Assembly: GCF_006874645.1 (NCBI RefSeq) | Contig: NZ_CP030082.1 | Location: 868,001 to 932,000, forward strand | Direction of reading: 5' to 3' | Source of the DNA: Bdellovibrio sp. ZAP7 | Lineage (GTDB): Bacteria > Bdellovibrionota > Bdellovibrionia > Bdellovibrionales > Bdellovibrionaceae | DNA: 64,000 nt | Shown: piece after piece, positions 1-64,000 of the stretch | Layout of the letters: each line of letters begins with the position of its first letter | Numbering within the stretch: the stretch's first letter is position 1 | Program-made: the position numbers and the translations under genes | Notes under the pieces: model-generated | The model's database searches: none | What the model was told of the DNA's origin: nothing | The model's input: the letters and a program-made list of their open reading frames with translations, nothing else

Positions 1-1647
1 CGGCATGAAATCTGCGCCCAATTCTTTGCGGCGGGCATAAATGCTTAAAGAGAACAAATATCCAAACGTGTAAGGGAAGTTATAGAAACTTAAGCCCGCG
101 ATATGGAAATGAAGTTTGTGTGCCCAGAAAAGCTCATCTGCTTTTTCAGTGCTGTCGCCATACCATTCTTTCCACACGCTGCCCATCAGGCTGCGAAGCT
201 CGTCGGCACTCAATGTACGCTCTTTGCGGGCTTCATAGAATTTACGTTCAAATTCATAACGAACCGGGATGTTGATTAAAAAGGCCATGGCGCTTTCCAG
301 GTCACCCCAGGCATTTTCAATTTTTTGTTCGCGGGAACCCGAAGTGCTCATCAAAGCGTCGCCCAAAACTGTTTCGGCAAAAACACTGGCAGTCTCTGCC
401 AAAGTCATAGGGTAATCCATCTCGCCTAAAGACATATCGCGCATCACCCAGGAGTGAAAGCCATGACCCAATTCATGAGCCAATGTTCCGATGTCGCTGT
501 TCGAACCCATGTAAGTCATATAAACGCGAGGTTCGCGTTTTGCCAGGAAGCCTGTGCAATAGGCGCCGGTGCGCTTGTTCGGCAATACACGTCCCTCGAT
601 CCAGTTGTTATCAACCATCATTTGCACAAAGTCCGCCATTTCAGGGGAGACGTTGGCAAAGGCGTCTTTCACGATTTTAGCGCCTTGTTCAAAGGGCACG
701 GCGTCTGCGGAGGCGGCGATGGGGCTTGGAGCCATCAGGTCCCACAATTCCAATTTATTTTTCTTCATCACCTTCGCCATCAACAAACCAGCTTTTTGAA
801 TATCTTTGGTGTTGTTACGGCAAGCCGTGATCATCGCATCCAAAGTTTTTTGAGTGATGCGGTTGTCATTCAAAGGGTTATCCATGAAAGACATGGCTTT
901 AGTATGAGAACGCTTTTGCGCGTCCTCGATGCGCCAGCCAGCCAGGGCATTCACGATGGCAGCAGCACTGTGTTGGTGCTCAGCCCAAGCTTCTTGAATA
1001 CCGATCCAGGCAGCTTTGCGGTCCGCTTCGTTCGCGGTTTTCGTCAAGGCGCTGGCTTTGGCAAGACCCACCGTTTCCGTACGATCGGCATACTTCAAAT
1101 GCACGCGCATATTGCCACTGAGTTCGTCGTAAAGGTTGCCCCAAGCGGTATGACCCGAAACCTCTAGGCTGGTCATCAGAAGCTCTTCTGGTTCTGACAA
1201 AGCATGCGCCACTTTTTTTCGCTTTTCCTCATAGCTAAAGCGATAGGATTTGATGTGGTCATGATTGAGGATTTTATTGAAAGTGCTGTCATCACATTTT
1301 TGAATCATCAAATTCAGTGGAATGATCGCTTGAGATAATTTGGAAAAGAAAATCTGGATTTCAGATTCTTTGGTTTTCGCCTCTGTATTGGTGGAGTTCA
1401 CAGACAGAAGGCAGTTCACGTAAGTCGACATTGTGGCCGCTGTGATCACGCATTTTTCGTAAGCCAACAGAATATTTTGAATTTGCGTGATGGTTTTATC
1501 AGTCGGATTTTGCAAGTCCGCTTTGATCTCGGCAATCTTCTGTTGTAAAGATTCAAGCTCGCCGGTCACGTGATCCCAGTCTTTTTGGAATTCGGGAGAA
1601 GTGAGGGTCGGATAAACTGATTCAATGTTCCAAGTAGGACCGTTCAT
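1..1647 (-). CDS. pepF: M3-family oligoendopeptidase (PepF-like), C-terminus beyond the window
   Basis: Zinc metallopeptidase that should cleave short peptides, normally in the cytoplasm. The reverse-strand translation starts MNGPTWNIES and stays open to base 1, so about 549 residues are visible and the C-terminus is missing. The zinc-binding HEXXH motif reads HELGHGFHSW (bases about 445-480), preceded by SDIGTLA; M3 enzymes place the third ligand Glu about 25 residues later, and the sequence MTLAETASVFAE fits that. No signal peptide is seen. The start codon shares one base with the stop of the upstream DUF2252 gene (TAATG), which points to translational coupling. Confidence 0.9.
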   Translation of the reverse strand, partial: MNGPTWNIESVYPTLTSPEFQKDWDHVTGELESLQQKIAEIKADLQNPTDKTITQIQNILLAYEKCVITAATMSTYVNCLLSVNSTNTEAKTKESEIQIFFSKLSQAIIPLNLMIQKCDDSTFNKILNHDHIKSYRFSYEEKRKKVAHALSEPEELLMTSLEVSGHTAWGNLYDELSGNMRVHLKYADRTETVGLAKASALTKTANEADRKAAWIGIQEAWAEHQHSAAAIVNALAGWRIEDAQKRSHTKAMSFMDNPLNDNRITQKTLDAMITACRNNTKDIQKAGLLMAKVMKKNKLELWDLMAPSPIAASADAVPFEQGAKIVKDAFANVSPEMADFVQMMVDNNWIEGRVLPNKRTGAYCTGFLAKREPRVYMTYMGSNSDIGTLAHELGHGFHSWVMRDMSLGEMDYPMTLAETASVFAETVLGDALMSTSGSREQKIENAWGDLESAMAFLINIPVRYEFERKFYEARKERTLSADELRSLMGSVWKEWYGDSTEKADELFWAHKLHFHIAGLSFYNFPYTFGYLFSLSIYARRKELGADFMP

Positions 1648-2735
1648 TAGTTGTTCTCTTTCGTCATAAGGTTGACGTAGTTGTTCACAAAAATTTTGAA
1701 TTCATTAAAATTTAAAACCTGTACCAGAGCCGCCGCACTGGCCTGCTGTCCGTGCCAGCGTCCCAGACGGTTTGCGATGTATAAAGACATCTTTTCCCCA
1801 TCCTGAATGCTGTGCTCGTCATCGGCAGCTTCGAAATCCAAGTAAGCGTCAAAGCGGGCACGCATTAAGAACTGGCCCCCAGGAGTCGTCACGATTTTAT
1901 AGGGACCATAGACTGCACGAGTGGGGCGATACACTTGAGCCACATACGGAAAGCGTTGTTCCGGTTCACCCTGATTAGAATAAAAAGACGTTGCCGCCTG
2001 AGCTTCAAGTTTAAACTCGACGATATAGCGTTCTTGATTTCTTTGAATCAGATACCAAAAGCGTGGCAGTCCCTGGCTTCCGCCGCTGAACTTAGTTTTG
2101 TAACCAGTATCCAAAATCTGATAACCACTCATTGCGGACTCAAAGACTGCTTGGGAGTTTTGAAATAACTTTTGAACAGAATCCGGCGCTTGATTCACGG
2201 GAGTCAATTTCGCTTTCGACGAAAAATGATTCTGCTCGGTCATTTTATTCAGATACTTAGCCTGACGTTTAAAATAATCTGCATCCGTGTGAGCGATGGA
2301 CTCTTGAAGGACTTCGGGCTCTTCTAAGGCTTGTCCTTGAAGTCCGCTGAGATAAGCCTCAAAGATTTGTGACAGTGGAATTTTAAAAGGAGAAACTTGG
2401 TTGCCCGCTGCATAGCGAATCAAATCGCCAGCGAAGGGTGCGTTGCCTCCGCCATCATCAATGTCAATCAAAGTAAATTCACGGCCGCCGTCTGCCAACT
2501 GCACGTCACCAAAATTTTGAATGTGCGGGTCACCGACCACAACTCCTTGAACTGCCAACATTGCAGAACTTTGCTGTTTCAACCAATTCCAGTAATGAGG
2601 TGCGTTCGCGCGGAAAGCATTAAACAGTCCTGATTCATGGTGCCACTCAGCTCCCATAACTGTTGCGTAGTTTTCCGAATGAGCTGGAACTCCAGGGACC
2701 ATTAAGAATGCGAATATCAGAAGGATTGCTTTCAT
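1647..2735 (-). CDS. Exported DUF2252-family protein
   Basis: About 362 residues, function unknown. After a signal peptide (MKAILLIFAFLMVPGVPAHS) the protein carries the DUF2252 hallmarks GDPHIQNFGD and, shortly after, LIDIDDGG...PFAGDLIRYA. These resemble the catalytic loop and metal-binding segments of kinase-like phosphotransferases. The start at 2735 is chosen because the signal peptide begins there; a TTG start at 2771 would add 12 residues in front of it. It lies directly upstream of, and overlaps by one base, the M3 peptidase gene. DUF2252 proteins are usually described without export signals, so the leader is notable. Confidence 0.75.
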   Translation of the reverse strand: MKAILLIFAFLMVPGVPAHSENYATVMGAEWHHESGLFNAFRANAPHYWNWLKQQSSAMLAVQGVVVGDPHIQNFGDVQLADGGREFTLIDIDDGGGNAPFAGDLIRYAAGNQVSPFKIPLSQIFEAYLSGLQGQALEEPEVLQESIAHTDADYFKRQAKYLNKMTEQNHFSSKAKLTPVNQAPDSVQKLFQNSQAVFESAMSGYQILDTGYKTKFSGGSQGLPRFWYLIQRNQERYIVEFKLEAQAATSFYSNQGEPEQRFPYVAQVYRPTRAVYGPYKIVTTPGGQFLMRARFDAYLDFEAADDEHSIQDGEKMSLYIANRLGRWHGQQASAAALVQVLNFNEFKIFVNNYVNLMTKENN

Positions 2736-2878
2736 TGCGGTCAAATTAACAAAGCCATTATCCGAAGGCAAGGTGACCTTTGGTTAAGACTTTGTTGGCA
2801 TTTAGCACGTTACAAGATGGTCAATTGAGACCGAGCCGATCTCGCAATAAACCTGGCTTACTTTCAAAGGAGAATCCC

Positions 2879-4255
2879 ATGAAGCGGCAGATTTTTACTG
2901 TGGCCTTGGCTTTATATTCTTGCGTGGCTGGAGCCTCGGCGAGCGATTTAAACGCCTTTAGCACCAAAGATTTCTTTAAAATGACCCTTCCCACCGGCTG
3001 TCAGCCGAAAGGCGCGAAGGTTGCTCCCGATGGGCGTTACCTTTACTTGGCAGAAATGTGTGGAAAGACCGATCCCAAAACCAAGAAAAGAGTTCCTACT
3101 GCTTCGATTTATGACCTTGAAAAAATGACCCTGTCTAAAACATTGATCACGCCAGTGGGCATTCGTAAAGGTATTTTGGCGAATACCGAAGTGGACTTTT
3201 CCTATGACGGCAAGTGGGCTCTGATTGCGCGGGCGGAGGGCAATTCTGAGTCACAAATTTATAAAGACCAGGGCTTGGTTACGGTCGTCAATACGCAGAC
3301 TCAAAAGATCGCAAAGTATATTCCCGTATATGGACAGGGGGCAAAAATTATTGCCACTCGTCCAGTCTTATCCCGCATCAGAAATCCTCAGCAGATTATC
3401 TATGTTGCCAATTATTTTTCTGATGACATCAGTGTTTTGGATATCACCAATCTGAAGGACGACGGCGTTTTGAAAGGGGATTCGTACTTTGTTAAAAAGA
3501 TTGATTTGAATTCACACTTTAAACCACCTGTGAATCACGGCTATCAAATTGCGCCAAGGGGAATTGCTTTTTCTCCAGATGGTAAGTACGCGTTTGTTCT
3601 CGCCACAGAAACAGGAAGTCTGTTCGTTGTGGATTCTATTGAACACAAACAGGTTGCGGAGTTGGCTCCGATCAGTAGAGACGCCGCCGGCAGAGATCTA
3701 AATCTTCGCCATATCGTGATTTCACGAGACGGAAATTATGCTTATTTAAGTCATATGCGTGGTAACGCTGTTTCGCGAATTGATTTGCGCAGGCTTATGT
3801 CTGTGGTGGAGGCTTTGCCAGAAAAAGGACCGAACGTCGTTTTGCCAGCGACATTGTGGCAGGAGCTTTTCGTTCCATTTGCAACAGCGACGGGTCCAAA
3901 AAACATTCTGGTGCTAGAGGACTATCCAAAAGATCATCCTAACTTCCCGAATAAAAAATGGCCTTTGGCTCACCCGAACACGATTGTTTTAGATCCGGTT
4001 CAGAATCGCTATCTGTATGTGTCTTCCAGAACGACATCGACTGAAGGTGATTCGGAAGTGAATGCCGGAATCATGGGCAAGGTGGACATCATTGATACTC
4101 AAAATGGTGCGGTCGTTTTTACCTTGGTCGGGGGAGCTCAACCCACGGCTTTGGATATCACTCCAGACGGAAATACACTTATTTCCGGCGCGCTGATCGG
4201 GGCTAAGTTGTTTATTTATGACGTCGGAAAATTGATCCGACTTTACGAAAAATAG
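2879..4255 (+). CDS. Exported beta-propeller (YncE/LVIVD-like) protein
   Basis: 458 residues with a signal peptide (MKRQIFTVALALYSCVAGASA). The body is a series of beta-propeller blades with recurring [SAT]xDGxYxx motifs: APDGRYLYLAE, SYDGKWALIAR, SPDGKYAFVLA, SRDGNYAYLS, TPDGNTLISG. Such proteins commonly act as periplasmic binding or scaffold propellers; no catalytic residues are recognisable. ATG 2879 is preferred because AAAGGAG sits about 8 bases upstream, while an in-frame start at 2780 lacks a leader. It is transcribed divergently from the DUF2252 gene and followed by a strong hairpin terminator. Confidence 0.75.
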   Translation: MKRQIFTVALALYSCVAGASASDLNAFSTKDFFKMTLPTGCQPKGAKVAPDGRYLYLAEMCGKTDPKTKKRVPTASIYDLEKMTLSKTLITPVGIRKGILANTEVDFSYDGKWALIARAEGNSESQIYKDQGLVTVVNTQTQKIAKYIPVYGQGAKIIATRPVLSRIRNPQQIIYVANYFSDDISVLDITNLKDDGVLKGDSYFVKKIDLNSHFKPPVNHGYQIAPRGIAFSPDGKYAFVLATETGSLFVVDSIEHKQVAELAPISRDAAGRDLNLRHIVISRDGNYAYLSHMRGNAVSRIDLRRLMSVVEALPEKGPNVVLPATLWQELFVPFATATGPKNILVLEDYPKDHPNFPNKKWPLAHPNTIVLDPVQNRYLYVSSRTTSTEGDSEVNAGIMGKVDIIDTQNGAVVFTLVGGAQPTALDITPDGNTLISGALIGAKLFIYDVGKLIRLYEK

Positions 4256-4260
4256 AAAAG

Positions 4261-4289
4261 AAAAAGGTCCCTCAAGGGGACCTTTTTTT
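4261..4289. terminator. Bidirectional rho-independent terminator
   Basis: Nine-base stem AAAGGTCCC / GGGACCTTT with a five-base loop, A-run on the left and T-run on the right. It lies between convergent stop codons, so it can serve both the propeller gene and the flavoenzyme gene. Confidence 0.85.
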
Positions 4290-5358
4290 ATTTGTAGTCG
4301 TTGTAACCTTTTTCACCGGGAGTGTAGAAGGTCGTGGGGTCGTACGGTGTTAGGGGTTTTCCCTCTTTCAATTTCGCCACAAGATCGGGATTTGAAATAA
4401 ATGGACGACCGATAGCCACCAGGTCACCTTTTTTATCCATCAGATCTTGCTCAGCTCTTTTTTCATCATAACCGCCGGACGTGATGTAAAGGCCTTTGAA
4501 ATTTTGCTGAATCAGTTTTTTGATTTCGGGATTAACGGGAGGAGCACCCATCGCACTGTGATCAACGACGTGAATATAAACCAATCCTAAGTCGGACAGT
4601 TTTTGGGCAAGTGTAGAATAGAACTTCTCGATGCCTTCAAAAGGACCTGTATCGTTGAAAACGCCATATGGAGAAACGCGAATACCTAAACGGTCGCCAC
4701 CAATTTTTTCCACTGTGCCTTTGGCGATTTCCAAAACAAAACGCATGCGATTTTCATCGGAACCACCATACATATCTGTGCGCTTGTTCGATTTAGGATT
4801 TAAGAATTGCTCAATCAAGTAGCCATTGGCACCGTGAAGTTCTACGCCGTCAAAACCTGCTTGAATCGCAAGCTCCGCACTCTTGATGTATTCTTGAATC
4901 GTGGCTTTGACTTCCTCGGTCGTCATTTCATGGGGAGTTGTGTAGGGCTGCTCTTGCTTCGTGTCGGTCCAAATTTTTCCAGACAAGGCAATCGCTGATG
5001 GCGCTACCATTTTAGCACCAGGAGGCAAATTGTCAGGATGAGAAGCGCGGCCCGTGTGCATTAGCTGTGCAAAGATATGTCCGCCTTTGGCGTGAACAGC
5101 GTCAGTGACTTTTTTCCAGCTGGCAGCTTGCTCTTGATTAAACAGTCCCGGGATACGGGCATAGCCCAAACCGTTTGGTGACGGAGAAATTCCTTCAGAA
5201 ATAATCAACCCAGCAGAGGCGCGGTCAGCATAATATTTAGCGATCATATCATTTGCTAAATTTCCAATCGCACGGGAGCGGGTCATCGGTGCCATTGCCA
5301 GTCGATTTTGCAGTTTAATACGGCCTAATTGTACAGGTTCAAAAAGAGGACGGTTCAT
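4288..5358 (-). CDS. Old yellow enzyme (NemA-type NADH:flavin oxidoreductase)
   Basis: 356-residue FMN-dependent ene-reductase, expected to reduce activated C=C bonds of alpha,beta-unsaturated carbonyls or N-ethylmaleimide-like electrophiles with NAD(P)H. Family marks: LFEPVQLGRIKLQNRLAMAP at the N-terminus, DGVELHGANGYLIEQFLNP with the substrate-anion-binding H-x-x-N pair, SNKRTDMYGGS and a C-terminal GGY...ADL-like phosphate-binding segment ending VAIGRPFISNPDLV. The start at 5358 has AAAGGA about 8 bases upstream and replaces an earlier in-frame codon. The AT-rich stretch upstream (5370-5410) may hold an operator, but none is proven. A second OYE of the other subclass lies at 41149-42219. 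Confidence 0.9.
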   Translation of the reverse strand: MNRPLFEPVQLGRIKLQNRLAMAPMTRSRAIGNLANDMIAKYYADRASAGLIISEGISPSPNGLGYARIPGLFNQEQAASWKKVTDAVHAKGGHIFAQLMHTGRASHPDNLPPGAKMVAPSAIALSGKIWTDTKQEQPYTTPHEMTTEEVKATIQEYIKSAELAIQAGFDGVELHGANGYLIEQFLNPKSNKRTDMYGGSDENRMRFVLEIAKGTVEKIGGDRLGIRVSPYGVFNDTGPFEGIEKFYSTLAQKLSDLGLVYIHVVDHSAMGAPPVNPEIKKLIQQNFKGLYITSGGYDEKRAEQDLMDKKGDLVAIGRPFISNPDLVAKLKEGKPLTPYDPTTFYTPGEKGYNDYK

Positions 5359-5470
5359 AACGGATCCTTTCCAAATGTGATCATAATTAGTAACAATAAT
5401 GAGCACACTTTAAAAAAAGACAAGCTGATATTTAACTAGGTCCCAGAACTAATTTATGACAAGGAAGTGT

Positions 5471-5854
5471 TTATTTTGTAGCTGTATTTTTCTCGATGCA
5501 CTCAACATTCTCAGTCGGCGCCGAAGGCTTCAAATGTTCGATACGAGCGGACTGAACTCCCCCAGCCGCCGCACGTTGTTTTGTGACCAAAACTCGATAA
5601 CTCCAATTCTTAAACTCCAAATTTTCCGAAGTCGCAGTCAAATAAGCCCGCACCGGCTCCTTAGAAAGAATCAAATTATCAACCATCACCAGCCAGGTAG
5701 TAGCCTGAAACGCCCTACCATCTGTCAGCGTACAAACCACAAAATTCCCATCAGCATCCTGAGAAAGTGAATCAGGATCAACATCCGTCTCCCCAGGAGC
5801 AGCAAAAGAAAATGAAGCAGCCAAAGTAAGAAGGACGGTGATAATTAGTTTCAT
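5471..5854 (-). CDS. Small exported protein, unknown function
   Basis: 127 residues beginning MKLIITVLLTLAASFSFAAP, a clear signal peptide, then an acidic stretch and a mixed beta region with two cysteines (VVCTLTDG and VECIEKN) that could form a disulfide. No family recognised. The start at 5854 is chosen for the leader; a longer frame reaching 5995 would place charged, unlikely sequence in front. A 13-base direct repeat lies at the 3' end of the gene (5516-5528) and just upstream of it (5876-5888). Confidence 0.6.
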   Translation of the reverse strand: MKLIITVLLTLAASFSFAAPGETDVDPDSLSQDADGNFVVCTLTDGRAFQATTWLVMVDNLILSKEPVRAYLTATSENLEFKNWSYRVLVTKQRAAAGGVQSARIEHLKPSAPTENVECIEKNTATK

Positions 5855-5910
5855 AAACCCAATATACCCCAAGGGCGGCGCCGAAGGCCAGCCCAACAGA
5901 AAACACGCGT

Positions 5911-6058
5911 TCACCATTTTCCTCTCTGCCGCAAGCTCCACAGCCAACCGAAAGAGAAAACGAAGGGCACGAAAAAAGATCGAACCGAAATACAAACTTA
6001 ACTAACAAGGAAAGAAAAGAGCGAGGACTGACCGAAGCGGCAGAGAGGAAAATGGTGA
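5911..6058. repeat. 22-bp perfect inverted repeat ending in the tRNA-Arg 3' terminus
   Basis: Arms at 5911-5932 and 6037-6058 are exact reverse complements, separated by 104 bases. The right arm contains the encoded CCA end of the tRNA gene (6053-6055) plus three bases of its acceptor side and 16 bases of trailer. A transcript running out of the tRNA could fold the mature 3' end into a 22-bp helix. Confidence 0.85.
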
Positions 6059-6129
6059 TTCCGGTACGACTCGAACGTACGACCCTCTCCTTAGAAGGGA
6101 GATGCTCTATCCAGCTGAGCTACGGAACC
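6053..6129 (-). tRNA. tRNA-Arg (anticodon TCT)
   Basis: 77-nt cloverleaf on the minus strand, CCA encoded. Acceptor stem GGTTCCG pairs with CGGAATC (one G-T), discriminator A. D arm has AGCTCAGCTGGATAGAGC; the anticodon arm is CTCC-CTTCTAA-GGAG, giving anticodon TCT for AGA codons; the T arm has GTTCGAGTC. Drawn by hand, all stems close. Confidence 0.95.
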
Positions 6130-6431
6130 ACTTGGCGTTAATATCGCCGAAGGGGCACAAACTAGCAAATTGATTCCCAAATTCCAAGCCCATGACCGCA
6201 CTTTTTCACTCATAATGCGTTGCATCGGAGCATGGTGGACCCATTTGATTTCTAATTGGTGCCGTCTACTGAATCAAAAACCGCAGGCCTTCGGATGGAG
6301 TTGCAGCTTTAAAGCCGCTTGAAGTGCCTTGGGGTTGCAAGCAGGAATGTAAACCGGCGGTTTCCAAGGTTGAGCATTCGTAAAGCTAAATGTGTTGCCA
6401 GCCCTGGGAATCGTTGGTCAAGTCGACAGCT
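6130..6431. other. Intergenic region between tRNA-Arg and the PhoD-like gene
   Basis: About 300 bases between divergent genes. Apart from the candidate tRNA promoter, I see no convincing open frame or strong hairpin. It must also hold the promoter of the plus-strand phosphatase gene, which I cannot place. Confidence 0.5.
6140..6168 (-). promoter_or_regulatory. Candidate sigma-70-type promoter of tRNA-Arg
   Basis: On the minus strand TTGCTA (6163-6168) and GATATT (6140-6145) are separated by 17 bases and end 10 bases before the tRNA. Each box matches the consensus at 4 of 6 positions. Confidence 0.4.
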
Positions 6432-7775
6432 ATGAAATTCATCAAAGCAAATCTTCCTCGTCGTAAGTTTCTTCAATACTTGGCTGCCATCGCTCCGGCT
6501 GCCTGGCTTGCGAAAGCCCAAGCCCTGACAGCGAATGATTCTGGCGACGTCACCTCGACAGCGCGACAGCTCGCTGCCGGCAGAAAAATGCCGATGTTGC
6601 AGACATGGGCTGATGAAACGAGCGCTTTAGTTGTCGTGATGGGACCGAAGGGCCTTACGTTTGATTCGCAAAACAACGCGGGCTTAACGGTGCAACTTAT
6701 GCGCGCTGATGATCTTGGCAGCCAATTCACTTTGTATCGCCTGCAAGTTACGGGTCTTTCCCCAACGGCTTACAGTCAGATCGGTGTCTACAATCAAAAC
6801 CGTCTGGTGGATGTGCGTTCGTTGAAGGGCCTTGATATGACTCAAGCCTCTCCGAATCTGGCTGTCGCATCTTGCGCGAACTTCCGTAAAACCGAAGGAC
6901 AAGAATACATCTACCCTCGTTTTCACGAAGCTAAGACCGATGCGATTTTCTTTATCGGGGACATCGTCTATAGCAATTCACGTGTGGGTTCTGTTTTCAA
7001 AACTCCTGAGGAACCAAGTTCGGCTCTGGCTCGCTATGTGGAAACGTGGAGAACCGTGGATCTTTATCAGATGGAGCCCTTGGTTCCAACGTTGGCTATG
7101 TGGGATGATCACGATTACGGTCAGAATAATGGGGATGCGACCAATCCTTACCGCGACCAGATGAAGGCGATCTTTAGATCCTTCTATCCGATGCCAGAGG
7201 TGCATGAGCGTTTAAGCTATGGCCCGGGTGTTTCGTTTCGCTTAAGAGCTTTCGGAATTGATTTCCACTTCTTGGATGATCGCAGCTTCCTTGTAAATCA
7301 AGTCACTCAGTGGGGCGAGCAACAGGAAGACTGGTTCTTTAAAGACTATCTTGCAAGTTCAAATCCCGCGTGGATCATGAACGGTGTTCAGTTTGTACAA
7401 TACGCTCCCGTTGGCGAAAGTGTTCAAAGGGGAGGGCTCCCATCTTTGCAACGCTTAAGAAACGTCATCAAAGCAAACATGAAGCCAGTCGTTTTTGTGA
7501 CGGGCGATGTTCATTACTCCCAGATACAATATCTTTCGAAAGAGTATTTCGGATTGAACACGTATGAGCTGACTTCCAGTGCGATTCACAGCTCGTCAGT
7601 GGGGGAGTGGTTGCGCAGATCTCAAGAAGTCGGGCAGCTGTTTTATTATGGCGAATCGAACTTCTTCATCGTGAAGCCACGAATCGAAGCAAAAGCGATG
7701 CAGCTGGAAGTGTCCTGCGCAACCGCGACGGGAATTTACCCAACTGTTTCGGCTCCACTAAGAATTGAAACTTAA
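6432..7775 (+). CDS. Tat-exported PhoD-like metallophosphatase
   Basis: 447 residues. The N-terminus NLPRRKFLQYLAAIAPAAWL is a twin-arginine signal, so the enzyme should be exported folded with its metals. PhoD-family metal-binding motifs are in order: FFIGDIVYSN, MWDDHDYGQNNGD and VFVTGDVHYSQ. Known PhoD enzymes are Ca/Fe phosphodiesterase-phosphomonoesterases that release phosphate from organic sources or act on phospholipids. The start at 6432 is chosen because it puts the RR motif near the N-terminus; an upstream in-frame ATG at 6390 is possible. It stands alone, divergent from the tRNA and convergent with the YihY gene. Confidence 0.85.
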   Translation: MKFIKANLPRRKFLQYLAAIAPAAWLAKAQALTANDSGDVTSTARQLAAGRKMPMLQTWADETSALVVVMGPKGLTFDSQNNAGLTVQLMRADDLGSQFTLYRLQVTGLSPTAYSQIGVYNQNRLVDVRSLKGLDMTQASPNLAVASCANFRKTEGQEYIYPRFHEAKTDAIFFIGDIVYSNSRVGSVFKTPEEPSSALARYVETWRTVDLYQMEPLVPTLAMWDDHDYGQNNGDATNPYRDQMKAIFRSFYPMPEVHERLSYGPGVSFRLRAFGIDFHFLDDRSFLVNQVTQWGEQQEDWFFKDYLASSNPAWIMNGVQFVQYAPVGESVQRGGLPSLQRLRNVIKANMKPVVFVTGDVHYSQIQYLSKEYFGLNTYELTSSAIHSSSVGEWLRRSQEVGQLFYYGESNFFIVKPRIEAKAMQLEVSCATATGIYPTVSAPLRIET

Positions 7776-7792
7776 GTGCCGCGGGTCACTTA

Positions 7793-8614
7793 CTAAGTGA
7801 TGTGACGTTTTTGTAGGCTTGCGCAAAGGGCGACGCCGCCTAAGATCACGTACCATAGTGAAAGAATCCACAAGGTCAGGATCGGGATCGCGGCAAAGGA
7901 GCCATAGATTTTATTGTAGTTAAATACTCCTAAGGTCAGATAGGAGAAGCCTTTGTGCACTCCGAACATTCCAGCAGCACCCAACAGGGAACTTACAAAG
8001 GCCGAGCGCCAGTGCACGGGAAGATCGGGGACTAATTTGTAGATCAGGAACAAGCTTCCAACCAAGACCATGCCGTTCATGAATCCTGTCGGTAAAAGCT
8101 TACGAACCACCTGGAATTGATCCAAGGTATTAAAGCCCACATAGATCGCCAGGAAAACGGGAATCAAAAGGATCAACACCCATTGATAGATCAAACGCTT
8201 GTAAAAGGGACGGGTGTTTTTCTGGTTCCATACGCGGTGAATGCCGACTTCCATATCGTGCAGCAGGCGCAAAGACGTGATGAACAAAAACACGGCCCCT
8301 GTTGTTCCGACTTTCCCGGCATTGATGTTTTTTAAAAAGATGCGCAGATATTTTGTCAAATCACTGCCGGCCGCTTCACGCAGGTTCATTAGCAAAAAGA
8401 ATTCAACTTTGGGATAGAGAGCTTCAAAGCCACCGATAGACTGAAAGGTCGCCGTCACGACCGCAAGAAAAGGCACCATACCCAGGATCGTAGAAAACGA
8501 AAGGGAGCTTGCCACCAATGCAAGTTCACCATCCCGCATTTGTTGGACAGTGTCTTTGATGACGCCCCAAAAGTTTTTAAAATTCGATTTAACTTTGCCG
8601 ATCATTGCTGCCAT
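7793..8614 (-). CDS. YihY/BrkB-family inner-membrane protein
   Basis: 273 residues with about six membrane-spanning stretches (for example MVPFLAVVTATF, VLILLIPVFLAIYVGF, MVLVGSLFLIYKLVP and PILTLWILSLWYVILGGVAL). The N-terminal segment DGELALVASSLSFSTILGMVPFLAV matches the YihY/virulence factor BrkB family, once misnamed RNase BN. The molecular role is unsettled; export or envelope-integrity roles have been proposed for relatives. Starts at 8614 or at the second Met (8605) are both possible. Confidence 0.85.
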   Translation of the reverse strand: MAAMIGKVKSNFKNFWGVIKDTVQQMRDGELALVASSLSFSTILGMVPFLAVVTATFQSIGGFEALYPKVEFFLLMNLREAAGSDLTKYLRIFLKNINAGKVGTTGAVFLFITSLRLLHDMEVGIHRVWNQKNTRPFYKRLIYQWVLILLIPVFLAIYVGFNTLDQFQVVRKLLPTGFMNGMVLVGSLFLIYKLVPDLPVHWRSAFVSSLLGAAGMFGVHKGFSYLTLGVFNYNKIYGSFAAIPILTLWILSLWYVILGGVALCASLQKRHIT

Positions 8615-8658
8615 TCCTTACTTCACCATAACGGCTAAATCTGAAAAAGGGCATTAAA

Positions 8659-8686
8659 AAAGGGATGCCGGTCTGGCATCCCTTTT
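8659..8686 (-). terminator. Rho-independent terminator
   Basis: Stem AAGGGATGCC / GGCATCCCTT with a five-base loop, A/T runs on both sides. It lies just downstream of the Lys-rich lipoprotein gene on the minus strand. Confidence 0.85.
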
Positions 8687-8712
8687 GGAAACTTATTTGT
8701 TAACTGTCGTGA

Positions 8713-9459
8713 TTAGTTTTTGCTAGCCACGCGGCTTTTTGAGCCTTTTTTCTTTTTCTCTGCCTTACAGAAAGCTACATCTGGTTTTTTGGCTTTTTTG
8801 CCAAGCTTCGCGACTTTTTTGCAGTCCACTTTTGGCTTCTTAGCATTCGCTTTTGCCAGAGCTTTTTTCTCGGCTTTACAGAAAGCTACGTCATTTTTCT
8901 TAGCTTTCTTGCCAGCCTTCGCTACCTTTTTGCAATCCACTTTAGGCTTTTTAGCGACTTCTTTTTTGCTTTTAGTTGCGGCCATTTTTTTTGCTGGCAG
9001 TTTGGAGCTCTTGCGGGGCGAATCAAATGAAGAAGAGCCATAAACCTGTGGTTCTTCCGGTGCAACGTTGGCGATAGCCGGTGTCGGTTCACCTTGCCAG
9101 CTTGGAGCGGCACGTTCCATTTCTTCGTTCACAGTTTTTTGTGGCAGGTTTTGAGAGTCACCAGCTGAGTTGTCAGCGGGGCCTTGAGTTTTAGCAGCAA
9201 TATCGCTTGCCGCTTCTGCAACATACGGGTCGGCATGGTTAGAAAGCTCTGCGCCTTCTTGAGCAGGTTCCGCAGCGGCTTGTTCGCCACCAGCAGCAGG
9301 AGTTTCTCTGGCGGCATCTGGATCAGACAGATCCAATGGGTCTGTTGGTTTTGGCTGTTCTTGTGTTGCAGGAGCTTCGCTAGATCCCATCCAGGATTTC
9401 ATCGTCGCGCAGGAAATCATAAATGAACTGAGTGTTGCTAGAACTAGTAAATTTCTCAT
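8713..9459 (-). CDS. Lipoprotein with Ala/Pro-rich middle and duplicated Lys-rich C-terminal repeat
   Basis: 248 residues. MRNLLVLATLSSFMISC is a lipoprotein signal with the lipobox ending at Cys17. The middle (about 30-150) is rich in Ala, Pro, Glu and Gln and looks disordered. The C-terminus holds two tandem copies of a roughly 33-residue unit built on KKPKVDCKKVAK, GKKAKK and DVAFCKAEKK, each with two Cys, ending in a very basic tail. A surface-anchored polycation could bind peptidoglycan, LPS or nucleic acid; this is inference. No family recognised. It is a single transcription unit with its own terminator. Confidence 0.7.
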   Translation of the reverse strand: MRNLLVLATLSSFMISCATMKSWMGSSEAPATQEQPKPTDPLDLSDPDAARETPAAGGEQAAAEPAQEGAELSNHADPYVAEAASDIAAKTQGPADNSAGDSQNLPQKTVNEEMERAAPSWQGEPTPAIANVAPEEPQVYGSSSFDSPRKSSKLPAKKMAATKSKKEVAKKPKVDCKKVAKAGKKAKKNDVAFCKAEKKALAKANAKKPKVDCKKVAKLGKKAKKPDVAFCKAEKKKKGSKSRVASKN

Positions 9460-9517
9460 GGTGTCCCTCTCGTAAATGTTATCAGCATAACAACACTATC
9501 GGCGGGAACTTTGATAA

Positions 9518-9573
9518 ACAAAACAGTGTTCTCAAAATAGAGCGTTCCCATTTGGGGCGCTTATGAACACTGT
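9518..9573 (-). terminator. Branched terminator after the metallo-beta-lactamase-fold operon
   Basis: Outer stem ACAGTGTTC (9523-9531) pairs with GAACACTGT (9565-9573). An inner imperfect hairpin (AGCG...CGCT with CCCA/TGGG) fills the loop. On the minus strand the outer stem is followed by TTTTGTTT, as expected for termination of the operon ending at 9600. Confidence 0.6.
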
Positions 9574-9599
9574 TGGAAAAGAGGTAAAAAGTTCGTCAG

Positions 9600-10511
9600 T
9601 TATAACCAGAATCGTTTTTGGACCGCAAAATCATGGCCATTTCGTTCAATCAAGGCAGCATCACAGTAGGGATCATGCTCAAAAAAGAGATACCACTTTT
9701 TATCCGCAGCTTCGCCCAGATAGTGGGTTTTTTCTTCCATCAAAACCAGGGGCTGCAAATCATATCCCATCAACCACGGTATTTTCACGTGAGTGCTGGT
9801 AGGAACCATGTCGGCGCAATACATCAGGCCGTTTTGGCCGTCAGTAACTTGGATAATTTGTTGGGACTGAGTGTGACCATTTGAAATAATGCAGGAGATT
9901 CCAGGAATGAAATTCTGAGTTGGACCATCCAAAAGTTTTAAGACTCCCGCATCGATCAGCGGTTGAAAATTCGCTGCATAGTAGCTGGCTTTTTCACGCA
10001 GGTTTGGGTGGCTGGCAACCTCGAGGTTTCCTTTTTGCGCCCAATAAGTGGCTTTGGGGAAAGTTGGAACAAGCTTGCCATCTTTTTCCGTCACGCCACC
10101 GCCGGCATGGTCAAAATGGAAGTGGGTGATAATCACATGATGGATGTCTTCAGGATTTAAACCATGGGCTTTAAGGGACTTCATCAGTGTCGGCCCGCTT
10201 TGATCCATTCCGTACATTTCCGCAAACTTATTACCGAGCTTGTCGCCGTACTTCGCAACGAAGTCAGCTCCGTTGCCCGTATCGATCAGAACGTTGCAGC
10301 CAGGGGATTTTAAAAGTAAACCACGGGCTTCCATCTGAATGCGGTTCTTGTCGTCAGTGGGATTGGTTTTTTCCCACAAAACTTTGGGAACTGTTCCAAA
10401 CATCGCTCCGCCGTCCAAGCCAAAGATTCCCGTAGGAACCGGGCACACTTCATAGGGACCGATTTTCAAGTGAGCTTTTTCAACTTCAAATTTATTCTGC
10501 TGAACTGTCAT
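9600..10511 (-). CDS. Metallo-beta-lactamase-fold hydrolase
   Basis: 303 residues, no signal peptide. The metal site THFHFDHAGG is clear, with further ligands in SNGHTQSQQ and YCADMVPTSTH. The N-terminal LLLKSPGCNVLIDTGNG is the usual lead-in. It resembles the lactonase/arylsulfatase-like branch of the superfamily, but the substrate cannot be told. It overlaps the PlsC-like gene by 20 bases and is the last gene of the operon, so a lipid-related substrate is plausible but unproven. Confidence 0.8.
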   Translation of the reverse strand: MTVQQNKFEVEKAHLKIGPYEVCPVPTGIFGLDGGAMFGTVPKVLWEKTNPTDDKNRIQMEARGLLLKSPGCNVLIDTGNGADFVAKYGDKLGNKFAEMYGMDQSGPTLMKSLKAHGLNPEDIHHVIITHFHFDHAGGGVTEKDGKLVPTFPKATYWAQKGNLEVASHPNLREKASYYAANFQPLIDAGVLKLLDGPTQNFIPGISCIISNGHTQSQQIIQVTDGQNGLMYCADMVPTSTHVKIPWLMGYDLQPLVLMEEKTHYLGEAADKKWYLFFEHDPYCDAALIERNGHDFAVQKRFWL

Positions 10512-11274
10512 CGGAAGTCTCCTTGATTTCAGGCGAGCTGGTTGGTGTTTCGGCAGGGAAGGCTTCTGGTGAGAAACTCATCACCCAGCTCTTATAAGCA
10601 GCATACACCTCTTGAATGGGGCCGGGAGGATGAACGGGACCAACGTGCAAAACCAAGCGACCTGGTTTGGCAAAGAACTGACCTTTTGGCCATAGGTCCG
10701 CATTTCCCTCTAGGTACGTGAACAAAATCGGTGTCTGTGTTTTTTCCGAGAAAATGGAAACACCACGTTTGAATTCCTGCACTTTCCCTGTTTGGGAACG
10801 AGTGCCCTCGGGGAAAATGATCAGCCACATGCGCGGAAGTTCGGTCAATAGTTTTAGGATCAAATTGACAGCTTCACCCTTGCGATCCTTGCGATCGATA
10901 GGAATCGCGCCCAGACAGTGTTGAGAGAAAAACATGAACAGGGGATTTGAGAAAAAATAATCCTTTGCCGCAGCGATGTAAACGCTCAACCAGTAACGGC
11001 GCGGGATAGAGGCGGCGATCGAAACCGCATCCAAGTGACTTGCGTGATTGCTGATGATGATCAGCTTGGGATGTTTTTCGTAAACCGTTTTAAACGGCAC
11101 GCCTGTGACTTTCAGGCGGATGTAAAATTTAAAGATGATATTCTTAAGAATCAAGGACCACAAAAAACGCATGCACACGCTGAAGAAATCAATGTGGCGG
11201 GTAAAAAGCGGCAAATGTTTTAAATAAGTCGGCAGTTTCGTCCACTGCTCGTTTTCGTAGTCCCAATCCTTCAT
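10492..11274 (-). CDS. PlsC-like 1-acylglycerol-3-phosphate acyltransferase
   Basis: 260 residues. Acyltransferase motif I is SNHASHLDAVSI (NHx4D), motif III is IIFPEGTRSQTG, and GAIPIDRKDRKGEA fits motif II. The family adds an acyl chain to lysophosphatidic acid at the inner membrane. The C-terminus has an acidic Ser/Glu-rich tail. It overlaps the CdsA-like gene by 4 bases (ATGA) and the hydrolase gene by 20, so the three are certainly co-transcribed. The pairing with CdsA supports a phospholipid role. Confidence 0.85.
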   Translation of the reverse strand: MKDWDYENEQWTKLPTYLKHLPLFTRHIDFFSVCMRFLWSLILKNIIFKFYIRLKVTGVPFKTVYEKHPKLIIISNHASHLDAVSIAASIPRRYWLSVYIAAAKDYFFSNPLFMFFSQHCLGAIPIDRKDRKGEAVNLILKLLTELPRMWLIIFPEGTRSQTGKVQEFKRGVSIFSEKTQTPILFTYLEGNADLWPKGQFFAKPGRLVLHVGPVHPPGPIQEVYAAYKSWVMSFSPEAFPAETPTSSPEIKETSDDSSAE

Positions 11275-12206
11275 AACAGAACCGTCATCACGTAATAATA
11301 AATCGGAGCGACAAAAATCAAACGGTCCACACGGTGAAGGAAATCACCTCGGCCGATGATAAAAGGACCCACAGTCTTCATACCAGCATCACGGCGAACC
11401 ACCGTCATGACCAGGTCACCCAAGAAACCGCCCAGAGAGGCAATCAAGCCCGAAGCCAACCAGTACTTATCCGAACCATCCGGAAGCAAGAAGCGCATGC
11501 TGCCAGCCAGGAACAATGTCAGGAAAATGGAAACAGCGGTACTTCCCACAGTACGGCGGGGATTGATAGATGGGAAAAGTCTCCAGCCACCGATATAACG
11601 ACCGACGGCCAAGTTCGTGTTGTCACAGAACTCTGTCAGGATTATCAAATACATCAACTGATAAATTCCGTTCGGGAACTTCATGATCAAACCCAAGTGC
11701 ATGAACGACCATCCCAAAAAGATGAACGCCAGTAACGTTAAAGACATGTACTGAATCATGCGCTTGTAAGAGTTTCGGATCAGCGGAACCAAACAGGCGA
11801 CGCCCAACACGATCATCGGCATCACATTATAGATATCTTCACGATCAAAATAAATACAAGCCGCCAAACCGATGATGCCCGCATAGCAGATCAAAACGAA
11901 ATTGCTTCGCTGGAACATACCCATGATTTGGAAAAAGATCTTGGCTCCCAGAATTGCCAGGCACGTTAAACAAATCAAGGGCCACGGTGTCGGCAAACCC
12001 ATAACGATGAACATGATGGGAGCTGCTATCAACCAGCTTTTGATGCTGGCCCAGGATTGGACAAAGTAATAGTTCTTGTTACGGAAGAAAAAGACGATCG
12101 CGCCGGAACCGAAGATGATCGAAAGAACGATCATCACGGTCTGACGGTAAATGTGCGACTCCCATGCAGCCGGAATATTCAATGTGATGGGAAGTTGAAA
12201 ATCCAT
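11271..12206 (-). CDS. CdsA-like phosphatidate cytidylyltransferase
   Basis: 311 residues with about eight hydrophobic segments. The C-terminal signature is recognisable but divergent: GDLVMTVVRRDAGMKTVGPF followed by GRGDFLHRVDRLIFVAP, which corresponds to the CTP:phosphatidate cytidylyltransferase pattern ending in H-G-x-D-R-x-D; here the Gly before Asp is replaced by Arg-Val. The expected reaction is CTP plus phosphatidate to CDP-diacylglycerol. The divergence leaves open a related CTP-transferase role or a second, specialised CdsA in the genome. It lies between the regulator gene (5-base gap) and plsC (4-base overlap). Confidence 0.8.
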   Translation of the reverse strand: MDFQLPITLNIPAAWESHIYRQTVMIVLSIIFGSGAIVFFFRNKNYYFVQSWASIKSWLIAAPIMFIVMGLPTPWPLICLTCLAILGAKIFFQIMGMFQRSNFVLICYAGIIGLAACIYFDREDIYNVMPMIVLGVACLVPLIRNSYKRMIQYMSLTLLAFIFLGWSFMHLGLIMKFPNGIYQLMYLIILTEFCDNTNLAVGRYIGGWRLFPSINPRRTVGSTAVSIFLTLFLAGSMRFLLPDGSDKYWLASGLIASLGGFLGDLVMTVVRRDAGMKTVGPFIIGRGDFLHRVDRLIFVAPIYYYVMTVLL

Positions 12207-12211
12207 GAATC

Positions 12212-13561
12212 TTAGTCCTCTTGGATGTTGTAATCGCTGATCTTTTTATAAAGATTCGATCTGGAGACCTGCAAAAGCTGTGAAGCTTCTTCGATACTCT
12301 TTGTTTGTTTCATCGCCGTGCGTATCACATGCGCCTCGAACTCATCAACTAAAGTATTTAGCCCTTTTGCGAAATCAATCACAGTGTAAGAGGGAGCTTT
12401 AGCTGGAGTGGCGGCTGGTGTTAACCACTGGTTGACATCCTCTGCGCGAATAAACGGCAAGGGCGATGTCAGACTGAGTTGCTCACACACGCGTTTTAGT
12501 TCGCGCACGTTGCCCGGCCAGTTGTAAGTTTTAAGTGCCGCCAAACCATCTTCTGTAAACTGCTTGTTACGACGAGGTCGTTCCATTGCCAAAAAGTGCT
12601 GAGCCAATTCATCAATGTCGGCCAAGCGGTCACGTAAAGGTGGCAGTTGAACCCGTTGAGAGGCAAGACGGTATAAAAGGTCTTCGCGGAATTCGCCTGC
12701 AGCCACCATTTTATCCAGTGGCTTATTGGAAGCGACAATCACACGGGCTTTCACCGTGATGGATTCTTTCGCGCCGACCTTGCGAACTTCGCCGCTTTCT
12801 AAAAAGCGCAAAAGCTTCGCTTGTTGAGTTAGGGGCAGGGCTTCGATTTCATCCAGGAATAAATCGCCACCGTTGGCAGCTTCGGCAAGTCCGATTTTAT
12901 TTTGATCAGCTCCGGTGAAGGCACCTTTCACATGACCAAACATTTCGGATTCAAATAAATTATCAGGGATGCTAGCGATGTTGACGGCGATGAACGGTCT
13001 TTCGCCTTCTTGTTCGTGCAAGAGTTTTGCGACGACTTCTTTACCACAACCTGTTTCGCCTTCGATCAAGACGGGCTTGCTTTCACCGCGCAAATCCGCC
13101 AGACGTTTTTTGATCGTTTGAGATTCTTTGCTTTGTCCCACCCAGCGAGTGGAGTTACGGTCTGAATGTGGATCGACCGTACGCAGATCCCAAAGCGCTT
13201 CGATTTTTTCGAGCACCATGGCGATCTCTTCAGGCATCAATGGTTTTGCTAGGAAACGTTGCGCCCCAGCCTTAAGGCAAGACTCCATCAACTCGCGGCT
13301 TAAATCGCCCGACATCGCGACGACTTCCAGTTGTGGATTGTGTTTCATAAGTTTTTCGATCACCTGGGGGCCGACTGCTGGTTTATTAGGCTCCAAGTGC
13401 ATGTCTACGAAAGCTGCATGGTAAAAACGTTCAAACTGAACAGCTTCCAGCTTTTGCGCTGAAAAGACCTTCCAGTAAGAAGGCAGGCTCATCTTGAGCG
13501 ATTGGTGAATGAGTGGATCATCATCAACGATAAGTAGGGAAAATACTCGAGTTTTTGCCAT
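12212..13561 (-). CDS. NtrC-family sigma-54-dependent response regulator
   Basis: 449 residues. An N-terminal receiver (LLIVDDDP acidic pocket, phosphoacceptor in AAFVDMHLEP, Lys in FLAKPLMPEE) is followed by an AAA+ domain with Walker A EGETGCGKE, the sigma-54 contact loop GAFTGA, Walker B GGDLFLDEIEAL and the arginine region PPLRDRLADI. The C-terminal Fis-type helix-turn-helix reads SIEEASQLLQVSRSNLYKKI. It should activate sigma-54 promoters when phosphorylated. No histidine kinase is adjacent. It heads the operon leading into CdsA- and PlsC-like genes. Confidence 0.93.
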   Translation of the reverse strand: MAKTRVFSLLIVDDDPLIHQSLKMSLPSYWKVFSAQKLEAVQFERFYHAAFVDMHLEPNKPAVGPQVIEKLMKHNPQLEVVAMSGDLSRELMESCLKAGAQRFLAKPLMPEEIAMVLEKIEALWDLRTVDPHSDRNSTRWVGQSKESQTIKKRLADLRGESKPVLIEGETGCGKEVVAKLLHEQEGERPFIAVNIASIPDNLFESEMFGHVKGAFTGADQNKIGLAEAANGGDLFLDEIEALPLTQQAKLLRFLESGEVRKVGAKESITVKARVIVASNKPLDKMVAAGEFREDLLYRLASQRVQLPPLRDRLADIDELAQHFLAMERPRRNKQFTEDGLAALKTYNWPGNVRELKRVCEQLSLTSPLPFIRAEDVNQWLTPAATPAKAPSYTVIDFAKGLNTLVDEFEAHVIRTAMKQTKSIEEASQLLQVSRSNLYKKISDYNIQED

Positions 13562-13668
13562 AGGATATAGGATGGCCCGTCGAAGGTCCTTTGACCACCC
13601 TTAATGCCCATGGTCAGTAGTGACGACCGTCAGGTTTTAGCTCTAAAATGACGTGTAATGGAGGCTGC

Positions 13669-14874
13669 ATGAGCGAGCTTAAGATTCTTCTGACTGAAAA
13701 CATCCACGCCGTCGCGAAAGAAAGACTTTCCGATGAAGGTTTCAAAGTGGATTTGATCTCGCACTCTCCATCTGAAGAAGAGTTATTAAAAATTCTTCCG
13801 GACTATCAGGTGCTGGGTATCCGTTCAAAAACTGAAATCACGAAAAAAGTTTTGGAAGCCAACAAACATCTTCTTACGATTGGTTGTTTTTGCATCGGTA
13901 CCAATCAAGTAGATTTGCCTGCTGCCAGAAAATGGGGCGTTCCTGTTTTCAATGCACCTCACTCCAATACGCGTTCTGTGGCCGAGTTAGTTATTGCTGA
14001 AATGATTTCTTTGGCTCGTCAATTGGGTGATCGCAACACGCAAGCGCATCTGGGTGGTTGGGTGAAGTCAGCAGAAGGTGCCCATGAGGTTCGTGGCAAA
14101 ACTTTGGGTATCGTCGGCTACGGTCATATCGGCAGTCAGGTGAGTGTCTTGGCGGAGTCGATGGGCCTTCGTGTGATTTTCTATGACATCGTTAAAAAAC
14201 TTCCTTTGGGCAATGCCGTTGGCAAAGCGACGTTGGGGGAACTGCTGGCCGAGTCTGACTTTGTTACATTGCATGTTCCTGAAACCGCAGAAACCAAAGA
14301 CATGATCACGAAAGTGGAACTGGCTTGGATGAAAAAGGGAGCGCACCTGATCAATGCCAGCCGCGGGACCGTGGTGGTGATTGAGGATTTAGTGGCAGCG
14401 CTTAAAGAAAAACACATCGCAGGTTGCGCCATCGACGTGTTTCCGGAAGAACCTGCGTCCAACAAGGTTAAGTTTACATCGCCACTCCAAGGAATTCCAA
14501 ATGTGATTTTGACTCCACATATCGGGGGGAGTACGGAAGAGGCTCAATATGCGATCGGTTTAGAGGTTGCGGAAAGCTTCCGCCGCTATTTGCGCATCGG
14601 TTCCACATCGGGTGCCGTGAACTTTCCAAACGTGGATTTGCCCGTCAAACAGGGAACTTCGCGCCTATTGAACGTGCACAGAAATGAGCCCGGGGTTTTG
14701 GGTGAAATCAACGGTATCATCTCGAAAGCAGGGGCAAATATCGAAGGGCAGTATCTTTCCACGGACCCTGAAATCGGATACCTGGTGATGGATGTCCACG
14801 CCACGCAGGTTCAGTCTTTGGCGGAGCAAATTGGAAAATTGGAGCGCTCAATCCGCACCCGCGTCGTTTACTAA
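13669..14874 (+). CDS. serA: D-3-phosphoglycerate dehydrogenase
   Basis: 401 residues, close to the 410-residue E. coli SerA. It catalyses the first step of serine synthesis, 3-phosphoglycerate to 3-phosphohydroxypyruvate with NAD. Visible marks are the Rossmann motif TLGIVGYGHIGSQV, catalytic-region NASRGTVV and LTPHIGGSTEEAQ, and a C-terminal ACT domain beginning LNVHRNEPGVLGEINGI that normally binds serine for feedback inhibition. The ATG at 13669 has a GGAGG (13660-13664) at good spacing. Divergent from the NtrC-type regulator. Confidence 0.95.
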   Translation: MSELKILLTENIHAVAKERLSDEGFKVDLISHSPSEEELLKILPDYQVLGIRSKTEITKKVLEANKHLLTIGCFCIGTNQVDLPAARKWGVPVFNAPHSNTRSVAELVIAEMISLARQLGDRNTQAHLGGWVKSAEGAHEVRGKTLGIVGYGHIGSQVSVLAESMGLRVIFYDIVKKLPLGNAVGKATLGELLAESDFVTLHVPETAETKDMITKVELAWMKKGAHLINASRGTVVVIEDLVAALKEKHIAGCAIDVFPEEPASNKVKFTSPLQGIPNVILTPHIGGSTEEAQYAIGLEVAESFRRYLRIGSTSGAVNFPNVDLPVKQGTSRLLNVHRNEPGVLGEINGIISKAGANIEGQYLSTDPEIGYLVMDVHATQVQSLAEQIGKLERSIRTRVVY

Positions 14875-14969
14875 AGTTAAGCGTTACATCCATAACATTT
14901 TTGCAAGCCGGGTTGTCCATATCCGGTGCCCGTGATACATCCGGGACCTCGAAAAAATTGGGGGTCCTT

Positions 14970-15236
14970 TTGAAATCACTATTGATTGCGCTTTCTATCC
15001 TTGTCGCCGCACCAGCCTTTGCATTCCAAGTTATGCCATACGAAGGCAATGGTGATGAGCCTCAATCTGGTCCTACAGAATTCATCTCTTGGTGTGATAA
15101 AAAAAATAACTCTGTATTGATGGTTCGTGGCGGTCAAATTGTGACTGTTGATGACTGTAACAGCAAAGAACTTACTTGCATCACGACGACTGTGACTGAT
15201 GGTTTCCGTTCTCGCGTAACGGCTCTTTGCCGCTAG
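14970..15236 (+). CDS. Small exported protein, unknown function
   Basis: 88 residues from a TTG start, giving the leader LKSLLIALSILVAAPAFAFQ. The mature part is about 70 residues with four cysteines (SWCDKK, DDCNSK, LTCITT and a C-terminal LCR), suggesting two disulfides. A longer frame from 14901 is possible but would bury the leader. It is followed immediately by a strong terminator and may be a well-expressed monocistronic gene. No family recognised. Confidence 0.6.
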   Translation: MKSLLIALSILVAAPAFAFQVMPYEGNGDEPQSGPTEFISWCDKKNNSVLMVRGGQIVTVDDCNSKELTCITTTVTDGFRSRVTALCR

Positions 15237-15262
15237 TCTGTTTCCTAAGCTGAATTTGGCTT

Positions 15263-15292
15263 TAAAAGGCTCCGTAGATCGGAGCCTTTTTT
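15263..15292 (+). terminator. Rho-independent terminator
   Basis: Stem AAAAGGCTCCG / CGGAGCCTTTT with a short loop and a T-run, 27 bases after the stop of the small exported protein. Confidence 0.9.
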
Positions 15293-15449
15293 ATTTGTGT
15301 GTCTTATTAGCCCTAGAGCTGAAATTCAAAAATGAGCCTGTTTTTGTTTCTGTAAAATTTCGATAAAAAAGGCCGTTTCATTTTAAGAATCTCGATACAG
15401 AGAGCCTCATAAAAAGCCGATTAGTACCTCATACTTTGGGGTCGTATCT

Positions 15450-17573
15450 GTGAAACTTTTTATCCGATATTTCGTCATAGCGATTGTATTTGCTGTGGGG
15501 CTTTCTGCCTGCACGATGGATTTGTCGTTGACGCAACTTGAAGGTGGCAGTTCCTTGGCCCCGGAAAGCATTTCTGTTGATGGAACTTTGACCGTTTCCA
15601 GTTTGCAATTCACTGATGATGCCACTCCCAATTTAACTTTCTCTGTTTCTTCGATCAATCCCACAGAAATGAAAGTTACCAACAATGCAACCTGCAGTGG
15701 TGGTTCGTGGGTCGCCTATGCCGCAACACTCACGGGGTATGCACTGACGGCTTCGGATGGGGCAAAAGATATTTCGGTACAGTTCAAAAATGCAGAGGGA
15801 ACCGTGACTTCATGTGTGAGTACTCACATTGTTTTGGATACGTCGACGCCGACCAGTCCCACGTTGGCGGTGGTCGCGGATTATACCGATGGCAGTTCGG
15901 TGAACTTTGTAAAGAGTGCTTCGCCGACTTTCAATCTAAGTGCGGTGGACGCGACTCTTTACCAAATGCAGCTTTCTAATTCGGCGACGTGTGCATCGGG
16001 AACTTACGAAGATTATGCGGCGACCAAGGCTTGGCCATTGACGGCGAGTGAAGGTCTTAAAAGCATTTCGGTCAAATACCGGGATCGATTTTCACATGAG
16101 TCAAGTTGCGTGACCGTGGATGTGGTGCTGGATTCCACAGCCAGTGTGGTTCCTACAATCGCCCAAGTTGAAGGCGCCGAAGGTGTCGGATCGATTTCTG
16201 TTTCGCCAAAAGTATTTGTGAAAAACGTAGCGGCAAACGAAGTGGCCGATGCAACCCATAGTGGCTTTCTAGATTATCAAGCTCGTGTAGTACGGGTCAG
16301 TGATTCGGTGGAGGCGCAGACATGGACATCGGTGGGTGCAGGTCCCCTGTTGCAGCTCACAGGTTTAACTTTGGCAGATGCAACGGCTTATCGTTTGGAT
16401 ATTCGCTCGCGAGACAAAGCAGGGAATGTATCTGCAGTATCATCAGTGACTTGGACAAGTTCACTCGTGCCGTTCTATGTAAAGTCCTTGCAAAATGCGA
16501 CACCATCAACCGAGTTTGAAAGTGATTCGTTTACGCTAACGGGTGGAGCTGGCAGTGTGAATGTCACCGTCACCAATGGTGCAAAAGTTTGTATCAGTCC
16601 TTGCGCGAATTGGGCTGCTGCGGGTGGGAATGTGACAGCGACCGTAGGCGATACTCTTTCACTGAAGGCCTTTTCGCCGGCATCAGGCACTTTGACCTCC
16701 ACGGTCACTGCAGGTTCTTACGCGACGACTTGGAAAATTTCGACGACGGATTTGTGTCCTGCCAATTACGTTCTGGTTCCCGGTGAAAATGGAACTCGTC
16801 AGGGCGAGTTCTGTCTTGCTAAGTATGAAATGAAAATCGCCGGCGATGCAGATGGTTATCAAGCTTACAATGTCAGTTTTGTGGCGGAGTCCCGCGCGAG
16901 CGGAACTCCGTGGCGTCTTTTGAATGTGGATCAAATGATCACGAGCTGTCAGGCTTTGGGTGCCGGCTATGACCTGATCAGCAATACACAGTGGAATACT
17001 GTGGCTCGAAATATCTCGGCTCAAGCAAGCAACTGGAGCTCCGGAATTGTCGGCACAGGCCAGCTGAACCAAGGCAATCGTTCCAACTCTTCACAAGAAG
17101 AAGCCTCCGTAAATGATGCCGAAGCTTGTGTAAACTTATCAGGATTCACTTATCCTGCGGCCTCTGCGACATGTTCAGATACAGTTTGGCGTAACTTCCG
17201 TCGCACTCATAAACTAAGTAACGGTTCTGTACTGTGGGATCTATCGGGAGGATCTTGGGAGGGTGTGAAAGACACTTATCCGGATACTTATGCATCGACG
17301 GATGCTTTTTTATCCGCGATGACGGATGGAACTTTCTTTAAGATGCTATTGGGGGCGCAAGGCAAAACTTGTGCGGATCCCTCGAATGCAACCGAACGCT
17401 GTGGTTTCGGTTACGCTTATCTTTCCAATGCTCGCCCAGCGAGTGCGATCTTCCGTGGCGGTAGTGCCAGCAATGGTCGCGAAGCCGGTGTTTTTGCGAT
17501 CGATTATGACTACAATCGTGCTTACACGGACGGTGCACATGGCTTCCGTTGTGTAGCTCCTCTAATAAATTAG
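15450..17573 (+). CDS. Lipoprotein with Ig-like repeats and C-terminal FGE-like domain
   Basis: 707 residues from a GTG start; leader VKLFIRYFVIAIVFAVGLSAC with the lipobox Cys at 21. Two repeats of about 90 residues follow (roughly 45-135 and 140-230), sharing NxATCxxGxxxxYAAT, LTASxGxKxISVxxxxxxxxxSSCV and VLD[ST]. A fibronectin/Ig-like region follows to about 430. From about 435 a cysteine-containing domain starts CPANYVLVPGENGTRQGEFC and ends GAHGFRCV; its layout resembles the formylglycine-generating-enzyme/C-type-lectin-like fold. Probably a surface adhesin or binding protein rather than an enzyme. Its architecture is of a type known from predatory Bdellovibrio. Confidence 0.7.
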   Translation: MKLFIRYFVIAIVFAVGLSACTMDLSLTQLEGGSSLAPESISVDGTLTVSSLQFTDDATPNLTFSVSSINPTEMKVTNNATCSGGSWVAYAATLTGYALTASDGAKDISVQFKNAEGTVTSCVSTHIVLDTSTPTSPTLAVVADYTDGSSVNFVKSASPTFNLSAVDATLYQMQLSNSATCASGTYEDYAATKAWPLTASEGLKSISVKYRDRFSHESSCVTVDVVLDSTASVVPTIAQVEGAEGVGSISVSPKVFVKNVAANEVADATHSGFLDYQARVVRVSDSVEAQTWTSVGAGPLLQLTGLTLADATAYRLDIRSRDKAGNVSAVSSVTWTSSLVPFYVKSLQNATPSTEFESDSFTLTGGAGSVNVTVTNGAKVCISPCANWAAAGGNVTATVGDTLSLKAFSPASGTLTSTVTAGSYATTWKISTTDLCPANYVLVPGENGTRQGEFCLAKYEMKIAGDADGYQAYNVSFVAESRASGTPWRLLNVDQMITSCQALGAGYDLISNTQWNTVARNISAQASNWSSGIVGTGQLNQGNRSNSSQEEASVNDAEACVNLSGFTYPAASATCSDTVWRNFRRTHKLSNGSVLWDLSGGSWEGVKDTYPDTYASTDAFLSAMTDGTFFKMLLGAQGKTCADPSNATERCGFGYAYLSNARPASAIFRGGSASNGREAGVFAIDYDYNRAYTDGAHGFRCVAPLIN

Positions 17574-17644
17574 TGACAATTCAGTGAAAAGATTTCCATG
17601 CACCCGAGTTCTTGTGAGTTGTGTCACAAGATCAGGGGGTTTGA

Positions 17645-18277
17645 ATGAAAACCGCGAAATGGATTTCGCTGTTCCTGTTGTTTGTAGGTTCCCAAGCATG
17701 GGCTGTTCAATATCAATCTTCAACTTATTCTGAAAAATTGGCAGTGAAGAAAAATCCATTGAAGGGACTGAGTTTGGTAGTTCCAGGATTCGTGGTTCAC
17801 GGCGTGAAGCCTTCAGAAGAGGCCTCCGCTAATATGCCACGCAAAATGGATGGCAATGGTAGCACGGTGATCACTCCAGGATTTGGCTTGGAATATGTCG
17901 ACCAGGACGGATTGATGTTGTTGGGCGCTGTGGTGAAAGATTGCTATGACAACCTTGCTGGCACATTGCAGATCGGTGAGATGTTTCAAGTTTCCGATAG
18001 AACGCAGTGGGGACTCACATTTGGAGTTTATGCTCGTCAAACGCCGACTCGCTGTTCAACGAGTTCGAACGGACGTCAAAGCACCACGGAATGTTATGAC
18101 ATTGATGGCTATCGCATGAAGTTTTTGACTTCAGTGAGTGGCCACTCTGTGGACATTATTCCGACACCCTTTTTTCACTTTTCTACAGCGATTTTTAAGT
18201 CCCGCGACTTCCGAATTGATTTTAAGGTGATGAGCAATGTTGTTCTAAATGAATTTGGGTTTGCATTTCCATTTTGA
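17645..18277 (+). CDS. Exported protein, unknown function
   Basis: 210 residues with a signal peptide (MKTAKWISLFLLFVGSQAWA). The mature part is rich in beta-type, aromatic-ended segments and ends LNEFGFAFPF; a C-terminal Phe after alternating hydrophobic residues is typical of outer-membrane beta-barrels, so a small barrel is possible. Internal Cys are seen in VKDCYDN, TRCSTSS and TECYDID. RBS AGGGGG lies 5-10 bases upstream. It lies 70 bases behind the FGE-like lipoprotein, perhaps in the same unit. Confidence 0.65.
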   Translation: MKTAKWISLFLLFVGSQAWAVQYQSSTYSEKLAVKKNPLKGLSLVVPGFVVHGVKPSEEASANMPRKMDGNGSTVITPGFGLEYVDQDGLMLLGAVVKDCYDNLAGTLQIGEMFQVSDRTQWGLTFGVYARQTPTRCSTSSNGRQSTTECYDIDGYRMKFLTSVSGHSVDIIPTPFFHFSTAIFKSRDFRIDFKVMSNVVLNEFGFAFPF

Positions 18278-18370
18278 GCTCGCGACTCCATGTAATGAGC
18301 CAATGTGTCGTTTCACAGTTGAAATACGCATTAAGGGGAGATTTAATCATTTTGTTGTTAAGATAGAGGG

Positions 18371-20116
18371 GTGAAATTTCATAGCGCGATTCCCTTCTTG
18401 CTGTTGTCCCTAACGAGTCTTACGGCCGTTGCCAAGGATTTAGACGTCCATGTTTTTTATTGGAGTTCGCGTATTGAAGCCCAAGTTTCCATGCGCCGGG
18501 GCCTCGAGGAAGAAATCAAAAAATACAATCAAACCGGTGCCCGAAATATCAATCTGATTCCCCATGTGGCGGGAGAAGGGCGATTGGGAGTTTCCAATCA
18601 AATTCATCAATTGGAAAGTGCCATTGAATCAAATCCTGATGCGTTGATCGTTCAGCCCACAGATATATCCACGGTCAGTCGCGCAGTTCAAGATGCGGGA
18701 CTAAAAAAAATCCCCGTCTTTACCTTTGATCAGTTTATTTTAAATGCAAAAGTTCAATCCTATGTATCGAGTGATAATTATCAGGCGGGATGGAATAATG
18801 GTATTTACGTCGAAAGTCTTTTCCCCAGGGGACAAGAAATCAAGATCGTGATGTTCGAATACACGCGCGTTTCCGCTGCGATCAATCGTATCGATGGATT
18901 TTTTGATGCTCTTCGCAGTCGCAATCGAAAGTTCGTAGTGCTAAAACGCTACGAGTCCGTGGACCCTTTAAGTGCCACCGACGCCGTGGCCTCTATGCTG
19001 AAAGATTTTCCTAAAAAGCGCAGCATCGATTTAGTTTTCACGATCAATGATGGTGCCGGAAATACGGTCGTTGAAAAACTTTGGAATAAAGGCAGAAAAG
19101 AAATTTTGCATGCAACCATAGACGGGGACCCGGTGGCGGTTGGCAATATCAGGGACCACCGTTTGACGGTTATCGACTCGGCTCAATTTTGTGGAGAGAT
19201 GGGGCGAGAAATTGCCCGACAGGTCATTGCGTATTTTTCTACAAAGCCTGTGGTGCCGAAATTATTAATTCCGACTTTTCCAGTGACTCGGGAAACTCTC
19301 TCTCAGTTTAAAGGTTGGTTGTCGGTCCCGATTGCTCCACCTAAAAGTTTTTCTGATCCGCGTTCTATTGAACCGACGGCTTCGTTGGCTAAGGACATGG
19401 GCAATGTCACGATACGTATCGGGATGGCAGCTCACTGTCCTTATCTTTGCGATAAAGGGGCGGATCAATGGACAGGGTATGTGTATGATATTCTGAAAGA
19501 CCTCGCCACCAAGAATAAGTTCCAACTTAAAATCGTGAATCTCCGCAACAAGGATCTTACCATGGCTTTGAAAGACAAGAAGGTAGACTTTGCGGTTTTA
19601 CCAAGTTATCTGGTTCGCTATCAGCCGGGATTTGAAATTGCTCTGACCAAATTGGGTGTGAGCTATACCGGTGCTCTTTTTACTCCAGGCGTAAAAGTGC
19701 GACTGGTGGATAAGAACTCTTTGGAAAATATGCGTGTGGCCTTTGCCACTCTCGGACAGGAATCAGATTTCAGTCTGGATCCAGAAGAGTATAAAAAGTC
19801 GATCAAACTTGAAGGTGTGGAGGTCGCTGATAAAGTCATCAAAGTGATAGGTGAGCGTCGCGTGGATGTGGCTTTGGGTGATTACAATGTGATTCGTTAC
19901 ACTTTGTTGCGCCGTCAGTTGTTGAATTTAGAGCTGCAGGCGACATCGCTGACGGGGTTTAATACGTTAAGTCTGGTTTCAAATGCCGGCGAAACGGCGC
20001 ATGCAGATTTGCCCATCAGGTTGCAGAAGTGGTTCGCCGATGCACGAAGCTCTGACAAGCTTCATAAGATCTTAATCAGATACAATCTGAATGATTGGTC
20101 AGAATTTGAATACTAA
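18371..20116 (+). CDS. Fusion of type I and type II periplasmic binding proteins
   Basis: 581 residues from a GTG start, signal peptide (VKFHSAIPFLLLSLTSLTAVA). Residues about 22-315 look like a sugar-type periplasmic binding protein (Peripla_BP_4/RbsB-like): QIHQLESAIESNPDALIVQP, IPVFTFDQF, AINRIDGFFDALRS, LVFTINDGAGNTVVEKL and HATIDGDPVAVGNI. Residues about 335-580 look like an SBP_bac_3/GlnH-type domain: VTIRIGMAAHCPYL, WTGYVYDILKDLA, KDKKVDFAVLPSYL and VGERR-like VIGERRVDVALGDYN. No transmembrane helix or signalling domain follows, and no ABC transporter genes are adjacent. It ends in a 4-base convergent overlap with the next gene. Confidence 0.75.
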   Translation: MKFHSAIPFLLLSLTSLTAVAKDLDVHVFYWSSRIEAQVSMRRGLEEEIKKYNQTGARNINLIPHVAGEGRLGVSNQIHQLESAIESNPDALIVQPTDISTVSRAVQDAGLKKIPVFTFDQFILNAKVQSYVSSDNYQAGWNNGIYVESLFPRGQEIKIVMFEYTRVSAAINRIDGFFDALRSRNRKFVVLKRYESVDPLSATDAVASMLKDFPKKRSIDLVFTINDGAGNTVVEKLWNKGRKEILHATIDGDPVAVGNIRDHRLTVIDSAQFCGEMGREIARQVIAYFSTKPVVPKLLIPTFPVTRETLSQFKGWLSVPIAPPKSFSDPRSIEPTASLAKDMGNVTIRIGMAAHCPYLCDKGADQWTGYVYDILKDLATKNKFQLKIVNLRNKDLTMALKDKKVDFAVLPSYLVRYQPGFEIALTKLGVSYTGALFTPGVKVRLVDKNSLENMRVAFATLGQESDFSLDPEEYKKSIKLEGVEVADKVIKVIGERRVDVALGDYNVIRYTLLRRQLLNLELQATSLTGFNTLSLVSNAGETAHADLPIRLQKWFADARSSDKLHKILIRYNLNDWSEFEY

Positions 20117-21495
20117 ATTACTTTGCCGGGATTCATGATGTTATCAGGATCAAATACTTTTTTGATCCCTTTCATCAATTCAATTTCGGCATTAGAGCGT
20201 GTGTAATTTAAGAATGACTTCTTGGTCAGACCCACACCATGCTCGGCACTGATTGAGCCCTGATACTTTTTAACCGCATCAAAAACCATCACGTCGACCT
20301 TGCGACATTCTTTGACGAAGTCTTCTTTGCTCATGCCATCCGGGCGCAAGATATTGATGTGCAAGTTGCCATCACCGATATGGCCGAACCACACGACTTC
20401 CCATGTTGGGTAAGCGCTTGCTAAAACTTTATCCAAGTCCACCATGAATGGCGGAACTTTGGAGATAGCCACAGAGATATCGTTTTTATAAGGAGAATAT
20501 TTAGCCAAGGACTCAGAGATATCTTCACGATATCTCCAGAATGTCGTCGCCTGCGTGTCTGATTGAGAAATCACGCCGTCAATAACCCAGCCGTCTTCAG
20601 CGCATTGGCCGAATACTTCCAATGCTTTTTCTTCGTCTGCTTCAGAGCGGATTTCCACTTCTGCCAAAACATAGAATGAAGCAGAGGTCTCAAGCGGTGC
20701 TGGTAAACCTGTGTTCGCCAGAACCTTTGCCAATGCTTTGTCCGAAAACATCTCAAATGCCACAAGTGAGGTTTGAGTTTTAAATTTACCGAAAATTTTC
20801 ATCACAGCTTCAAGGCCGCTAACGGCCATCACCAAAACTTTCATTGGTGGGGGAGCAGGGGCCAGGCGAATTGTCGCCTCGGTGATAAAGCCCAGAGTTC
20901 CTTCCGCGCCGATGAACAAATGGCGAAGGTCATAACCAGTCGCATTTTTTACCAAACCATTATTCAGCTCCAAGATTTCACCCGTGCCAGTCACAACTTT
21001 AAGACCAGCCACCCAGTCGCGAGTCAAACCGTAGCGTACAACTTTGATGCCGCCGGCATTGGTAGAAATGTTCCCGCCCATTTGCGAAGAACCTGTTGCT
21101 GCGAAATCCACCGGATAGAAAAGATTTTTGGAATGGGCGAACTCTTGCAGAGTTTCCGTCACCACACCCGCTTGGATTACGACTGTTTGATCCACAGCGC
21201 TGAAGTCCATGATCTTGTTCATTTGATCAAAGGAAACAACCACTTCGCCTTGAGTTGCCACAGCAGCACCAGATAAACCTGTGCGACCTCCTGATGGAAC
21301 CAACGCGATTTTATTTTTGCGTGCCCATTTTACCAGAGACGCCACATCTTCAGTAGTGTGAGGAAATACGATGGCAGTAGCCTTGATGTCGAAATAAGTC
21401 GTCCAGTCCTTGCCCCAGTATTTTAAACTTTCCTCGTCAGTTTTGATTTGGTCTTTTTTTAGAAAGCTATCAAGTTCGAGGAGAGCTGGTGACAT
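20113..21495 (-). CDS. FAD-linked oxidase (GlcD/D-lactate dehydrogenase type)
   Basis: 460 residues. FAD-binding type 4 (PCMH) domain: ALVPSGGRTGLSGAAVA, FAATGSSQMGGNISTNAGG, GLKVVTGTGEI and FIGAEGTLGFITEATI. C-terminal FAD-oxidase domain: VWFGHIGDGNLHINIL and GSISAEHGVGLTKKSFL. It should oxidise a 2-hydroxy acid such as D-lactate, glycolate or D-2-hydroxyglutarate, passing electrons to the respiratory chain. No iron-sulfur partner is adjacent, favouring the single-subunit D-lactate/D-2-hydroxyglutarate type. Confidence 0.88.
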   Translation of the reverse strand: MSPALLELDSFLKKDQIKTDEESLKYWGKDWTTYFDIKATAIVFPHTTEDVASLVKWARKNKIALVPSGGRTGLSGAAVATQGEVVVSFDQMNKIMDFSAVDQTVVIQAGVVTETLQEFAHSKNLFYPVDFAATGSSQMGGNISTNAGGIKVVRYGLTRDWVAGLKVVTGTGEILELNNGLVKNATGYDLRHLFIGAEGTLGFITEATIRLAPAPPPMKVLVMAVSGLEAVMKIFGKFKTQTSLVAFEMFSDKALAKVLANTGLPAPLETSASFYVLAEVEIRSEADEEKALEVFGQCAEDGWVIDGVISQSDTQATTFWRYREDISESLAKYSPYKNDISVAISKVPPFMVDLDKVLASAYPTWEVVWFGHIGDGNLHINILRPDGMSKEDFVKECRKVDVMVFDAVKKYQGSISAEHGVGLTKKSFLNYTRSNAEIELMKGIKKVFDPDNIMNPGKVI

Positions 21496-21504
21496 GCTGT
21501 AATC

Positions 21505-21714
21505 CTATTCCTGGTCGTGAACGGGTCGGTAAAAATCTTTCAGTGTTCTTATTCTAAAGAATGCGTAGATAGGACACAAGCCCCAAGCCGCAGTGAATAG
21601 ACCGTAGATACCGATGTAAGTCCAGAAAGGACCACCGGCGAAAGCGTAGGCGGTCAAACCCACGCCAATTAGAAACCTAAGGACTCGATCCCAGACAGCG
21701 ACATTACATCTCAT
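21505..21714 (-). CDS. DUF2892 (YgaP-type) small membrane protein
   Basis: 69 residues. The N-terminus MRCNVAVWDRVLRFLIGVGL and the two hydrophobic helices (IGVGLTAYAFAGG and TYIGIYGLFTAAWGLCPIYA) match DUF2892, the membrane part of YgaP-like rhodanese proteins, here without the rhodanese domain. A GLCP cysteine sits in the second helix. It lies 9 bases upstream of the FAD oxidase. Confidence 0.8.
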   Translation of the reverse strand: MRCNVAVWDRVLRFLIGVGLTAYAFAGGPFWTYIGIYGLFTAAWGLCPIYAFFRIRTLKDFYRPVHDQE

Positions 21715-21754
21715 GTTGAGCTCTCCTTTGCCTTAGGCTTCGGCGGGACAGGGA

Positions 21755-22060
21755 CTACTTAAGTAGATCCTGCAATTCGCCAGATTGGTACATTTCCATC
21801 ATGATGTCAGAACCGCCAACAAGTTGGTGGTTGATATACAATTGAGGGATGGTTGGCCAGTTGCCGTACTCTTTAATACCAGAACGAATTTCTTCGTCTT
21901 CAAGGACGTTCACATCGTGAAATTGTACGCCGATGTCTTGAAGAATCGCGCATGCACGTGCCGAGAAGCCGCACATTGGAAATTGTTGAGTGCCTTTCAT
22001 GAAAAGCACAACTTTGTTACCTTTAACGATACCGTCAATTTTTTGTAGAGTTGGAGACAT
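21755..22060 (-). CDS. grxD: Monothiol glutaredoxin (Grx4 family)
   Basis: 101 residues. The CGFS active site reads QFPMCGFSARACAILQ, and the glutathione-binding WPTIPQLYINHQLVGGSDI motif follows. Such proteins bind a [2Fe-2S] cluster with glutathione and pass it on, often together with BolA. The bolA gene is the next gene upstream (26 bases), so the two almost certainly form the Grx-BolA heterocomplex. Confidence 0.95.
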   Translation of the reverse strand: MSPTLQKIDGIVKGNKVVLFMKGTQQFPMCGFSARACAILQDIGVQFHDVNVLEDEEIRSGIKEYGNWPTIPQLYINHQLVGGSDIMMEMYQSGELQDLLK

Positions 22061-22085
22061 AAAATCCTCTTATTGAATAATTATC

Positions 22086-22313
22086 TTAAACGATTTTTGT
22101 TTTGATGGAGAGTGCGTGCACTTCACCAGTTTTCAATTCTGGTCCAAAGCAAGCCATCACTTGTTGGTGCTGCTGGATTCTTGTTAAGCCCGCGAATTTT
22201 GAGCTTTCCACATAAACTTCCCAATGATCTTGAGTTCCAGTCAGATCGAAAATCTCAATCTTACAGTTAGGGTAAGTCTCTTCCAGGCGTTTTTGCATTT
22301 GTTCTTGAGTCAT
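22086..22313 (-). CDS. bolA: BolA-family protein
   Basis: 75 residues from ATG 22313: MTQEQMQKRLEETYPNCKIE start, DHWEVYVESSKFAGLTRIQQ, HQQVMACFG and a C-terminal VHALSIKT, the BolA fold with its invariant His. It is the Fe-S or regulatory partner of the adjacent CGFS glutaredoxin. The frame stays open upstream to 22496, but that part is basic, low-complexity and coincides with a structured DNA element, so the short form is preferred. No good Shine-Dalgarno sequence precedes this start. Confidence 0.88.
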   Translation of the reverse strand: MTQEQMQKRLEETYPNCKIEIFDLTGTQDHWEVYVESSKFAGLTRIQQHQQVMACFGPELKTGEVHALSIKTKIV

Positions 22314-22362
22314 AGGGGGGAACCTACCAGAGGCTTCCTTCCAAGTCCAGTGGCGCTTCGCC

Positions 22363-22441
22363 AGATCGGTTGGCTCTTCGTTGCTTCTCGTCGGCGTACG
22401 AGGAGTACGCCTTCCTCGGCGCGCCTTGATCCAACCGATCT
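22363..22441. other. Nested inverted-repeat element upstream of bolA
   Basis: Outer arms AGATCGGTTGG (22363-22373) and CCAACCGATCT (22431-22441) are perfect. Inside lies GGCGTAC-GAGGA-GTACGCC, a perfect 7-bp hairpin. It could be a mobile palindromic unit or a structured 5' leader; no protein function is likely. Confidence 0.65.
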
Positions 22442-22462
22442 TGCTGTGCGCATGTGGTTTTT

Positions 22463-22500
22463 GGGTTTGGGGTTTGGGATTGGGGGCGGGGGCCAAGGGG
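22463..22500 (+). other. G-rich tract with G-quadruplex potential
   Basis: Six runs of three to five G on the plus strand, spaced by TTT, TTT, AT-T, C and CCAA. Four runs with three-base loops satisfy the classical quadruplex rule. It lies in the divergent region between bolA and the sulfatase gene. Confidence 0.7.
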
Positions 22501-22577
22501 AGTGGGTTTGTTTTGGTTTATTTGGGTGTGGCGGTGGGTCTTGTTTGACTTAGTGCGGCGGTGTAGGATCTGGGGCT

Positions 22578-24494
22578 ATGTTTGGACATTCTCAGAGGCT
22601 TATTAAGATCTTTTCTTTGATTCTGCTTACGATGCTTTTTTATGCTTTGGCGCGAGCAGAGTTTTTGGTTTGGAATTGGAATTTATTTCATTCTAAGTCG
22701 TTCGGGGACATTTTTTGGGCGTTCTTTGTGGGAATGCGTTTTGATTTGTCGGCGGCGTTTTGTGGTGTCGCACCGGTTTTGTTTTTAAGTTTCTTTCCTT
22801 GGCCTGCTCGCTGGAATCCTTACTGGGAGAAGATGACTTGGGGAATTTTCTGTCTGATCAATGTTCCGTTTTTGATTCTGAATTTGGTGGATACAGAGTT
22901 TATTAACTTTGTCGGTCGCCGCTTTACTTACGACACGATTTTTATTTTGAATGAAGCCCAAGGTAAGATGCTTAACTTTGTTGGCAGCTATTGGCTTCTG
23001 TTTTTGATCAATACGTTAATTGTCGCGGCCTTTATGTTCCTTGCATGGAAACTTGTGCATCGTTCGGGAAAGGTTCATTGGCAAAGTCATTGGCAGGCAT
23101 GGAGTGCGCACGGCGCGATGGTTTTTATCGCCCTCGCTTTTGCCGTGATCGGAATTCGCGGAGGATTTCAACGGAAGCCCATCAACTTTGTGAATGCCAA
23201 TGTGTTCACAGCACCACTTTTGAATAATCTGGTTTTAAATTCTACCTTCACGTTTATCAAAAGCTATGGTGCCAAAAAAATTAAACATGAAAAGTATTTT
23301 GCCAATCGCGAAGACATGCTGAAGCTTTTGAATGGTTCCCGGGTTGGTTCCAGTCTGGATAAACAGGGGAGACCGGCGGCTCCGCAAAATATCGTCATCA
23401 TTATGCTGGAAAGTTTTGGTTCGGAATATCTGGGTCCTGTGGATGGAGAAACGCGTACACCGTACCTGGATTCTTTGATGAAAAAGTCCCTGGTGTTTGA
23501 ACACGCCTATGCCAATGGTCGTCGCTCGATCGAAGGTGTAGCAGCCGTGATGGCGGGCATTCCCGCTTTGATGAGCGAGCCCTTTATTTCGTCTCCATTT
23601 ACTTCGAATTATTTCCTGGGACTGGGAACTTTGCTCGCGGATAAAAAATACTCCACCAGCTTTTTTCACGGTGGACATAATGGAACGATGTACTTTGATT
23701 CTTTCATGCAAAGTGCCGGTGTTGAAAAATACTATGGTTCAACCGAATACGGAAACTCTGCCGATGATGATGGCGTGTGGGGTATTTGGGATGAGCCGTT
23801 CTTGCAGTGGATGCTGACCAAAGTTAATGGTTTTCAGCAGCCATTTATGACCTCGGTTTTCACGTTGAGTTCGCATCAACCGTTTAAAGTTCCAGAGAAA
23901 TATGTGGAGACGTTTAAAGAAGGTCGAATGCCAATTTTGAAAACTATTTCCTATACGGATATGGCGTTGGAAAAGTTTTTCAAGGAAGCGGAAAAGCAGC
24001 CTTGGTTTAAAAACACTTTGTTCGTGATCACTGCGGATCACACCTCTTTGCATTACCGTCCGGAATACACGAATGAAGTCGGGGATTACAAAGTTCCGTT
24101 GTTCTTTTATCATCCAACATACAAGTTCCCCAAGGTCGACACCAACATGGTCGTGCAGCAGATTGATATTTTGCCGACGATTTTGGATTTCTTAAAAATC
24201 CCCCAAAAAGAAACGAACTATATGGGAAGCTCGATCTTTGTTAAGGGCGACAAGGTTGCGGTGACGTTCAACGACGGCATTTATCAGCTTTTAGCAAACG
24301 ATTACCGCTTGCGCTGGGTTGTGGGTAGCAGTGAGCCCGAGATGTTTAGCATCAACGACAGAAACGGCGATAACGTCCTGACTGAGCCCGCAGCCCGCAA
24401 GGCCGAACTGATTCAAAAACTCAAAGCGAATATTCAGTATTTCAACGAAGGCATGTGGGACAACAAACTATATTATCCCACTCCTGCCCGATAG
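22578..24494 (+). CDS. LtaS/MdoB-like membrane sulfatase (phosphoglycerol transferase family)
   Basis: 638 residues. Five hydrophobic helices lie within about the first 210 residues, then a periplasmic sulfatase-fold domain: NIVIIMLESFGSEYLG (metal-binding Glu), NGRRSIEGVAAVMAGIP (Ser at the usual Thr nucleophile position), SFFHGGHNGTMYFDSF, VFTLSSHQPF and FVITADHTSLH. Family members transfer phosphoglycerol or phosphoethanolamine to glycans (lipoteichoic acid, osmoregulated periplasmic glucan). In a Gram-negative cell the glucan or an unknown glycan is the likely acceptor. Divergent from bolA and followed by its own terminator. Confidence 0.88.
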   Translation: MFGHSQRLIKIFSLILLTMLFYALARAEFLVWNWNLFHSKSFGDIFWAFFVGMRFDLSAAFCGVAPVLFLSFFPWPARWNPYWEKMTWGIFCLINVPFLILNLVDTEFINFVGRRFTYDTIFILNEAQGKMLNFVGSYWLLFLINTLIVAAFMFLAWKLVHRSGKVHWQSHWQAWSAHGAMVFIALAFAVIGIRGGFQRKPINFVNANVFTAPLLNNLVLNSTFTFIKSYGAKKIKHEKYFANREDMLKLLNGSRVGSSLDKQGRPAAPQNIVIIMLESFGSEYLGPVDGETRTPYLDSLMKKSLVFEHAYANGRRSIEGVAAVMAGIPALMSEPFISSPFTSNYFLGLGTLLADKKYSTSFFHGGHNGTMYFDSFMQSAGVEKYYGSTEYGNSADDDGVWGIWDEPFLQWMLTKVNGFQQPFMTSVFTLSSHQPFKVPEKYVETFKEGRMPILKTISYTDMALEKFFKEAEKQPWFKNTLFVITADHTSLHYRPEYTNEVGDYKVPLFFYHPTYKFPKVDTNMVVQQIDILPTILDFLKIPQKETNYMGSSIFVKGDKVAVTFNDGIYQLLANDYRLRWVVGSSEPEMFSINDRNGDNVLTEPAARKAELIQKLKANIQYFNEGMWDNKLYYPTPAR

Positions 24495-24546
24495 GTTCAC
24501 GCCTTCACTGCGGGGAATGTCCTCCGCCTTGCGGCTGAACCTTTTT
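24493..24546 (+). terminator. Terminator of the LtaS-like gene
   Basis: Outer stem AGGTTCA (24493-24499) and TGAACCT (24536-24542) enclosing a CCGCCTTGCGG hairpin, followed by TTTTG. The stem starts inside the stop codon. Confidence 0.7.
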
Positions 24547-24566
24547 GAACGATTTTGTGTAATCGA

Positions 24567-25247
24567 TTATGCGGATTTCTTTTGATAGACCGAGCGTTGC
24601 ATCTCGACGATGGCGCTCATGATGGCGAATTCGCTGGCGTTGGCGATGTGATTGAACTCCAAGCCAATGACCATATCGTCGCCTTGCACGCGCAAGTTTT
24701 TGACGAAGCCCTGTACTGGAATGGGATCACGTTCGCCGATAAAGATCACGGCTTCTACGCGGTCATCCAAACGCAATGTCGGCATATCTGCCGTCAACAG
24801 CACAGCACAGCCCTCAGTGGATACATCCAACAGACGGCATGTCGTGTTTGATTGCTGTTGATTCAAAGTCGCAATCAAACAATCCGCTTGGAAACCCGTC
24901 GGCAGGGTGTAGCGGAAGTTTTTTCTTCTTTGCAAATGAAACAAGTCTTTAATCGTTAGGTTCACGCCGCCCTCGAAAGGAATCGCCGTGGCTTCGAACA
25001 TGTACTTGTCATTGTTCACGCGGAAATAGCACGTCAGAACTTTGTTAAAGGAGAATTTGAAACTCCCGCCATCCGTTAAAATGCATTGGATCTGGCCTAA
25101 GTCATTCATGGAAATGGCATGAACGTGTTCAGACTCGTCCTCGTTGCCTTTCAAAAGGATATCTCCTTCGATAGCAGTCAGTTGCTCGAAAAGATATTTT
25201 CGCTGCTCCTGATTATTGACGGCTTTAAAAATAACCACTGGTCCCAT
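24567..25247 (-). CDS. PilZ-domain c-di-GMP receptor (YcgR-like)
   Basis: 226 residues. An N-terminal YcgR-like domain (about 1-100) leads into PilZ at about 105-215: the RxxxR motif is in LQRRKNFRYTLP and the D/NxSxxG motif reads DVSTEGCAV. Both are needed for c-di-GMP binding, so the site looks intact. It probably couples c-di-GMP level to motility or another output. Only 2 bases separate it from the upstream cyclic-nucleotide-binding gene, so the pair is one operon. Confidence 0.88.
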   Translation of the reverse strand: MGPVVIFKAVNNQEQRKYLFEQLTAIEGDILLKGNEDESEHVHAISMNDLGQIQCILTDGGSFKFSFNKVLTCYFRVNNDKYMFEATAIPFEGGVNLTIKDLFHLQRRKNFRYTLPTGFQADCLIATLNQQQSNTTCRLLDVSTEGCAVLLTADMPTLRLDDRVEAVIFIGERDPIPVQGFVKNLRVQGDDMVIGLEFNHIANASEFAIMSAIVEMQRSVYQKKSA

Positions 25248-25249
25248 GA

Positions 25250-26401
25250 CTATGCCGCGCTGACCAGTTTATGGCCGCACTCTCCACAGAATTTAGCTCC
25301 GGCGACAACCTCAGATTTACATTGAGGGCACTCAGGGCCGTTGGATTTTTTCTTAGGTTTTTCTTCTTTTTCGTTCAAATCAACGTAACCACGTTCATTC
25401 CATTTATCGATCTCGCGAAGCATTTTCCAGCTTTGCAACATGGAACGGAATTCTTTGATTTCGAATTGCAAAAGTACGCCTGCGCCCACCGTACGGCGCT
25501 TCATAAAGATCCCTTTGCCTTCCAGGCGAGTGAAGTGATCGTTATTCAAAGCAAAGCCCAATTCGTTAGTGCAGTATTCAGAAAATTTAGCGAACTCTAC
25601 ACTGGTCACGCCGAAACGGTCGACTTCAGGGGAATCGCCAGTCACTTTCAAAAGACCATCTAGCAAGTTCAAACACACTTCGTCCACACGAAGAAGCTCA
25701 GACTTACCAGCACCTTTGAAATAGTAGTATTGAAAGAATTCAAAGAAAGCTTCTACCAGGCCCAAATCCAAAAAGTGAACTTTTTGGATTTCGTCAGCGC
25801 CCTCTGGATTGTCAGCAGGTTTACCCATTTCATACAAAGCCAGTTTTTGCTTTACCAAAATATTGATCACTTGCTCGACGCGCTTTGGGCTTTCTGCAAA
25901 TACGCGCTGAGCGTATTGTTTCATCATCATCCATTCCACAACCACACGGCCGGGCAGGACGTTTTTATCACCTTTATGATTTGCCGTATGGAAAACCGCA
26001 CCGAAGGCTTTCGCCACTTGGTCCTCAGGACATGGCGAAGAGTCTTTTTCAAGCTTTGAAGAACGCACTTCATTCACGCCCATGCGCAAACGCTCTGCCA
26101 GTGATTTGATGATCACTTTCAACATTTGCGGAGCACCTTCATAAAGTTGCTTTAAAGTATCAACCGGGATTTCTAAAACTTTCGTTTCAGCCGTAGCAAT
26201 GGCTGCAGTTGGATGAGTTTGCGCACCCAAAATAACCTGGTCGCCCAGGAAGTGAGAAGGACCCAATTGGAAGAACTCCACGTTCTTTTTTCCACGGATC
26301 AAGCATTGCGAAGCACCGCCTGATTGAATCAGGTAAACCGATGTGATTTTGTCGCCATCCTTAAAGATGACTTCGCCTTTTTTAAAGCTTTTTACGGACA
26401 T
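25250..26401 (-). CDS. Cyclic-nucleotide-binding-domain protein with C-terminal zinc ribbon
   Basis: 383 residues. An N-terminal cNMP-binding-like beta-barrel (about 1-110: FKKGEVIFKDGDKITSVYLI, LGPSHFLGDQVILGAQTHP, TKVLEIPVDTLKQLY) lacks an obvious FGE..RAA phosphate-binding cassette, so ligand binding is uncertain. The middle (about 130-340) is helical and unassigned; it has no recognisable CRP-type DNA-binding helix-turn-helix. The last 30 residues form a zinc ribbon, CPQCKSEVVAGAKFCGECG. Probably a regulator working with the PilZ protein encoded immediately downstream. Confidence 0.78.
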   Translation of the reverse strand: MSVKSFKKGEVIFKDGDKITSVYLIQSGGASQCLIRGKKNVEFFQLGPSHFLGDQVILGAQTHPTAAIATAETKVLEIPVDTLKQLYEGAPQMLKVIIKSLAERLRMGVNEVRSSKLEKDSSPCPEDQVAKAFGAVFHTANHKGDKNVLPGRVVVEWMMMKQYAQRVFAESPKRVEQVINILVKQKLALYEMGKPADNPEGADEIQKVHFLDLGLVEAFFEFFQYYYFKGAGKSELLRVDEVCLNLLDGLLKVTGDSPEVDRFGVTSVEFAKFSEYCTNELGFALNNDHFTRLEGKGIFMKRRTVGAGVLLQFEIKEFRSMLQSWKMLREIDKWNERGYVDLNEKEEKPKKKSNGPECPQCKSEVVAGAKFCGECGHKLVSAA

Positions 26402-26491
26402 AGCTCACTCCTCAAAAAGTTTTCTCAAAAAAGTTATCGGTTTAAAAAGCCCATAAATTGAGGCAACTAAGGAGTGGCTTTGGTCCAGTTT

Positions 26492-26983
26492 CTAGCGCAA
26501 TGATCGCGCACAGGGATTGGTCATCAGATCGTTCCCTAATTGAAGCATAACGATTTGCCCTCGACCATCATGGACGAAGCGAATCCAGTGACTTAAGCGA
26601 TCTGAAAGCTGAATTTTGATGTCTTCACCTATCCCAGACCACTCATTTTCGACCTTTTTTAGGCCATATTTCGCACCCATTGGGATCTTAAAATGCGTGA
26701 TTCTGCCGCCCAATTTTGAAGAGTCATAGTCGACTTCGATAAATTCGACCCATTCTGAACCGCTGGAAAACTTGCGAACCTCTCTGCCAGGACGGACTTT
26801 CAAGGTGCAATAGAGATGGGAGGCCAGCTGATTTCCCAGGGTTTTAGAGACGAAATCGAACATTTCGCGATCCAAGATTTTATCGGTAGACGGGTCGTCA
26901 TTGATCATGGGAATGACTTCTTCAGAGTGGGCCGAGAGGGAAAACATCAGGCAAAACAGGGCTAAAAGAGTAGTTAGCTTCAT
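26492..26983 (-). CDS. Exported protein, unknown function
   Basis: 163 residues, signal peptide MKLTTLLALFCLMFSLSAHS. The mature part has two Cys (HLYCTLK and the C-terminal NPCARSL) that may form a disulfide. The start at 26983 is supported by GGAGG 7-11 bases upstream; a longer frame to 27112 would overlap the divergent HNH gene. No family recognised. Confidence 0.65.
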   Translation of the reverse strand: MKLTTLLALFCLMFSLSAHSEEVIPMINDDPSTDKILDREMFDFVSKTLGNQLASHLYCTLKVRPGREVRKFSSGSEWVEFIEVDYDSSKLGGRITHFKIPMGAKYGLKKVENEWSGIGEDIKIQLSDRLSHWIRFVHDGRGQIVMLQLGNDLMTNPCARSLR

Positions 26984-27110
26984 TAAGGTCCTCCACCGCA
27001 AAATATAAGAAGGCCTCTCGTGTCTGTCGAGATCAGAAAATTTATAGGATCTATAAGGAAAAAGCCCTGCTGGGTTGCTGTCAGACACGGTTTCCGCTAT
27101 AAATGCCTCC

Positions 27111-27470
27111 ATGGAATACTTCTTTAGCGCGGCCCCCGAGGCCCACCAAAAAAAGGAAAAAGCGAAAGCTCGCGAGCTTCGCCAAAGCCAATGGTGGCGT
27201 CAAGAGTTGGGTAAAGGCCTTTGCTATCACTGCGGGAAAAAATTCAAGGCCGCAGAGCTCACGATGGATCATTTGATTCCTATCGCTCGTGGTGGGAAAT
27301 CCACTAAAAATAACTGTGTTCCATCATGCAAGGATTGCAACAGCAAGAAGGGCTATAAAACCCGTGCCGAAATGGCTATGGAAGAGTTAAAAGCTTCTTC
27401 TCAACCGGCCGAGGCTTCTGCAGAGGAAGTCGTTCCTGCGGCAGCAGAAACCTCTGAATCTGAAGAATAA
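27111..27470 (+). CDS. HNH endonuclease
   Basis: 119 residues from ATG 27111. A single HNH domain: LCYHCGKKF, the catalytic MDHLIPIARGG, the Asn in STKNNCVPSC and a second zinc knuckle CKDCNSKKG. The C-terminal 35 residues are Ala/Glu/Ser-rich and acidic, possibly disordered. Stand-alone HNH proteins of this size occur as housekeeping or defence nucleases; no methyltransferase, toxin partner or phage genes are adjacent. The start lacks a clear ribosome-binding site; a TTG at 27075 is an alternative. Confidence 0.85.
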   Translation: MEYFFSAAPEAHQKKEKAKARELRQSQWWRQELGKGLCYHCGKKFKAAELTMDHLIPIARGGKSTKNNCVPSCKDCNSKKGYKTRAEMAMEELKASSQPAEASAEEVVPAAAETSESEE

Positions 27471-27472
27471 AT

Positions 27473-28126
27473 CTATCTTTTTACGGTCTCGGGATTTTTG
27501 TTTCGGATCAAGGTCATTGCACCTGCGAAAACGCCCTTTTTCCATAGCGGAATCAGCCATTCCATTTCGGCGATGCAAACCAGCTTTTCCAACGTCGCTT
27601 TTTCCTTAATAATATTCGTTCCAAGGCCGGGCGCCATGCGAACAGGCTGTTTTTGCCCATAGAATTCCATCACTTTTTCCACCATTTTTTCATGCTCTCC
27701 AGGAGCTCTTTCATACAGGTGATACCACTTGCGGGAGCACAAATCCTCGAACGTATAGGTGGTGGTCTCCAAAAGATTAAAAGTACGGAACAGTTGCACG
27801 TGATTTAACGAGTACATTTCAATCATCAAATCAGGAGCGTTATCAATTAAGGCCAGGTCTTCGGGAGTTATGGTCATTCCCAACACATCCAGCGCGGTTA
27901 TCACCATCAGACGATTGTCGTATAAAGAACCATCCTGAGCGTGAACGCGCGAGCAGATTTCTGAATACAGACGCAGATTCTCAATCACGGACATTTGCTC
28001 TTCATTCGAGAGCTGCGTGAAGTGGGGAAGTTGAGGGTCGGCATAGGCACGAAAAAGAATGCCTTCACCCTCAATCAACTCAGAGATTATCTGGGAATAG
28101 TAGCGAAATAGCGCTGTAGAGCTCAT
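27473..28126 (-). CDS. Orphan protein, downstream member of a tandem paralogue pair
   Basis: 217 residues, no signal peptide or membrane helix, family not recognised. It aligns along its length with the upstream gene: ELIEGEGILFRAYADPQLPHF with ELIEDEGVFIRPYANPNLIHF, LYDNRLMVITALDVLGM with LTDNRLMVETFLNVSGM, YTFEDLCSRKWYHLYERA with YTFEDLCCRQWYHLYERP, and EMEWLIPLWKKG with ETKWLIPVFKNQ. The conserved Cys/Trp/His motif DLCxRxWYHLYER may be functional. Its start lies 7 bases from the stop of its paralogue. Confidence 0.7.
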   Translation of the reverse strand: MSSTALFRYYSQIISELIEGEGILFRAYADPQLPHFTQLSNEEQMSVIENLRLYSEICSRVHAQDGSLYDNRLMVITALDVLGMTITPEDLALIDNAPDLMIEMYSLNHVQLFRTFNLLETTTYTFEDLCSRKWYHLYERAPGEHEKMVEKVMEFYGQKQPVRMAPGLGTNIIKEKATLEKLVCIAEMEWLIPLWKKGVFAGAMTLIRNKNPETVKR

Positions 28127-28133
28127 GGAAATA

Positions 28134-28805
28134 TTATGGCTTTACAAACTGGGGAATGGAATCAGGATTCCAATTAATCACTATAGTTAAAACCGCGTCC
28201 AGAGATTGGTTTTTAAAGACCGGAATCAACCACTTTGTTTCGGTTAGATAAATAAGATGCTCTAAGGTGTCTTTCTCGACAATTCTCATCGGACCGGCAT
28301 CTGCTGGTTTACGAACGGGTTCTGTTTGCAGAAAGAACTCGGTCGCTGCCTGAATTATTTTATCGTGAGCTTCCGTCGGGCGTTCATAAAGATGGTACCA
28401 CTGACGGCAACACAGATCTTCAAAAGTGTAACTGCTGGATTCAAAGATGTTTAAAGATCGGAATAAATGCATTCCGTTTTTATTATAAATCTCGATAAAA
28501 TGTTTATCTTCAATAAGGTTTAAATCCTGGGGATGGGCGTTCATCCCGGAAACGTTTAAAAAAGTCTCAACCATCAGGCGATTGTCGGTGAGCGTGCGGT
28601 GGTGCTCTTTCACTTTTACGCAGGCCAGCACGTAAAGTTTCACGCGGGCGATAACGTCGAATTGTTCATCACGAGTCAGACGACTGAAGTGAATAAGATT
28701 GGGATTTGCATAAGGACGGATAAAAACCCCCTCATCCTCAATCAATTCAGAAAATGATTCCGCTAGCCGTTTAAAGACGGCTAAAGGAGAGTCGCTGCTT
28801 GTCAT
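28134..28805 (-). CDS. Orphan protein, upstream member of a tandem paralogue pair
   Basis: 223 residues from ATG 28805, the start that aligns with the N-terminus of its downstream paralogue; an in-frame start at 28883 is possible. Cytosolic by sequence, no known domain. Shared motifs with the neighbour are EDEGVFIRPYANPNLIHFSR, LTDNRLMVE and FEDLCCRQWYHLYERP. Tandem duplication with clear divergence suggests related but distinct roles. Confidence 0.65.
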   Translation of the reverse strand: MTSSDSPLAVFKRLAESFSELIEDEGVFIRPYANPNLIHFSRLTRDEQFDVIARVKLYVLACVKVKEHHRTLTDNRLMVETFLNVSGMNAHPQDLNLIEDKHFIEIYNKNGMHLFRSLNIFESSSYTFEDLCCRQWYHLYERPTEAHDKIIQAATEFFLQTEPVRKPADAGPMRIVEKDTLEHLIYLTETKWLIPVFKNQSLDAVLTIVINWNPDSIPQFVKP

Positions 28806-29029
28806 AAATGCCTGCATTCCAAAAACGTACCCGAGTTGCACAAGTAAACGAATGTTAATAGAGGCGGTCATGTATTCAATCAAGGCCTATTACATATGTT
28901 CGCCTCGCATTTAAAACTACGTCGCGCAGTGTTGAGCCTTTGGTCTTGATTTGTCCACCCGCGTTGAGACTAAGCTATCAAAGTCATTGCATTAAAATTC
29001 GTTAACATCGTTATAAGGACTAAGCGACT

Positions 29030-30811
29030 GTGAGCAAAATTACCAAAAGTAGTACAGCTGAATATTTTGCTAAAAACCTCCAGCAAGTCGGGTTCTCGTC
29101 TCCTTTAAAAGCCGTTTTGACGACTTTGAAAGAAGCCGTAGACAACTCGTTGGATGCCTGTGAATCATCCGGCATTTTGCCTGATTTGTTAGTAGAAATT
29201 TCGAAAGTTGGATCTGGTTCAACTAAAAATACTGATTTAATTCGCATCGTTGTCGAAGACAACGGTCCCGGAATCGAAGGCGAAGATCTTGCCAAGGTGT
29301 ACGGGGAATATCTTGCATCTTCTAAGTTCGGCCGCGGTCAATGTTCTCGCGGTCAACAAGGTATCGGTATTTCTGCTGCCACGACATGGGCGCAGATGAC
29401 AAATGCTCGGGGTGTGAGCGTTGTTTCTAAAACTAAAAAAATGCGTAAAGCGATATCGGCTCAGGTGGATGTCGACATCAAGTCCAATACGGGTCTTGTG
29501 AAAAACAAAGAATCGATGGATTGGGATCGCGAACACGGTACACGTGTTGAATTCATCCTTGATGGACGTATTCAATTGAACGGTGATGGTGGTATTTTGA
29601 CTTATATCGAGGGCACAATTCTTGTGAATCCTCATATGACAATCACATATAAACTAAACGATGCCGACTTCGTTACTGTGACTCGTGTAAGCAATGAAGT
29701 TCCTAAAGTTCCAGAGGCTTCTTTGCCACATCCGCACACGTTTAAACTGGGTGAGTTTATCACTCATTCTACGTTGTTCGGTAAAACGACTTTGTCTAAG
29801 TTCTTGAAGACCGGTTTCTCTCGTATTTCTGATCAATCGATCTCTGATTTCGTGAAAAAAGGTCTTCCGAAAAACCTTCTTGAAAAGCCTTTGACAGTAT
29901 TGTCTGAAGAGGACTTCAAGAAAGTATTCCAAGCTGTTCAAAACACAGATTTGATGGCTCCTTCCACTAAGTCAGTTTTGACTGTAGGTGAAGAAGCACT
30001 TTCTAAATCTATCACTCGTTTGGGTGAGATCGACTTCTTTGCAGTTGTGACTCGTAAACCGACTATTTGTGACTTTAAACCCGTGGTTGTCGAAGTCGCA
30101 TTGGCCCGTTTCAAAGATCGCAATCAACAAAACGATTCTCCGGTAACACTTCTTCGCTTCGCCAACCGTGTACCACTTCAGTTCGATAAATCGGGCTGTG
30201 CGATCACGTGGGCGATTGAATCTGTGAACTGGAAAACTTATGGCTTGGGTCAACCTAAAGACTCTTTGCCACTAGGTCCTTACATCTTTGCGATTTCTAT
30301 CGTATCTCCGTTTATCAAATTTAAAAATGCCTCGAAGGAAACTATCGATGCATCTGAAGAGTTGGTGGCAGAGATTCGCTTGGCGTTGATCCAAGCAGGT
30401 CAAAAACTTTCTCGTCACATCAAAAAAGAAGTGAAGGAAGCTGACCTGGAAAGAAAATTGGCTCACATCGAGCAATTCGGTCCGATCCTGGTTGAAGGGT
30501 TGGCACGAATCATCAATGCGCCAGAGTCTCGTAAGAAAAAAGCTGAAGAAGGTTTGAAAAAACTTTTGGGCCGCGATTCTGAAGAGGCGATTGCAGATCT
30601 TGAAGCAGCAGAATCCAAACTTTTGGCGCAAAAACAGCGCGAAAAGAAAAAAGGCATCGATCATGGTGACGAAGAGGAAATCGATGTGATTTCCGCTGAA
30701 GACATCCATGAGGAAGCCGCTCAAGGCACTAAAAAATCTACGACGAAAAAAGCGGTTGGCACTCAAAAAGCCACGGCTACGACTAAGAAAACGACTGGGA
30801 AAAAAGCGTAA
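29030..30811 (+). CDS. top6B: DNA topoisomerase VI subunit B
   Basis: 593 residues, GTG start with AAGGA upstream. The ATPase subunit of type IIB topoisomerase. GHKL motifs: N-box LKEAVDNSLDACE (Glu35, Asn39), G1 VEDNGPGI (76-82) and G2 SRGQQGIGIS (106-115). The archaeal-type transducer signature LLRFANRVPLQFDKSGCAIT and ESVNWKTYGL are present. The C-terminal 40-45 residues form an acidic patch followed by a Lys/Thr/Ala tail resembling bacterial histone-H1-like proteins. Topo VI is standard in archaea and plants but sporadic in bacteria. The stop overlaps the start of top6A (TAATG). Confidence 0.95.
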   Translation: MSKITKSSTAEYFAKNLQQVGFSSPLKAVLTTLKEAVDNSLDACESSGILPDLLVEISKVGSGSTKNTDLIRIVVEDNGPGIEGEDLAKVYGEYLASSKFGRGQCSRGQQGIGISAATTWAQMTNARGVSVVSKTKKMRKAISAQVDVDIKSNTGLVKNKESMDWDREHGTRVEFILDGRIQLNGDGGILTYIEGTILVNPHMTITYKLNDADFVTVTRVSNEVPKVPEASLPHPHTFKLGEFITHSTLFGKTTLSKFLKTGFSRISDQSISDFVKKGLPKNLLEKPLTVLSEEDFKKVFQAVQNTDLMAPSTKSVLTVGEEALSKSITRLGEIDFFAVVTRKPTICDFKPVVVEVALARFKDRNQQNDSPVTLLRFANRVPLQFDKSGCAITWAIESVNWKTYGLGQPKDSLPLGPYIFAISIVSPFIKFKNASKETIDASEELVAEIRLALIQAGQKLSRHIKKEVKEADLERKLAHIEQFGPILVEGLARIINAPESRKKKAEEGLKKLLGRDSEEAIADLEAAESKLLAQKQREKKKGIDHGDEEEIDVISAEDIHEEAAQGTKKSTTKKAVGTQKATATTKKTTGKKA

Positions 30812-31974
30812 TGGCAAAATTACTTAGCGTTCGCGAACTTAAAATTGATATTCCTAAGGAAGCCCGCATCTTGGCAGACAAGATGTTGAAGGACCTTGAG
30901 TCTTCAAAACGTCCTGTTTTGGAAGCGGTGAAGACTTCATTGGATAACTCTTTGTACAATGCCAAGGTGGGATACTTAACTCCGGGAGATAAAGTTGTCC
31001 GTACGGAATTGAATGTTTCGTCAGTACAAAAATTGGCTCGTGTGGTTTTTGTTTTGGAAATTCTTTTGGGCAATTTGGAAATTGGCTCTGTAAATACAAA
31101 ACGTGAGCTTTATTACATGTGCAAAGGTTTGATCAAAGGAAACTCTCGTTTGAAACCGTTGGATTTCGATGATCAATCTGAATCAGATTCTATCATCGAT
31201 TTTATCGGGGACATGCTGGAAGTTTATCGTGAGGAGCTGAACTGTTTCGCCAATGACCGTGGTGGACAAACTTACTCGCAACAATTGGTTGTAACTGAAA
31301 CATTGAACGATGGCGATAAAGCAGTTGTCGATCTTTCGACTCTTGGGACTTCACCGTTTCAACCAAAAAATAAACCACAAGCTTTGAAATTGAAGGCGAA
31401 AAAGAAAATCGACTTCTGCTTGATCGTTGAATCTGAAGGTACTGCCAATACTTTGGTATCCATGGGTTTCACAAAACGTAACAACTGTATCGTCATGGGT
31501 GCCCAAGGGGTTCCATCGAACGGTGTTCGTGGTTGGTCAAAATTGATTCAAGACGAACTGGATGTTCCGATGTACTTCTTCGGAGATCTCGATGCGTACA
31601 CAATGCAAAATATCTTCCGTACTTTGAAGGCGGGTTCTGCGGCATCTTTGATCCGTAACTCTCATTTCTCTGCACCGAATGTTAGATTCTTGGGCGTATT
31701 GCCTGAAGATGTGAAAAAGTATGATCTTCCTCACTACAAAGTGAAAGAGTCTGATCCAGCTGAAGCCCGCGCTTTGAAAAAAGCCAAAGATGCTTTGGAA
31801 AACGATCCGTTCTTTTTGGATAAAAAGAATAAATCACTGGCGGACATTTTGCGCTGGTTGATCAAGGAAAAGATTCGTTGCGAGCAACAATCGTTCTTCT
31901 CTGTCGATCCAAAAGATCCAATCAAGACAGAAAAACTGATCCTGGAAAAAATCAAAAGAGGATCTTACGTTTAG
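30811..31974 (+). CDS. top6A: DNA topoisomerase VI subunit A (Spo11-like)
   Basis: 387 residues. The DNA-cleaving subunit. The 5Y-CAP motif NTKRELYYMCKG (96-107) carries the catalytic tyrosine (pair 101-102), and the TOPRIM domain shows LIVESEG (Glu207) and the metal-binding GDLDAYT (Asp259, Asp261; archaeal enzymes have DxDPxG). With subunit B it forms an A2B2 enzyme that relaxes and decatenates DNA with ATP. Both subunits keep their catalytic residues, so the enzyme looks active. Translationally coupled to top6B and followed by a terminator. Confidence 0.95.
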   Translation: MAKLLSVRELKIDIPKEARILADKMLKDLESSKRPVLEAVKTSLDNSLYNAKVGYLTPGDKVVRTELNVSSVQKLARVVFVLEILLGNLEIGSVNTKRELYYMCKGLIKGNSRLKPLDFDDQSESDSIIDFIGDMLEVYREELNCFANDRGGQTYSQQLVVTETLNDGDKAVVDLSTLGTSPFQPKNKPQALKLKAKKKIDFCLIVESEGTANTLVSMGFTKRNNCIVMGAQGVPSNGVRGWSKLIQDELDVPMYFFGDLDAYTMQNIFRTLKAGSAASLIRNSHFSAPNVRFLGVLPEDVKKYDLPHYKVKESDPAEARALKKAKDALENDPFFLDKKNKSLADILRWLIKEKIRCEQQSFFSVDPKDPIKTEKLILEKIKRGSYV

Positions 31975-32001
31975 ACCTCGTTACATTTAAAACAAATTCA
32001 G

Positions 32002-32038
32002 TCCTCGCTCTTTTTATTGGGCGGGGATTTTGTTTTTT
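32002..32038 (+). terminator. Terminator of the top6BA operon
   Basis: Nine-pair stem TCCTCGCTC / GGGCGGGGA (two G-T pairs), eight-base loop, then a T-rich run TTTTGTTTTTT. It lies 28 bases after the top6A stop. Confidence 0.75.
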
Positions 32039-32160
32039 CAGGGTTCGATGATTTCTTTTTTGTGTTAAGTTTTTCTGGGTTGGCTGCGGAACTCGCACGA
32101 AGCCAGCTAGGCTTCCCAGCGAATTCGAATGACGAAGTCTAACCTTCATGGAGAAGAGAG

Positions 32161-32700
32161 ATGTTTCGTACCTTAATTGCTTGTCTAATGCTCGGTTCGC
32201 AGATTGCATGCGCTCATCAATCTCAAGATCTTGCCAAGACTCCACCGGTTCCCTATGAGGGTGAAATCTTGGACTTCTATTCGACGAAAAACCCTTACGG
32301 AGAGTTTTCTAATTTTGCGGAGTATCCGGTTTTTGTGGATGGGGAGTGGTGGAAGACTTCTGAGCATTATTACCAAGCACACAAGTATGAAAAACCAGAG
32401 TTGATCAAATGGGTCCAAGATGCAGAAACTCCAATGGAAGCGGCCAAGCGCGGTCGCGATGGAACTGTTCCTAAGCGCGCCGATTGGGATCAGCGCAAAG
32501 ACGAGTTCATGGAGAAAGCCGTTCAGGATAAGTTCACTCGTCATGAGGAATTGAAAGTTCTTTTACTTTCCACGGGCGAAGCTCGACTTTATGAACACAC
32601 CAAGAATGATTGTTATTGGGGTGACTGTGGCGATCGTACGGGTAAGAACAAACTGGGTCTTTTACTCGAGCGCATTCGCGAGGAATTAAAAATTCGCTAG
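32161..32700 (+). CDS. NADAR-domain lipoprotein
   Basis: 179 residues. The N-terminus MFRTLIACLMLGSQIAC looks like a lipoprotein signal with the lipobox Cys at about 19. The rest is a full NADAR (YbiA/RibX) domain: NPYGEFSNFAEYPV, WWKTSEHYYQAHKY, EAAKRGRDGTVPKRADW, AVQDKFTRHEELKVLLLSTG and CYWGDCGDRTGKNKLG. NADAR proteins are N-glycosidases acting on riboflavin intermediates or ADP-ribosylated nucleobases and are normally cytosolic. Export to the envelope is unusual and suggests an extracellular or periplasmic ADP-ribose-type substrate. RBS GGAGAAGAG precedes the ATG. Confidence 0.82.
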   Translation: MFRTLIACLMLGSQIACAHQSQDLAKTPPVPYEGEILDFYSTKNPYGEFSNFAEYPVFVDGEWWKTSEHYYQAHKYEKPELIKWVQDAETPMEAAKRGRDGTVPKRADWDQRKDEFMEKAVQDKFTRHEELKVLLLSTGEARLYEHTKNDCYWGDCGDRTGKNKLGLLLERIREELKIR

Positions 32701-32760
32701 AGTGATGCAGCATCACTACCCAATGTGTTCCCTTGGTCTAAAATATCAGGCGGAGGGACT

Positions 32761-33201
32761 ATGAAACTTAAAATTTACTTTTTGCTGGGACTGTTTTTGA
32801 TGTTGGGCGCTTGCGCTTCGAACCAGGAAAAGCAGGAATTGAAAAATCCGCTCGAGGTTTTGAACGGCAAAACCTACAACGCCCGTGAAGACTCTGAACT
32901 CGGTGGGGTGCCAGTCACTGGCACTAAAAATAAAGTCACACGCATCCATGGTGTGATTCTTCAAGGTGAGGGTGTGACTGCCACTCCCGTTAAGTTTATT
33001 TCCGTCAGATTGCTGGATGATGATGGTGTGACGATTGCCAATGCGACGTCTGATATCAAAGGCGCGTTCGTTCTTTCAGGTATTTTCTTTAACGGTCACT
33101 ACGTTGTGGAAATCACTTCTAAGAAATTCAAAGGTGCCACTCGCGTATACGTAAATCGTTACGAGCAAGAGATCACTATTCAAGCAACGCCCGTTAAATA
33201 A
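32761..33201 (+). CDS. Small lipoprotein, carboxypeptidase-regulatory-like fold, paralogue 1
   Basis: 146 residues. The leader MKLKIYFLLGLFLMLGAC ends in a lipobox Cys. The C-terminal 90 residues look like a transthyretin/carboxypeptidase-regulatory-type beta-sandwich: VRLLDDDGVTIANATSD, KGAFVLSGIFFNGHYVVEIT, SKKFKGATRVYVN. The start at 32761 has GGAGGGACT in front. It is followed 55 bases later by a clear paralogue, so the pair arose by tandem duplication. Confidence 0.72.
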   Translation: MKLKIYFLLGLFLMLGACASNQEKQELKNPLEVLNGKTYNAREDSELGGVPVTGTKNKVTRIHGVILQGEGVTATPVKFISVRLLDDDGVTIANATSDIKGAFVLSGIFFNGHYVVEITSKKFKGATRVYVNRYEQEITIQATPVK

Positions 33202-33256
33202 CTAACCGTGACGCGCTATTGCTACCAAAAGTGTGTCCGTACCATAAGATAGATCT

Positions 33257-33700
33257 ATGAAGAACTGTGTTTATTTATTTTTGAGCCTTACAGTTGCGAT
33301 GATCTTGGGATCTTGTGCTCACGAAGACGAGCAAAAGCCTCAGGATCTTGCGACCGATCATTTTGAAGTTTCCCAGCAAGGTGGAGACGACAAATTGGTG
33401 CGCTCTTCCGGCGTTAACGGCATCACGGAGCAGGTTGTATTGAACGGCATGCTTAAAGTCCGTGGCGTGAATCAAAAATATATGAACGGTGTTGTCGTGC
33501 ATCTGATTGATCGCGATGCCACGATTTATGCTCGCGGGCGTGCAGCCTCTGATGGTTCTTTTCAGCTTTCGGGACATATTCCAAAAGGTTTTTATCTGAT
33601 CAAAGTCATCGATCGCAGATTCAAAGGCGAGTTGCCAGTTCATTTGAACGGGATCGAGCTAAAAAATCTCACGGTTCCCGTTCAAACTGTCATTCGCTAA
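33257..33700 (+). CDS. Small lipoprotein, carboxypeptidase-regulatory-like fold, paralogue 2
   Basis: 147 residues; leader MKNCVYLFLSLTVAMILGSC with the lipobox Cys at 20. It shares the order VxLxDxDxTIxAxxxxxDGxFxLSG, GxYxxxxIxxxxFKGxxxVxxN and a terminal VPVQT-like strand with the preceding gene. No known function. The stop codon lies inside a 20-bp perfect palindrome shared with the convergent glycosyltransferase gene. Confidence 0.7.
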   Translation: MKNCVYLFLSLTVAMILGSCAHEDEQKPQDLATDHFEVSQQGGDDKLVRSSGVNGITEQVVLNGMLKVRGVNQKYMNGVVVHLIDRDATIYARGRAASDGSFQLSGHIPKGFYLIKVIDRRFKGELPVHLNGIELKNLTVPVQTVIR

Positions 33701-33715
33701 AACGCGCGTTTTAGC
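33696..33715. terminator. 20-bp perfect palindrome joining two convergent stop codons
   Basis: GCTAAAACGCGCGTTTTAGC contains the TAA of the lipoprotein gene and, on the other strand, the TAA of the GT39 gene. Folded it gives an 8-bp stem with a GCGC loop. It may act as a compact bidirectional terminator, though no long T-run follows. Confidence 0.5.
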
Positions 33716-35291
33716 GGCGCGCTGAGGGCGGAAGTTCTCCGGGCCCATAGATTATGCCCTGGAAGTTTTTGCACAAGTAGACGTAGAATGTGCGCGCGTG
33801 AATGCCATGACGGAAGGTCATCAGCTTATCGCGGTTGCAGCTGTCGAACTTTGCGTACTCTAACGGATCGCGGTCGTACTTTTCAGTAGTCACAACAATC
33901 GCGTCTTGGCCTTCCATGTTTTTCATTTCTTCCACAGACTGCATCACCGTGTAATTGCTGACTGTTGAATTCAACATGTAGATCTTTTCTTTCGAGCCCC
34001 AAGTGGTCTGCGCTGTCGTTTCGTAACGAAGAGCGGCCAGGAACGGACGATGTCCTGATTCGGCATGAATTTCGCGCTGACGGCGGTTGATGAAGCGACC
34101 TAGGTCTTCCCATCCCGTAAACTCGTTCGAGAAATCGTAAGTGGTCTGCCATTCTGCTTTTGGAGCAAAGAAGTGGAACGCTTTCGGTACCCATGGATAG
34201 GCGAATGGAGTGTAGGCGATCAGCGCCAACGGAATAAAGAATGCCAAGATTCCGTATGTGAAAACTTTGCTACGAGTTTTGATGATCTGTTTTTGACCCC
34301 ACATAAGGCCTTGGGACCAGATAAAGCCGGCACCCATCAAAAGCAAAGTGTAGGCGGCTCCCGGCCAGTGCGGTTTGTAGTCAGCAAAGAACGGTTGCGG
34401 ATAAAACACGGCGATCGATGGCACCGTCATGCAGAACAGAAATCTCCAGCGAGCTTCTGCGCGTTTGATGATGGAGTTGATAAAAGCCATCACGATCAGC
34501 ACATACAAGAACGGCGTGCAGAATAAAAGTTGAGCCGCAAACCAGCCGCCCCAACGGCTTACTTTAAAGGTGTCGCCACTGTGACGATCATGGAATTGAT
34601 AACGGAAACCCGGCCAGTCATGCAGATGATTCCACCAGAAAATCGGTGTACACAGAACAGTCGCAATTAAAAAGCCCACCCATGGCCATGGAGAAAGCAG
34701 GTCTTTGCGGCGATTTGGCGTCATCAGCAAATACAAACCAAAACCTGGTGCAATCAAAGCGATGATGAATTTGGAATTTAACCCCAAGCCCATGATCACG
34801 CCCAGCCACAGCCAAGTTTTTTTCGTGGACCAACGTTGACCATCCTCGCGCACGCCTTGCCAGAATACGTAAGCGGCAGCAACGAACGCTAAAGCGAATG
34901 GAGGCTCGGGAGAAGCTACATAACCACCAAAGCCCCAGAACGGGGACCATAGCATTACAAAGCCGACAAAGATCGCAGCCCAGTCATCGAAAAGATCGCG
35001 AGTGAGTTTGTACAAAAGAACGATGGTTGCAGTGAAGCACAAGAAGCCTGGCAGCCTTACGCCCAGTTGGTTATCGCCAAACAACGATGTCGTGATCGCC
35101 TCTAGCCACGCTATCATTCCCGGATGATCGAAATAGGATAGCTGCAAATCTTTAGCCCAAGACCAGTGGTAAGCCTCATCATCGATCAAGCCAATGCTCA
35201 GGCTAAAGAAAGCCCTGAAAAACAGAGTCAGAATGAAAAGGATCAGAACTTTTTGTTGAGTGGATCTTTGCTTCCAATATTCAGCAATCAC
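33711..35291 (-). CDS. GT39-family (ArnT/PMT-like) membrane glycosyltransferase
   Basis: 526 residues with about ten membrane helices. The first periplasmic loop DDEAYHWSWAKDLQLSYFDHP holds the catalytic D/E-E motif and the YFDHPPM-like signature of dolichyl- or polyprenyl-phosphate-sugar mannosyltransferases; EPPFALAFVAAAYVFWQG follows. Such enzymes transfer a sugar from a lipid carrier to lipid A, protein or glycan in the periplasm. The acceptor is not evident. Transcribed convergently with the small lipoprotein pair. Confidence 0.85.
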   Translation of the reverse strand: MIAEYWKQRSTQQKVLILFILTLFFRAFFSLSIGLIDDEAYHWSWAKDLQLSYFDHPGMIAWLEAITTSLFGDNQLGVRLPGFLCFTATIVLLYKLTRDLFDDWAAIFVGFVMLWSPFWGFGGYVASPEPPFALAFVAAAYVFWQGVREDGQRWSTKKTWLWLGVIMGLGLNSKFIIALIAPGFGLYLLMTPNRRKDLLSPWPWVGFLIATVLCTPIFWWNHLHDWPGFRYQFHDRHSGDTFKVSRWGGWFAAQLLFCTPFLYVLIVMAFINSIIKRAEARWRFLFCMTVPSIAVFYPQPFFADYKPHWPGAAYTLLLMGAGFIWSQGLMWGQKQIIKTRSKVFTYGILAFFIPLALIAYTPFAYPWVPKAFHFFAPKAEWQTTYDFSNEFTGWEDLGRFINRRQREIHAESGHRPFLAALRYETTAQTTWGSKEKIYMLNSTVSNYTVMQSVEEMKNMEGQDAIVVTTEKYDRDPLEYAKFDSCNRDKLMTFRHGIHARTFYVYLCKNFQGIIYGPGELPPSARR

Positions 35292-35411
35292 AGAGTTACT
35301 CTCCAGGTTTTACGGAAGTCATTTTGTTAAACATCTGTCGTAGCCCTTCGGCGTGGGTCATGGCAATAATTCCCCTCGATGAAGCTGCGTGTAAAGTGCT
35401 ATCTTCATGGC

Positions 35412-36503
35412 ATGAGAATCAGAACGTTTTTATGGCTTCTTAACCTGGGTTTTTTTGTGGGATTTCTTGTGGGCTGCGCAGGAACTTTTAAGTACTACGA
35501 TCCAAATCTTCCTCACCATGGGAAGACCGGATTTTTAAATAATTACGATAACTCGCCGAAGCCCAGCGTGATGAAGTGGTATTGGCAACGATGGACCACG
35601 GACTTTCCCGAGGAGGACCCTGCCGGAGCCCCAATGGTACCGGTCAATCTTGAGACTTTGAAAAATCCTCGGGGATTGTCGCTCACATGGTTGGGGCATT
35701 CTTCGGTGCTCATACAAATGGATGGCATGAATATTCTGACAGATCCCGCATTTTCGGAGAGAGCTTCTCCCGTGAGTTTTGCCGGTCCGAAGCGCTATGG
35801 GAATTTGCCGTTGGCCGTCAATGAGCTTCCAGCGATCGACGTCGTTGTTGTTTCTCACGGGCATTACGATCATCTGGATTTAACTTCTCTAAGAACAATT
35901 TTCGATTTGAATGGCGGGCGCACGCGTTTCTTGGTTCCCTTAGGAAACAAAGCCTTGCTAGAAAGCAAAGGCATTCGCAATGTGCAGGAAATGGATTGGT
36001 GGGAGAGTCTCCAGGTAGGGATACTGAAGGTGACGTTCACTCCGGCGCAGCATTGGTCTGCTCGCTCGCTTTTTGATCGTAATGAGACCCTTTGGGGAGG
36101 ATGGATGATCGCGGGACCCTCGCGTCAGGTGCTCTATACGGGAGATACGGGCTATTCTAAAGATTTTCAGGACATCTATCAGCGCCTAGGTGCGGTGGAT
36201 GTTGCTCTTATTCCAATTGGTGCCTATTCTCCTCGCTGGTTCATGAAGCGGCTGCACGTCGACACCGATGAAGCGGTACAGATTCATCGGGATTTGCATG
36301 CCAAGGTGTCGCTGCCGGTTCACTGGGGTACTTTTAAACTCAGTGACGAGTTGATGACTGAACCTCCGGAAAAATTGCGGGAATCTTTGCAGAAAGCAAA
36401 ACTTCCTCCTTCGGTCTTTCCGGTGATGAAACGTGGCGAGACCTTCCAGTTTGAAGACGCCGTTGTGAACAGGGGATTTAAAAATGAGTCAGTACAGAAT
36501 TGA
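35412..36503 (+). CDS. NAPE-PLD-like metallo-beta-lactamase-fold lipoprotein
   Basis: 363 residues from ATG 35412; leader [20 protein letters not shown] then GC, a lipobox. Zinc-binding motif [13 protein letters not shown], with further ligands in [22 protein letters not shown] and [12 protein letters not shown]. The order and the [20 protein letters not shown] lead match the NAPE-hydrolysing phospholipase D-like branch, so a phospholipid or N-acyl lipid in the envelope is a plausible substrate. Its last 20 bases overlap the start of aspA. Confidence 0.82.
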
Positions 36504-37902
36504 ACATGATCTTTTGGGCGAAAAGCAAGTTCCTGCGAATGCATACTATGGCATTCACACTTTGCGCGCGATGGAAAATTTTGAAATCTCTGGATTGAAA
36601 ATCGGGCAGGATGAGCTTTTCGTGCGAGCGTTGGCCTTGGTTAAAAAAGCAACGGCAATGGCGAACGGCGAGCTTGGCACTATTCCTAAAGACGTTTCAA
36701 AAACTATTGTTGAAGCTTGTGATGTTATTTTGAAAGACCCTGTAAAATGGGGGCCGCAATTTCCTTCGGATGTTTTCCAGGGCGGAGCGGGGACTTCTGT
36801 GAACATGAACGCCAATGAAGTGATCGCCAATGTGGCGCTGGAACTTCGTGGCTTGCCTAAGGGTGATTACAAAACCATTCACCCTAATGATCACGTGAAC
36901 AAATGCCAATCGACGAATGACGCTTATCCAACGGCGTTCCGCGTGGCTTTGTATGAGCACATCAGTGTCGCGGTGAAATCCGTCGATGTTTTGGCAGAGT
37001 CGTTCGAGAAGAAAAGCAAAGAGTTCTCAAAAGTATTGAAAATGGGTCGTACTCAATTGCAAGATGCAGTTCCGATGTCTTTGGGGCAAGAGTTCAATGC
37101 CTTTGCGACGTTGTTGAAAGAAGACAGCCGTCTTTTGAAGACAGTGCAAAAATTAATCTTGGAAGTGAACCTGGGGGCGACGGCGATCGGAACCGGTGTC
37201 AATGCACCAGAGGGCTACTCTGCCTTGGCAGTCAAAAAGTTGGCAGAAGTGACAGGTTATCCATTCGTTATTTCCGAAGACTTGATTGAGGCGACAAGTG
37301 ACTGTGGTGCTTACGTGATCATCTCGGCGGCATTGAAACGTACGGCTGTGAAGCTTTCTAAAATCTGCAATGACCTGCGTTTGCTAAGCTCAGGTCCGCG
37401 CGCGGGCTTGAAAGAAATCAATTTGCCAGAGTTGCAAGCGGGTTCTTCGATCATGCCAGCTAAAGTAAATCCGGTGATTCCTGAAGTTGTGAATCAAGTG
37501 GCGTTCAAAGTGATCGGCAATGACTTGACGGTGACCTTGGCGGCAGAAGCGGGGCAATTGCAATTAAACGTGATGGAGCCAGTGATCGCTTCCAGCATGT
37601 TTGAGTCGATCCAGCTGCTGACTCAAGCTTGTTACACTTTGAAAAACAAATGTGTCGACGGCATTACGGCTAATGCCGATCGCTGCCGCGAAAATGTGAT
37701 GAACTCCATCGGTATCGTAACATACCTGGATCCCATCATCGGTCACGCCGAAGGTGACCTGATCGGAAAAATCTGCGCGCAAACCGGCAAAAACGTCGCC
37801 GAAGTCGCACTCGAGCGCGGAGTCGTCACGCAAGCCCAATTGGACGAAATCTTCTCGACTGAGAATTTGTTGAATCCGAAGTACATGGGCAAAAAGCACT
37901 AA
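36484..37902 (+). CDS. aspA: Aspartate ammonia-lyase
   Basis: 472 residues, the usual length. It converts L-aspartate to fumarate and ammonia, feeding amino-acid carbon into the TCA cycle. Marks: [20 protein letters not shown] start, [54 protein letters not shown] and the family signature [15 protein letters not shown]. Its start lies inside the preceding lipoprotein gene (20-base overlap). Its stop overlaps the start of the acetyltransferase frame by one base. Confidence 0.96.
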
Positions 37903-38436
37903 TGGTTGATTTCGAAATTCGCCGAGCGGCTCACGGTGATGAGCCGTACCTCGCGAAAGTTCACATCCAAGCTTGGCAGGAAACTTACCCGGGCTTGGTT
38001 CCTGATTCCTATTTAAATTCCCTCAGTGATGAACTCGCCGAAAGAGTCGAGATGTGGCAAAACATCCTCGCGAACCCCAAGCGTTGGGCTTGGGTGGTCG
38101 TCGTGAACGGCTCCATCGTCGGCTTTATCCTGTTCGGCCCTCCACGCGATGAAAACCGCGACACTTACATCGAATTAGGCGCGATCTACGTTCTGAAATC
38201 CCACCACTCTGGGGGGTATCGGTCACGCGCTTCTTTCCACTGGTTTTGATTTCATGAAATCCCTCGGCTATCAGAAATCTTACTGCTGGGTTTTGGATGG
38301 CAATTCCACGACTGCTTTTTACGAAAAAAATGGTGCCAAGTTTTCTGGGCTGACAAAAATCGAAGAAACCGGCGGCGTCGACCTGACGGAGCTCGCCTAT
38401 GAGTGGTCTGCGCTGGAAACTAAATCACGCCCATAA
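37902..38436 (+). pseudogene. GNAT acetyltransferase interrupted by a +1 frameshift in a G6 run
   Basis: Two frames together make one GNAT protein. The first (37902-38249) has FEIRRAAHGDEPYLAKVHIQ, AWVVVVNGSIVGFILFG and IELGAIYVLKSHHSGG, then leaves frame and stops. The second continues KSLGYQKSYCWVLDGNSTTAF and YEKNGAKFSGLTKIEE to 38436. Reading five instead of six G at 38211-38216 restores SGGIGHALLSTGFDFMKSLG, the acetyl-CoA-binding loop of the family. The break is therefore a one-base insertion in a homopolymer: a true mutation, phase variation or a sequencing error. The same bases belong to the 11-nt motif found around the neighbouring transposase. Confidence 0.85.
38215..38225 (-). repeat. 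RAYT-associated 11-nt motif, copy 1 (inside the GNAT frame)
   Basis: TGACCGATACC on the minus strand. Extended as CGCGTGACCGATACCCC it matches copy 4 over 17 bases, and over 15 bases (with the C-run) it matches copy 3. It coincides with the frameshift site. Confidence 0.6.
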
Positions 38437-38985
38437 CTCTATCAGTTGTTCCTGACTAAGTCCGCGCAGACGGGTTTTCGAATAAGGTCTGCCGTTCGCC
38501 TCGCACTCATTCAGCTGAATATAGTCCCGCACGATCCGATATGCTTTGTACCCTTTTACCACGCGGCTAAACGGCCGATACCTCCAAACCTTCGGCCCGT
38601 CGTTCTTCGTATCGAAGGTATCGGTCAACCTCTGCGCAAACTGTCCGGCCAACACCCGCAAAAAACTCTGCAGCTGCGACCGATGTCCGCCGCGAACTAG
38701 CAAATGAATATGGTCATGCTGCACAGAAAACTGCTCAACCTTTACATAAAATTTGAACGCATACTTTCTTAACACCCGCGTAAGCACTAAAAAATTCCGT
38801 GGATGCCGAAGTCCCTTTTTGACGGCCGTTTTATTTACTTTGAATACCAGATGTATTGGATCCTTCGTCGACAAAGGACGTGCGCCGCGACCCTTCGATG
38901 ATTTTCTAAGAATGCCACCGTGACAATGGCGATGTTTCCAATGAGTTTTCAGAGGTAGAAATGTTTGTTGCTTCATATATGGCAC
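38425..38985 (-). mobile_element. REP-associated tyrosine transposase (RAYT, IS200/IS605-like Y1)
   Basis: 186 residues. N-terminal HGGILRKSSKGRGARPLSTK and IHLVFKVNK fit the RAYT/TnpA-REP branch. The HUH motif is QHDHIHLLVRGG, and the catalytic tyrosine is expected in YKAYRIVRDYIQLNECEANG. Such enzymes nick single-stranded DNA at short palindromic REP sequences and are usually single-copy, domesticated genes. Its 3' end overlaps the acetyltransferase frame by 12 bases, convergent. Five copies of an 11-nt motif lie in and around it, in opposite orientations on the two sides. Confidence 0.88.
38617..38627 (-). repeat. RAYT-associated 11-nt motif, copy 2 (inside the transposase gene)
   Basis: TGACCGATACC on the minus strand, encoding the LTDT of RLTDTFDTKND. 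May be chance because it is coding, but it is an exact match. A degenerate GCCGATACC occurs nearby at about 38575. Confidence 0.45.
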
Positions 38986-39004
38986 TTTCGAATGCGGTGT
39001 TGAT

Positions 39005-39015
39005 TGACCGATACC
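39005..39015 (+). repeat. RAYT-associated 11-nt motif, copy 3
   Basis: TGACCGATACC followed by five more C, 20 bases upstream of the transposase start codon. Orientation opposite to copies 1 and 2. Confidence 0.6.
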
Positions 39016-39143
39016 CCCCCATTAGGGATTGAGCACGTACGAAGCAAAAGACGGGCGCGCCTTACACCAGATCTGAGCGAAATACCGCGCGAGTCCTTTC
39101 GAGTTTCGGATGAGATGTACAGGTCGCGCGGATGTTTTCGCGT

Positions 39144-39154
39144 GACCGATACCC
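39144..39154 (+). repeat. RAYT-associated 11-nt motif, copy 4
   Basis: CGCGTGACCGATACCCC context; 139 bases from copy 3. An inverted pair CCGCGCGA (39085-39092) / TCGCGCGG (39125-39132) lies just before it. Confidence 0.6.
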
Positions 39155-39275
39155 CAAGATGTTGAGGACGGTTGATGATCGGCGCTAAGTGCTGATACTA
39201 GGGTGAGAGTGATGGAGATGGAGGCAGAGGCGTGCGTGATGGCGAGAGTGTAGACAGTTGTAATGTAACAGTGGC

Positions 39276-39286
39276 TGACCGATACC
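39276..39286 (+). repeat. RAYT-associated 11-nt motif, copy 5
   Basis: TGACCGATACC then CATA; 132 bases from copy 4, so the upstream copies are almost evenly spaced. Confidence 0.6.
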
Positions 39287-39408
39287 CATAAGTGACTTCA
39301 AACATTTGTTCATTGGAGTCGCGGGGTATTTTGCTTTCTGCAGGAATATCGGAGCAGAAAAGATTTTTTGAAATTGTCAGAATTGCAATAAAAACATAAT
39401 ATAGTTTA

Positions 39409-40587
39409 ATGAATTTTCTTCTGCGGATCTTGTTGGTTGCTTTTATTATTTCATTTGGTGTGAATTCTTATTCTGGGGATAGTGACGTCCGTCCCAAAAA
39501 AAATAAAACATACAACGCTGGTTTGGGATTTTCGTTTGATTATTCTGAAGAGCAGTTCGGCGATCTGAGCTGTGTCGATTGCGATGATGTTGAAAAAGAT
39601 GGCAGTCCGATTTTGAATTTGAACGCCAAAGCCAGCCCTGCGGGGTTTGTTGAAATAGTCTATGGTGGTTCGCTGTCCACCAGTTCCACCAAAGAATATC
39701 TGGATGACCGAAAAAAGTATGACTACGAGATTTTTCATTTGGAACGCCTGCAGGGTCATCTGGTGTTTGACGTTTTTTTGCAGGCTCTGCCAGAATCTCA
39801 TCCTAACTTTGAATCCAGTGATTCTAATTTCACCTGGAAGGCTCGCGGATTTTGTAACGGGCATATGCTGATTGTCACCTTTGATTACTATCCCAAACCG
39901 GATAAAACTAAGCGGGCCGACATCAAGTCTTCCGGTGCGCCACCACAACACTACTATGATTTTCTGCGTTCCATTCGTTGCGCAAGTTGGAGCGACGTCC
40001 CTGCAGAGAAAAATTTTAAGTCGCCATCAGGTGCCGTCGAAGTTGTCGTAAAGGCCGAAAAGAAAATAACCAGCGGAAATGAGTTTCATATCCTGTACAC
40101 ATATTCGTTCAAACGCGATGGCCACACGGCGAGTTTGCAGTCACCTGACACCGTTGCAGGCATTCCTCATTTCGAGCGCGCTTTTAGCAGATTGAAATGG
40201 TCGCCTGATGAAAAAACTGTGCAGCTATATAATCAGGTGCGTTCGTTGGCGCCAGGTTCAAAGTGGGTAAATGCCACCACCAGTCGCGGAGAACTTTCAT
40301 GGTTGGATAACAGATATGCGCTTCAGAATCAGGAAGAAGACTGTGGTCGAGGCTTTCTGTTGTTTGATGCGGAAAAGGGCAAAGAGCTGGCACTTGAGCC
40401 GAAAACTCCCAATGTCTCGTTTTCTTTTATCGGTAAACCCGAGCGTAAAAAAGTTCAGGTGCTGTCGACAACAGGAATCTGTTCCGGGGCTCGAGTGGTG
40501 GAGAATTGTTTTGAATTGGATTTCAAAAAAACGGTGCTGAAGAAAATCAGATGTCCCAATGGGGCAAAAAATAAAGGCCCATCCTAG
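39409..40587 (+). CDS. Exported protein, unknown function
   Basis: 392 residues, signal peptide MNFLLRILLVAFIISFGVNS. The mature part has an N-terminal region with two close Cys (LSCVDCDD), a conserved-looking CNGHMLIVTFDYY segment and a C-terminal part with Trp-rich WSPDEKTVQLYNQ and SWLDNRYALQN, perhaps a beta-propeller-like or DUF domain. No family recognised. Monocistronic between the RAYT region and a convergent operon. Confidence 0.65.
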   Translation: MNFLLRILLVAFIISFGVNSYSGDSDVRPKKNKTYNAGLGFSFDYSEEQFGDLSCVDCDDVEKDGSPILNLNAKASPAGFVEIVYGGSLSTSSTKEYLDDRKKYDYEIFHLERLQGHLVFDVFLQALPESHPNFESSDSNFTWKARGFCNGHMLIVTFDYYPKPDKTKRADIKSSGAPPQHYYDFLRSIRCASWSDVPAEKNFKSPSGAVEVVVKAEKKITSGNEFHILYTYSFKRDGHTASLQSPDTVAGIPHFERAFSRLKWSPDEKTVQLYNQVRSLAPGSKWVNATTSRGELSWLDNRYALQNQEEDCGRGFLLFDAEKGKELALEPKTPNVSFSFIGKPERKKVQVLSTTGICSGARVVENCFELDFKKTVLKKIRCPNGAKNKGPS

Positions 40588-40666
40588 GCCCTTGAACTTC
40601 AGGTTAACGTGATCTGAGTTACGAGGGCACTTGTCTTTTAGCTGTCGTCACTGAAAGGTTAGGGAA

Positions 40667-41152
40667 CTAGTTGCGCTTTTTGCGAGCCTGAGAGCGATGC
40701 TCTTCGTGCCATGCTTTTCTTTGAGTGTGGTGATGCTCTTTTGCTTTTTCTGATTTTGGCAGATTCTGTAAAGAGGCTTTCAATTGAGAATGCAATGGCA
40801 TCAAGCTTACGCCAGACAACAAAAGATTGCGGTACTGTTTTGTGAAACTGTCTGGTTCTGGATTTTCTTCAAACAATAGCCGTTCAATTTCCGCACGCGC
40901 CGTTTCGCCGTGTTCTTCAGAAATCATCTCAAGCTCCGTCATGATGTCGATGTCAGCCATCAAGGATGTCAATTCGCGCAACCATTTATAACGTTCAGCC
41001 GTTAGCAGAACATTGAACCATTCATTGGGTTGTGCCTCATAACCCACTTCGCTATCGAATTGCTCTTTCAAGGAATTCAAAACTTCTTTTTGCAAAGCCC
41101 AAAGAGCTTGGCGAACTAACATGGCATGGGAGTGGTGTGATGATTTGGTCAT
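40667..41152 (-). CDS. Helical cytosolic protein, unknown function
   Basis: 161 residues, mostly helical, with a very basic His/Lys/Arg tail (EHHHTQRKAWHEEHRSQARK) that could bind nucleic acid or metal. The start overlaps the stop of the YqjM-type gene by 4 bases (ATGA), so it is co-translated with that enzyme. No family recognised. Confidence 0.65.
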   Translation of the reverse strand: MTKSSHHSHAMLVRQALWALQKEVLNSLKEQFDSEVGYEAQPNEWFNVLLTAERYKWLRELTSLMADIDIMTELEMISEEHGETARAEIERLLFEENPEPDSFTKQYRNLLLSGVSLMPLHSQLKASLQNLPKSEKAKEHHHTQRKAWHEEHRSQARKKRN

Positions 41153-42219
41153 GTGTTTACCCTACCGTATTGCTTGGGCCATGTCACATCGACGCCCAGC
41201 TTTTTGGCAGCGTGTAACGGCCAATAAGGGTCACGGAGCATCTCACGGGCCATTAAAATTAAGTCAGCCTTCCCGGATTGCAGAATTTCTTCGGCATTGT
41301 AAGGATCTGTAATCATTCCCACGGCTCCGGTAGCGATGTCGGCTCCCTTACGGACACCCTCTGCGAACGGAACCTGGTAACCCGGGCCCACCGGAATCTT
41401 GGCTTTTGGTACACTTCCACCCGTTGAGCAATCGATTAGATCTACACCTAAATTCTTAAGTTCTTTGGCAAAGACAATACTCTGTTCAAGATCCCAACCA
41501 TCTTCTACCCAGTCCGTGGCAGAAATTCTGACAAATAAAGGAAGTTCTGCCGGCCAAAATTTGCGAACCGCTGCCGCGACTTCCAAAGGAAAGCGCATGC
41601 GATTTTCCAAATTCCCACCGTAATTGTCGGTGCGGTGATTGGAGAGGGGAGACAAAAACTCATGCATCAAATAACCATGGGCCATGTGCAGCTCGATCAG
41701 TTGAAAGCCGGCCTGTAAAGCGAGGTCCGCCGAGTGCACGAAGTCTTGAAGCAATTGCTTAATTTCTGGGACAGTCAAGGCATGGGGAGTATGCCAACCT
41801 TCGGAGAACGGGAGGGCGCTGGGGCCGACGGTGGTCCAAGCTCCTTGTTCTGGAGTCAGAGGTTTGCCGCCTTTCCAGGCAAGATCGGTGGAAGATTTGC
41901 GGCCGGCATGGGCTAGTTGTATTCCCGCCACAGTGCCTTGGTTTTTTATAAACTGAACGATCGGTTTAAACTTTTCCAGCTGTTCCTGGTTCCAAAGACC
42001 TAGACAGCCCGGAGAAATACGGCCGTCTGGACGAACTCCCGTTGCTTCTACGATAACCAGACCCGCTCCGCCGACGGCACGCGAACCCAGGTGAACCATA
42101 TGCCATTCATTGGGCAGGCCGTTTACAGCCGAGTACATGCACATAGGAGAAACTGCGATGCGATTTTTAAATTCAATTGAACGAAGTTTAAGCGGGCTAA
42201 AGAGTCGAGACTGATTCAT
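41149..42219 (-). CDS. namA: YqjM/NamA-type NADPH dehydrogenase (old yellow enzyme)
   Basis: 356 residues. FMN-dependent ene-reductase of the thermophilic-like OYE class: FKNRIAVSPMCMYSA with the redox-tuning Cys of this class, GIQLAHAGRKSS, LIELHMAHGYLMHEFLSPLS with the active-site H-x-x-H pair, NHRTDNYGGNLENRMRFPLE and ILMAREMLRDPYWPLHAA. Reduces enoates, nitro-compounds or similar electrophiles. It differs from the H-x-x-N enzyme at 4288-5358, so the two are distinct subclasses rather than recent duplicates. Confidence 0.9.
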   Translation of the reverse strand: MNQSRLFSPLKLRSIEFKNRIAVSPMCMYSAVNGLPNEWHMVHLGSRAVGGAGLVIVEATGVRPDGRISPGCLGLWNQEQLEKFKPIVQFIKNQGTVAGIQLAHAGRKSSTDLAWKGGKPLTPEQGAWTTVGPSALPFSEGWHTPHALTVPEIKQLLQDFVHSADLALQAGFQLIELHMAHGYLMHEFLSPLSNHRTDNYGGNLENRMRFPLEVAAAVRKFWPAELPLFVRISATDWVEDGWDLEQSIVFAKELKNLGVDLIDCSTGGSVPKAKIPVGPGYQVPFAEGVRKGADIATGAVGMITDPYNAEEILQSGKADLILMAREMLRDPYWPLHAAKKLGVDVTWPKQYGRVNT

Positions 42220-42376
42220 TTCTTACCTCGGTTTTACAGCATCCCTTTTTTTCCAAAATCAGACAATAGACTTGGCAAAACGAAACGTGTCACCTAAACG
42301 CTATTGGACTTGGCGACAGTCTTTTTTCAGTGCTAACATTAACAATTGTTACCCCACAATGGGCTCTGGAGGAAGA

Positions 42377-42649
42377 ATGAAATTAGGGAAGAATGTATTT
42401 ACAGTTTTAGCTGCTGCTTTGATGGTTTTAACACTTTCAATGCCATTCGCTGCTGAGGCGAAAAAGAAAAGCGGCAAAAAAGCTAAAACAAGCCACTCAC
42501 AAGTTTCTAAAAAGAAAAAAGGTGGCAAACACGCTAAAAAGGCGAAAAAGAAAAAGTCTGAATCTGCTGATATGTCAGCTCAGGCTCCTTCAGCGCCGGC
42601 ACCAGCTGCAGGCGATGCAGTGGGTGTGGTTGAACCGCCACCACTTTAG
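42377..42649 (+). CDS. Small exported Lys-rich protein
   Basis: 90 residues. The signal peptide MKLGKNVFTVLAAALMVLTL...FAAEA is followed by a stretch of about 40 residues dominated by Lys, Ser, Gly and Ala (AKKKSGKKAKTSHSQVSKKK), then an Ala/Pro tail. It is a strongly cationic secreted peptide. The ATG at 42377 has GGAGGAAG in front, suggesting strong translation. No family; compare the Lys-rich repeats of the lipoprotein at 8713-9459. Confidence 0.7.
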   Translation: MKLGKNVFTVLAAALMVLTLSMPFAAEAKKKSGKKAKTSHSQVSKKKKGGKHAKKAKKKKSESADMSAQAPSAPAPAAGDAVGVVEPPPL

Positions 42650-42661
42650 TATTTACTAACT

Positions 42662-42687
42662 CAAAGTCCTCCGATGCGAGGACTTTG
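42662..42687 (+). terminator. Hairpin between the Lys-rich peptide gene and mtgA
   Basis: Perfect 10-bp stem CAAAGTCCTC / GAGGACTTTG, six-base loop, then AAATTTAAA without a clear T-run. Weak terminator or attenuator ahead of mtgA. Confidence 0.5.
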
Positions 42688-42698
42688 AAATTTAAAGA

Positions 42699-43454
42699 GT
42701 GAACGTTTTGAAAGCAGTCCTGATCAAACTTAGAAAAGTTCTTTTTAAAGCTGTTCTGCTTTTCGCTGTAACCAGTATTGGTTTCGTTCTTTTGTACCGT
42801 TTTGTTCCTGTCTATGTGACACCTTTGATGGTGATCCGCTCCGCTCAATCTGTTTTTTCTGATAAATTCGTAGGCATCAATCATGAGTGGGTTCCTTTGG
42901 AACAGATTTCACCAGCTATGCAAAAAGCTGTATTGAAAGCCGAAGACTATCGCTTCTTTGATCACAATGGTTTTGATTTCGATGCGATCGAAAAAGCCAT
43001 GAAGTACAATAAGACCCACAAACGCAGTCGCGGCGCGAGCACGATTTCACAGCAAACGGCAAAAAACGTTTTTCTGTGGCCGACACGCGATTGGTTTCGT
43101 AAAGGTATGGAAGCGTACTTCACCGTATTGATCGAGTTCACTTGGCCAAAAGAGCGCATCATGGAAGTTTATCTGAACGTGATCGAAATGGGGCCGGGCG
43201 TTTACGGCGTTGAAGCAGCCTCGCAAAAATATTTTAAAAGAAGTGCAAAAAATATTTCTGCAACTCAAGCAAGTTTGATTGCTGCTGTTTTGCCGAACCC
43301 ACGTCGTTTCCGTATTGATCGTCCCTCCAACTATGTTGTTCGTCGTCAGCAACGCATTCTTTATCGTGTGAGTCCGCCATTTCCTCGTGAAGAGCGCGCT
43401 TCGTTTTTGGATTTCTTAGATCTAAAATTTGAATCAGACGAAGCTTCTGATTAA
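42699..43454 (+). CDS. mtgA: Monofunctional biosynthetic peptidoglycan transglycosylase
   Basis: 251 residues from GTG 42699. One N-terminal membrane helix (about 18-40), then a GT51 domain: KAVLKAEDYRFFDHNGFDFD (catalytic Glu in EDxxFxxH), GASTISQQTAKNVFLWP and RIMEVYLNVIEMGPGVYGVE, AASQKYFKRSAKNIS. It polymerises lipid II into glycan strands in the periplasm. No transpeptidase domain follows, so it is the MtgA type. Confidence 0.95.
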   Translation: MNVLKAVLIKLRKVLFKAVLLFAVTSIGFVLLYRFVPVYVTPLMVIRSAQSVFSDKFVGINHEWVPLEQISPAMQKAVLKAEDYRFFDHNGFDFDAIEKAMKYNKTHKRSRGASTISQQTAKNVFLWPTRDWFRKGMEAYFTVLIEFTWPKERIMEVYLNVIEMGPGVYGVEAASQKYFKRSAKNISATQASLIAAVLPNPRRFRIDRPSNYVVRRQQRILYRVSPPFPREERASFLDFLDLKFESDEASD

Positions 43455-43755
43455 CAATTCAGTAATTCACTCGTTGCGTAAATTCATTTCTAATACTTAA
43501 TTTCTGAGAATTTTTCTTCACACATTTTTTGTTTATCGCATTTTTCTCGAATGAAAATGTTAAATTTCCGTTCTCATGAATGACCTCAGGGATCAAGCAG
43601 AACGTGTTCGGCGACTGTTCATTACAAAAATATTCATATCCAATGCAGCCACCACAGCGATACGAATTTATTCCAACACACAACTGCATCTTTAAGGCTT
43701 ATTCGAACGTTGGCACTTACGCCTGAGGATGCGCAGACTATTTGGAGAACAGAAT
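43455..43755. other. AT-rich intergenic region before the secreted-protein operon
   Basis: About 300 bases. Very T-rich on the plus strand; a 76-codon minus frame is judged spurious. It should hold the promoter of the six-gene operon, but no box could be placed with confidence. Confidence 0.5.
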
Positions 43756-44295
43756 ATGAACGTTAAACGCGTACTAATCGTGTTGGCATCGCTATTTCTA
43801 AGTTACGCCTCTCATGCAAATGAGTTCGATGAAGGATCGGGGGAGTTCGATGCTCCGGCAAGACCAGGATATAGCGAAGCGGATATTCAGAAGAAAATCG
43901 AGAACGAGATGGCCATCGCTTGTTCTGGAAATCTGTGCAAGGTCGTAGGTCAGGACAATCAGGGATCTGGTTGGACCGTGCAGTTTCAAGTTGGGTACGG
44001 CAATAACAATAACAATGGCAACGGCGATACGATCTATATCGGTGGGAACAATAACAACGGCAATAACAATGGTTATGCCAGCGTGACTGTGACTTACAGA
44101 AACTTCAAATGTCATTCGAATCTTTTGGTCACACCAGCAGTGTATCGTTTCGTGAATACTTACCTTTACAACATGGTGAATTCGGATGGCTCTGTGAAGA
44201 GAAACTTCTCTCCGGCAGATCAGACTGTGATTTTGTTTTACACGACAATGTTGAACAAGGTCAGCGCGTGCGGCATGGGCGGCGTGGTTAATTAG
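43756..44295 (+). CDS. Exported Asn/Gly-rich protein, first gene of the secreted operon
   Basis: 179 residues; signal peptide MNVKRVLIVLASLFLSYASHA. Pairs of Cys occur at IACSGNLCKVV, with further ones in NFKCHSNL and SACGMGG. A low-complexity insert GNNNNNGNGDTIYIGGNNNN divides two beta-rich parts. No family recognised. Start ATG 43756 with GGAG upstream. The next gene begins 8 bases after the stop. Confidence 0.7.
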   Translation: MNVKRVLIVLASLFLSYASHANEFDEGSGEFDAPARPGYSEADIQKKIENEMAIACSGNLCKVVGQDNQGSGWTVQFQVGYGNNNNNGNGDTIYIGGNNNNGNNNGYASVTVTYRNFKCHSNLLVTPAVYRFVNTYLYNMVNSDGSVKRNFSPADQTVILFYTTMLNKVSACGMGGVVN

Positions 44296-44303
44296 GAGCT
44301 TTT

Positions 44304-47060
44304 ATGAGCATCATCGGATCTATTCGTGCATTGGTTGTATTGATGTCTGTCCTGAGCACCTATGGTGTTCAGGCGCAAGCGGCGGCTGCGACGACATCAG
44401 TGCCGAATCTTCAGTTGAATAATTTAAGAATCGCGAACAGAGCACAATGTGCGGTGGATTCCGAGTTGCCAACAGATACCGCATTCATAGTAGTGGATGG
44501 CTACAATGCCGGGAAACTTTCCTATTCCCTGGCAAAAAACATCGGAGCCGATGTTACCCAAATGAGTACCGAAGGTATGCAGGATTTCCGCATTGCCGTT
44601 TCTTTACTTACCAAAAATATCGTAAACAAACTTTTTGCGGGTGCTTTACCCATGCTTCCGCTGAATTTAAAAACTTCCAAGCTTGCCAAATACAATGAGC
44701 TGGCTGCAAAGTGCGAGAAGAAAACCTACTGTCCTGAACTGAATACTTATCTCGCAAAAATTTGGGATAATTCCGAGGGCGCAGGCGTTCCTTGGACGAA
44801 TATTGATAACTTTAGTGCCACACAATTTCTGAAAGCTAAGAAATCCGACAGAGTCGGGTGTTACTACATTAAAAAATTCTCCGGGCTTCAGGGTAATCTG
44901 CACACCACCGAGTTGGATGCAGCTTCTTTACAGGACATGGCCCAATCCTATTTGAAGTCGGATAAAAACATCACGGTTTGCGAAGACCGCGATGCCACTC
45001 TTGATTCGCGCAATGCCATGATTCAGTTGAATCTAAAATTGGATGGTGCGGGCGACTTTAATGCCTATGGCTTTGATTTTTGGAACAGTTTGAAAATCTA
45101 TCTTTCTTTCGCCTGGAGATATTCCAATCTTCCGGCGCAAGTCAGCCCGCATATGGGCGAACTCTTTAAATCCATCGCGCTTGAAGAATCCATTATGCTG
45201 GTACCAAACGGGTGTAAGAGCATCGAAAAGCCTTCTTGTGATGCTGAAACCCTGTCGTTGAATTCAATTCGTGAACTGGCAAAGCCCGGGCAAAATCCAG
45301 CAGATTCATTTAAAGAAAATCCAGACGGCCCGGATAAGGGCGCAGTCAATAATGGAACCCGCTCTGTGAATGATGATTTCCTGGGAACTCGCGGCTACGA
45401 GGAAGCTTCCGACTGGGTGGAAAACTTCCGAAAAAACTTCGTTCAAAATCGTGGTTCGATGAAAAATCGCCTGCAAAGTGCCATTCAGTTCCTGAATGTC
45501 ATTTCTGGAGCGATGACGGCCGAAGAATTAAATGAATTTGTAAAACCGATGGCCTTTGCCGGTAACTATACGGCGGCACATCGTGATGAACTTTATTATA
45601 TGTGTACCGAAGCTCGCTTGGCAGGCGATAAACGCCTGGATTTCATGCGCACGGGGATTGACCGCGTTAAGCAGTTGTCTGTGATGCAAAAAGCCTTTGA
45701 GGGTTCAGCGAAAACGTTGGATCAGATGTCGCAATACTTTGATTCGTCGGCAATCGGTCTCATCAGCTACTGCGACACTTTAGAAAAGCAAAATATTTGG
45801 AATGTTGATGGTTATACTGTGAATAAAGCAGGATTTAACCGCTGGGCCAAAGAGATCCTGAATATTCCACGCGATAAAGATACCGTGACGACAGAATTTC
45901 AACCGATGTCTTTTGGTGCTCCTTTATTGGTTTGGGATAAAACGAAGCCGCTAAATTCTTCCAACGTGATTTGTCAGACGGGAATGGACTGTGCCCGTAA
46001 ATTGACCAAGGCTATGGTGGACCTTTATGCGGTTTCAAAATATGCGGATGCGTTCTTGCCCGTGTCATCGACTGTGGCTTCTCCGGATATCTTTAATCCC
46101 TATGCGGATCTGAAAGCCTGCAAAATCTATGATCCTTGGTTCCAAACTCGTCGTGCGAACAAGCGCCTTTTTGCAGACTTAACCAGCACGGTGTTGTTCG
46201 GTTGGAATGCTTTGCCTCTTTATATAGATGTGGATTTCACAGCACCAAAGGTGACCAGCCTTCAACAACTGATTGAAAACGGCACCGTAAAATTTGATCC
46301 TGCAATTCAAAAATCCAAAATGCAGTACTCCGTTTTGGCGGATTTTGGTCCTCTGGTGGGTGCTCCATGTGCGGTATCCATAGCGCCGAACAGTGCCAAG
46401 GCCTTTAATTTTTATGCCTTCAATGGAATTACGATGAATTACTGCAAATCCCGTTCTGATGGAACGGCGATTGGTGGAGAGAACGGCTCCGTTGATAACA
46501 AAGTGCCTAAGGCACGATCTTACTGCGGCGGCTGTTCGATCAACTTTGTCGGTGTGACCTCTGGTGCAGCGATGGCGACGGCGAATGCCTTGCCGATCAA
46601 TCCGATCAAGTTGGGGATCTATTTCTTCCGTTCTATTCAACGGTTTGTGGACGCTAAAAAAGACAAAGTGAATATTCCGATGTCTTCAGACGTGAATCTG
46701 CAAAAGGTTGCAGAGACTTATCAAAAGTACGGCGGATATATCCCTGAGCACTGCGTGGAGCAGTTGGGTGCAGGCGTGGGCTGTTACCAAAATATCTGTA
46801 TGGCTAAAGCTGTGGATGCATTTGAAAAATACACCGGCAAAAAGGTGATTGATGTGAATACTTCTAACTCTGGGCCAACAAGTTCCTCCATCACCAAAAC
46901 GATCTCTATTAAATCGGCTCTTTGTGATGGCGAAGTTCTGATGAAGTTTAATTGCACAGACGATGGCAAAAAGTTTTCAACATATGAGCGCTTCGGTGGG
47001 TTGTATGGCCGTACCAAAGAGTGTCGTGATGCCATTGGGCAGAATTTCTGGGGGCATTGA
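44304..47060 (+). CDS. Large exported protein, second gene of the secreted operon
   Basis: 918 residues. A probable signal peptide (MSIIGSIRALVVLMSVLSTYGVQAQA) is followed by a mostly helical body with many spaced cysteines (for example QCAVDSE, KCEKKTYCPE, NGCKSIEKPSCDAE, RSYCGGCSINF, EHCVEQLGAGVGCYQNICM). A short hydrophobic stretch near residue 760 (GVTSGAAMATANALPINPIK) may be membrane-associated. No known domain recognised by eye. The stop overlaps the next start (TGATG). Confidence 0.75.
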   Translation: MSIIGSIRALVVLMSVLSTYGVQAQAAAATTSVPNLQLNNLRIANRAQCAVDSELPTDTAFIVVDGYNAGKLSYSLAKNIGADVTQMSTEGMQDFRIAVSLLTKNIVNKLFAGALPMLPLNLKTSKLAKYNELAAKCEKKTYCPELNTYLAKIWDNSEGAGVPWTNIDNFSATQFLKAKKSDRVGCYYIKKFSGLQGNLHTTELDAASLQDMAQSYLKSDKNITVCEDRDATLDSRNAMIQLNLKLDGAGDFNAYGFDFWNSLKIYLSFAWRYSNLPAQVSPHMGELFKSIALEESIMLVPNGCKSIEKPSCDAETLSLNSIRELAKPGQNPADSFKENPDGPDKGAVNNGTRSVNDDFLGTRGYEEASDWVENFRKNFVQNRGSMKNRLQSAIQFLNVISGAMTAEELNEFVKPMAFAGNYTAAHRDELYYMCTEARLAGDKRLDFMRTGIDRVKQLSVMQKAFEGSAKTLDQMSQYFDSSAIGLISYCDTLEKQNIWNVDGYTVNKAGFNRWAKEILNIPRDKDTVTTEFQPMSFGAPLLVWDKTKPLNSSNVICQTGMDCARKLTKAMVDLYAVSKYADAFLPVSSTVASPDIFNPYADLKACKIYDPWFQTRRANKRLFADLTSTVLFGWNALPLYIDVDFTAPKVTSLQQLIENGTVKFDPAIQKSKMQYSVLADFGPLVGAPCAVSIAPNSAKAFNFYAFNGITMNYCKSRSDGTAIGGENGSVDNKVPKARSYCGGCSINFVGVTSGAAMATANALPINPIKLGIYFFRSIQRFVDAKKDKVNIPMSSDVNLQKVAETYQKYGGYIPEHCVEQLGAGVGCYQNICMAKAVDAFEKYTGKKVIDVNTSNSGPTSSSITKTISIKSALCDGEVLMKFNCTDDGKKFSTYERFGGLYGRTKECRDAIGQNFWGH

Positions 47061-47653
47061 TGAAAGCGATCGTATTGGGACTTTTATTGGTGGTGAGCTC
47101 GGTGAATGCCTGGGCTTTAAAAATCGAGTCTGAATATATTCAAACTATTACTGGGCAATATGTAAAGACCACGAAAGTGAGCTGTGACGAGGCTTCGGCG
47201 AATCACTGCACGCAAATCTGCAACAATCCCATTCTGTGTCAGCGTCGTGAGCCTTATTGCCGCAATTGTGCGGGAACATCTTCGCCGCTATTGCGCCAGC
47301 TCTTTACTGAATTATCTCACCTGTACACGGTGAAGTCGCAGCTGACGGAGCTATCCCCTTTGGTGAAGTTTCTGGCAGAAGAAGACTATGTCCTATTGGA
47401 TTTAAACAGCGTTTTTAACTACTATACGCCGGTCGGCGGTGAGCCCTTTTTGAATGAACTGGTTAACTTCTGTGGGGACCGTGCGGATTCCGCCTTGTTG
47501 GTGGTGCGTTTGGATGAAGTTCATCAACCAGCATCGTTGAATTATATTTTATGTCCGGATGGCGCGGGGCAGACCGCAGCTTTTGAAGTGGCACCCAGAA
47601 CTCCAGGTATTCAGCAGCAATTGAAAACAGAAATATTTTTTAATTTAAACTGA
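47060..47653 (+). CDS. Exported Cys-rich protein, third gene of the secreted operon
   Basis: 197 residues from the ATG overlapping the upstream stop. Signal peptide MKAIVLGLLLVVSSVNAWA. Six of its eight Cys cluster in one segment (VSCDEA, NHCTQICNN, LCQRREPYCRNCAG), a disulfide-rich knot or metal site. A C-terminal globular part (LLRQLFTELSHL...) follows. No family recognised. Translationally coupled to the 918-residue protein, so the two may work as a complex. Confidence 0.72.
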   Translation: MKAIVLGLLLVVSSVNAWALKIESEYIQTITGQYVKTTKVSCDEASANHCTQICNNPILCQRREPYCRNCAGTSSPLLRQLFTELSHLYTVKSQLTELSPLVKFLAEEDYVLLDLNSVFNYYTPVGGEPFLNELVNFCGDRADSALLVVRLDEVHQPASLNYILCPDGAGQTAAFEVAPRTPGIQQQLKTEIFFNLN

Positions 47654-47703
47654 GTCTTTCAGTTTATTACAACAACTCCCTTACAGGGGAAAAGGAGAAC
47701 AAC

Positions 47704-48822
47704 ATGAAGCGTTTTGTAAAAGGTTTGGCTACAGCAGCCGTGACCTTCATGGCGATGCAAGCGAACGCCGTGCAAGTTACTTATACATTCAGAGTGAACA
47801 GCTCTGGTCCAAGTATCTATCCGTGTAACGCGGGTCTATTGACTGAGAATCCATACGAAGGTGACAAAGCAATTTGTTATACAGCGGATACTCATGAAGT
47901 CTGTAGTCCTGATTGTGTGGGTGTAGACTGCCAAGGTAACGACAACGGCAAACCTGGTCCTGAATTGCCAGGTCCAAACCCACATCCACATTTCGCAGCG
48001 ATGGAGTTGTTTGGGGGCGATCACCACCAACCACCAAGTCATCAACCACCGAGAAAAAATGCCTGCGAGTGTACAACAGCGTACGGTCGTAAAAATGGTA
48101 ACTACCTGCATGCGACATACACTCCATGGGGCGAAAACAACGATCCACACAAAGACGTGATCTCTGGTCAAGGCAATCAGTTTGCTAAACTATTCAATGA
48201 CGAAGTAACACCATACAAAAATGTATTGCAAACTTTGGCCTTCAACCTAGGCAGCGAATTGTATACTGCGAAATATTTCGTGGATATCTGCTACCGTGGT
48301 TCACAAATTGACTACGGCACGATCAACACATCTTGGAATATCTTGGCTGAGACTGCGGTAACTGACTTCGGTTTCGCACCTGGTGGTCAAGGTTACAGCA
48401 AGCTTTCAGATCTGGAAATGAAAGCTTACGTGATCTGTACAACCCAAAATAAGACTTGTGAACACGGCAATTGCAACGACTACGATACAGCTATCGACGG
48501 CGCGCAAGTGGCTCAATTCAATAACTCTTTCTTGGACTACTTAGGTCAAGGTAAATTCAATTACTCTGACAAATCTAACTGGGTGCCAGCAAAAGGTTCT
48601 TTCACACAGTTGATCGACAACAAGTATGAAGATCTTGGTAACCACGCAGCAGCTAAATTCTGTAAAATCCGCTACGTATACTCCGAAACAAATGGTTTGG
48701 ATAAAGACAAAGCGAAACACAGAAAATGGCAAAAACATGGCGCAAATATTTGCACTCACACGAAAGTGGAAATGGCATCTATGGGCGAATGCACAAACTG
48801 TGGTGGCGGCCACAAACACTAA
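47704..48822 (+). CDS. Exported Cys-rich protein, fourth gene of the secreted operon (paralogue of the sixth)
   Basis: 372 residues, signal peptide MKRFVKGLATAAVTFMAMQANA, 15 cysteines. A His/Pro-rich insert lies near residue 95-120 (GGDHHQPPSHQPPRKNAC) and the C-terminus is GECTNCGGGHKH, which may bind metal. Shared with the sixth gene: YPCNAGL / YLCNASL, THEVCSPDC / TGEVCSPLD, NACEC / GACVC, LGSELYTAKYFVDICYRG / LGSENLGAEYSVRFCYLG. The ribosome-binding site AAAGGAG (47691-47697) is the strongest of the cluster, so this is probably the most abundant product. Confidence 0.75.
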   Translation: MKRFVKGLATAAVTFMAMQANAVQVTYTFRVNSSGPSIYPCNAGLLTENPYEGDKAICYTADTHEVCSPDCVGVDCQGNDNGKPGPELPGPNPHPHFAAMELFGGDHHQPPSHQPPRKNACECTTAYGRKNGNYLHATYTPWGENNDPHKDVISGQGNQFAKLFNDEVTPYKNVLQTLAFNLGSELYTAKYFVDICYRGSQIDYGTINTSWNILAETAVTDFGFAPGGQGYSKLSDLEMKAYVICTTQNKTCEHGNCNDYDTAIDGAQVAQFNNSFLDYLGQGKFNYSDKSNWVPAKGSFTQLIDNKYEDLGNHAAAKFCKIRYVYSETNGLDKDKAKHRKWQKHGANICTHTKVEMASMGECTNCGGGHKH

Positions 48823-48879
48823 TTCGATGATTTGAAAAGTTACTCCGACGGAGTTGGAGTGCAGGGAAGGGGAGATCCT

Positions 48880-50475
48880 ATGTCTAAAGTTAATTTGAAT
48901 GCACATTCCGTTCTTAGAGGCGGCAGGCTCTGGTCTCTTCTTCTTGGTTCGTTGTTAACCGCAAATGCATCTTTAGTATCTGCAGCTTGTGTTGTTGATA
49001 ACGACGAAAGAATCGAACTAAATATTTCCCCCGAGACTCAGTCTTGGGGGGATTATAATGGAAACCGTTTGATCACGGCTTCCCGCGTTTATAAATGCGA
49101 ACAGGATGTGGGCCGCTACTTGATGCTCTCCCTGGGCGCAACACAATGGAGCGATTCCACGGACGTTAAAGACACTTATATGTTCGATACGTACGAGCCG
49201 CCAAACTGTTCAATTAATAATTCAAGATCTTTTGCCGCTTACACACCGGAGCGTACAAAAGCTAATTTCAGTCGCCAGTACAAATTTATCAGAAGCTGTT
49301 TTGATCTGCGTGTGGTGGATGTGGGCGGAGCCCAAATCATCGCCAAAGAAGATCAGGATTACTGCAAAATTGAAAGAACCTCTGATGGCGCTGTTATCCT
49401 TCGCGGTGATATGTGTTTCTTAAAAATTCGCGCTCAAAGTAACTTCGCAGTGCAACCAATCCTTAAGGACAAATGTGCTGATCCAGAATATTTGCGCTCA
49501 ATCGGTGTTCAGGCTCAAGATATTTATGCAAACTTGAATATTCTGACCACAGGAGACGATTCGGGCTACAGTGAAGATGTCGATAACATCGGCAGCCGTG
49601 CCATGCATGTTAGCATCACGCCGAATTCTAAACTATTAAATCTATCTGAAAACTACGGAACCAGCGTTCCCCGATTTACTACCAGCTATAATATCAATGC
49701 GGATTGGGGAGATCTTAAAATCCACACCGACTTCGAGAATAAAACCGAAATCGGTCTTTCGTTTTTTGTTGCTAACATGACTAATGAAAAGTGTCTGGGC
49801 GGAGAATGCTCCAGCTCCTCAAATTTCACTCAACCTTTCGTGGGCCAGGTTGAATTATTTAAACTTTCAAACGGTCGTCCGCCAAAGTTAGTTGAAGAAT
49901 GGTGGGACGGCGGACTTGTCCCGCCCAACTGGCAGGGCTTCGTTAAGGGTATTCAGTATCGTGTTCCAGATAAAGTGGTTGAGGCAGGGGGACGTTACCG
50001 TATGGTCGCGACATTCCAGGATCCTACCGATGATTATGCGATTTTCTTGAACGGTCTTCGTCAGATGTTGTTGCGCATGTACGATGTCGATGGCGCTACA
50101 GTGGGAATTGATACTTTGCCTGCTATTTCAACGTTATCTACCCTGGGAGCTATTCCCGGATTCAATGGCACTCGAGTTTTAAATCAAAACAATCAAAGCG
50201 TGGATTTATCTCAGACCCTTAAAGGCTTAGAGGAAATCATCGCTTCGACGGTGTGGCCTCCATATTACGAATCTATTTGTGATAATGAAAAATGCACGAA
50301 ATTCGCGAAACGCAAGTTTCATCAACGCTTGGTTTTGGAATTCACGGTCGAAAAACCTGAAATCGGTGACGATGAAGTAAAAATTAAAGACGTGCGTATG
50401 CAGAAAATTTCTCCGGTATTTGATAGCTATCCGATGCAGAAGTCAGAATTTATCAAATTGCAGTGTGGAGGCTAG
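48880..50475 (+). CDS. Exported protein, fifth gene of the secreted operon
   Basis: 531 residues from ATG 48880 (GGGGAGAT in front). Signal peptide with a long n-region, RLWSLLLGSLLTANASLVSA. The mature part starts ACVVDNDERIELNISPETQS and is beta-rich with scattered Cys pairs (EKCLGGECSSS, SICDNEKCTKF). No known domain recognised. Its stop lies 3 bases from the next start. Confidence 0.75.
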   Translation: MSKVNLNAHSVLRGGRLWSLLLGSLLTANASLVSAACVVDNDERIELNISPETQSWGDYNGNRLITASRVYKCEQDVGRYLMLSLGATQWSDSTDVKDTYMFDTYEPPNCSINNSRSFAAYTPERTKANFSRQYKFIRSCFDLRVVDVGGAQIIAKEDQDYCKIERTSDGAVILRGDMCFLKIRAQSNFAVQPILKDKCADPEYLRSIGVQAQDIYANLNILTTGDDSGYSEDVDNIGSRAMHVSITPNSKLLNLSENYGTSVPRFTTSYNINADWGDLKIHTDFENKTEIGLSFFVANMTNEKCLGGECSSSSNFTQPFVGQVELFKLSNGRPPKLVEEWWDGGLVPPNWQGFVKGIQYRVPDKVVEAGGRYRMVATFQDPTDDYAIFLNGLRQMLLRMYDVDGATVGIDTLPAISTLSTLGAIPGFNGTRVLNQNNQSVDLSQTLKGLEEIIASTVWPPYYESICDNEKCTKFAKRKFHQRLVLEFTVEKPEIGDDEVKIKDVRMQKISPVFDSYPMQKSEFIKLQCGG

Positions 50476-50478
50476 GAA

Positions 50479-51360
50479 ATGAAACAAGCTCTGCTGCTTA
50501 TGGTTTTTATTCTGGGTAGTGTTGTGGCGCGCGCAGATGTAGCGATTCAAACCGCGGTCGACAATACCACGGCAGAGGAACTTTATCTCTGCAACGCCAG
50601 CCTTCGGCATCCGACCTTGCCGGCGGAGCAGGAGTGCTTGAATCTCTCTACTGGGGAAGTTTGTTCTCCCTTGGATAGCGATTCCAAAAAAGGTGCTTGT
50701 GTCTGTCGCGCCAAAACTAATTACGGGGATCAGATCATCGGCTGGAACAAAGATGAAGATTATGCCGTCGTGATTGGGTCTAATGATTGGATGAGCTTGT
50801 TTTCTACACAAGACTCTTTCGCCAATAAATTAGCACGGTTGGATATTTCTTTAGGAAGTGAAAACTTGGGTGCCGAGTACTCAGTGCGTTTTTGTTACTT
50901 GGGACCCCAGGAAGTTTTGCAAAGACAGGGGACCACCACCACAGATTTGACCGAAGGAAAGTACTTCGTCGACGTTTCTTTGGCGGGTTCGAATTACAAT
51001 CAATCCCTCGATACGGTGGGTTTTTCCTATCAGTGTGATTATCGTTATCGCGGGAATCAATCCGGCCCACGTAAGAAAAACGAGCAAGGCCCCTCTAAGG
51101 GAGTTGTGGAAAAGGACGATAGTGCGAGTTACACGATCTTTGGTAATTCACCAGGATCTCGCCCTGGCTCCGTGAACTTCCTGCAGCGTGCGTTGTCCTT
51201 GAATTCATCAGCTTCGCAAGTTCCGCGCTTCTGCGTGTTTGAGTTTAAGTTCAAAGAACTTTCCGGAAAAAGCCTGGGCAGGAACATCAACGCCAGCCAG
51301 GTGAATTTTTCCGGGAAACTCCGTATTTGCAAGCAAGGCACGTGTCCGACGGGTTTTTAG
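50479..51360 (+). CDS. Exported Cys-rich protein, sixth gene of the secreted operon (paralogue of the fourth)
   Basis: 293 residues; signal peptide MKQALLLMVFILGSVVARA; ten cysteines. It aligns with the fourth gene along the N-terminal 160 residues (see that entry) but lacks the His/Pro insert. The C-terminus RICKQGTCPTGF is short and Cys-containing. Being beta-rich with conserved Cys, the pair may be structural subunits of a surface assembly. That is inference. Confidence 0.75.
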   Translation: MKQALLLMVFILGSVVARADVAIQTAVDNTTAEELYLCNASLRHPTLPAEQECLNLSTGEVCSPLDSDSKKGACVCRAKTNYGDQIIGWNKDEDYAVVIGSNDWMSLFSTQDSFANKLARLDISLGSENLGAEYSVRFCYLGPQEVLQRQGTTTTDLTEGKYFVDVSLAGSNYNQSLDTVGFSYQCDYRYRGNQSGPRKKNEQGPSKGVVEKDDSASYTIFGNSPGSRPGSVNFLQRALSLNSSASQVPRFCVFEFKFKELSGKSLGRNINASQVNFSGKLRICKQGTCPTGF

Positions 51361-51435
51361 TTTGCACCTAGATAGAATATTGATTGTTCCCATCTAATCC
51401 TTGACCCGATTGATGGTGGGTACAATGATTTGGTA

Positions 51436-52029
51436 ATGAAGATGACTGAAGAGATCTATGAAATGCTGGTGGCGTCGCCTGAAGAGGCGAATAAGATGGC
51501 ATTGCTCCTTTTGCAGTCGGTTCATTCTCAAGAGGAAAAGGATTCCATCAATTGGGCCAGAGCCTTTGCACTGGTTGAGATGAAAGAGTTTCCCGAGGCT
51601 CTTGAGATCTGGCAGGAGATCTTTGATCGAACACATGATCACAAAGCCCTGCATCAAATCGGATATGTCCACAGATCCGCTGGTAACTTGCCAATGGCGG
51701 TCAACGTGTTCAATCAAGAGTATGCCCTGATCGCACAAACAGATAAGCAATCACTGGCTGTAAACCTTTACGAACAGACATACAGTCATATTCTTTTGGG
51801 ATACCAGCGCCGAGCCCATGAGATGTTCAGCCTTTATGAAAATTTGAAAATGGGCGAGTTTGATTTGATCGAACGCGGATGCTTTTTCAGATTGAAAGGC
51901 GACCTTTTTAAATCCACTGACAAAACTATCGCCAAAACGGCATACGAAGAAAGTTTAAAGTTCTTCACTCAAGCTGAAGACGAAGTCGCTGCGACAGAAG
52001 TTAAGCAAAGAATCTCGGATTTAAATTAA
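51436..52029 (+). CDS. TPR-like cytosolic protein
   Basis: About 197 residues of helical repeats: WARAFALVEMKEFPEALEIW, KALHQIGYVHRSAGNLPMAV, SHILLGYQRRAHEMFSLYEN and GDLFKSTDKTIAKTAYEESL fit tetratricopeptide helices. No signal peptide. Probably a protein-interaction adaptor. The start is uncertain among TTG 51430 and ATG 51436/51442. It lies 75 bases after the secreted operon and could be a separate unit. Confidence 0.65.
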   Translation: MKMTEEIYEMLVASPEEANKMALLLLQSVHSQEEKDSINWARAFALVEMKEFPEALEIWQEIFDRTHDHKALHQIGYVHRSAGNLPMAVNVFNQEYALIAQTDKQSLAVNLYEQTYSHILLGYQRRAHEMFSLYENLKMGEFDLIERGCFFRLKGDLFKSTDKTIAKTAYEESLKFFTQAEDEVAATEVKQRISDLN

Positions 52030-52088
52030 ACTCGGCGTAAACCTTATCGAAGAAATAAGTCGGACTATTTTCGAGATTGAGAAAATAA

Positions 52089-52118
52089 AAAATCCCGCCT
52101 TGTGAGCGGGATTTTTCT
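52089..52118. terminator. Bidirectional rho-independent terminator
   Basis: Stem AAATCCCGC / GCGGGATTT with a seven-base loop, A-run before and T-run after, between convergent genes. Confidence 0.88.
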
Positions 52119-52142
52119 AAAATCTAACTTTAAATTTTAAAA

Positions 52143-52910
52143 CTACTTACCTTGAGCTTTAGCAGCCATGTCGATCATGATTTTATCACATGCTTCCAAG
52201 TCAGCTTCAGTTATTTCGTAAACTTCTTTGCCTTCAAGATATTTTAGTAGCGCTTCCATAACATTTTTTGGAAGGAATGAAAGGACGTTGCCGGATTGGT
52301 ACTCGCGCTCTTTTTCGTCGTAAAGACCCAAGAACGTTTCGTCACGGAACCAGCTTTGTTTGTTTGCTTTTTGGATTGTTGCCAATTCGTCGTCGGACGG
52401 ATCACGTTGCAAGAATTCAAAGAAGAAGCCTGATGGTTTAGCACCTGGCAAGTACCACTCGCCAGAGAATACTTGGATCAAGTTTTCGTGATCGTCTTTC
52501 AGGATAGGAGTCACGAACTGAACACCACGCTCAACCATGTGTTTATGGAAAGCGATCAAATCTGGAGTACGCAAAGCCACGTGCTGAAGATGTGCTGTGT
52601 TTTCGTGGCCATCCAACATTTGACGAACGTGTGATGGTTGATCTTTAGGTTCAGAAGGTTGAACCAATGCAAAGATAGTCGGCAACGGATCATTGGCTTT
52701 TGATTCCCACGTGCCCACGCGAGTTGCGTAAGTCATAGAAACGTCTTTAGCGCCGTCTTTACCTTTGCGCTTTTTTTCATACAAAAGGTCGTCAGGAGTT
52801 GTTCCAAAAATATTGCGGAAAACAACATAAGAAAGTTTGTAAAGATTTGGATGGAACAACATTGTCATGTGGTCCACAGCAAAGTTCATAAATGCTGGTT
52901 TTTGCTTCAT
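52143..52910 (-). CDS. VOC-fold protein related to 4-hydroxyphenylpyruvate dioxygenase
   Basis: 255 residues. The first part (MNFAVDHMTMLFHPN...) and the C-terminal half (TAHLQHVALRTPDLIAFHKH, RGVQFVTPI, GFFFEFLQRDP) match the metal-binding halves of HPPD: a vicinal-oxygen-chelate His, a second His-containing strand and the Glu in FEFLQR. True HPPD is about 350 residues, so this is a shortened relative whose substrate is unknown. Confidence 0.72.
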   Translation of the reverse strand: MKQKPAFMNFAVDHMTMLFHPNLYKLSYVVFRNIFGTTPDDLLYEKKRKGKDGAKDVSMTYATRVGTWESKANDPLPTIFALVQPSEPKDQPSHVRQMLDGHENTAHLQHVALRTPDLIAFHKHMVERGVQFVTPILKDDHENLIQVFSGEWYLPGAKPSGFFFEFLQRDPSDDELATIQKANKQSWFRDETFLGLYDEKEREYQSGNVLSFLPKNVMEALLKYLEGKEVYEITEADLEACDKIMIDMAAKAQGK

Positions 52911-53038
52911 AGTTTCTCCTGAATTAATGCCCCGATACTAGAAACCCTTACCCACGGGGTCAAGTGCTGAAATACACTTTCTGATGAAAAAAGAGGCAAA
53001 TCGGTGAGTGAATCCACCGTAGCTGGAGAGGAAGATGC

Positions 53039-53059
53039 GCTGACGCGGAACGCGTCAGC
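53039..53059 (-). terminator. Perfect 9-bp hairpin downstream of the 53072-53485 gene
   Basis: GCTGACGCG-GAA-CGCGTCAGC. No T-run on either strand, so termination or mRNA 3'-end protection is possible rather than certain. Confidence 0.5.
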
Positions 53060-53071
53060 TTTAAAGAGTGA

Positions 53072-53485
53072 CTAGTGAGAGCGGCGATTTTTTTTCTTCA
53101 AGCCATGGGAAGCCAAATACTCGTCGGTCTTCGCTTCCACTTCTTCGATTCCACCCAGAGTATTTTTAAACGAGGAACCCAGTTCTCCGCGGGGACTGTC
53201 TTCAGAACTGCGATCTGGAATTCCGCGCAACGATGAATCCAAAGCATCTGCAGCCAGATTCATCTGTTCCAGCACATCAATTTCTCCGCGCATAAAATCG
53301 GATGGAAGATCTTCAAGAGTATCGAAAGAACGGTCGGTGTTTTTCATGGCTTTTTTCAGATCCTTAACTTCCACTTTGGAAGTTTGATCTTTATCGACCA
53401 GGATTTCGTTTTCATCGGTGTGATTATTTGTCGCTTCACCACGGTGAAGACCAGAAAATGAGGGGTTCGCATTGGGAGTAGCCAT
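53072..53485 (-). CDS. Small cytosolic acidic protein, unknown function
   Basis: 137 residues from ATG 53485, preceded by a strong CAGGAGGTCATC. Hydrophilic, probably partly disordered, with a conserved-looking core DRSFDTLEDLPSDFMRGEID and a basic C-terminus LKKKNRRSH. No signal peptide or family recognised. Confidence 0.62.
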   Translation of the reverse strand: MATPNANPSFSGLHRGEATNNHTDENEILVDKDQTSKVEVKDLKKAMKNTDRSFDTLEDLPSDFMRGEIDVLEQMNLAADALDSSLRGIPDRSSEDSPRGELGSSFKNTLGGIEEVEAKTDEYLASHGLKKKNRRSH

Positions 53486-53568
53486 GATGACCTCCTGAAA
53501 TATTGCTACGCCCTCATTATATAACAATGAGTGATGTTCTAAATTTGTTTAACAGCAAGGCGAAAGAG

Positions 53569-53835
53569 CTAAACGTCCTTCGCCATGTGAGTGGCTTCAA
53601 GGTTTGCATCCCAATCCACAGTGAGCCCGATCAAAGGCCGTTCTTGCATAACCGTACTGCCCTTTAGGACATCGGAGAAGTAAACGGCTTCTTCCTGGAT
53701 GATCGTAATCAGCTGGCTGTAATAGAGCGGAGCCAGCTCGTGTCCACACTCCGTGCAGACGAACAATCCTTGGTCATGTTTACTGTGAACAGTGTCGCAG
53801 TGGTGGCAGCGGCGAAAGTGTCTATTGTTTTCCAT
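53569..53835 (-). CDS. Small zinc-ribbon protein
   Basis: 88 residues. A four-Cys zinc ribbon lies at the N-terminus: RRCHHCDTVH...LFVCTECGHELAP. The C-terminal half is a short globular segment (YYSQLITIIQEEAVYFSDVL). Possible nucleic-acid or protein adaptor; no further family assignment. Confidence 0.7.
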   Translation of the reverse strand: MENNRHFRRCHHCDTVHSKHDQGLFVCTECGHELAPLYYSQLITIIQEEAVYFSDVLKGSTVMQERPLIGLTVDWDANLEATHMAKDV

Positions 53836-54021
53836 ATACGTCCCTCATTAGTAGTAGGTCTAGGATAGGTCCCATTAACTAGACCCACAAGACGTCGTCT
53901 CAATAAAACCGTTAATCTTTTAAACAAGTGTTCCAGTTATGAGAATCCAAACACTTAGCTTGGGGTCTAGATCACCAGTGAGACACTTCACTTCTCGAAT
54001 TGAAACACCGAATAGAAATAC

Positions 54022-56517
54022 ATGAAATCTGTGTCTTTATTTAAAACCCTCGTCTCCCGTTTTGGGGTGGAGCTCTGCCTGCTGGTGCTGGTAGTGGTGG
54101 GTTATTCTATGTTCCAAGAGCATCATTCGTTGCAAAAAGCTTTGCTGCCAACGGAGTCGGTGAATTCATTGCAGAACATAGCCGGAATTTTAAATGACGT
54201 AGATCGTGCCAAGAAAGAATATTTCCAAGACAGCACGCCGGAAAAACTGGCGGCCTTTAATTTTCAAGTTAATAAAATCAATGATGAATTGGGCAAGCTT
54301 TATAAATCCGTCAATGGTCGCTATGAGCTGCAAATGCAGGTCTATCAGCTGAATCAAAATCTGCACAAGCAGTTTGAAACGGCGACGATGGAAATCAAGC
54401 AAAACCAAAAGGCACGTAAGCCGTCCAACACCGAAGACTTCAATCAGCAAAAAGTTTTAGAGATGTTGCAATCTCACCGTAAGGCCCAACAGGACTTCGT
54501 GCAGATTGGTGAATACAGTTTTCTCAGAAGCGAATTGCTTTTCGCGATCATGGGCATGTTTGGTTTGGTGATTATGCTAAGCCGTTATTGGCAGTACAAT
54601 GATCTGCGCGAACAGCGTGAGATCGCGACGGGCCTGCAAACACGTTCATTACTTTTGGATACGATCCTGGGGAGTATGAGTGAGGGCATGATTGTGGTGA
54701 ACAGCCATGGTCATTTTACTCAGTACAACGCCGCTGCTCAAAGAATCGTCGGAACCAAAGTCAAAGAGGTCGGAACTGAAACCGGTGCCCGTGAATTAGG
54801 TTTCCACGATGAAAATCAGAAATTGCTTTCAGCCAAAGATCTGCCATTTCATCGCGCGCTATATGGTGTGGAAGTCGATGAGCTTGAGATCTTTGTACAA
54901 AACGCCACTCACCCTGAGGGCACGTTTATTCTGTTAAGCAGTCGTTCGATCAAAGATATCGATGGTGGTATTTCTGGTGCACTGGTGGTCTTCCGCGATA
55001 TCAGTCGCAGAAAACAAGTAGAGCTGGAATATGCCAAAGCCCGCGAATTGGCCGTTGAAGCTTCTCTTAAGAAATCAGATTTCCTGGCAGCTATGAGCCA
55101 CGAAATCCGTACACCGATGAATGGTGTGATCGGGATGAGTACGCTGCTGGCAGATACTCCGCTGTTGCCAGAACAAAAAGAATATGTGGGCACGATCAAA
55201 CGTTCCGCGGAATCTTTGTTGATGCTTATCAATGATATCCTGGACTATTCAAAAATCGAAGCTGGCAAAATCAGCTTGGATCCTCAGCCGTTTGATTTAG
55301 GTTTCCTGACTCGTGATGTGGTCGAGATGTTCCGTCCGACCGTGAGCGAGAAAAATCTGGAAATGGATTTCAACATCTCGCAACGAGCTCATATGTATTT
55401 CCGCGGAGATCAGGGGCGTATTCGCCAAATTCTGGTGAATCTGATGGGGAATGCCGTGAAATTTACCAGCCAGGGGACGGTCGGGCTTGATGTTTCCGTG
55501 TTGGATTCCGCGACGGGGCCTTCGCTTTTAAAATTCCAAATTCGCGATACGGGATTGGGTTTACGTGAAGATGAACGCAAAGCCCTCTTCCAAAAATATT
55601 TCCAAGCAACAGCCGGTAAAAAATTCGGCGGCACGGGATTGGGTCTGTCGATCTGTAAGCAGCTCGTGGATCTGATGGGTGGCCAGATGGGTGTGGAAAG
55701 TACTTTTGGTCTGGGCTCGACATTCTGGTTCACGTTGCAGCTTCCGGTGTGCAGTGCAGACGAAGTACCTAAGGCTACGACAGACAATAACTTCACGGCT
55801 CTTTTTAAAGGAAACATCCTGGTAGCGGAAGACCAAGTGGTCAATCAGCGTGTGGCGCAAAGCTATCTGCAAAAGATGGGTCTGCAAGTTGACATCGCAC
55901 CCAACGGTCGTATCGCAGTTGAGATGGCTCGCACCGGGAAATACGATTTGATCTTTATGGATTGTCAAATGCCGGTCTTAAACGGGTTTGATGCGACAAA
56001 ACGTATTCGCGAGGAAGAGCGCCGATCGAATACCAGCCGCCATATTCCAATCGTCGCTTTGACAGCAGAAGGCACCATTGCTGACAAGGCTCCGTATATG
56101 AATGCCGGAATGGATGACTATTTATCTAAGCCTATCGAGCTTCCGCGTTTGGTGGAGGCTTTGCAGAAGTACGTTAAAGTCGGGGAGGCCGCAGTGATTG
56201 ACATGGCAGCTCTGCAAAAACTGCAGAAATACGCAACGAAAGATAACGATTTAGTCGCAGCTTTGATTGAGGAATTCGAAAAATCTGCTCCGGAACTAAT
56301 TCTGGCAATGAGAACACCTGACTTCAGCGAAGCAGCCCATGCTTTGAAGTCGACAGCTGCCACTCTTGGAGCAAAAATTTTGGCAGAACTGTGCCAAAAT
56401 CTTGAAGCAGAGACAAATCCAGAGCACATTAACAAGTGGGTCGCGCAAATTGAATCAGAATATATTCGCAGTTTGCAGGATCTGAAAAACTACATCGGCG
56501 ACAAAGGGGCTGCCTAA
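54022..56517 (+). CDS. Hybrid sensor histidine kinase (PAS-HisKA-HATPase-REC-HPt)
   Basis: 831 residues. Two membrane helices (about 15-31 and 170-190) bracket a helical periplasmic sensor. Then a PAS domain (about 210-335), HisKA with [17 protein letters not shown], HATPase with [17 protein letters not shown] and [11 protein letters not shown], a receiver with VAEDQVVN, phosphoacceptor [10 protein letters not shown] and Lys in YLSKPI, and an HPt domain with [13 protein letters not shown]. All phosphorelay residues look intact. The response regulator gene follows after 11 bases. Confidence 0.95.
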
Positions 56518-56528
56518 GGAAGGTAATT

Positions 56529-57221
56529 ATGGCCAATATACTTATCGTAGATGATCAAAAAAGTATTCTGATGACTCTCGAAGCTTTACTCAGCTCCGAC
56601 GGACACTCTGTCGTGCAGGCAACGAACGCCATCGATGCCGTTCATCATTTGACCCAAGAAAAATTCGATCTGGTTATTACCGATGCTATCATGCCGGGCG
56701 GCAGCGATGGATATGCTTTGACACGCACGATCCGGAAACAACCTCAACTGGTTAAGTTACCGGTGATTTTGCTAACGGGTAAGCGTGAAAAAAGCGACGT
56801 GGAAAAAGGTTTGGAAGCAGGCGTAAACGACTACATCATTAAACCCATTGATCCCGACATGTTACTGGCAAAAGTACGCACGATTGTTTCCGTGGATGCA
56901 AATCAAGGGACGGCATTCAGCGAAGCTGCAGTTTCGATCAAAGCGGAGTGGGAAATTAAAAATGAAATCGTCGCCGTTTCTGAACTGGGATTCACTCTGC
57001 ATTCATCAGTTCCAATGCCCATTGGAAAGATTCTAAGAATCAAGAGCACGATCTTTAACGAGATCGGTATCGATCCCGTGGCCATCCGTATTGATTCCTG
57101 TGAAGACTTAAATCCCATCGAAAACGCCTGGAAAATCCACGGCCACTTCGTAGGTATCGCAGAAAAAGAACTAACTCCACTGCGCCTATTCATTCGCGCC
57201 AAACAAAGCAAAGCCAGCTAA
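56529..57221 (+). CDS. Response regulator with PilZ-like C-terminal domain
   Basis: 230 residues. Receiver domain (about 1-120): ILIVDDQKS, phosphoacceptor LVITDAIMPGG, ILLTGKREKSD and YIIKPIDPD. The C-terminal 100 residues look like a PilZ-type barrel (EIKNEIVAVSELGFTLHSSV) but lack a clear RxxxR motif, so c-di-GMP binding is doubtful. It is the output partner of the preceding hybrid kinase and may link it to motility or surface behaviour. Confidence 0.82.
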   Translation: MANILIVDDQKSILMTLEALLSSDGHSVVQATNAIDAVHHLTQEKFDLVITDAIMPGGSDGYALTRTIRKQPQLVKLPVILLTGKREKSDVEKGLEAGVNDYIIKPIDPDMLLAKVRTIVSVDANQGTAFSEAAVSIKAEWEIKNEIVAVSELGFTLHSSVPMPIGKILRIKSTIFNEIGIDPVAIRIDSCEDLNPIENAWKIHGHFVGIAEKELTPLRLFIRAKQSKAS

Positions 57222-57245
57222 AAGCTGGTTCTTAAAAACTAGTGC

Positions 57246-57279
57246 GGGGCTGTTGACCTAATATGTTGTCAACAACCCC
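57246..57279 (+). terminator. Hairpin terminator after the kinase-regulator operon
   Basis: GGGGCTGTTGAC / GTCAACAACCCC pair as a 12-bp stem with one mismatch and a ten-base loop. No strong T-run. Confidence 0.55.
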
Positions 57280-57324
57280 GGCTTTAAGTGCTTCTAATTT
57301 CTAATCTCTAGTTTCCAATTTCCA

Positions 57325-58767
57325 TTACTGGCAGAACGGAAGAGACTTAACCATTGATTTGATTGAAGTCAGCTGATTGTATTTGCCGCCTGGTTTAAGA
57401 GTTGACCAGTAAACTCCTGAAGTAATCGCGATCGCATTTTTGTTTTTGATCTGTTTCGCCATGATACCTACACCACAATGAAGGTTGATGTATGGATCAA
57501 GGATAGTTTTCTTAGCGCTTGTAGAGCTCAAGTTTTTATCTTTGCTCCAGTCAAACTTACACCATTTGTCCCATTGGATGTCTTGGTAAGACAACTGCAA
57601 CAAACCTTCAGAGTAAACTGGCTTCTTAGTGATAGCATCAGTACCCATTGTTGTTTCGTGCATACGAGAAAGTGGGTTGTAAGCACTTTCATAGCGGGCA
57701 ACTGCCACGAACAATTGTGCCCAGGCATTTGCTTTTTGGTTGTTGTTCAAGCTTGAATACTTAGGACAGAAGTTTTTCATGTCGCTAGCACCCTTAAGAA
57801 GGCTGTTCCATTCGCCCAACAAAAGTGTTTGCAAATATTCAGACCACTGTTTGCGTTCCGGGTGAGCAGATGTTTCCCAAGCAAGGGGAGCCATTTTGTA
57901 ACCTGGAGCTGGTGATGGAGATGGAGCGGGTGTCGGTGTTTCAATAGGTGTTGGTGACGGAGTCGGAGTTGGTGTCGGGTTAGTTGGCGACGGAAGACCT
58001 GTACCACCTTTATCAAGAACCGCGTAGATCAAAGATCCACCTTTAAGGGCGTTGATAACTTGTGTACGGATGCTCATGTCGACAGCTGGGCAACCCCAAG
58101 AGCGACCTTGAATCACAGATTTTTCCTGAACATAAGAAGCACCATGGATCACGATAGCACGTGAACGGGCATTCGAGTTTGTTGAAGAAAGACCATCCAG
58201 GCGAAGGGAAAGACCATGGCTGCCTGAATATGTTTCAGCAGTACGGTAGAATCCCAAAGAAGACTTATTGGAACCTGAACTGTTCGAGAACGAAGTCGCG
58301 AAACCGTCATGGTTAGGATCAGAGTTTTTACCGTGGGCTACGTGAATCGGCCAAACTCCACCGGTGTTCAGGTCAACGATATAGAAGCGCGGTGTTTTGG
58401 AGCTTTGCGAGAAATTGATGATCGAGATGTAGTTTTGATTTTTGAAAGATGATTTATTTTTTTCAAAGTAAATCAAAGCATCAACCAAAGCTTGAGTAGG
58501 AACAATGTTAGTAGGGTCAACATGATCGTACTTCATCAAGATTGTTTCTTTATCGTAGGCCGAGATCGAAAGATCTGGAGCTGCCATGGTTCTCAGCATT
58601 GGTTCAGCTGCTGGTGTGGCACCTACTTGCTCTTCCGCTGGATCATCCGGAAGAGTGGGTTCTGTTTGGGCTTTAGCATTTGCTGCGATACCCAGGGTTA
58701 ATAAAGTTGCGGCGAAAAACAGCGTGGCTCTAGAACGTACAGAAGAATTTTGCTTTTTAACAAGCAT
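57325..58767 (-). CDS. Exported fusion of L,D-transpeptidase-like and lytic-transglycosylase-like domains
   Basis: 480 residues from ATG 58767 (AGGAGG upstream), signal peptide ending near ANAKA. Residues about 75-260 fit the murein L,D-transpeptidase catalytic family: FYIVDLNTGGVWPIHVAHGK, RAIVIHGA and GRSWGCPAVD with the catalytic Cys. A Pro/Thr-rich linker (PTPTPTPSPTPIETPTP) follows, then a domain from about 330 with AVARYESAYNPLSRM, TMG and YSEGLLQLSYQD, the Glu and fold marks of SLT-type muramidases. Two peptidoglycan activities on one chain suit cell-wall remodelling or prey-wall modification. Function inferred from motifs. Confidence 0.85.
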   Translation of the reverse strand: MLVKKQNSSVRSRATLFFAATLLTLGIAANAKAQTEPTLPDDPAEEQVGATPAAEPMLRTMAAPDLSISAYDKETILMKYDHVDPTNIVPTQALVDALIYFEKNKSSFKNQNYISIINFSQSSKTPRFYIVDLNTGGVWPIHVAHGKNSDPNHDGFATSFSNSSGSNKSSLGFYRTAETYSGSHGLSLRLDGLSSTNSNARSRAIVIHGASYVQEKSVIQGRSWGCPAVDMSIRTQVINALKGGSLIYAVLDKGGTGLPSPTNPTPTPTPSPTPIETPTPAPSPSPAPGYKMAPLAWETSAHPERKQWSEYLQTLLLGEWNSLLKGASDMKNFCPKYSSLNNNQKANAWAQLFVAVARYESAYNPLSRMHETTMGTDAITKKPVYSEGLLQLSYQDIQWDKWCKFDWSKDKNLSSTSAKKTILDPYINLHCGVGIMAKQIKNKNAIAITSGVYWSTLKPGGKYNQLTSIKSMVKSLPFCQ

Positions 58768-58978
58768 CGTTTCCTCCTGTGCGGAATTACACATTCATGT
58801 GCGTCAACAAAGACTAGCCGAGAAAATTACGGTGCGGAAAAATACATTACGGGAGTTATAAAAATAGGACGAACATCCGTCGTTAAGATTGAAAGTACTC
58901 ATATATCCCTCAACATAAGGCTTGTGTATTTATGACTGTTGTCTGGGAAACGCAGATGAAAATCCCTAACCTGAGTTA

Positions 58979-59830
58979 ATGAAAACAAAAAAATGGAAGC
59001 TATTTGCGATATCGATTTTATTGATTTGCAGTGGGTGCGGCAGCTCAAGTCCCTTCATGGATGCATTTTTGGGTGGTATGTCCGTCACCAAGGTCGAGAG
59101 TTATTTTAATTTGGATCAAAAGCAGGAAAAGGACTTTGAGAAAAATCTGCAGCAGGATCTGGCGCGTTTAAAACAGGAGCAGATGCAAAAGTTCGCCACC
59201 TCCATACGCGAAATTGATCAGCGCATTCCCACAGAGAAAGTGAATTCCGAAATTCTCAGTGAAACCTTCGATGTGCTTGAGAAAGAATATGACCGCTCTG
59301 CCAGCTATTTCAAAAATTCCGCATGGAAGATGGTTTCGTCGTTAAGAGAAGAGCAGTTTCTTTATTTTGAAAAGAGAGTCCGCAAAGAAATAACCGAATC
59401 CCGAGAGCAAGGCCTGGAAAGTAAGAATGAGGAGTTGCTGCAAAGATTCCGCAAGCAGATCACTTATTGGGTGGGACCGACCAGCATTCATCAGAATCAA
59501 GCGATTCAACATTTTATAGCAAATGAACCCTTTCCTTGGAAAGAACGTATCGACAACCGCGAAAGTATTTTGAATAACTTTATGGCGCAACGTAAAGATC
59601 CCGTAAAGCTTCGCACGATGACGGAAAAATTTTTGGAAGACTATGATTCCTTGCGCACTCCTGAATATGCTCATGCCATGCAAAAATATGAAGGCAAGCT
59701 GAAGGGATTTTTGAACAAGTTTTGGAGCACGTTAAGTTATGATCAAAAGCAGGCGATGCAAGCCAGCCTGAATAAACAGGCTCTAGAGCTGGATCGCATG
59801 GCCTCTACTCAAACAGATGAATTTAAATAA
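58979..59830 (+). CDS. DUF6279-like lipoprotein
   Basis: 283 residues; leader MKTKKWKLFAISILLICSGC with a lipobox. The mature part is highly helical and charged, with VESYFNLDQKQEKDFEKNLQ near the N-terminus, matching the lead of DUF6279 lipoproteins (DxYFDLxxxQ), and long coiled-coil-like stretches throughout. Function unknown. Confidence 0.72.
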   Translation: MKTKKWKLFAISILLICSGCGSSSPFMDAFLGGMSVTKVESYFNLDQKQEKDFEKNLQQDLARLKQEQMQKFATSIREIDQRIPTEKVNSEILSETFDVLEKEYDRSASYFKNSAWKMVSSLREEQFLYFEKRVRKEITESREQGLESKNEELLQRFRKQITYWVGPTSIHQNQAIQHFIANEPFPWKERIDNRESILNNFMAQRKDPVKLRTMTEKFLEDYDSLRTPEYAHAMQKYEGKLKGFLNKFWSTLSYDQKQAMQASLNKQALELDRMASTQTDEFK

Positions 59831-59909
59831 ATGCTGGACTGGGCCTTCGGGCTCCACGGTTGCATGTGTTCTCGCATATTCTCTATAATGGGGATTCGGA
59901 GGAGAATGC

Positions 59910-60455
59910 ATGAATTTACTTTTACTGGCCGCTTTGTTGGCATTGACTGCTTGTACGACGTCGCCGACCAAGCCGACGCCTTCAAAAACTCCCCCAATGG
60001 CGACTGAAGTTGGACAAGAAAGCAGTCCTGTCGACCCCGTCGCAATTCAAAGAGCCCTTCATCTGGATCGCAATGTTGAACAACTCGGAGTTGAAGAGAA
60101 AAGTTTCAACTCATGTGAAATGGGTTACGGATATTCGCGCAATAAAGATTGTCGAACGATGTATATGACGGTGCTTAATGTGCGACTGTTGTGTCGTGAT
60201 ACCGAAGGAACTATTTCGACTGTGCTGACTGAATCAGATGTCACGCCGATTGCAGGACAAACGATCCGCTGGAGTCTAAAAAACGTTCAGGGAGAGTATC
60301 AAACTGACGGTTTAGGGTATGGCCAAATCGTCGCTTTATCGCCTCGGTCTCAAAAGCGCGAAAGGGTCCGCATATCCTACAAAAATGAGTTCTTATACAT
60401 GCGGGCAAATGAAATCACGAAAGTCATCACCCCAAGACCCTGGTGTTCCATGTGA
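59910..60455 (+). CDS. Small lipoprotein, unknown function
   Basis: 181 residues; leader MNLLLLAALLALTAC then a Pro/Thr/Ser spacer typical of surface lipoproteins (TTSPTKPTPSKTPP). The globular part has Cys in FNSCEMG, KDCRTMY, LLCRDTE and a final PWCSM. RBS CGGAGGAGA. No family recognised. Located 80 bases after the DUF6279-like gene. Confidence 0.68.
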   Translation: MNLLLLAALLALTACTTSPTKPTPSKTPPMATEVGQESSPVDPVAIQRALHLDRNVEQLGVEEKSFNSCEMGYGYSRNKDCRTMYMTVLNVRLLCRDTEGTISTVLTESDVTPIAGQTIRWSLKNVQGEYQTDGLGYGQIVALSPRSQKRERVRISYKNEFLYMRANEITKVITPRPWCSM

Positions 60456-60633
60456 TGCAGGGTGTCAATATGCATAAAAAAGCACTTTTTGAACTTTTTT
60501 TTGGTTTAGTGCTTCGGTTTTCATGAATTATAGTTTAGCTATTAACAGAATAACAGGTCTCTCTTTGAGTTCGAGGCAATTATGCCATCTCCTCAACAGT
60601 GGGCTACCAAATGCCATTTTAGGAGGTATTAAA

Positions 60634-60972
60634 ATGGGTAAAAAAATCTACGTAGGAAATCTTTCTTACCAACTAGACGAACAAACTCTTGCAGACGCTT
60701 TTGCTGAATTCGGTAACGTTGAATCTGCACGTATCGTAACTGATCGTGAAACAGGCCGTAGCAAAGGTTTCGCATTCGTAGAAATGTCTACTGATGATGA
60801 AGCTGCTACAGCAATCGCTAAATTGAACGGCGCTGAACTTTCTGGCCGTGCAATGAACGTTTCTGAAGCAAAACCAATGGCTCCTCGTGAGAACCGTGGT
60901 GGCGGCTTCGGTGGCGGCCGTGGCGGCGGCGGACGTGGTGGTTTCGGCGGTGGTAACCGCGGTCCTCGCTAG
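60634..60972 (+). CDS. Glycine-rich RNA-binding (RRM) protein
   Basis: 112 residues. One RNA-recognition motif: RNP2 KIYVGNLSY, RNP1 KGFAFVEM and ESARIVTDRETGRSKG between them. A C-terminal Gly/Arg tail (GGGFGGGRGGGGRGGFGGG) follows. Such proteins are found in cyanobacteria and a minority of other bacteria. A strong AGGAGG and favoured codons suggest high expression. A leader of more than 90 bases is possible if the TATAGT at 60529 is the -10 box; it ends in a strong terminator. Confidence 0.92.
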   Translation: MGKKIYVGNLSYQLDEQTLADAFAEFGNVESARIVTDRETGRSKGFAFVEMSTDDEAATAIAKLNGAELSGRAMNVSEAKPMAPRENRGGGFGGGRGGGGRGGFGGGNRGPR

Positions 60973-60998
60973 TTCCTAGCTGACTTAATTAAGTCTTC

Positions 60999-61031
60999 AA
61001 ACCCTTGGTCTTGTACCAAGGGTTTTTTTTT
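60999..61031 (+). terminator. Rho-independent terminator of the RRM gene
   Basis: 11-bp perfect stem AAACCCTTGGT / ACCAAGGGTTT, five-base loop, T-run of eight or more. Confidence 0.92.
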
Positions 61032-61121
61032 GCCCAAAATCAGTATCCTCCTCCTTGAGTTCAATTCCCGAAAGTTTCAACCTGATAGAGACGGATTTTT
61101 ATACTGTCGAGTGAGGTGGTT

Positions 61122-61349
61122 ATGATGGATATCGAACCGGAAATTCGCAAAGAGCAAAGAAGAATTCGGGAGCAAAGATTTGCGGAAGATGATGATGAGG
61201 GTCCCGAAGAAGTCGAGGGGATGACAGAACGACCTCACAGAACTCATGACTTGGAATCAAGTCCCTTGAAAGTCTTTTCGGGAGTCGTCGGAATCTGTTT
61301 GGCTTCGGCATTGCTAATCGGAGCCATAGTCTGGATCTTCTTTGTTTGA
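61122..61349 (+). CDS. Small protein with a C-terminal membrane helix
   Basis: 75 residues. The N-terminal 45 residues are charged (EIRKEQRRIREQRFAEDDDE) and the last 25 form one hydrophobic helix (FSGVVGICLASALLIGAIVW), a tail-anchored layout. ATG 61122 has GAGGTGG upstream; GTG 61116 is an alternative. No family recognised. Confidence 0.6.
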   Translation: MMDIEPEIRKEQRRIREQRFAEDDDEGPEEVEGMTERPHRTHDLESSPLKVFSGVVGICLASALLIGAIVWIFFV

Positions 61350-61397
61350 TAAAGCGAATTGCGCAAGAGGGCGGAGTGGGCGTATGTATAGTCACCT

Positions 61398-62636
61398 ATG
61401 CAACCGTCCTCGGCCCTTTCTGATTTTAAAAAGCTTATCTCCGCAAGATTTCTCTTTACCTTGGCTGTGCAAATGCAGGCGGTGGTTGTTGGGTGGAGAA
61501 TTTACGAACTCACTCAAGATCCTTTGTCGCTGGGATTCATCGGACTAGCGGAAGCCATTCCCGCCCTGGGCCTGGCATTGTATGCAGGCTATATCGTCGA
61601 TCGTTCTCGTCCTATCAAAGTTTATCGTTGGGTGCTTGAAGGCAGTTTGATTTCTGCCGGAATTCTGCTGATCGCAGGATTCTATGGAGCTCGTTTGTCG
61701 GATCACTGGCAGATCGTTGCCCTTTATCTGTCTTCGATTTTTTCTGGAGCGGCTCGCGCGTTTTCGCAGCCCTCGATGTATGCCATTCTTCCTAAAATGA
61801 CCAAGCGAGAAGGTTTATCCAAAGCTTTGGCCTGGATGAGTACAGCGATGCAAACAGCCCGGGTGTCGGGGCCCGCATTGGGCGGTTTGATTTTTGGCTT
61901 CCTGGGATTGGAAGTTGCGTACTCGGTGATTTTCGTACTTTTGATTGGTGCTTTGTTAGCGACTTATAAAATTCAAATGCAGATCGAAGCTCCCGCTAGT
62001 ACCGGAGAATCCCGTGCGATGATGGAAGAATTGAAATCAGGCGTGCGCTTTGTTTTTGGTCATCCGATTTTGTTGCCAGCACTTTCACTGGATATGATTT
62101 CCGTATTATTCGGCGGAGTGACAGCGTTGATGCCTATCTATGCGAAAGAAATTTTGGCTGTGGGTCCCCGTGGTTTAGGAATTTTACGAGCCGCACCGGC
62201 AGTTGGTGCCATGGTGATGGGCTTTATTCTTACTCGCGTCGCTATTCGCAAAAATGCGGGTAAGTATTTGCTCACTGCCGTTTTTGGATTTGGTTTGAGC
62301 ATTTTAGTTTTCGCCGTCAGCAAGAATTTTTATCTGTCCTTATTTGCTCTGGGCTTTAGCGGAATCTTTGATAGCGTCAGCGTGGTGGTCAGAAGTACCG
62401 CTGTGCAATTGGCTTCTCCGGATCATATGCGTGGAAGAATATCATCTGTTAATTCGATGTTCATTGGCTCGTCTAATGAAGTCGGTGAATTTGAGTCCGG
62501 TGTGGCGGCGAAGTTTCTTGGTACGGTCCCCGCAGCGTGTTTTGGTGCTGTGATGTGTTTAGTGACCGTGAGTGTGATCGCATGGAGGTCTCCAGCCTTA
62601 AGAAATATGGATATGGACAAGGTCACGCCGTATTAA
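61398..62636 (+). CDS. MFS transporter (EntS-like, MFS_3)
   Basis: 412 residues with about 11-12 membrane helices. The N-terminus FLFTLAVQMQAVVVGWRIYE and the loop YAGYIVDRSRPIKVYRW (the D-R-x-G-like motif between helices 2 and 3) fit the enterobactin-exporter branch. SPDHMRGRISSVNSMFIGSSNEVG near helix 10 is typical. Substrate unknown. Confidence 0.85.
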   Translation: MQPSSALSDFKKLISARFLFTLAVQMQAVVVGWRIYELTQDPLSLGFIGLAEAIPALGLALYAGYIVDRSRPIKVYRWVLEGSLISAGILLIAGFYGARLSDHWQIVALYLSSIFSGAARAFSQPSMYAILPKMTKREGLSKALAWMSTAMQTARVSGPALGGLIFGFLGLEVAYSVIFVLLIGALLATYKIQMQIEAPASTGESRAMMEELKSGVRFVFGHPILLPALSLDMISVLFGGVTALMPIYAKEILAVGPRGLGILRAAPAVGAMVMGFILTRVAIRKNAGKYLLTAVFGFGLSILVFAVSKNFYLSLFALGFSGIFDSVSVVVRSTAVQLASPDHMRGRISSVNSMFIGSSNEVGEFESGVAAKFLGTVPAACFGAVMCLVTVSVIAWRSPALRNMDMDKVTPY

Positions 62637-62726
62637 GTGATGGCAACATAGGGTTGCACTTTTAACATTCGTATTTTCAATCTTTATATCTAGGGCCATA
62701 CTCGCCCCGAACTGAGGGTTTCAAGT

Positions 62727-64000
62727 ATGGACGATTTACTTGCCGCGCGCTCAACGATGGCTTTCTCGTTGGGCTTTCATATTATTTTCGCTGCCATAGG
62801 CATGGTGATGCCTTTCTTTATGGCGGTGGCCCATTTTCTGTATCTTAAAAAAAATCGCGCTGAAGATCTAGAACTCACGAAGTTGTGGATGAAGGGCGTG
62901 GCGATTCTTTTCGCGGTGGGCGCTGTCTCTGGGACGGTTCTGTCGTTTGAACTGGGTTTGCTGTGGCCTGGATTTATGAAACATGCCGGCGCGATTATCG
63001 GTATGCCCTTTTCCTGGGAAGGAACCGCCTTTTTTCTTGAGGCGATCGCGATCGGACTTTACCTGTATGGTTGGAATCGCATGAATCGTTGGGTGCACTG
63101 GACGGCGGGACTGATTGTGGGAATTTCTGGATTTGCTTCCGGAGTTTTTGTGGTGGCCGCAAACAGTTGGATGAATTCACCAGCCGGGTTCGAGTGGGTG
63201 AATGGACAAGCGATTAATATCGATCCCATAGCGGCGATGTTTAATCGCGCGTGGCTGCACCAAACTCTGCATATGCAAGTCGCCGCTGTCCAAGCTGTGG
63301 GCTTTGCTGTTGCGGGAATGCACGCCTTTCTTTTGCTAAAGCGAAAACACTCAACGTTGCACCTGCGTGCCTTGAAAATCGCCATGACGTTTGCGACGGT
63401 GGCTTCTTTGATCCAACCGATGGTCGGTCACTTTGCAGCACAGAAAGTTGCCGAATATCAGCCGGCAAAATTGGCAGCCATGGAGGCGCATTTTCATACC
63501 GAACCACGGGCTTCCTTAATTATTGGTGGAATTCCAGATGTGGAAACGGGTGAAGTCCATGGCGCTGTTAAAATTCCTGGTATGCTGAGCTTCCTGGCCT
63601 TCAATGATTTCAATGCGACGGTGAAGGGCTTGAATGACTTTCCAAGGGAGGAGTGGCCTCCGGTCATGGTTACGCACTTTGCTTTTCAAATAATGGTCGG
63701 TCTTGGCACATTGATGATTGGACTGGGGCTTTTGTATCTGCTGCTTGTGCGAAAAAATGCTCTGCCGGATTGGTTTTTGAAAGTTCTGATGGCTGCCGCT
63801 CCATTGGGTTTTATTGCGATTGAGGCGGGTTGGGTTGTGACAGAAGTGGGACGACAGCCTTGGATCATTTATGGAATTATGAAAACGAAGGATGCGGTAA
63901 CGCCGATGCCCGGAGTTCAATTCCATTTCTATCTTTTTCTTGTGCTCTATTTCTTTTTATCTTTTGTGACGGCGTGGCTGTTCCGTCGTCAACTGCAGGT
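62727..64000 (+). CDS. cydA: Cytochrome bd-type ubiquinol oxidase subunit I, truncated by the window end
   Basis: About 424 residues visible, no stop. His at residue 18 in FSLGFHIIF is the axial ligand to heme b595 (His19 in E. coli). PFSWEGTAFFLEAIAIGLYL, RAWLHQTLHMQVAAVQAVGF and VGRQPWIIYG are further marks. The region after the fifth helix is short, suggesting a short-Q-loop (CIO-like, cyanide-insensitive) enzyme. It gives high-affinity oxygen respiration. The cydB partner should lie just beyond the window. Confidence 0.93.
   Translation, partial: MDDLLAARSTMAFSLGFHIIFAAIGMVMPFFMAVAHFLYLKKNRAEDLELTKLWMKGVAILFAVGAVSGTVLSFELGLLWPGFMKHAGAIIGMPFSWEGTAFFLEAIAIGLYLYGWNRMNRWVHWTAGLIVGISGFASGVFVVAANSWMNSPAGFEWVNGQAINIDPIAAMFNRAWLHQTLHMQVAAVQAVGFAVAGMHAFLLLKRKHSTLHLRALKIAMTFATVASLIQPMVGHFAAQKVAEYQPAKLAAMEAHFHTEPRASLIIGGIPDVETGEVHGAVKIPGMLSFLAFNDFNATVKGLNDFPREEWPPVMVTHFAFQIMVGLGTLMIGLGLLYLLLVRKNALPDWFLKVLMAAAPLGFIAIEAGWVVTEVGRQPWIIYGIMKTKDAVTPMPGVQFHFYLFLVLYFFLSFVTAWLFRRQLQ

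Follow-up and report, generated by a model that had tools for sequence, protein, structure and literature searches.

The gene at 32161..32700 (+ strand) of the window, as we call the whole 64,000-nucleotide stretch of Bdellovibrio sp. ZAP7 DNA analyzed here, encodes a 179-residue protein in which a complete NADAR domain of the YbiA type follows a Sec leader, and sequence comparison gives good support to export as a trait of window-type NADARs in the Bdellovibrionota. We lean towards reading this protein as an extracytoplasmic, envelope-anchored N-glycosidase, which would act on prey-derived ADP-ribosyl-guanine or similar N-ribosides. The enzyme family is already known; what is undescribed in the literature searched is its extracytoplasmic place and its export across a phylum. 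Hitherto NADARs have been placed inside the cell, as antitoxins or as enzymes of metabolic repair, and the available portions of open-licence papers on NADAR, YbiA and Bdellovibrio ADP-ribosylation describe no exported NADAR (PMC11543638, PMC11125620, PMC11833690, PMC9503650, PMC13092281, PMC6469090, PMC10118281), in agreement with the view in the original prediction that known NADARs act in the cytosol. A predator phylum exporting NADARs of two lineages implies that an N-riboside, whether ribosylated guanine or something similar, is present beyond the cytoplasm, within the prey or around it, and these proteins offer a concrete place to seek new ADP-ribosylation substrates and to study how predators handle prey nucleic acids.

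The NADAR domain, the only one matched in a profile search of this genome, occupies residues 39-177 (32275..32691, +) and aligns with positions 2-163 of the 163 in PF08719 (113.1 bits against a cut-off of 35.1), so that the domain is complete. It also exceeds the cut-off of TIGR02464, the profile for riboflavin-intermediate N-glycosidases (121.2 bits; cut-off 73.7). The closest solved structures by sequence are E. coli YbiA (2b3w; E = 7e-45) and then an oomycete NADAR (8bau; E = 1.1e-8). An AlphaFold2 model based on 59 aligned sequences (pLDDT 92, pTM 0.83; the leader scored low) has the YbiA fold, as judged from its match to 2b3w (Foldseek E = 5.4e-16; Z 21.2 over 156 residues), and it also matches 8bau, which has ADP-ribose bound (Foldseek E = 6.6e-8; Z 17.7). 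The alignment comprised the window protein and 58 of the 68 loci from a species-genome scan, nine loci being omitted by name and one (L089) through a failed motif search.

The pairing of active-site residues is our own, made from alignments with 2b3w and 8bau. The available text of PMC11543638 ties a set of residues to ADP-ribose binding and catalysis, and their equivalents here, E68, K75, W109, E145, D150, and W153, are invariant across the 59 aligned sequences. The segment from Glu68 to Lys75 (EHYYQAHK; 32362..32385, +) holds the equivalents of the catalytic Glu and Lys, and Glu145, Asp150, and Trp153 (32593..32619, +) are the remaining active-site residues there; E145 corresponds to the Glu of the last strand which defines the YbiA group in the parts available of PMC11125620 and PMC11543638. 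Judged by sequence and modeled fold, the catalytic machinery is intact. With E. coli YbiA the window protein shares 46% identity across the domain, the fold and the active-site residues; YbiA, regarded as a cytosolic protein, lacks a leader and has some 14 residues ahead of the domain in 2b3w, whereas in the window protein a 17-residue leader and a linker come first. The NADAR of Phytophthora nicotianae (8bau) has the same fold, and its ADP-ribose-binding structure includes E43, K50, E125, D130, and W133, which have equivalents in the window protein; it differs in its overall sequence (26-30% identity) and its extra N-terminal elements, and no leader is mentioned for it in the text available.

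Within this conserved domain lies a candidate disulfide, Cys151 with Cys156 (CYWGDC; 32611..32628, +), which all 13 orthologues retain and all 49 loci outside the Bdellovibrionota lack; YbiA has AYWGDG at that site. The CYWxDC pair occurs in 26 of the 34 exported rows of our tree, against 0/49 of the loci from other groups. Early-branching exported rows have neither cysteine, and L059 and L061 are without both, a joint absence that would be expected if the two residues pair. DCYW[GA]DC served as one of two seeds for the scan, which favored loci with the pair; despite this seed, no cytosolic protein with the pair was found in the species scan. The pattern fits a disulfide acquired after export.

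Given the weight placed on the leader, the start codon deserves attention. The ATG is directly preceded by a Shine-Dalgarno-like GGAGAAGAGAG (32150..32160, +), and AGGAG or GGAG stands at equal spacing in the orthologues L003 and L004. According to the original prediction, translation starting downstream of the leader would overturn the reading, and a candidate does exist: a TTG at Leu37, with GAGG 8 bases 5' of it, from which the leader would be skipped. The protein would then be an ordinary cytosolic YbiA and its "leader" a set of misread upstream codons, but we regard this as highly improbable, as no start codon stands at the equivalent position in L003, its closest orthologue, the leader and Cys are kept in 13/13 orthologues and the ATG has a strong Shine-Dalgarno sequence. 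Six other orthologues (L006, L007, L008, L009, L012, L013) have no Shine-Dalgarno sequence and instead carry TGAAATAAC, ending 6-7 bases 5' of the ATG, which is possibly the promoter of a leaderless transcript.

The Sec leader itself covers residues 1-16 (32161..32208, +) and is followed by Cys17 (32209..32211, +); residues 1-17 (MFRTLIACLMLGSQIAC) are hydrophobic, bear an Arg and end in the Cys. Orthologues were found in 12 of 24 genomes of the genus, that of the window included, and in one genome of another genus (class search, 143 genomes). A hydrophobic N-terminus and an invariant Cys17 are present in all 13 (window, 11 further genus genomes, one other genus), as are the lipoprotein features of a K/R-containing n-region, a hydrophobic stretch and a Cys near residue 15-25. 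Among these orthologues the leader changes much faster than the NADAR domain, and in three close pairs the changes at codon positions 1/2/3 number 5/2/6, 6/1/11, and 3/0/14. Since second codon positions barely change, the leader appears to be translated and its hydrophobicity to be under selection.

The observation in the original prediction of a complete NADAR domain with a leader is thus upheld by PF08719 and by the 13 orthologues; its description of the leader as "lipoprotein-type" holds for the invariant Cys17 and less well for the lipobox. As a lipobox test we used a pattern resembling PROSITE PS00013: it passes in five of the 13 orthologues and fails in the window protein because of a Gln at -3, which L003, L004, and L005 share. 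The leader end A-C-A, cut before the following H, is also compatible with cleavage by signal peptidase I. Lipidation at Cys17 is nonetheless likely from sequence, and with Ala at +2, which by the E. coli rule leads to outer-membrane sorting, the Bdellovibrio protein would most likely be an outer membrane lipoprotein.

The family profile matches 43 of 368 Bdellovibrionota genomes, 35 of them strongly (E <= 1e-46), and inspection reveals a leader in 34 of these 35; the 35th is a 455-aa fusion frame. The latter (L158, in genome G358) comes from another Bdellovibrionota family; there a YbiA-type NADAR ends the 455-aa open frame, and it adjoins the exported clade in the tree. Relatives in the Bacteriovoracaceae and Halobacteriovoraceae are likewise predicted to be exported, with leaders of the lipobox or signal-peptidase-I type, and because some exported members end in one and others in the other, the conserved property is export, not anchoring. 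The envelope anchoring originally proposed is well supported as far as export goes; it is weakened by the atypical lipobox and by the signal-peptidase-I type leaders of several Bacteriovoracaceae relatives, and many relatives in that family would apparently be released.

The 68 loci of the species-genome scan divide into 19 from Bdellovibrionota, among them one labeled "Proteobacteria" (L047) that the tree groups with them, and 49 from cyanobacteria and others. An automatic leader detector called 16 of the 19, against one of the 49 (L067), a call made from a far-upstream GTG and counted as false. Its three misses have N-termini that look leader-like by eye; L045 is weakly hydrophobic and L053 and L058 lack K/R. 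As a control, 29 of 398 sampled Pseudomonadota genomes had a match, in 30 places, of which L199 is an MltB-like false match; no exported NADAR was found in these 29 genomes. In a tree of 76 domains (L043-L045 were omitted as copies of L005, L011, and L014) a branch with support 95/80 separates the 34 exported rows from all others, and their neighbors are E. coli YbiA and the L158 fusion. Closer cytosolic relatives may exist, as sampling used the exported family as query. Weak second-rank matches to the family profile (G143, G175, G162, G165, and others) were left unread. A viral origin was considered and set aside: relatives occur on six viral contigs, with leaders on none. One genome of the genus, G016, has a second NADAR (L042 / L017), which is leaderless and very divergent.

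A further exported NADAR family is more widespread. The class search with PF08719 returned 14 genomes with weak matches only (L028-L041), and these loci all have leader-like N-termini by eye, of both kinds; all 14 match the gp30.3 family (PF08010) as well as NADAR; in the member shown neither score reaches its cut-off. This is their likeness to the phage T4 gp30.3 NADAR; they differ from it in carrying leaders. The family matches 112 of 368 Bdellovibrionota genomes, or 110 when G024 and G151, with only weak, partial matches, are removed, and its profile aligns with that of the window family at 98.9% probability. Leader and lipobox-like Cys are present in 9/9 members from the genus; L246 gave no match to the pattern used.

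Within the 24-genome genus, 12 genomes carry the window family, nine the second family, three neither and none both. This lack of overlap has a hypergeometric probability of 1.7e-4 when kinship is ignored. In an rpoB tree of 23 genomes, from which the G013 fragment was dropped, the two family labels need six and four changes, and G023, with the second family, sits among window-family genomes. Simulations on this tree gave no overlap in 348 of 22,245 and 80 of 37,771 runs, and independent pairs (none changing the same way, one or two the opposite way) are too few to reach significance. Outside the genus, by our own count, nine of 23 window-family genomes carry the second family too, which opposes a general exclusion. 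Functional replacement of one family by the other was accordingly rejected, the kinship-aware tests being no more than suggestive.

Gene order around the second family is conserved. In seven of seven regions read, a class-V aminotransferase gene comes after the second-family gene, and next stands the gene for an exported protein with a Fic domain (PF02661; 32 bits in G004), adjacent to BamB; the neighborhood was read in seven of the nine second-family genomes, with G007 and G010 assigned from agreeing positions. The nine second-family genomes, and no others, have long matches to the Fic protein, the one in G005 covering residues 7-335 only. The exported protein has 770 residues (L282:4903-7215, - strand, and equivalents) and a conserved C-terminal part (WRG...YSTSKREVVGKAF...), with two tandem copies in G008. 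In window-family genomes the BamB slot holds two other leader-bearing proteins (11/11 read; G019 gave no BamB match and its slot was not read), forming a two-gene exported cassette (L317:2928-6832, L321:1702-5717, and equivalents in 11 genomes). One cassette protein weakly resembles nucleoside phosphorylases (PNP_UDP_1, 18.5 bits against a cut-off of 25.1; PDB profile match at E = 0.022). The other has a conserved FRG...SFxSFT...EIE pattern which by eye looks like an R-S-E ADP-ribosyltransferase; Pfam, PHROGs, and PDB profile searches returned no match to a transferase, so this remains a lead only and we do not adopt the transferase reading of the slot proteins. In G025, which has neither NADAR family, other genes occupy the slot; the contig of G020 ends there, and G017 gave no BamB match, so that its slot was not read.

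How might an exported NADAR work? The proposal we favor is that a YbiA-type N-glycosidase has been relocated out of the cytoplasm, its leader directing passage through Sec, and that once outside it would cleave N-glycosidic bonds between ribose and guanine or a similar base. It would most likely do so in the prey compartment, where prey DNA and RNA are degraded and nucleotides re-used, and ADP-ribosyl-guanine or related N-ribosyl adducts would be stripped from prey nucleic acids or nucleotides ahead of uptake. In the available text of PMC11125620 and PMC11833690 all NADARs tested, E. coli YbiA included, reverse guanosine ADP-ribosylation; the latter adds that the secreted enzyme ScARP places ADP-ribose on guanosine, both in nucleic acids and in mononucleotides. 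According to the available part of PMC7925074, Bdellovibrio secretes nucleases that break down prey DNA and makes its own DNA out of prey nucleotides. Since tested NADARs de-ADP-ribosylate guanosine and prey nucleotides are re-used, a glycosidase clearing prey guanine adducts is the simplest reading. Surface protection from ADP-ribosylating toxins, as originally suggested, gains no direct support, since the tested NADARs act on nucleic-acid guanine and not on surface components, as far as the available text goes (PMC11543638, PMC11125620, PMC11833690). Against the clearing of prey adducts stand the non-canonical lipobox of the window protein and the 12 of 24 genus genomes that lack the window family. 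So too do the annotated substrates of YbiA, which are riboflavin precursors and cytosolic.

These substrates bear on an alternative we consider unlikely, in which the exported enzyme would serve nutrient scavenging on some other N-riboside (riboflavin precursors, or breakdown products of NAD or nucleosides) unrelated to ADP-ribosylation. The TIGR02464 score of 121 bits against 73.7 speaks for it, as does the weakly nucleoside-phosphorylase-like protein of the window-type slot; the neighborhood of the window gene is not conserved and thus offers no linked pathway gene, and activity on guanosine-linked ADP-ribose is common to all family members tested in the available text of PMC11125620 and PMC11833690. 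Less probable still is that the protein partners the predator's exported effectors in self-protection or recycling, reversing adducts made by ADP-ribosyltransferase-like or Fic proteins sent into prey. In all nine genus genomes with the second family, its gene shares the slot with that of an exported Fic-domain protein; this and the exported pair in the window-type slot point that way, but the profile searches confirm no transferase, the window gene does not adjoin the slot and co-occurrence may reflect descent. We give similarly little credence to a broader scheme in which predatory Bdellovibrionota run extracytoplasmic ADP-ribose chemistry, with exported Fic or transferase-like effectors modifying prey molecules and a surface-anchored NADAR, from either of two distant families replacing each other among species of the genus, reversing the modification on the predator side or recovering nucleotides.

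DarT1-linked NADAR antitoxins (BC4488 family) and the myxobacterial YarT-YbiA pair belong to the same superfamily, and guanine de-ADP-ribosylation would be expected of the window protein from the catalytic residues it has in common with them. Unlike them, it has no adjoining DarT or conserved partner, has Glu and not Asp at the distinguishing position, and is predicted to be exported. No toxin-linked neighbor emerged, the neighborhood not being conserved among the genus regions compared. DarT (PF14487) occurs in one of the 24 genus genomes, which lacks the window-family gene. A DarT-NADAR toxin-antitoxin reading was rejected given the lack of a conserved partner and the absence of DarT from this genome, and so was an anti-phage reading (NF053876, DS-32 NADAR, 84 bits against a cut-off of 240; PADLOC PDC-M42C, 26.6 bits).

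Directly upstream of the NADAR gene, 29030-31974 encodes the two subunits of DNA topoisomerase VI (538 and 482 bits against NCBIfam profiles), an enzyme rare in bacteria; subunit A had a match in six of six further genus genomes searched. Two small lipoprotein-like genes of one blast cluster follow the NADAR gene (32770-33198 and 33257-33700), the product of the first with a weak CarboxypepD_reg match. An operon with these two genes was considered and rejected, as synteny is kept in two of ten genus regions (L141, L142); an orthologue was called in nine of the ten, L144, uncalled by the script, being read separately, and on the short contig L005, also examined, gene order differs. Further along, an open reading frame at 38425-38985 (- strand) resembles by eye a REP-associated Y1 transposase.

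Follow-up and report, generated by a model that had tools for sequence, protein, structure and literature searches.

Six consecutive genes of Bdellovibrio sp. ZAP7, here named A to F, appear to form one operon-like module for an exported, disulfide-locked multi-protein assembly of the cell envelope or cell surface in Bdellovibrionota, an interpretation of the sequences that we favour with modest confidence. The products probably build one envelope or surface complex which has so far not been described. The genes are located in a window of 64,000 nucleotides (positions 868001-932000 of a complete genome of 4.12 Mb; coordinates in Table 1 are counted within the window). They are six plus-strand open reading frames lying head to tail over positions 43756-51360, with the location, lengths and tight packing reported in the initial annotation. 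The intergenic gaps in order are 8, -1, 50, 57 and 3 bases, the negative one being a TGATG overlap.

Table 1. Features of the six-gene block (window coordinates)
Feature	Position	Strand	Description
Intergenic region 5' of A	43455..43755	+	blocks conserved in close relatives (alignment)
Gene A	43756..44295	+	179 aa, exported, 4 invariant Cys; acidic EFDxGSxEFD conserved past the signal peptide
Gene B	44304..47060	+	918 aa, exported, 18 invariant Cys; longest product of the block and the one followed most broadly among relatives
Gene C	47060..47653	+	197 aa, exported, 8 invariant Cys; start codon overlapping the stop codon of B
Gene D	47704..48822	+	372 aa, exported; mature N-terminus SSGPSIYxCNAG conserved; founder of the D/F paralogue family
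Gene E	48880..50475	+	531 aa, exported, 12 conserved Cys; two predicted Ig-like domains
Gene F	50479..51360	+	293 aa, exported; paralogue of D

All six genes are under very strong purifying selection. In comparison with a close relative (96-99% protein identity) the dN/dS ratio is 0.009-0.032 for every gene, with 0.023 for gene A, which indicates that all of them are real and strongly constrained. The region upstream of A is likely to be the promoter region of the operon, as judged from its sequence, and a sigma-70-like site was not found in it. In the initial annotation the very strong ribosome-binding site of D was taken to suggest that one subunit is made in excess. The site of D (AAGGAG, a 6-base match) is indeed modestly better than those of B and F (5-base matches), but the difference is just one base, so that the argument for excess synthesis is weak. 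The G+C content of the block is 45.7% vs. 45-46.6% in the surroundings, and B has no relative on viral, phage or plasmid records (viral_contigs, phages, plasmids collections). For these two reasons a mobile element was rejected. The transglycosylase gene upstream and the TPR gene downstream of the block in the window were also rejected as parts, since they adjoin it in close relatives only.

On inspection, each of the proteins A-F begins with a hydrophobic stretch resembling a signal peptide, in agreement with the signal peptides predicted earlier, and neither a lipobox nor a second strong membrane segment was seen in any of them. The total numbers of cysteines from A to F are 4, 22, 8, 15, 12 and 10; thus most members are rich in cysteines, as had been noted, with A the lowest. 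Apart from the invariant residues listed in Table 1, B has a partly conserved pair and F has four invariant cysteines. In D, four are invariant in a wide set of sequences and others are conserved at about 80%; the 12 of E are well conserved. Even sets of invariant cysteines are what fully paired disulfides would give. A VKOR-type oxidase was detected in 4 of the 4 genomes tested, and DsbB was not detected in the four genomes tested.

The earlier view that the fourth and sixth genes are clear paralogues is confirmed by the profile-profile comparison of D with F (E 2e-34), and further D-like copies are present in other loci. The same kind of comparison led us to reject E as a paralogue of D and F; a relationship of A to D was rejected as well.

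The gene order turned out to be well preserved in relatives. In Bdellovibrio, every complete locus (one not cut by a contig end and not masked by an overlapping reading frame in gene picking) has the order A-B-C-D-E-F, with the exception of L053, where an intact-looking B stands alone, with none of the other five genes alongside (L053:8149-10917). In Bacteriovoracales the halves are swapped, mostly to D-E-(D')-A-B-C, D' being D-like, and the blocks adjoin housekeeping genes, uvrB and lon among them. In a distant version (L051/L090, L091, L093) the order is A-B-C-extra gene-D-F-E; in L051 the extra gene encodes a trypsin-like protease. In one locus E is split into two reading frames (L077:5762-7379), by frameshift, assembly error or decay.

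B, D and E occur together in 17 of the 24 Bdellovibrio genomes and are all missing from the other seven (Fisher p for B and D 2.9e-6, uncorrected for shared ancestry). Together with the preserved order, this is the co-occurrence across relatives that the initial annotation had named as support for a system. Pairwise distances between the members correlate, with r mostly 0.7-0.95 and the lowest values (0.56-0.69) where A is paired with C, D, F or G, a gene described below. Such correlations are expected of co-inherited genes, and shared ancestry contributes to them. Some genomes carry two to three diverged copies of the block at different places, which form separate branches in the B tree, the deeper forks having moderate support. 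That unrelated exported genes have clustered by chance is very hard to believe: nothing beyond the patchy distribution was found in its favour, and the conserved order and the strict co-occurrence over the phylum contradict it. The one-module reading draws on the gene order, the co-occurrence, the purifying selection, the export-type N-termini, the even cysteine numbers and the paralogy of D and F, and the lone B of L053, having no partners, counts against a single assembly.

The unit has been found in Bdellovibrionota-type records only. B as a query has a relative in 25 of 60 nearby genomes, and the B profile finds one in 75 of the 369 Bdellovibrionota genomes. Scanning 84,980 species (genome_contigs) yielded 33 loci, all on records of Bdellovibrio, Bacteriovorax, Halobacteriovorax or other Bdellovibrionota-type organisms, and none elsewhere. 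Three of the 33 are on records titled just 'Proteobacteria bacterium', among them L072, which the B search assigns to the window's own family. In about 80% of the searched Bdellovibrionota genomes no member was found; some of these absences may reflect incomplete genomes. Being missing from most genomes of the phylum, the unit is accessory rather than core machinery. The absence from seven of the 24 Bdellovibrio genomes and from most of the phylum also means that predation as such apparently does not depend on it. Accordingly, the earlier suggestion of a disulfide-stabilised surface or periplasmic assembly possibly linked to predation survives in part: the cysteine patterns, the order and the co-occurrence would fit an exported assembly, but the predation link is not supported.

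The members A-F have no match beyond chance in Pfam, NCBIfam, PHROGs or PADLOC, and profiles of A-E found no credible sequence relative in the PDB. PAS hits of C were rejected, as they cover 26 residues of human proteins. These searches bear out the initial impression that no member belongs to a recognisable family; matches of several members to unrelated known families, which would have spoken against a system, did not appear. Nor does the unit fit a known system on the defining features that were tested.

The structure of B was modelled with good confidence by AlphaFold2 from 31 sequences, giving a pLDDT of 83.5 and a pTM of 0.81. The predicted fold is mixed alpha/beta and not a barrel. The best scores of the whole model (E 0.71 against the PDB by Foldseek, E 0.023 against BFVD, Z 5.9 by VIA-align) were all treated as chance, and for this reason resemblances to flagellar rod proteins and pentameric channels were rejected. 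On this model the fold of B seems to have no match among solved structures, which in a whole-chain search of PDB and BFVD does not amount to proof of a new fold. The AlphaFold model of E (pLDDT 83.7, pTM 0.82) comprises two Ig-like domains with insertions. Its best structural match is WxLIP (Z 10.5 over 237 residues, rmsd 7.0 Å), followed by chaperones of the PapD/CsuC type, namely CsuC, SfaE, FimC, PapD and Caf1M (Z 7-8 over about 185 residues, rmsd 5.5-7 Å). By Foldseek the best E-value is 1.3e-4, and TM-scores are low. We read the likeness of the E model as a shared arrangement of two Ig domains, not as family membership; except for the Z of 10.5 with WxLIP, the similarity seems no greater than what common Ig arrangements give.

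The archaic chaperone-usher systems, such as Csu with the chaperone CsuC, the subunits CsuA/B and the usher CsuD, offer one comparison for the block, as a divergent relative in which E would be the chaperone, D and F the pilins, and B would stand in the usher's place. We consider this quite unlikely. The loose alignment of E with the above chaperones and the presence of paralogous exported subunits, D and F, with a conserved mature N-terminus, would be compatible with such a relationship. However, there is no usher in the block, and the HD100-like genome G006 has two copies of the block yet no PF00577 match; B has no counterpart in these systems, nor does its model have the shape of a barrel. 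No member gives a pilin or chaperone hit in Pfam, and an rmsd of 5.5-7 Å is loose. PapD-type chaperones need basic cleft residues, but E has no column in which R or K is conserved at a level of at least 95%. Separately, the window's genome has a weak usher match within an 817 aa open frame about 0.7 Mb from the block (G000:C1:198202-198519).

The best structural match of E, the WxLIP protein of Enterococcus faecium, belongs to the WxL/WxLIP complexes of Gram-positives, which differ in phylum and envelope. Here the rmsd is 7 Å, WxL partners were not seen, and E with its 23 aligned homologues matched no Pfam family beyond chance hits, WxLIP domain models included. Operons of exported, cysteine-rich and disulfide-dependent proteins are also known from F-type conjugation (TraN, TraU, TraW, TraH and TrbC). 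A-F resemble these in being exported, cysteine-rich products of one operon, but no Pfam match to the Tra/Trb families of F-type type IV secretion was obtained, and the block contains no ATPase or relaxase. For anti-phage defence, none of A-F matched a PADLOC model. Finally, the MAT fibre proteins are, like A-F, exported proteins of predatory Bdellovibrio with a possible surface role; they form trimeric adhesive fibres (PMC10769870), and A-F are set apart from them by description, not residue by residue.

In many loci F is followed by a gene of about 400 aa, G, although the block of the window has no adjoining copy. Its alignment shows an invariant TDCAD motif and His163 (H163), and a weak match to DUF4846 is a lead at most. 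On these motifs G may be a papain-like thiol enzyme. It is the only family with an odd number of invariant cysteines, five, which might leave one free cysteine for catalysis. Relatives of G occur in all 24 Bdellovibrio genomes as a larger family. This secreted family (TDCADA...H) is expanded in the genus, each genome having 1 to 8 matches, most of which are lone genes not next to the block; copies in the window's genome are at G000:C1:1236958-1237965 and G000:C1:2691732-2692049 (L119, L123). In one locus G is split into two reading frames (L050:3624-4940), through frameshift, assembly error or decay, and a conserved gene of 133 aa following G is common to five loci, L056 among them.

The expansion of this family, similar to secreted thiol enzymes, could point to an effector complex, a toxin or hydrolase released into the prey rather than a fixed structure, all the more as all members are exported, the group includes predators and one distant version of the locus carries the trypsin-like protease gene. 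Such a role nevertheless seems unlikely, given that A-F include no catalytic family, that the six genes change slowly and show none of the diversification that effectors would be expected to have, and that seven Bdellovibrio genomes do without the unit. We judge it similarly improbable that A-F are a complex for housekeeping or nutrient handling in the predator's own periplasm, with no surface role. Signal peptides without membrane anchors, soluble disulfide-rich folds and the absence of a gene for an outer-membrane channel are all compatible with it, but a housekeeping complex would not usually be so patchily distributed or occur in several diverged copies. The missing channel also counts against a surface placement of the parts in our preferred reading, that of one exported assembly, and a periplasmic location fits equally well.

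In such an assembly the parts would be exported by the Sec route, locked by disulfides and held in the envelope or on the surface, where they would bind each other. We assume that B may be the central scaffold or core, that the variable D-type subunits (D, F and the further copies) could have their adaptor or chaperone in E with its two Ig-like domains, and that A and C would be small accessory parts. Where G is present, it might be a thiol enzyme engaged in processing or cross-linking of the assembly. The most likely role would be that of an accessory surface or periplasmic structure contacting other cells or surfaces, which some lineages use and others dispense with. A bolder version, in which A-E(F) with optional G represent a disulfide-locked extracytoplasmic machine of a new class, confined to Bdellovibrionota, with a new fold in B and prey or surface contact in some predators, is conceivable though rather doubtful.

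In its gene context, genome G006 corresponds to B. bacteriovorus HD100: the PGI gene is located at 704-705 kb and is adjoined by an FHA-GGDEF gene like dgcB (bd0742); one of its two block copies lies 3-11 kb beyond these genes. The PGI gene carries the tag Bd0741 (PMC8354745), the dgcB-like FHA-GGDEF gene is required for predation (PMC6561027), and bd0745 directly follows the sigma factor gene bd0743 without being co-transcribed with it (PMC3464611). The block copy of the HD100-like genome that lies close to the dgcB-like FHA-GGDEF gene is at L056:1-11520. Passages from the main texts of transposon and proteome papers show no entry assignable to the block, and under interpolated, estimated locus tags the HD100 copies were not found discussed in the papers searched at the level of their main texts. 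In the HD100 clade, A is immediately preceded by a gene for a collagen-like protein of 940-1050 aa with up to 65 consecutive G-x-y triplets, mostly GNN (L038:11298-14453, also L036 and L037, partial in L040). It was rejected as a part because its conserved C-terminal region occurs in 21 of the 24 Bdellovibrio genomes whether or not they carry the unit, and because a distance of about 85 kb separates this region from the block in the window's genome.

In summary, Bdellovibrionota, known above all for predation, hold a conserved exported system of several genes that is unnamed and without a detectable family, the largest protein of which has no match among solved folds. Owing to the clean presence and absence within one genus, its role is directly testable: the HD100-like genome has two copies, and natural strains without the unit can serve as controls. 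Should the assembly prove to be a surface structure, the few known devices for contact between predator and prey would gain a further member.
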